Source: Pyrodictiaceae archaeon
GTDB taxonomy: Archaea; Thermoproteota; Thermoprotei_A; Sulfolobales; Pyrodictiaceae
NCBI GenBank assembly: GCA_027046525.1
Contig: JALTYD010000123.1
Location: 1 to 13,659, forward strand
Length of the DNA: 13,659 nt
Reading direction: 5' to 3'
Part shown: piece after piece, positions 1-13,659 of the stretch
Layout: each line of letters begins with the position of its first letter
Numbering within the stretch: position 1 is the stretch's first letter
Made by a program: the position numbers and the translations under genes
Notes under the pieces: model-generated
Database searches by the model: none
What the model was told of the DNA's origin: nothing
Seen by the model: the letters and a program-made list of their open reading frames with translations, nothing else

Positions 1-173
1 CTTCTATATCTTGTTAGATACATAGCAGAGAAGATAATGAAAACAAAGAGACTCCTAGTTAGAGCGACTCCATGCGGATTTGCTCCACTAGCGTAACCTA
101 GTTTTGCTGCAACACCAATAGTAGACCATATTGTAGCAGCTGCATATACGTATATAAGGCCGTGTTTTGTCAA
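1..173 (-). CDS. EamA/DMT-family transporter, N-terminal part (cut by window edge)
   Basis: The first 57 codons of a multi-pass membrane protein are visible before the window edge; it reads leftwards. The translation opens (M)TKHGLIYVYAA and continues through TIWSTIGVAAKLGY, then a second hydrophobic segment (SLFVFIIFSAMYL). This pattern is typical of the first EamA repeat of drug/metabolite transporters, where a small-residue-rich first helix precedes a VxxxR segment. EamA proteins usually have ten helices and export or exchange small metabolites; the substrate cannot be inferred. I chose the TTG start at 173-171 because a GGGAG motif (complement of 183-187) lies 9 nt upstream and no in-frame ATG exists between it and the preceding gene. 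It follows the M20 hydrolase gene by 26 bp on the same strand, so the two are probably co-transcribed. The family call rests on a short N-terminus only. Confidence 0.7.
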   Translation of the reverse strand, partial: MTKHGLIYVYAAATIWSTIGVAAKLGYASGANPHGVALTRSLFVFIIFSAMYLTRYR

Positions 174-199
174 TAGTAGATTCTCCCGCTGTATTTGTT

Positions 200-1423
200 C
201 TAGCCTAGTATGCTTCTTATAATACACTTGTATATCTCTACCATTTTGTTTAGCTCATCTACTGTTGTATATTCATTAGCTGTATGAGCTGTTTCAGCTA
301 CACCAGGTCCTAGGTTGATAGTCGGTACTCTTAACTCTCGGACATAGAAGACAGCATCGTTTCTTCCAGGTGAAATCTCTAGTGTAGGAGGAGTTTTTGT
401 TATAGATTCTGTACATTTTTGTGCAATTCTAACTAGTAGAGAATCTGGAGGAGTTAGTGATGCAGGTACTGCACTTCTCACTTCTACTTCGTAGTTGATT
501 GATAGTCTTTCTGCAGTTTTTTCTATATACTCTCTTAATTCATCTATAACTTGGTTGATATCTTCCTCGGGAAGAACTCTTCTATCGAAACTAAATAGGA
601 ACTCTCCAGGGACAATATTGTCTTTTTTCGACGTAGATTCTGCATAGCCACCTAAGACTATAGTTGGATAAGCATATTCTTCCTCCATGACTGGTGCTTT
701 TGTTTTTCTCTGTCTTAGTAGAGGCTCGTAGGATTTAGTGAACTCTAGTACTAGCTCAGATGCTTTTATGAAAGCATTTACACCACGCCATGGTATACTT
801 GCATGTACTTGTTTACCTCTGACTCTTACGATTCCTCTCACGAGCCCCTTATGGCCTATGATAACCTTAGATGTTGTTGAAGGCTCGCCGATGATGACAT
901 AATCTGGTCTAACTATCCCCTTCTCGACTATATAACGAGTACCAATTCCACCCGATTCTTCGTCTGGAACAAATGCTAGCTCTATAGTACCTCTAGGATT
1001 CCAGTTAGATTCTATCAACTCCGCAATAGACACTATTGTTGCTGCTATACCGCCTTTCATATCTGTAGTTCCACGACCATATACTCTACCATCTTCTATT
1101 ATAGCTTTGAACGGGTTGTACTCCCAGCCAGAACCTGGAGGTACAACATCGTAGTGTCCATTGAAGTGTAGTACTGGTTTTCCAGAGCCATAGCGAGCTA
1201 GTACGACATACCTAGGGTGTCCTCGGTGTAGTGGTGCATATGGATAGTATTTATCGAGATAGTTAGCTGGGATCTCAACTAGCTTAGCTTTGAATCCATA
1301 ACTCTCTAAGAGGTCTAGGAGGTACTCTGATATTTCAGCATAGTTTTTGCCAGGTGGATTTACTGTAGGAAACTCTACCAGCTTTACAAGTATATCTACT
1401 ACATTAAGACGAGAAGATGACAT
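200..1423 (-). CDS. M20-family metallohydrolase (ArgE/DapE/acetylornithine deacetylase-like)
   Basis: A 407-residue cytosolic zinc (or cobalt) dependent amidohydrolase/peptidase of the M20 family, of usual family length. All the metal-site landmarks are present: H90 and D92 in GHYDVVPPG, D121 in GRGTTDMKGG as the bridging aspartate, the catalytic E155 followed by E156 in PDEESGG, E180 in IGEPS, and H380 in ETAHTANEY near the C-terminus. The lid or dimerisation domain occupies about residues 190-300, with H207 in VHAS. Members remove acyl groups from amino acids (acetylornithine, succinyl-diaminopimelate) or cleave small peptides. Neighbouring genes give no hint of an arginine or lysine pathway, so the substrate stays open; it does not look like a dedicated LysW-deacetylase. 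The ATG start is preceded by a strong GGTGG Shine-Dalgarno motif. It diverges from the VWA operon and is followed by an EamA transporter gene, which may move the substrate or product. Confidence 0.88.
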   Translation of the reverse strand: MSSSRLNVVDILVKLVEFPTVNPPGKNYAEISEYLLDLLESYGFKAKLVEIPANYLDKYYPYAPLHRGHPRYVVLARYGSGKPVLHFNGHYDVVPPGSGWEYNPFKAIIEDGRVYGRGTTDMKGGIAATIVSIAELIESNWNPRGTIELAFVPDEESGGIGTRYIVEKGIVRPDYVIIGEPSTTSKVIIGHKGLVRGIVRVRGKQVHASIPWRGVNAFIKASELVLEFTKSYEPLLRQRKTKAPVMEEEYAYPTIVLGGYAESTSKKDNIVPGEFLFSFDRRVLPEEDINQVIDELREYIEKTAERLSINYEVEVRSAVPASLTPPDSLLVRIAQKCTESITKTPPTLEISPGRNDAVFYVRELRVPTINLGPGVAETAHTANEYTTVDELNKMVEIYKCIIRSILG

Positions 1424-1485
1424 TATCCACCACCTATCATCATCTCAAAGAGCTAGGCCAGCAACTAGAAGAGATGCTAGTTATA

Positions 1486-1496
1486 CTACTTATAGC
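1486..1496 (-). promoter_or_regulatory. Candidate TATA box of the M20/EamA unit
   Basis: Read on the minus strand this is AGCTATAAGTA, an archaeal TATA-like element. A start about 25 nt downstream would leave a leader of roughly 40 nt containing the GGTGG ribosome site before the ATG at 1423. A second TATA-like stretch (GTATAAC, complement of 1481-1487) is close by. Predicted from sequence only. Confidence 0.4.
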
Positions 1497-1500
1497 TTCT

Positions 1501-1522
1501 GGGTCTAAATAGGGTCTCAATA
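1501..1522. repeat. Two imperfect 11-bp direct repeats in the divergent promoter region
   Basis: GGGTCTAAATA (1501-1511) is followed immediately by GGGTCTCAATA (1512-1522), 10 of 11 bases identical, and then by another GGG. The 11-bp period puts both copies on the same face of the helix. They lie just upstream of the TATA-like sequence of the rightward VWA operon and between it and the leftward promoter, so they are placed like activator or repressor sites. No protein is known to bind here. Confidence 0.45.
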
Positions 1523-1530
1523 GGGCGAAG

Positions 1531-1553
1531 TCTATATACCTAATTTTATTAAT
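1531..1553 (+). promoter_or_regulatory. Candidate promoter of the 1577-5300 operon
   Basis: An AT-rich stretch contains TCTATATACC (1531-1540) and TTTTATTAA (1545-1553). Either could act as TATA box. The first would start transcription near 1560 and give a short leader containing the TTGAGG ribosome site (1564-1569) before the ATG at 1577. The second would give an almost leaderless mRNA. Which one is used cannot be decided from the sequence. Confidence 0.45.
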
Positions 1554-1576
1554 CAAATAATACAGTTGAGGAATAC

Positions 1577-2524
1577 ATGCTAGCCAAAATCAGAAAAGTA
1601 GTAAAAAAGCTCAAAGATAATCCTTATCTACTAGCTATGCTTATTGCACTACTACTCTACACCTCAAGTTTCTTAATAGGTTTATTTAGAAGTGGAGAAG
1701 CAGAAGAAGTAGATATAAGAGATTTACCAGAAGCCTTTGTTAGAGCAGCTAGATACTTAGTGATATACTCAGAAGAGCTAGAAGATATACGGATAGGAGG
1801 AAACTATACTACTAGAATAGATCCAACTGAGATAGATAATAATCTTGAGCTGCTATTGAAGCTGGAGAAGAAGATAGGAGGACGAAAAGAGACTTCGCTA
1901 GAAACACTACTCGTAGAAGCCCTCGACGACTATATTAGAATTAATAATGCTAGTTCTATCGGAGTAAAATCACTAAATATAACAGCTGAAGGCTATAAAG
2001 CTTCTAAACTAGCACTCGATTTATTAGCTCTTTGCAGAGTTGAAGAAGCTATACAGGCCTACCAGGCCTCTCAAAGTACAATAAAGAATTCTACGTATAT
2101 CTTAGCAGAAATACACTCTCTACTATTATTAGTTGAGAAAGAAGATCTTCTATCTACTGATCATAGGAAGATCTATGGCTGGGCTATTACAAATACATCT
2201 ACACTACTAGAGGGTCTTTATTGGACTAATCAGCTACTACTATTAGCTACAGAAAATCCATCTGTTTTCAAAAATGCGTGTAGAGTAGCTAGAGAAGGCG
2301 GCCAGCTAGCCTACAGCGATGAGAAGTTTATTTCAAACATCCTAGATAGTATAGATTTTGGGAAAATTTCAAGTATAAGTAGTAGTTCTTCATCCGCCAT
2401 AAAAGCTACTTTGCTAAAAGCTCTGAAGTCTACACAACAGGGTAGTACTACAGCTACTGCTCCCCTACAGAGTAGCGAAGAAGGGAGCGGAGCTGGTTAT
2501 AAAGAGGTAGAAGAGGATGATTAG
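1577..2524 (+). CDS. Single-pass membrane protein of unknown function, first gene of the VWA operon
   Basis: I do not recognise this 315-residue protein. It has a basic N-terminus (residues 1-14), one hydrophobic helix at about 17-37, and then a long hydrophilic, probably helical region (about 45-262) rich in Leu, Glu and Ala. It ends in a Ser/Thr-rich linker with a run of six serines near 268-273 and a very acidic end (VEEDD). The basic N-terminus suggests the bulk lies outside the membrane. Five N-x-S/T sequons there (for example NYT 76, NAS 124, NST 171) fit an archaeal glycosylated surface domain. The last 8 nt overlap the start of the first VWA gene, so translation is probably coupled. 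In bacterial Bat loci a helical repeat protein accompanies the VWA proteins; this one may play a comparable role, but that is inference from position. A GAGG site lies 8 nt before the ATG. Confidence 0.8.
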   Translation: MLAKIRKVVKKLKDNPYLLAMLIALLLYTSSFLIGLFRSGEAEEVDIRDLPEAFVRAARYLVIYSEELEDIRIGGNYTTRIDPTEIDNNLELLLKLEKKIGGRKETSLETLLVEALDDYIRINNASSIGVKSLNITAEGYKASKLALDLLALCRVEEAIQAYQASQSTIKNSTYILAEIHSLLLLVEKEDLLSTDHRKIYGWAITNTSTLLEGLYWTNQLLLLATENPSVFKNACRVAREGGQLAYSDEKFISNILDSIDFGKISSISSSSSSAIKATLLKALKSTQQGSTTATAPLQSSEEGSGAGYKEVEEDD

Positions 2525-3431
2525 TGTTGAGTTTAAATATCCATACATTTTATTATTTCTGCCTATCATCTTATCATTCCTTGTTCTAGTATCTACTAGG
2601 AAGTGGAAAAACTATCGTAGATTAGTAGAGACTTACTATTCTAAACCTTCACGTACATGGATTCTACTTACTATTACTAAAGTATTAGCAGTTGTGCTTG
2701 TGGTAGTTGCTTTATCCGAACCAGTACTAGTCTATGAGAAACTAGTCAGTATTAGTAGTGCTAGTGATGTAGAAACATATGGAAATATGACACCAGTAGA
2801 ACATATAGTGCTCGTAGATGTATCAAAGAGTATGAGTGGAGAACGAATAAAGATAGTGAAACAGTTCTTGACAAAGTATCTCTCTCTACTCCATAGTGTT
2901 GATAGAGTACAATTATACGTATTTGCTGCAGATATCGAGGGTCCTCTATGTAGTGGTACTCCTAGTCAGTGTATTAATGCAGTAGAAGAGATAGAAGCTG
3001 GGAGGAGATATAGTGCTATCGGAGATGCCATAGTCTTTGGAGCTGAGTATGCAAGGATTTCGCCAATACCTCCTATAGTACTCGTTGTAACTGATGGAGC
3101 AAACACATTAGGGTCTAGTCCTGTAGACGTTCTCGGTAATATCTCAGTTAATACTCCTATAGCTATAATACTAGTAGGAAATGATCCTAGATCAATTGAT
3201 CTCAGAATAAAAGCTACAGAAGAAGATATCCTACTATATAGTATTGATAGTCCTATATCATCGCTAATAGATGATATATCAAAGAGAGCATCAAGAGAAA
3301 CTAAGCTAGCTGCACTTAGAGGATCAGGTGAAGCGTATGTAGCTATAAAATACGAAGCAAATACACCATCTGTACTACTACTAGTTATTTCTGCTACCCT
3401 CTTATTAGTAGCTAGATTTGACCCCAACTAG
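2517..3431 (+). CDS. Membrane-anchored VWA-domain protein (BatA-like)
   Basis: A 304-residue protein with two N-terminal membrane helices (about 9-26 and 47-66) joined by a basic loop, a VWA domain (about 95-255) and a C-terminal helix (about 284-300). The basic loop predicts that the VWA domain is outside the cytoplasm. The metal-ion-dependent adhesion site reads DVSKS (101-105), with TDG at 192-194. The usual threonine is a serine in RYSAIGDAI (164-172). This architecture matches BatA/BatB-type proteins encoded beside MoxR ATPases, where the VWA domain binds partners through a divalent cation. Two cysteines (145 and 152) lie close enough to form a small disulfide loop. The gene overlaps the upstream gene by 8 nt and is followed by a second VWA gene after 18 bp. 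Long open stretches on the opposite strand are shadows of this gene. Confidence 0.85.
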   Translation: MISVEFKYPYILLFLPIILSFLVLVSTRKWKNYRRLVETYYSKPSRTWILLTITKVLAVVLVVVALSEPVLVYEKLVSISSASDVETYGNMTPVEHIVLVDVSKSMSGERIKIVKQFLTKYLSLLHSVDRVQLYVFAADIEGPLCSGTPSQCINAVEEIEAGRRYSAIGDAIVFGAEYARISPIPPIVLVVTDGANTLGSSPVDVLGNISVNTPIAIILVGNDPRSIDLRIKATEEDILLYSIDSPISSLIDDISKRASRETKLAALRGSGEAYVAIKYEANTPSVLLLVISATLLLVARFDPN

Positions 3432-3449
3432 AGTAGTAGGGGATCAATA

Positions 3450-4433
3450 ATGAATATAACATGTACAGAAGATATCTGCCTAGGTATCGAGTATCCCCAG
3501 ATACTTATCATAGGAGCAGTAGTAGTCGTAGCAGTACTCATCCTAGCTAGGAAGAGTTCTACGTGGGCAAAGAGAGTCTACACGATAAAACATCCACTCA
3601 CAGATACAGTAGGTAGTATAGTTGCTAGTAGTACTAGAGTAGAGAAGTTCTATCTCCTACTAGCTATACTAATATTTACTGCAGCTGCTTCACCATATAT
3701 TTCAACTAAGGAAGTAGTAGAGTTTGAAGAAGAAGCTCTAGGTAGACTAGAGATTAATGCAAGACCTATAGCTATCCTAGTTATAGATGTCTCTGGTAGT
3801 ATGCAGGGTATGAAAATAGAAAATGCAAAAGAAGCTCTCAGGGCCTTTATAGTTGAAGCAGAAGAAGTTTTCGATATAGGTCTAATCGCGTTTAATAACG
3901 ATATTGTGGCTACTGTACCTCCTACGAGTAATCTATCGAGACTATATAGTATTATAGACAGGCTAGTTGCTGGTGGAGGGACTATGTATAGCTATCCACT
4001 AAAAGTAGCTAGTAACTGGGCTAAACCCTATAGAGTATTCAATATCACTGTAGTTGTAGTCTTTGCTACAGATGGTATGCCTGCTGATCGTGGTATGTAC
4101 GATGTTGTTGTCGAAGAACTAGCTAACCTAGGTGTAGTTATTCACTCTATCATAATTGGCCGTGTACCCAATGGATACAATGTGTTGAAAAATACCGTGT
4201 CTGGGCCTACTGGTGGAGAAGTATACGAAGTAGAAGATATCAGCAAACTAGTAGATCTATATAAAGAGCTTGCATACAAACTTAAACAAGATGTAGAGGT
4301 TAGAGCAGACATAGTACTTAGGAAAGAAATATGGATGAAGAACAGGCTAACTAGATACTTTCTAGCTATAATTTTATCATTGCTGCTACTTAGATACCTC
4401 TATAGAGCAAGAGTGAACCCGTTATCACTTTAA
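3450..4433 (+). CDS. Membrane-anchored VWA-domain protein (BatA/BatB-like), second copy
   Basis: A 327-residue relative of the preceding VWA protein. It has membrane helices at about 17-33 and 66-80 with a basic segment between them, a VWA domain (about 106-275) and a C-terminal helix (about 303-317) followed by a short basic tail. The metal site is complete: DVSGS at 113-117, T178 in GGGTMY, and D208 with G209 in ATDGMP, so divalent-cation binding is likely. Topology by the positive-inside rule places the VWA domain outside. Two cysteines (5 and 10) sit in the short N-terminal segment, also predicted to be outside. Tandem VWA genes beside MoxR and DUF58 genes are the hallmark of Bat-type loci. 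The two copies here share architecture but little obvious sequence outside the motifs, so they probably have distinct partners. The ATG is preceded by an AGGGGATC ribosome site. Confidence 0.87.
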   Translation: MNITCTEDICLGIEYPQILIIGAVVVVAVLILARKSSTWAKRVYTIKHPLTDTVGSIVASSTRVEKFYLLLAILIFTAAASPYISTKEVVEFEEEALGRLEINARPIAILVIDVSGSMQGMKIENAKEALRAFIVEAEEVFDIGLIAFNNDIVATVPPTSNLSRLYSIIDRLVAGGGTMYSYPLKVASNWAKPYRVFNITVVVVFATDGMPADRGMYDVVVEELANLGVVIHSIIIGRVPNGYNVLKNTVSGPTGGEVYEVEDISKLVDLYKELAYKLKQDVEVRADIVLRKEIWMKNRLTRYFLAIILSLLLLRYLYRARVNPLSL

Positions 4434-4466
4434 TCAGCTGTGATGTCTATTAGAGAGGGGTCTAAA

Positions 4467-5300
4467 TTGAGCCAGAAATTCTACCTATTAGATGAGTATA
4501 TGGATAGCCTCATTGTAGACTCAGAGGGGCTTATATTCGGTAGAGGATGTGGTTATGAATACTATTCTAGCGGAGTTAGGATAAAAGTATGTATTGAGGT
4601 AAAAGCACAAAGAGTTATTCCTAATAGAGATAAGCTTGTAGAAATTCTTAGACATCGTGGTGTAGATATACCCGTAGATGCTACACTAGAATTTCTCGTA
4701 GTTAGAGCGAGAGAAGAAGGCCTAGATATACCACTAATAGAAGTTACATCTGATATAAAGATTGTCAAGAGCTACATAGATCCAAGCGAAATATATCTAG
4801 TAGATCGTATGCCAGATGCACGTCTACTAGTACTATTATCTAGTCCGAGAGAAGCATTATTTAGAGGAATTAGTCTACAGGAAGAGATACCACCACCTAG
4901 TCCAGACTTAGTTGAAGGGAAGATAGTTGTTAGTCTATCCAGGGGGCTGATAGGATTTGCACAATCTATTGTACTAGGGCCGAAGGAAGCTGGTATAAGA
5001 GTAGCACAGACTGGTAGAGGAGAGTTCTATTTCGCGTGGCTAGCATATCTATCGGAGGTGAAAAAGAGAGGATATACGAAGATATATTCTAAGCTAGCTG
5101 AGTATGCTGATCCCTACAAGAAGAAGAGACTACCACTAGAGGCTCTGAGAGAAGTAGAAGATATACTTGTTAGAGAGGATGCACCGAGAGATCTAATAGA
5201 GCTCATAGGAAAATACATTAAGAGTGAAAGTATAGGAGTATTCATCGACTTACCATGGAGTTCCATAAAGAAGCTAAGAGATGTAATTATTGTAGAGTAG
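4467..5300 (+). CDS. Unrecognised soluble protein, last gene of the VWA operon
   Basis: A hydrophilic protein of 277 residues from this start, with no membrane helix or signal peptide, so presumably cytoplasmic. I recognise no family. It seems to have an N-terminal alpha/beta part followed by a helical, Lys/Arg- and Glu-rich C-terminal third that ends in a hydrophobic strand. Two in-frame starts lie further upstream: GTG at 4440 and ATG at 4443. I prefer TTG at 4467 because AGAGAGGGG (4452-4460) sits 6 nt before it, while nothing like a ribosome site precedes the other two. Translation from 4443 would add eight residues. The gene follows the second VWA gene closely and is clearly part of the operon, so it may couple the membrane VWA proteins to something in the cytoplasm, but this is inference. 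Its stop codon abuts that of the convergent channel gene. Confidence 0.75.
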   Translation: MSQKFYLLDEYMDSLIVDSEGLIFGRGCGYEYYSSGVRIKVCIEVKAQRVIPNRDKLVEILRHRGVDIPVDATLEFLVVRAREEGLDIPLIEVTSDIKIVKSYIDPSEIYLVDRMPDARLLVLLSSPREALFRGISLQEEIPPPSPDLVEGKIVVSLSRGLIGFAQSIVLGPKEAGIRVAQTGRGEFYFAWLAYLSEVKKRGYTKIYSKLAEYADPYKKKRLPLEALREVEDILVREDAPRDLIELIGKYIKSESIGVFIDLPWSSIKKLRDVIIVE

Positions 5301-6374
5301 CTAGGTACTTTGTTTCTTCTTTATAACGATTATTTTCTCTCCTTTCTCGAGAACGAGGTCTCCGCTCTTTCCATCGACTATCTCTAGCTTATCACCTCTT
5401 ACTATTGCTAGTACTTTATAACCTGTTTTTGTTTCATAGTCTCTTAGGCTCCGAGTCTCATCGACACTTATCTCAGCTATATCTATGTCGTATCTAGCAG
5501 TAGTTATTCTCGATAAGAATCTAGCTACGCTAGGCTCAAAAGAACTACTAGCAAGTAGTCTCCCAAGAATAGCTATAGGTATTATGTTTTTAGCTCCTAT
5601 AGTCTCTAGTATATGTTCTGTTGTCTCTTCTCTCGCTAGACTAACTATCTTTGCTCTCTTGTTTAGTCTTCTTGCTAGTGCAGCTACATGTATGTTCTTT
5701 GAGTCGTCTTCGTAACAGACGATAATGCTATCTGCTTGCTCTACTCCTCCTCGTTTAAGTGTTTCTATCGATAAGTCTCCAACGATAAAATTTACTGGAG
5801 ACTCTCCTCGCGGAGGATGTTCTCTAACCCATCCAGTTTCGTCTCTAAAACCATTTGCAACTAGTTCACGGATAGTTTCCTCGCAGACAGGGCCTTCGCC
5901 AACAACTATGATCGACTTCTCTTTCAAGCGGCCAAGACCCAGAGAGGCTTTCATTGTAATCTCCAAGAAATAATCAGCTATTGTGGATATAAAGAGAGTA
6001 TATACCATTATACCAAATATAGAAGCCATTGCTGCGACTACTTTACCAGCACTTGATTCAGGTATTACGTCTCCATAGCCTACTGTTGCCATTGTAATAA
6101 TAGCCCAGTAGAGTGATATCCATACATTAACATCCTCTCGACCATAGAGTATATGTTCTGTGTAGTAGAATAGAGTAGAAGAAAATAGCCATGAGATAGT
6201 AAACACAACTAGTAATATTATGACTCTTTTTCTCAGAGCACTCTTGATCCTCCTCAGCAATCTAGATACTCGATAGAACACAATGAAGGCCAAGGCACCA
6301 TAGACCATAGAGTTGTCTCTAAATAACTCAGTTTTAAATGTGTGCTCCCCCAGATAATATATAGTTAACGGCAT
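5301..6374 (-). CDS. Potassium channel with cytosolic RCK (TrkA-N/TrkA-C) domain
   Basis: A 357-residue protein with a classic K+ channel pore: outer helix at about 50-70, pore helix and selectivity filter TVGYGD (97-102), and inner helix at about 111-137. An additional hydrophobic stretch near 23-36 may be a short extra helix. An RCK-N Rossmann domain (about 153-290) and a TrkA-C domain (about 293-353) follow, an arrangement like MthK and related ligand-gated prokaryotic channels. In the Rossmann fold the usual GxGxxG reads GEGPVC (159-164), so the third glycine is replaced and ligand preference may differ. The gene lies on the strand opposite to the flanking MoxR/VWA genes: only 12 bp separate its start from that of the MoxR gene, and its stop touches that of the VWA operon. 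No Shine-Dalgarno motif precedes the ATG, suggesting a nearly leaderless mRNA. Confidence 0.92.
   Translation of the reverse strand: MPLTIYYLGEHTFKTELFRDNSMVYGALAFIVFYRVSRLLRRIKSALRKRVIILLVVFTISWLFSSTLFYYTEHILYGREDVNVWISLYWAIITMATVGYGDVIPESSAGKVVAAMASIFGIMVYTLFISTIADYFLEITMKASLGLGRLKEKSIIVVGEGPVCEETIRELVANGFRDETGWVREHPPRGESPVNFIVGDLSIETLKRGGVEQADSIIVCYEDDSKNIHVAALARRLNKRAKIVSLAREETTEHILETIGAKNIIPIAILGRLLASSSFEPSVARFLSRITTARYDIDIAEISVDETRSLRDYETKTGYKVLAIVRGDKLEIVDGKSGDLVLEKGEKIIVIKKKQST
5309..5346 (+). terminator. Candidate T-rich terminator of the 1577-5300 operon
   Basis: Immediately after the operon's stop codon the plus strand carries several T-rich runs (ACTTTGTTTCTTCTTTAT, then TTATTTTCTCTCC). 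Archaeal RNA polymerase terminates on such oligo-T tracts without needing a hairpin. The run exists because the convergent channel gene encodes a Lys-rich C-terminus here, so terminator and coding sequence overlap. Confidence 0.4.
6352..6366 (+). promoter_or_regulatory. Candidate promoter of the MoxR gene, inside the channel gene's 5' end
   Basis: AGATAATATATAGTT is an excellent TATA-like element centred about 27 nt upstream of the MoxR ATG at 6387. This spacing predicts a leaderless transcript and fits the lack of a ribosome site before that ATG. The element lies within the first codons of the divergent channel gene. Confidence 0.55.
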
Positions 6375-6386
6375 GGACTAGATAGG

Positions 6387-7469
6387 ATGGGCGTAAGCAG
6401 TATGGATATACCAGTAGAAGCTATAGATCTAGATACTATTAAGAGAGATTGTAGATCTATCCTTGCTTCTATGTCTAAGATAGTTATTGGCTACGAGTCA
6501 GAGCTAAGGATAATGATAGCATCTATGCTAGCTAATGGCCATATACTACTTGAAGGAGTACCAGGGATAGCTAAAACAACAATAGCTAGAGGGTTTGCAA
6601 AACTACTAGGACTGCCTATAGGAGAAGAAAAAATCAAAATAGACAGTATACCATTCCGCGGATTTTCGAGGATACAGTTTACACCAGATCTAATGCCTAC
6701 AGATATTACTGGAAGCTTAATATGGAATCCACACGAGAAGATATTTCAGCCCTATTTCGGGCCAATATTCTCTTATTTAGTCTTAGCAGATGAAATTAAT
6801 AGAGCAACACCACGTACACAGAGTGCTCTACTAGAAGCTATGCAGGAACGTAGAGTAAGTATTGGAGGGCATTCTTATCCACTCGAGCTACGTAGCAGAG
6901 GTAAATGGTTCATTGTAATAGCTACTCAGAATCCAGTAGAACAGGAGGGTACCTATCCGCTCCCCGAAGCTCAGCTAGACAGATTCGCAGTTAGGATAAT
7001 AATGGGTTATCCAGGGAGCTTAGAAGAAGAAAAGAACATATACAAGTTGCACTCAATGAGGCTTGTAGAGCCTGTAGAAGAACTAGAACCTCTCACTGAT
7101 AGTAGCTGGCTAGTCCGTGTGCAAGAATTTATCGCTAAGAATGTAAGAGTAGAAGAAGATACTCTGAACCTAATTGCGAGAATCATAAGGAGTACACGGC
7201 CAGAAATTATAGAGCCTGTTGGAAAGTATTTTGAGCTAGGTGCTAGTCCACGTGCAGGTATAATGTTGCTACGAGTAGCAAAAGCATACGCAGCAATAAA
7301 TGGGAAAGAAGTAGTTGAACTAGATGATATTAGAAATGTTTTATTTAGTGTCTTAAACCACAGAGTAATACCAAATATCGAGACAATAATTGAGAGAGGA
7401 GGAAGATTTAGAGATAGAGTAGATGTTATAAAAGAAGGCCTCGAATACATTCTTAAAACTACTATCTAG
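6387..7469 (+). CDS. moxR: MoxR-type AAA+ ATPase
   Basis: A 360-residue AAA+ ATPase of the MoxR subfamily, a cytosolic hexameric chaperone-like enzyme that typically works with VWA proteins to activate or insert cofactors into partner complexes. Walker A is GVPGIAKTT (57-65), Walker B LVLADEIN (131-138), and sensor 1 ATQNP (179-183). The MoxR-typical segments TPRTQSALLEAMQE and GTYPLPEAQLDRF are intact, and the C-terminal lid domain (about 215-355) is complete. Length is about 30-40 residues above many MoxR proteins, mostly at the N-terminus. Methionines at positions 1 and 6 are both possible starts; the first fits the TATA spacing of a leaderless mRNA. It lies between two VWA genes upstream and a DUF58 gene downstream, the usual partners, although the channel gene and an ABC cassette intervene. 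Confidence 0.93.
   Translation: MGVSSMDIPVEAIDLDTIKRDCRSILASMSKIVIGYESELRIMIASMLANGHILLEGVPGIAKTTIARGFAKLLGLPIGEEKIKIDSIPFRGFSRIQFTPDLMPTDITGSLIWNPHEKIFQPYFGPIFSYLVLADEINRATPRTQSALLEAMQERRVSIGGHSYPLELRSRGKWFIVIATQNPVEQEGTYPLPEAQLDRFAVRIIMGYPGSLEEEKNIYKLHSMRLVEPVEELEPLTDSSWLVRVQEFIAKNVRVEEDTLNLIARIIRSTRPEIIEPVGKYFELGASPRAGIMLLRVAKAYAAINGKEVVELDDIRNVLFSVLNHRVIPNIETIIERGGRFRDRVDVIKEGLEYILKTTI
6404..6412 (-). promoter_or_regulatory. Candidate TATA box of the K+ channel gene, inside the MoxR gene
   Basis: On the minus strand this reads GGTATATCC, centred about 34 nt upstream of the channel ATG, which would give a leader of only a few bases. It overlaps codons 6-9 of the MoxR gene. The match is shorter than that of the MoxR promoter. 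Confidence 0.35.
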
Positions 7470-7547
7470 GATTGAAATTTTATCCCCCAAGGAATCTTAT
7501 TATAAACTAACTGACTATAGAGTAATCTATACGGGTTGTAGATCTAT
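7470..7547 (+). promoter_or_regulatory. Intergenic promoter region of the ABC-DUF58 operon
   Basis: This 78-bp AT-rich gap holds TTATTATAAAC (7497-7507) as a TATA candidate, giving a leader of about 20 nt. A weaker candidate, AATCTATA (7524-7531), would give a leaderless mRNA starting at the ATG. T-rich bases just after the MoxR stop (AATTTTATCC) could terminate some of the upstream transcription. No clear Shine-Dalgarno motif precedes the ATG at 7548, unlike all the following genes. Confidence 0.4.
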
Positions 7548-8471
7548 ATGGAGAATGTAATAGAGTTCCATTCTGTATATAAGATCTATAGAGGTAGTGT
7601 AGAAGCCCTCAGAGGTGCTACTTTTACTATACCCAGTGGTGTTATTGCAGGTCTCGTCGGTCCTAATGGTGCAGGTAAAACTACGTCGTTTAAATTAGCA
7701 CTCGGGTTCTTGAGGCCTAATTCTGGGAGAGTTTATACATTTGGTCTAGATCCATGGAGAGAAGAGGACAAAGTTAGGAGAAAAATAGGTTATTTACCTG
7801 AAAAACCTATCTATCCAGCTAATATAACAGTAGAAGATCTCTTAGAACATATTACTATGAGTAAGCAATTACCATTATCGGAAGTTAGAAAAGTTGAACG
7901 TATAACTGGTATAGAAGAATATCATTCACGTCCTATAGGTTCTCTCTCTAGAGGATATATACAGAGACTAGGCCTAGCTACTACACTCATCGGAGAACCA
8001 GAGCTACTTCTACTAGATGAGCCTACAGCAAATCTAGATCCAGCTGCTAGGATAGAGATCCTTGAACTCATTAAGACATTTGCAGAAGACCTAGGAGTTA
8101 CAGTAGTAGTATCAACGCATATTCTACCTGAAATGCAGCAGATTGCTAACTATCTCGTAGTAATCAAAGATGGTGTTATTGTGGAACATGGCTATATAGG
8201 AGATCTAGCACAGAAGTATTATGCTGAGACAATATACGAGATAAAGACTGCAGAGCCGAGAACTGTAGCAAGAGAACTCATAGGCGAGGAGTTTATTGTA
8301 GGAATAGAAGTCTCACCTAGTAAGCTTATTGTGAAGATTGCTCGTGGTACAAATACACAAGCAGAATCTCTTTTTAGTAGACTACTAGCCAAGAGGCTCA
8401 TCGAAGACTATAGGCTTGTTACAGGATCTATACAAGATCTTTACTTCAAGCTTACATCTAAGGAGGAGTAG
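7548..8471 (+). CDS. ABC transporter ATP-binding protein (ABC-2 export type)
   Basis: A 307-residue nucleotide-binding subunit, cytosolic, expected to dimerise and power the permease encoded next. Walker A is GPNGAGKTT (38-46) and the Q-loop region is GYLPEKP, with Glu in place of Gln as is common in this subgroup. The signature reads LSRGYIQRL (133-141) instead of LSGGQ, Walker B is LLLLDEP (153-159) and the switch histidine is H191 in STH. A C-terminal extension of about 80 residues after the nucleotide-binding fold is usual for DrrA/CcmA/GldA-like subunits. Such pairs export lipids, antibiotics or polymers, or act in cell-surface processes; the cargo here is unknown. It opens a tightly packed five-gene operon that ends in a DUF58 gene, which ties it to the MoxR-VWA genes rather than to a metabolic pathway. 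Confidence 0.93.
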   Translation: MENVIEFHSVYKIYRGSVEALRGATFTIPSGVIAGLVGPNGAGKTTSFKLALGFLRPNSGRVYTFGLDPWREEDKVRRKIGYLPEKPIYPANITVEDLLEHITMSKQLPLSEVRKVERITGIEEYHSRPIGSLSRGYIQRLGLATTLIGEPELLLLDEPTANLDPAARIEILELIKTFAEDLGVTVVVSTHILPEMQQIANYLVVIKDGVIVEHGYIGDLAQKYYAETIYEIKTAEPRTVARELIGEEFIVGIEVSPSKLIVKIARGTNTQAESLFSRLLAKRLIEDYRLVTGSIQDLYFKLTSKEE

Positions 8472-8484
8472 GAGGTTCTAGCTA

Positions 8485-9255
8485 GTGGATAAGAGTAGAG
8501 TAATGAATAGTGAGGGTGTACTACCAGTTCTAAAAAATATACTAAGGCATACAGAGTTTATACTTAGCTACTCGGATATAACAGTCTTCCTCCTAGCTGT
8601 ATTTGTATCTTCAGTACTAGCTATAGGTCTTCTACTACAAAATCCAGTTATATCGTTTATGATAATAGCTTATGGTTTAGGTATAGGATTAGTCGCAGGC
8701 AACATGGCGCAAAACCTAGTTGAAGAACTGAGTTCTGGTAGAGTACAGCTTTATCTCATGATGGGGCTTACTAGGAAGAGATATGCTCTTTCTTGGATGC
8801 TAGCTGTTGTTGTCTATCCCTGCATAGCAGTATTTCTAGCATTATCGATACCTATTATACTCATAGATCCTACATTATTCGCTAAACCTACTCCTATACT
8901 TGGTTTATATGCTCCTATGCCTATATTCAATGAACTATTTACTGCATTTATACTAACTACTATTACTGCTGGACTATCTGCTCTCTTACCAGCAATAACA
9001 ATTACTAAAAGAAGTGCAACTGTTGGTATACCTGTACTAGTAACTCTTGCATATCCATTTGTTGCTGGATTCATAGGAGCTATACTAAATCTCGAGCCAA
9101 GAAGTATTGCTATACTAGTAAGCCCTGGGAATACTATTTTCGCAATGATGATTAACGATTTTAGCCTTGACGCTATAGTTGCTCTACCACAGGCTATATT
9201 CATAGTAATACTACTAGCCAGCTACGTCTATATGGCTGGTAGAAGAGAGGTGTAG
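8485..9255 (+). CDS. ABC-2-type permease subunit
   Basis: A 256-residue integral membrane protein with about six hydrophobic helices (roughly 31-50, 54-73, 101-127, 150-171, 179-201 and 231-250). The cytoplasmic segment VEELSSGRVQLYLMMGLTRK after helix 2 resembles the coupling region of ABC-2 permeases, where an acidic residue and a Gly precede a hydrophobic stretch and basic residues. Its place 13 bp after the ATPase gene makes it the partner membrane subunit; with one permease gene it would act as a homodimer. I chose the GTG at 8485 because GGAGGT (8471-8476) stands 8 nt upstream; an ATG at 8503 has no such site. It is somewhat shorter than typical 6-TM ABC-2 proteins and lacks a large outer domain. 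The two following membrane proteins with large outer domains may supply that. Confidence 0.82.
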   Translation: MDKSRVMNSEGVLPVLKNILRHTEFILSYSDITVFLLAVFVSSVLAIGLLLQNPVISFMIIAYGLGIGLVAGNMAQNLVEELSSGRVQLYLMMGLTRKRYALSWMLAVVVYPCIAVFLALSIPIILIDPTLFAKPTPILGLYAPMPIFNELFTAFILTTITAGLSALLPAITITKRSATVGIPVLVTLAYPFVAGFIGAILNLEPRSIAILVSPGNTIFAMMINDFSLDAIVALPQAIFIVILLASYVYMAGRREV

Positions 9256-9256
9256 C

Positions 9257-10264
9257 TTGTTGCTACGCCAGCTACTACTAGTAGCTGTTGTTTCTATAAT
9301 TGTAATGGCGCTAGTCGAGCTCTATATAGCTATATACGAGCCAGAAACAGTAGCACCTTTTACTGAGTGTGGAGGACCTCTAGGTTCAGGTCCACTACCA
9401 CGCTTCATAGCAACAGCTGATGGAAGAATATATGTAGTAAGTGGAGACTTTATAAATCTCTACAATCTACAGACTATTTATTATCGCCTATCTAGCGGTA
9501 GAAGTTTAGTTTATCTAAGAGTGTGGAGAGAGGCTTGGGGAGGATCAACATCATATGTACCTACCTACTTAGTTAAAGTTAATGGTAGTTTTTCTGAAGC
9601 TAGAGAAGACTGTAGAGTATACTTAGTGGATAGGAATTCTCTCATGAATGTATCTATTATCTATAATCCTTTCGCAAAGAGATACTTTGAAGGAATATAT
9701 TTTGAAGAAAAACCAGGAGAAACTAATCTTATAGCAATGCTAGAGAAACTAGCTGTAGGTAAATCTGATAATTGTGTATTCTTAGATAAAGCTGGTGAAG
9801 TTGTAAGAGTGTACCTTGATGCTAATAGAGTAAAGAAACTATTAACAAAGCCACAACCATACTCTAGAGATTTCTTCCTAGTAGTTATTACCAAGCTTGA
9901 TGGAGAAAAAATCAAACTAAGTATACCGCAGTATCCAAACATAGAGGATCTAAGCGACTTAGTTAAGCTAATACGTAAATATACTATAGGTAGCTCAGCA
10001 GATACTAATCAGAGTATTCCTAGTGATCTCCTACTAGCTATATACAATACTATCGTACCATCTGGTAGCAGTATTTGTTCAAACATAGGGTATACTACTA
10101 AGATAGGAACTGAAGAAATCCTTAGAACTCTATCAGCACTAGTAGTTGCAGGAGGAATACTAGTATATGACTATAAGAGTAATAGTAGGAAGTACAAAAA
10201 GGTCTTTACTAGAATAGCGAGATTGTTTAGTAGACTAAGGAGAAGAGGAGAGAAGAGTGTATAG
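9257..10264 (+). CDS. Bitopic-anchored membrane protein with four-cysteine outer domain, paralogue A
   Basis: A 335-residue protein of no family I recognise. One helix at each end (about 5-27 and 288-304) flanks an outer domain of about 260 residues, and the C-terminal tail is strongly basic and so cytoplasmic. The domain carries cysteines at 38, 119, 173 and 274, enough for two disulfides, which fits an oxidising exterior in a hyperthermophile. It also has sequons at NGS 109, NVS 131 and NQS 251. The next gene encodes a clear paralogue: DNCVFL versus DSCNFL, TKLDGEKIKLS versus LKLDGSKIPLS, and matching TIVPS...IC and YDYK segments. The start is TTG at 9257 or 9260, both following the GAGGTG site (9247-9252) that overlaps the permease stop. 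The gene overlaps its paralogue by 8 nt. It is likely an accessory subunit of the ABC pair or of the MoxR-VWA assembly (inference). Confidence 0.8.
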   Translation: MLLRQLLLVAVVSIIVMALVELYIAIYEPETVAPFTECGGPLGSGPLPRFIATADGRIYVVSGDFINLYNLQTIYYRLSSGRSLVYLRVWREAWGGSTSYVPTYLVKVNGSFSEAREDCRVYLVDRNSLMNVSIIYNPFAKRYFEGIYFEEKPGETNLIAMLEKLAVGKSDNCVFLDKAGEVVRVYLDANRVKKLLTKPQPYSRDFFLVVITKLDGEKIKLSIPQYPNIEDLSDLVKLIRKYTIGSSADTNQSIPSDLLLAIYNTIVPSGSSICSNIGYTTKIGTEEILRTLSALVVAGGILVYDYKSNSRKYKKVFTRIARLFSRLRRRGEKSV

Positions 10265-11243
10265 ATACCTGTTATTAATGACTCTTATAGTAGTGGCGAT
10301 AGTACTAGCTGCCTATATCGCTATAGTGCTTAAATCTCCACAGATAGAAATATCAACTCATTGTACAGATAAAAGAATGTTAAATAGAGATTTGCCTGTT
10401 TTCGTGCTAGTAGATAATGATCTATATGTTCTCGGTAGTATTGGTGGAAGGTTATGGTATAGAAGTCCTCCTCTCTTTAGAGAAGCCAAAGAAGTAGAAT
10501 TCATACTATATCCTAGCTATCTGAGGTATAAGAGAGGGTCTACCACTACTACACCACAACTAAAACCACCATATGTAGAAGAATGTACAATATATCTGCT
10601 TAGTGGCGATAGCTATGAGAATATTACGTTAACCTATACTTACATAGCAGGAGATTCTATAAGGTGGGGGCCTCCTCGTGAACTACTAGTATGGGGGAAG
10701 AAGGGAGAAGTACTAATTGAGTTGATAGAGAGACAAGCTCTCTCTAAACTAGATAGTTGCAATTTTCTCCTAGGCGGTATTGATAGACTAGTAGTAGATA
10801 TTGAGACTTTTAAATCTCTAATGAAAATAGGAAGTACACCAACAAGTCCTCAGCCTCTACGCTACTCGTTTGCACTAGTAATATTATTAAAACTAGATGG
10901 AAGTAAAATTCCACTAAGTGTTGGAAACAAGCTTATTAGCATGGATAAGGCGGTTAAAGATACAGTTAGTATGTATATTAATAGTTCTTCGTATAATCTA
11001 ACGATAGTTAATGCTATGTATAATACATACGAGAATACCATTGTACCTAGTTTTATCTGTACTAGTATAAACTACGTAACGACTATATCTCCAGGATACA
11101 TACTACGTGGATCTTCTCTACTAATAGCATGTAGTACACTATTAATATATGACTACAAGAGGAATCCTAAGATCTATAGAATGCTCTTCGCGAGATTCAA
11201 GAAGATAAAAGATCTAGCTAAGAGACTTAGGAGGCGACAATAG
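10257..11243 (+). CDS. Bitopic-anchored membrane protein with four-cysteine outer domain, paralogue B
   Basis: A 328-residue paralogue of the preceding gene product with the same plan: N-terminal helix (about 4-24), outer domain, second helix (about 284-298) and a basic cytoplasmic tail (RFKKIKDLAKRLRRR). Outer-domain cysteines at 36, 110, 168 and 268 line up in order and context with 38, 119, 173 and 274 of paralogue A, so the cysteine framework is the conserved feature of an otherwise divergent pair. An extra cysteine (292) lies in the second helix. Sequons NIT 122, NSS 242 and NLT 247 agree with an outer location. The start is GTG at 10257 with GAGGAGA upstream; GTGTATAG contains both this start and the preceding stop. 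The pair probably forms a heterodimer, which would explain retention of two diverged copies. Function unknown. Confidence 0.8.
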   Translation: MYRYLLLMTLIVVAIVLAAYIAIVLKSPQIEISTHCTDKRMLNRDLPVFVLVDNDLYVLGSIGGRLWYRSPPLFREAKEVEFILYPSYLRYKRGSTTTTPQLKPPYVEECTIYLLSGDSYENITLTYTYIAGDSIRWGPPRELLVWGKKGEVLIELIERQALSKLDSCNFLLGGIDRLVVDIETFKSLMKIGSTPTSPQPLRYSFALVILLKLDGSKIPLSVGNKLISMDKAVKDTVSMYINSSSYNLTIVNAMYNTYENTIVPSFICTSINYVTTISPGYILRGSSLLIACSTLLIYDYKRNPKIYRMLFARFKKIKDLAKRLRRRQ

Positions 11244-11245
11244 TA

Positions 11246-12163
11246 TTGGCTAGGCCGAGAGACCAGTGTAATCTAGCATTTACAGCATACAAGCTAGCTT
11301 CTGCTGATGCCACTATACTATTTACTGGAATGTCTAGGAGTAGGAAGATAGGATTAGGAGTAGAGTACATTGGTACCCGAGAGTATAGTCTAGGTGATGA
11401 TGCTAAGCGTATCGACTGGATAACAACAGCACGTAGTATCGATATTAATGGAGAATATAAACTGATGGTAAAAGAATTCGAAGAAGAACAGCTAGTAGAG
11501 ACTATGATCTTCCTAAATATCGGCTATTCTATGAGCTTTTGGGATAAGCTAGGAGTAGCTGTCTACATATCTTCGATAGCGTTATTTGTAGCTACTTTGA
11601 GGAATGATAAGGTAATCTTTGCTTTATCACCTAGTACAACAAGTAGTAGAGATCTAGAGTTTATACGTACTAGTAATCCACGTAGTATCATTGCTGCTCT
11701 GCCTAGGAAAGTATGTAGTTCAGAACCTGATAGTAGGAGTAGACTTAGAAGCCTAGTAGAGTATCTATCCCGCTTAAAGAAGCTTAGAGGTATACTCATT
11801 ATCACAGACTATAGCCATGACTTTGATGAACTACGAGAATTAGTCGAAGCTACGAAAAGCTTAGGGAAAAATCTCGGGCTGGTATTCATAGTAAAGAGCT
11901 ATGAGATCTCACCACCAATTGATGCTATAGATACACTACTCGTAGTAAAAGGTAGCGAGTTAACAGTAGAAACACCTCTACGAGAATATATGGATAGTAT
12001 CAAGAAACATATACGTAATGTGAGAGCACTTGTTGCTTCGAACTTTATACCATTCATAGAAATCTACGGGCTAGTTCATGCAAGAAAACATGTATACAAA
12101 ATAGCTACAATCTACGATAGTATTCGTAGAAAGACAATAACGATGCAATATCTCAGAGGCTAA
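11246..12163 (+). CDS. DUF58-domain protein with degenerate VWA metal site
   Basis: A 305-residue soluble protein. The DUF58 signature is clear: RSRKIGLGVEYIGTREYSLG followed by DDAKRIDWITTAR (residues 31-63). DUF58 proteins contain a VWA-like fold after this segment and are the standard partners of MoxR ATPases. Here the strand that should carry the first MIDAS aspartate reads IFLNIGYSM (88-96), with Asn where Asp is normal, so metal binding is doubtful. The usual N-terminal membrane helices of DUF58 proteins are missing, making it cytoplasmic. The start is TTG at 11246 with a strong AGGAGGCGA site (11229-11237) 8 nt upstream; only 2 bp separate it from the preceding stop. As last gene of the ABC operon it connects that operon to MoxR and the VWA genes. 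Confidence 0.85.
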   Translation: MARPRDQCNLAFTAYKLASADATILFTGMSRSRKIGLGVEYIGTREYSLGDDAKRIDWITTARSIDINGEYKLMVKEFEEEQLVETMIFLNIGYSMSFWDKLGVAVYISSIALFVATLRNDKVIFALSPSTTSSRDLEFIRTSNPRSIIAALPRKVCSSEPDSRSRLRSLVEYLSRLKKLRGILIITDYSHDFDELRELVEATKSLGKNLGLVFIVKSYEISPPIDAIDTLLVVKGSELTVETPLREYMDSIKKHIRNVRALVASNFIPFIEIYGLVHARKHVYKIATIYDSIRRKTITMQYLRG

Positions 12164-12170
12164 GAGTAAG

Positions 12171-12180
12171 AGAATAATAT
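12171..12180 (+). promoter_or_regulatory. Candidate TATA box for the leader RNA and tRNA-Trp
   Basis: AGAATAATAT lies about 27 nt before position 12203, exactly where base composition jumps from AT-rich to GC-rich. No TATA-like sequence exists in the 40 bp directly upstream of the tRNA, so the tRNA is probably transcribed from here with a leader of about 70 nt. Confidence 0.5.
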
Positions 12181-12203
12181 CCCTCCTAGTTTCTACCTAT
12201 TAG

Positions 12204-12271
12204 TGGGCTGAACCCCCAGGAGACCCCAAAGGGGATGATCTACGTGGTGGGCCCTGAGACAGTCTTTAGAC
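12204..12271 (+). ncRNA. GC-rich leader, candidate small structured RNA upstream of tRNA-Trp
   Basis: Outside the tRNA this is the only strongly GC-rich non-coding stretch in the window, and in AT-rich hyperthermophiles such islands usually are structured RNAs. It contains a CCCC-AAA-GGGG hairpin (12224-12234) flanked by GGAGA and GATGAT, resembling half of a kink-turn with possible tandem G-A pairs. Two CTGA boxes (12208-12211 and 12254-12257) are present. A possible box C, ATGATCT (12235-12241, five of seven matches to RUGAUGA), stands exactly 12 nt before the second CTGA, the usual archaeal C-D' spacing. GGGCT (12205-12209) can pair with GGCCC (12250-12254). No partner D/C' pair is convincing, so a C/D guide is possible but not established. 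It could equally be a processed tRNA leader. Confidence 0.4.
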
Positions 12272-12273
12272 AT

Positions 12274-12409
12274 GGGCCCGTAGCTCAGCCAGGCAGAGCG
12301 CCGGGCTCCAGACCACGAGCAAGTCTATAGACGCTGGGTCTGCTGAGAGGCCTAGATGAAGGAGGGAGAGACCCGGCGGTCGGGGGTTCAAATCCCCCCG
12401 GGCCCACCA
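12274..12409 (+). tRNA. trnW: tRNA-Trp (CCA anticodon), intron-containing, CCA end encoded
   Basis: All arms fold perfectly. The acceptor is GGGCCCG with CGGGCCC (12399-12405), discriminator A12406, and encoded CCA 12407-12409. The D stem is GCTC/GAGC, the anticodon stem CCGGG (12301-12305) with CCCGG (12372-12376), and the T stem GGGGG/CCCCC with loop TTCAAAT. The spliced anticodon loop is CTCCAGA, anticodon CCA at 12308-12310, so it decodes UGG. A 59-nt intron sits at the canonical 37/38 position. Splice sites are defined by a symmetrical bulge-helix-bulge: CTCC (12306-12309) pairs with GGAG (12365-12368), leaving two 3-nt AGA bulges (12310-12312 and 12369-12371), each cut after its second base. 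The tRNA lies between the DUF58 and S-adenosylhomocysteinase genes and has an unusual GC-rich leader. Confidence 0.97.
12312..12370 (+). ncRNA. tRNA-Trp intron with box C/D-type guide for C39
   Basis: The intron contains CTGA (12343-12346) and, 7 nt later, AGATGAA (12354-12360), like a D'-C' pair of an archaeal C/D RNA. The bases just before CTGA (12332-12342) are complementary to positions 35-45 of the spliced tRNA over 11 bp with one G-U pair. The fifth base upstream of CTGA (G12338) pairs with C39, the position the N+5 rule would methylate. The pre-tRNA-Trp intron of Haloferax is known to guide methylation of positions 34 and 39 in the same tRNA. Here only the 39 guide is evident, and no clear terminal C and D boxes are seen at the intron ends. 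In a circularised intron AGATGAA and CTGA could instead act as the C and D pair. Confidence 0.7.
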
Positions 12410-12421
12410 TGTTCTTGTTTT
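12410..12421 (+). terminator. T-rich terminator after tRNA-Trp
   Basis: TGTTCTTGTTTT directly follows the CCA end. This is the usual oligo-T signal for archaeal transcription termination. Confidence 0.5.
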
Positions 12422-12474
12422 CAGTCTACTATAGCTACTTAGGAAGGTCTAGGAGATTTCTTATTAGAGGGAGA

Positions 12475-12487
12475 GATATTAATTATA
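12475..12487 (+). promoter_or_regulatory. Candidate TATA box of the S-adenosylhomocysteinase gene
   Basis: GATATTAATTATA is a good TATA-like match about 34-46 nt before the TTG start. Transcription would begin around 12505-12508, leaving a leader of about 15 nt with the GGTGGT ribosome site. The preceding 12422-12474 holds nothing else I can identify. Confidence 0.5.
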
Positions 12488-12506
12488 GGCTAGAAGTTTT
12501 CTAGCC
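12488..12506. repeat. Perfect 8-bp inverted repeat between TATA box and predicted start site
   Basis: GGCTAGAA (12488-12495) and TTCTAGCC (12499-12506) form a perfect inverted repeat with a 3-nt centre. Its place between the TATA box and the predicted transcription start is typical for archaeal repressor operators, which block polymerase recruitment. If transcription starts further upstream it would instead be a leader hairpin ending 4 nt before the ribosome site. No binding protein is known. Confidence 0.5.
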
Positions 12507-12520
12507 TGCTGGTGGTAGAG

Positions 12521-13659
12521 TTGGGTAGTAAGATTAAAGATCCTAGACTTGCTGGTGATGGGTTTAAACTAATTGAGTGGGCTGAAAGACTAATGCCTGT
12601 AACTGCTTCTAGAATTAGAGAGGAGTTTGCTAGTAGTAAGCCACTTTCTAGAGTAAAGATTGGAGCTGTTCTCCATGTCACTAAAGAAACTGCTGCACTT
12701 GTGCGTACCCTTGTTGCAGGAGGAGCAACTGTCTACTTAGCAGCAAGTAATCCTCTCAGTACACAGGACGAAGTAGCTGCTGCTCTATCTGAGCTAGACA
12801 ATGTATACGTCTGTGCCTGGAGAGGGATGAGCGAAGAAGAATACTTTGGGTGTATAAAGTGGGTTGCATCTAGTGAGCCAGACATTGTTATTGATGATGG
12901 AGGAGATCTACATGCTACTCTCCACCGAGAATACTCTAGTATTGCTGAACATGTATGGGGTGGTACAGAAGAAACAACTACAGGAATAATTAGGCTGAGA
13001 GCAATGGAGAGAGATGGAGTACTACTCTACCCTGTTATTGAAGTTAATAATGCTAGGACAAAAATGATGTTTGATAATAGATACGGTACTGGTCAAAGTA
13101 GCATCGATGGTATCTTAAGAGCAACTAATATTTTACTCGCAGGAAAAACTGTTGTTGTAGCAGGATATGGATGGGTTGGAAGAGGAATAGCTACGCGCGC
13201 TAGAGGGATGGGGGCACGTGTAGTCGTTGTCGAAGTAGACCCGGTTAAAGCTCTAGAGGCTGTTATGGATGGATACTATGTTACTTCTATGATTGAAGCA
13301 GCTAAAATTGGAGACGTGTTTATTACAGCAACAGGTAATAAGAAGGTCATTAGGAGAGAACACTTAGAATTGATGAAAGACGGCGTTATACTAGCTAATG
13401 CAGGACATTTCAATGTAGAAATCTGGATACCAGATCTAGAAGAACTATCTATAGCTAAGAGGAACATACGTAGATATGTCACAGAGTACAAGCTACGTGA
13501 TGGCCGGAGAATATACCTATTAGCCGATGGAAGATTAGTAAACCTAGTAGCAGCAGAGGGTCATCCAAGCGAGGTTATGGATATGAGTTTTGCTAACCAA
13601 GCATTATCTATTAAATATATCACAGAGAATAGGTCTAAGCTAGAGAAAAGACTATACCC
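12521..13659 (+). CDS. ahcY: S-adenosylhomocysteinase (adenosylhomocysteine hydrolase), 3' end cut by window edge
   Basis: The first 379 residues of a cytosolic NAD-dependent enzyme that reversibly splits S-adenosylhomocysteine into adenosine and homocysteine, clearing the inhibitor made by all SAM-dependent methyltransferases. Diagnostic segments are complete: [14 protein letters not shown] (76-89), DDGGDLH (125-131), GGTEETTTG (147-155), catalytic K181 and D185 in [12 protein letters not shown], the NAD-binding GYGWVGRG (215-222), ITATGN (268-273), NAGHFNVE (293-300) and [16 protein letters not shown] (345-360). Compared with archaeal homologues of roughly 415 residues, about 30 to 40 residues are missing at the edge. 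I chose TTG at 12521 because GGTGGT lies just upstream and the resulting start, (M)GSKIKDPRL, matches the usual archaeal N-terminus; an in-frame GTG at 12512 would add three residues. The gene seems to be its own transcription unit. Confidence 0.95.

Follow-up and report, generated by a model that had tools for sequence, protein, structure and literature searches.

Gene content of the locus

The window, by which we mean the whole 13,659-nucleotide stretch of DNA analysed here (contig JALTYD010000123.1 of a Pyrodictiaceae archaeon), carries ten genes of the predicted set between positions 1577 and 12163, all on the + strand according to their ORF coordinates and lettered in order as A-D and F-K. 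Four of them encode MoxR, DUF58 and VWA proteins: the BatA/B-like VWA protein B (2517-3431; Pfam VWA 9.1e-8), a second, BatA-like VWA protein C (3450-4433; Pfam VWA 9.6e-16), the MoxR AAA+ ATPase F (6387-7469; AAA_3 1.4e-51, AAA_lid_2 7.7e-15), which belongs to a distinct orthologous group, and the soluble DUF58 protein K (11246-12163; PF01882, E 1.6e-14). Alongside lie a DrrA/GldA-like ABC ATPase, G (7548-8471; ABC_tran 2.6e-24), and an ABC-2-type permease with approximately six TM segments, H (8485-9255). The others are the membrane-anchored protein A (1577-2524), the soluble protein D (4440-5300) and two copies of one membrane protein family, I (9257-10264) and J (10257-11243). Searched as single window sequences, none of A, D, H, I and J reaches a Pfam cut-off.

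Neighbouring genes are separated by -8 to +78 bases, with the exception of D and F, between which 1086 bases hold a K+ channel gene with a TrkA-N domain on the minus strand (E, 5301-6374; Ion_trans_2 1.2e-15, TrkA_N 6.7e-14). No open frame in 20 related loci has this channel as its best match (E <= 1e-3); we therefore place it outside the conserved set and reject it as a component of the system. The original prediction, made from the letters of this sequence, described closely packed genes and overlooked the channel gene, and its overlaps or very short gaps, although present between most neighbours, fail between D and F because E sits there. Its two membrane-anchored VWA proteins, MoxR and DUF58 within 10.6 kb are confirmed by coordinates, Pfam and hydrophobic segments, its ABC ATPase and ABC-2 permease are recovered by Pfam (G) and by family profile (H), and the three membrane proteins and one soluble protein that it did not recognise correspond to A, I, J and D.

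B comprises two N-terminal TM segments, a VWA domain with the metal-site motif DVSKS and a C-terminal TM segment, while C has the motif DVSGS and N-terminal hydrophobic segments, its C-terminal TM segment being read by eye. The metal site is well kept in relatives, DxSxS being present in 27/28 B rows of the alignment and DxSGS clear in 27/30 C rows. In the window DUF58 protein the metal-site aspartate is replaced by Asn (NIGYS), and its gene lies 3.8 kb from MoxR, compared to within approximately 2 kb in the 20 related loci. The ATPase motifs of F are intact, and the MoxR Walker A and B residues are invariant in 19/19 aligned copies, an alignment that omits the L049 and L050 pieces. The NCBIfam BatA/BatB and two_anch models gave weak matches below cut-off, the BatA N-terminal model PF07584 was unmatched by the window proteins, and no TPR or BatD partner was matched among the ten. 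Hydrophobic segments, together with basic loops read by eye, place the VWA domains outside the cell and MoxR, DUF58, the ABC ATPase and D inside, a predicted arrangement that agrees with the outward VWA domains and inward ATPases first proposed.

Proteins A, D and I/J

Protein A consists of an N-terminal membrane anchor, a helical outer domain in which two cysteines (153 and 235) are mostly conserved, a Ser/Thr/Gly-rich linker and an acidic C-terminal tail predicted to lie on the VWA side of the membrane. The tail, which ends ...GSGAGYKEVEEDD in the window, is conserved, with a consensus of GAGYxxPxSDD or similar; the last residue is Asp in 25/25 copies, in the window copy and in 4 further complete copies. 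The A-like protein of the distant locus L106 (G419) ends in PRPQG, not Asp. A profile search of the PDB with A found nothing significant.

D resembles, from its sequence relatives and predicted structure, a double PRC-barrel protein. Its structure model is confident (pLDDT 91.3) with strand-rich halves, the intermediate P0041 matches both the D profile (3.4e-18) and PF05239 above cut-off (2.3e-5), and a protein of locus L107 does likewise (5.7e-9 and 1.2e-7, respectively). Among D relatives, 4/36 bear a PRC-barrel name and 6/33 have a PRC-barrel match, all weak (best 0.046). Window D itself has no PRC-barrel match in Pfam, and the PDB profile search with D returned nothing significant, its single match (0.051) being to another protein.

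I is built of a TM segment, an outer domain, a second TM segment, supported by the alignment and a weak model, and a basic tail; J, 29-33% identical to I, is another member of its family. The family is duplicated in the window and present as a single copy in each related locus read. Homologue searches with the I family found 5 and 4 proteins, a count that includes those of the window, and a PDB profile search with I found nothing significant. The cysteine domain first described for these proteins was rejected as a family trait, since the cysteines are not kept across the family. A relationship to DUF4350/GldG was rejected at the Pfam level only, with no DUF4350 (PF14258) match in 19 family members or in the window proteins. 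As the structure model is poor (pLDDT 54.6), a role for I/J as ABC-2 accessory proteins is a guess from gene position.

Recurrence of the set

Nine families recur jointly: A, B, C, D, F (MoxR), G, H, I (represented here by I and J) and K (DUF58). Our samples comprised 147 genomes of the class, 214 of the order and 398 of the phylum. An orthologous MoxR is present in 19/147 class genomes, with a wide gap in score between orthologues (at least 424 bits) and other MoxR proteins (at most 238 bits), a split gene in G144 being set apart. D occurs in exactly these 19 genomes, always in the cluster of that MoxR, and I/J occurs in 21, namely the 19 with D and two more, G103 and G135, in which the rest of the set runs to the ends of short contigs. 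Both D and I/J are absent from 126 of the 147 (hypergeometric 5.7e-22 for their co-occurrence, a statistic that ignores kinship). In the wider samples D was found in 30/214 order genomes and 24/398 phylum genomes, 6 of these 24 being weak matches. A contig scan with one MoxR protein as query yielded none that was confirmed.

All nine slots are filled in 16 of the 20 fetched loci, the remaining four being cut by contig ends. The full set is also found in a Thermofilaceae-like family, f38 (L097, L099, L101 and L102), where I scores only 20-25 bits, and all nine families are kept in G161, split between one contig with A-B-C/I-H-G and another with MoxR-D-DUF58. Across 50 loci, A-B (24/24), B-C (29/29), F-G (33/33), G-H (37/37) and H-I (28/28) are always same-strand neighbours, and D-F (29/41), D-K (12/38) and C-I (0/22) share a strand only in part or, for C-I, never. 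Thus gene order varies and content persists across several families of the order and in f38. Presence is patchy in genus g20 (6/10 genomes), from which we conclude that the set is not essential there.

Partial sets occur in isolated cases. G049 has a G-H-(weak I) cassette alone (I at 30 bits over only 37 aligned columns); the distant locus L106 of G419 has D-MoxR-DUF58-VWA-VWA without such ABC genes; and a D-like gene in G218 (169 bits) has no set genes around it, in a 72%-complete assembly where no orthologous MoxR was found. The check originally suggested, recurrence of the gene order in related genomes, came out in favour of linkage: the set recurs across several crenarchaeal families, in changing order. 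Regular separation of the ABC genes from the MoxR/VWA genes had been named as the mark of accidental proximity; linkage proved general, with single exceptions on the ABC side (G049) and the MoxR/VWA side (G419). We reject accidental proximity, since the same content recurs across genomes, across orders of genes and even across split contigs: the linkage of the ten window genes is not accidental.

The ABC-2 unit and its degenerate forms

Window G has intact Walker A (GPNGAGKTT), signature (LSRGYIQR), Walker B (LLLLDEP) and H-loop motifs, and all four catalytic motifs are kept in 17/17 aligned real G copies, scored from alignment columns since counting by exact pattern misses variants. H has no Pfam match as a single sequence. 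We assign it as an ABC-2 permease because its family profile aligns almost end to end with the solved permease PmtD (positions 28-255 of the 260 in the profile; E 6.1e-7).

Three modules (L033, L040 and L041), representing both genomes of genus g9 (Staphylothermus) plus L041, have an ABC ATPase without catalytic motifs and an intact MoxR. This pseudo-ABC protein aligns lengthwise with G (258 columns, probability 86, E 5.6e-6) and lacks Walker A, the signature and the Walker B Asp. The retention of MoxR where the ABC gene has decayed partly reflects the choice of loci by MoxR. Profile comparison of the accompanying pseudo-H with H was unconvincing (probability 1.3), and its identity is drawn from position and hydrophobic character. 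Given an intact MoxR alongside a decayed ABC ATPase, the essential motor is probably MoxR; the ABC unit would then be a conduit or scaffold that can do without hydrolysing ATP itself.

Comparison with known systems

Bacterial Bat-type loci, known from Bacteroides aerotolerance, comprise MoxR, DUF58 and the BatA/BatB VWA proteins. The archaeal set shares with them MoxR, a soluble DUF58 protein and a pair of VWA proteins that begin with membrane segments, and adds A with its acidic tail, D, the ABC-2 pair and I/J. Profiles of D, A, I and H matched 0/80 loci of non-orthologous MoxR proteins, these being the best 80 of 583 MoxR relatives from a scan with the MoxR alignment, all of them non-orthologous, which served as a control. 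NorQ-NorD and RavA-ViaA also pair a MoxR ATPase with a VWA-type partner; NorD and ViaA are cytosolic, whereas the clear VWA proteins here are predicted to lie outside the cell, with DUF58 as the VWA-like protein of the cytosol.

A locus in Clostridiales UBA4039 (L200) comes close, with a DrrA-type ABC ATPase, an ABC-2 permease, a 461-aa protein, MoxR, DUF58, a BatA-VWA protein and a VWA/GATase protein. It follows the same broad layout, its ABC-2 pair lying in a single run with MoxR, DUF58 and two VWA proteins, but differs in its 461-aa third protein and second VWA protein, its MoxR falls outside the archaeal orthologous group, and no D or A homologue was detected in it with our profiles. In archaea, PMC5898192 describes arCOG01314 (DUF4350/GldG-like)-vWA-MoxR, predicted to be a complex for secretion or remodelling, as well as arCOG01994/01996 loci in which an AAA+ ATPase accompanies a SalXY-type ABC transporter. 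Like the present set, these place an archaeal MoxR or AAA+ ATPase beside genes for vWA proteins or ABC components and for unnamed membrane proteins, and the GldG-like protein of the first recalls GldG, an ABC-transporter protein; in the present loci DUF58, the PRC-barrel-like D and the ABC-2 pair are part of the set, and in our proteins neither a DUF4350 match (I/J, A) nor an Ig-like protein was found.

The nine-family set has no description among the literature matches listed, which lie mostly outside subscription journals. The claim that no such crenarchaeal system had been described holds to that extent, but the general kind is already known from L200 and from the predicted complexes of PMC5898192. 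The locus is an archaeal form of the Bat-like type of MoxR-DUF58-VWA locus: the variant is new, the kind known.

Proposed function

We favour, with a probability of roughly 55%, the interpretation that the locus specifies a single conserved system spanning the membrane, for envelope assembly, maturation or export, with MoxR as motor and the ABC unit as conduit; that these proteins join into one physical machine is our inference. The strongest competitor, a possibility we rate well below this, is a conventional ABC-2 exporter for efflux of drugs, lipids or peptides, driven by its own ABC ATPase and helped by the MoxR-DUF58-VWA proteins as chaperone. The DrrA/GldA-like G with its uniformly kept motifs, the resemblance of H to an exporter permease and the solitary cassette of G049 fit an exporter, but the degenerate ATPase beside an intact MoxR in both Staphylothermus genomes and L041 does not, nor does the fact that genomes bearing the MoxR set nearly always keep the ABC cassette with it.

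Maturation of metal sites or respiratory complexes, after the manner of NorQ-NorD or RavA-ViaA, appears unlikely: such roles are reported for MoxR/VWA pairs in PMC9976466, PMC13036017 and PMC10585395, but no respiratory or metalloenzyme gene is found within the nine conserved families. Still less probable are two independent systems, one Bat-like and one an ABC transporter, adjacent by history or chance. Each half does occur without the other in one genome, and an unrelated channel gene has entered the window run; against this, content is constant through rearranged orders in several families, even when split over two contigs, and D and I/J are jointly present or jointly absent in nearly all class genomes. 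Least likely is a role in defence or conflict as a MoxR-vWA ternary system, which PMC7159879 (MoxR-vWA pairs in predicted conflict systems), a bpMoxR match of F below the Pfam cut-off (3.3e-5) and patchiness in g20 like that of accessory systems would suit, but in PADLOC-DB the window proteins matched only generic AAA and ABC models plus two weak ones (B 1.8e-4, I 0.0083) and no named defence system with its partners, domain-model searches found no effector domain in them, and the clear VWA proteins have membrane anchors and resemble Bat proteins.

Within a single membrane-spanning system, a MoxR ring inside the cell would act on the membrane via DUF58, as a VWA-like partner, and the double PRC-barrel-like D; the ABC-2 unit (G and H) with accessory I/J would pass a substrate or conformational signal over the membrane; and outside, the anchored VWA domains of B and C together with A would form the assembled or gated part. 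In integrin I domains acidic ligands dock in the metal site, and by this parallel the terminal Asp of A, on its flexible linker, may dock into a VWA metal site. The likely task would be to assemble, mature or export some component of the cell envelope at the expense of ATP. More tentatively, the whole can be pictured as an archaeal envelope machine in which MoxR drives outward VWA proteins through an ABC-2 conduit for force or signal, with a pseudo-ATPase in some species and the C-terminus of A as the VWA metal-site ligand.

MoxR-VWA systems are widespread, and we know of no established target for most of them. Outward VWA proteins raise the question of how an ATPase in the cytosol exerts its effect on the far side of the membrane, to which the ABC-2 link is a candidate answer. 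Lineages with a dead ABC ATPase provide a natural experiment, and the A tail offers a short peptide on which docking could be tested, all in hyperthermophilic archaea, about whose envelope biogenesis little is known.

Composition of the locus

The window occupies an entire contig (13,659 bases) of an assembly that is 75.9% complete, and carries ten genes between 1577 and 12163, all on the plus strand. Pfam identified VWA domains (B and C), a MoxR-type AAA ATPase (F), an ABC ATPase (G) and a DUF58 protein (K) among their products, while A, D, H, I and J matched no named family in this search. All ten had been listed in the original prediction, which omitted a K+ channel with a TrkA-N domain (E, 5301-6374, minus strand) filling the 1086 bases between D and F. 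As only 12 bases separate the start of E from the predicted MoxR start on the opposite strand, the start codon of one of the two may be wrong. E was the best match of no open frame in 20 related MoxR loci. The set is flanked by genes for an M20 peptidase (200-1423, minus strand) and an S-adenosylhomocysteinase (from 12512, plus strand); a homologue of the peptidase (45%) also adjoins the set in genome G122 (locus L036, 7133-8359). The DUF58 protein of the window (11246-12163) has NIGYS at its metal-site motif, where most relatives have DxSxS or DxTxS.

Recurrence and specificity of the gene set

The association of nine families (A, B, C, D, MoxR, G, H, I/J and DUF58) is firm. A search for MoxR in 147 class genomes defined an orthologous group in 19 of them (at least 424 bits; in two pieces in G144), well apart from all other MoxR proteins (at most 238 bits). 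We retrieved the surroundings of 20 copies from 18 genomes, leaving out the window's own: D and DUF58 lie in the cluster at 20 of 20 loci, and G, H, an I-like gene, C, B and A are also found at each as far as the contig extends. All nine slots are filled in 16 of the 20, counting L049, in which A is partial at the contig end and MoxR is split into two frames; contig ends truncate L035, L039, L041 and L050. In L033 and L040 the I slot, missed by a first profile, was identified with the I/J profile, and the H slot was assigned by position. A single I gene is present at each of the related loci read, compared to two in the window, and L046 contains additional open frames within the cluster. Two copies of the cluster start occur in three genomes (L041/L042 in G102, L049/L050 in G144 and L115/L116 in G176, the last with 7% contamination).

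The family profiles were built from the set itself and thus find its members by construction, so that the information lies in absence elsewhere. Among the 147 genomes, D is found in 19, identical to the orthologous MoxR group; I/J in 21, being these 19 plus G103 and G135; and A in 23, being these 21 plus marginal matches in G133 and G134 (E about 1e-4). H matches 28, of which 18 score at least 180 bits, every one set-bearing; weaker matches comprise G049 (102 bits) and nine genomes at about 40 bits or less, and G017, G038 and G135 have none. G111 carries a further A gene with a short B-like fragment after it (L206, 9193-10468) and no MoxR of the orthologous group beside it, and G122 has a weak A fragment. 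At 80 non-orthologous MoxR loci from named genomes (80 of 583 relatives; 45 loci of at least 20 kb), the profiles recognised DUF58 at 51, VWA proteins of the B type at 23 and of the C type at 3, and an ABC ATPase at 6, with no match to D, A, I or H; these counts are lower bounds, since archaeal profiles miss distant homologues.

D was found in 30/214 genomes of the order and 24/398 of a phylum sample, the latter comprising nine in the order, nine strong matches outside it (eight in family f38, one in f70) and six weak ones. The complete set, again reordered, is present in f38 at L097, L099, L101 and L102 (I at only 20–25 bits); L103 has eight members and an open frame without family assignment in the I slot, and the short contigs L095, L096, L098 and L100 each carry some of the members. 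Among the weak matches, D adjoins MoxR at a contig end in L104, and the set was not seen at L105 or L107-L109. In distant lineages (L104, 8620-9567; L105, 10421-11362; L106, 8232-9122) the D-like gene lies next to one for a multi-pass membrane protein with a C-terminal zinc ribbon, the L104 copy being weakly YdjM-like.

Separation of the set

The expectation that the gene set would recur was borne out for the nine families, but the G-H-I cassette and the MoxR/VWA/D core are found apart in G049 and G419. In the complete genome G049, from the window's family, G-H-I stands alone (L205, 7839-10491; 361, 90 and 30 bits, the weak I alignment spanning just 37 columns), with a PD-(D/E)XK gene and a PaREP1 gene nearby and without MoxR, VWA, DUF58, D or A beside it; A is absent from this genome, and its MoxR proteins lie outside the orthologous group. 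In G419 (L106), D, MoxR and DUF58 are accompanied by two VWA proteins and an A-like protein, and the profiles find no H or A of the set's type. In G218 a D-like gene (L110, 3022-3864; 169 bits) is not surrounded by the set, and the orthologous MoxR was not found in this 72%-complete assembly; its neighbour encodes a protein of 449 residues that has a hydrophobic segment at the N-terminus. Of the ten g20 genomes in the class sample, six have the set; the four that lack it (G042, G047, G071, G107) are 94–99% complete. These results for G049, G419, G218 and g20 count against one system: the cassette and the core are two sub-units that usually, though not always, occur together. The patchiness in g20 also adds weight to a reading of the set as a defence system, which we still consider highly improbable.

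G161, from another genus (family f3), retains nine of nine families without linkage. MoxR-D-DUF58 lie on one contig (L113, 8568-11553), where the flanking 8.6 kb and 3.3 kb contain no other member, and A-B-C face I-H-G on a second, 133-kb contig (L211, 6679-12243; A 146, B 281, C 347, I 59, H 109 and G 413 bits). As all nine are kept although unlinked, a shared role is better supported than by neighbourhood alone.

Protein features and degenerate ABC ATPases

D has 19 invariant positions in an alignment of 21 sequences. Its structure model is confident (pLDDT 91.3), with strand-rich halves; among 36 relatives four are named as PRC-barrel proteins, and two intermediates exceed the PF05239 cut-off, while D of the window has no PF05239 match in Pfam. 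A consists of one N-terminal membrane segment, a helical domain with two mostly conserved cysteines, a low-complexity linker and a C-terminal tail ending in GAGYxxPxSDD or variants (GSYNYTETD, GYSGSMEDD). The final residue is Asp in 25 of 25 copies, in the window and in four further complete copies (L206-L208, L211), the cut copy L209 being left out of the count. The metal-site motif is DxSxS in 27 of 28 rows of B (the remaining row is cut) and clearly DxSGS in 27 of 30 rows of C, of which one other is cut and in two the pattern matched another stretch. From its sequence, the tail of A may be a candidate ligand of the VWA metal site. The H family profile matches PmtD, and the I/J structure model is poor.

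In both genomes of genus g9 (L033, 10548-11405; L040, 8615-9472) and in one module of G102 (L041, 16004-16768), a genome whose other module (L042) is normal, the place of G is taken by a degenerate protein of 255–286 residues that lacks Walker A, the signature and the catalytic Walker B. Profile comparison aligned this protein along its length to G (258 columns, probability 86, E 5.6e-6) and gave no similarity to MoxR (probability 0.2); Pfam found no ABC domain in the L033 copy, the only one tested. Each of 17 true G proteins has all four motifs (Walker A, signature, Walker B, H-loop), and the MoxR proteins of the three loci have all motifs (among 19 aligned).

Interpretation

Gene content, topology and joint retention suggest that the products form one machine. 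We favour a system in which MoxR would drive envelope assembly or export and the ABC-2 unit would serve as conduit, since MoxR stays intact at the loci with a decayed ABC ATPase, an argument limited by the loci having been picked by MoxR.

Among the matches listed in a literature search there was no description of this archaeal nine-family set. A Clostridiales genome (UBA4039, L200) has a comparable run of DrrA-type ABC ATPase, ABC-2 permease, a 461-residue protein, MoxR, DUF58, BatA-VWA and, as its last member, a protein with VWA and GATase1-like domains (13631-16150); the likeness lies in an ABC-2 pair, MoxR, DUF58 and two VWA proteins in one row. It is well supported that the set is an archaeal variant of the MoxR-DUF58-VWA kind rather than something categorically new.
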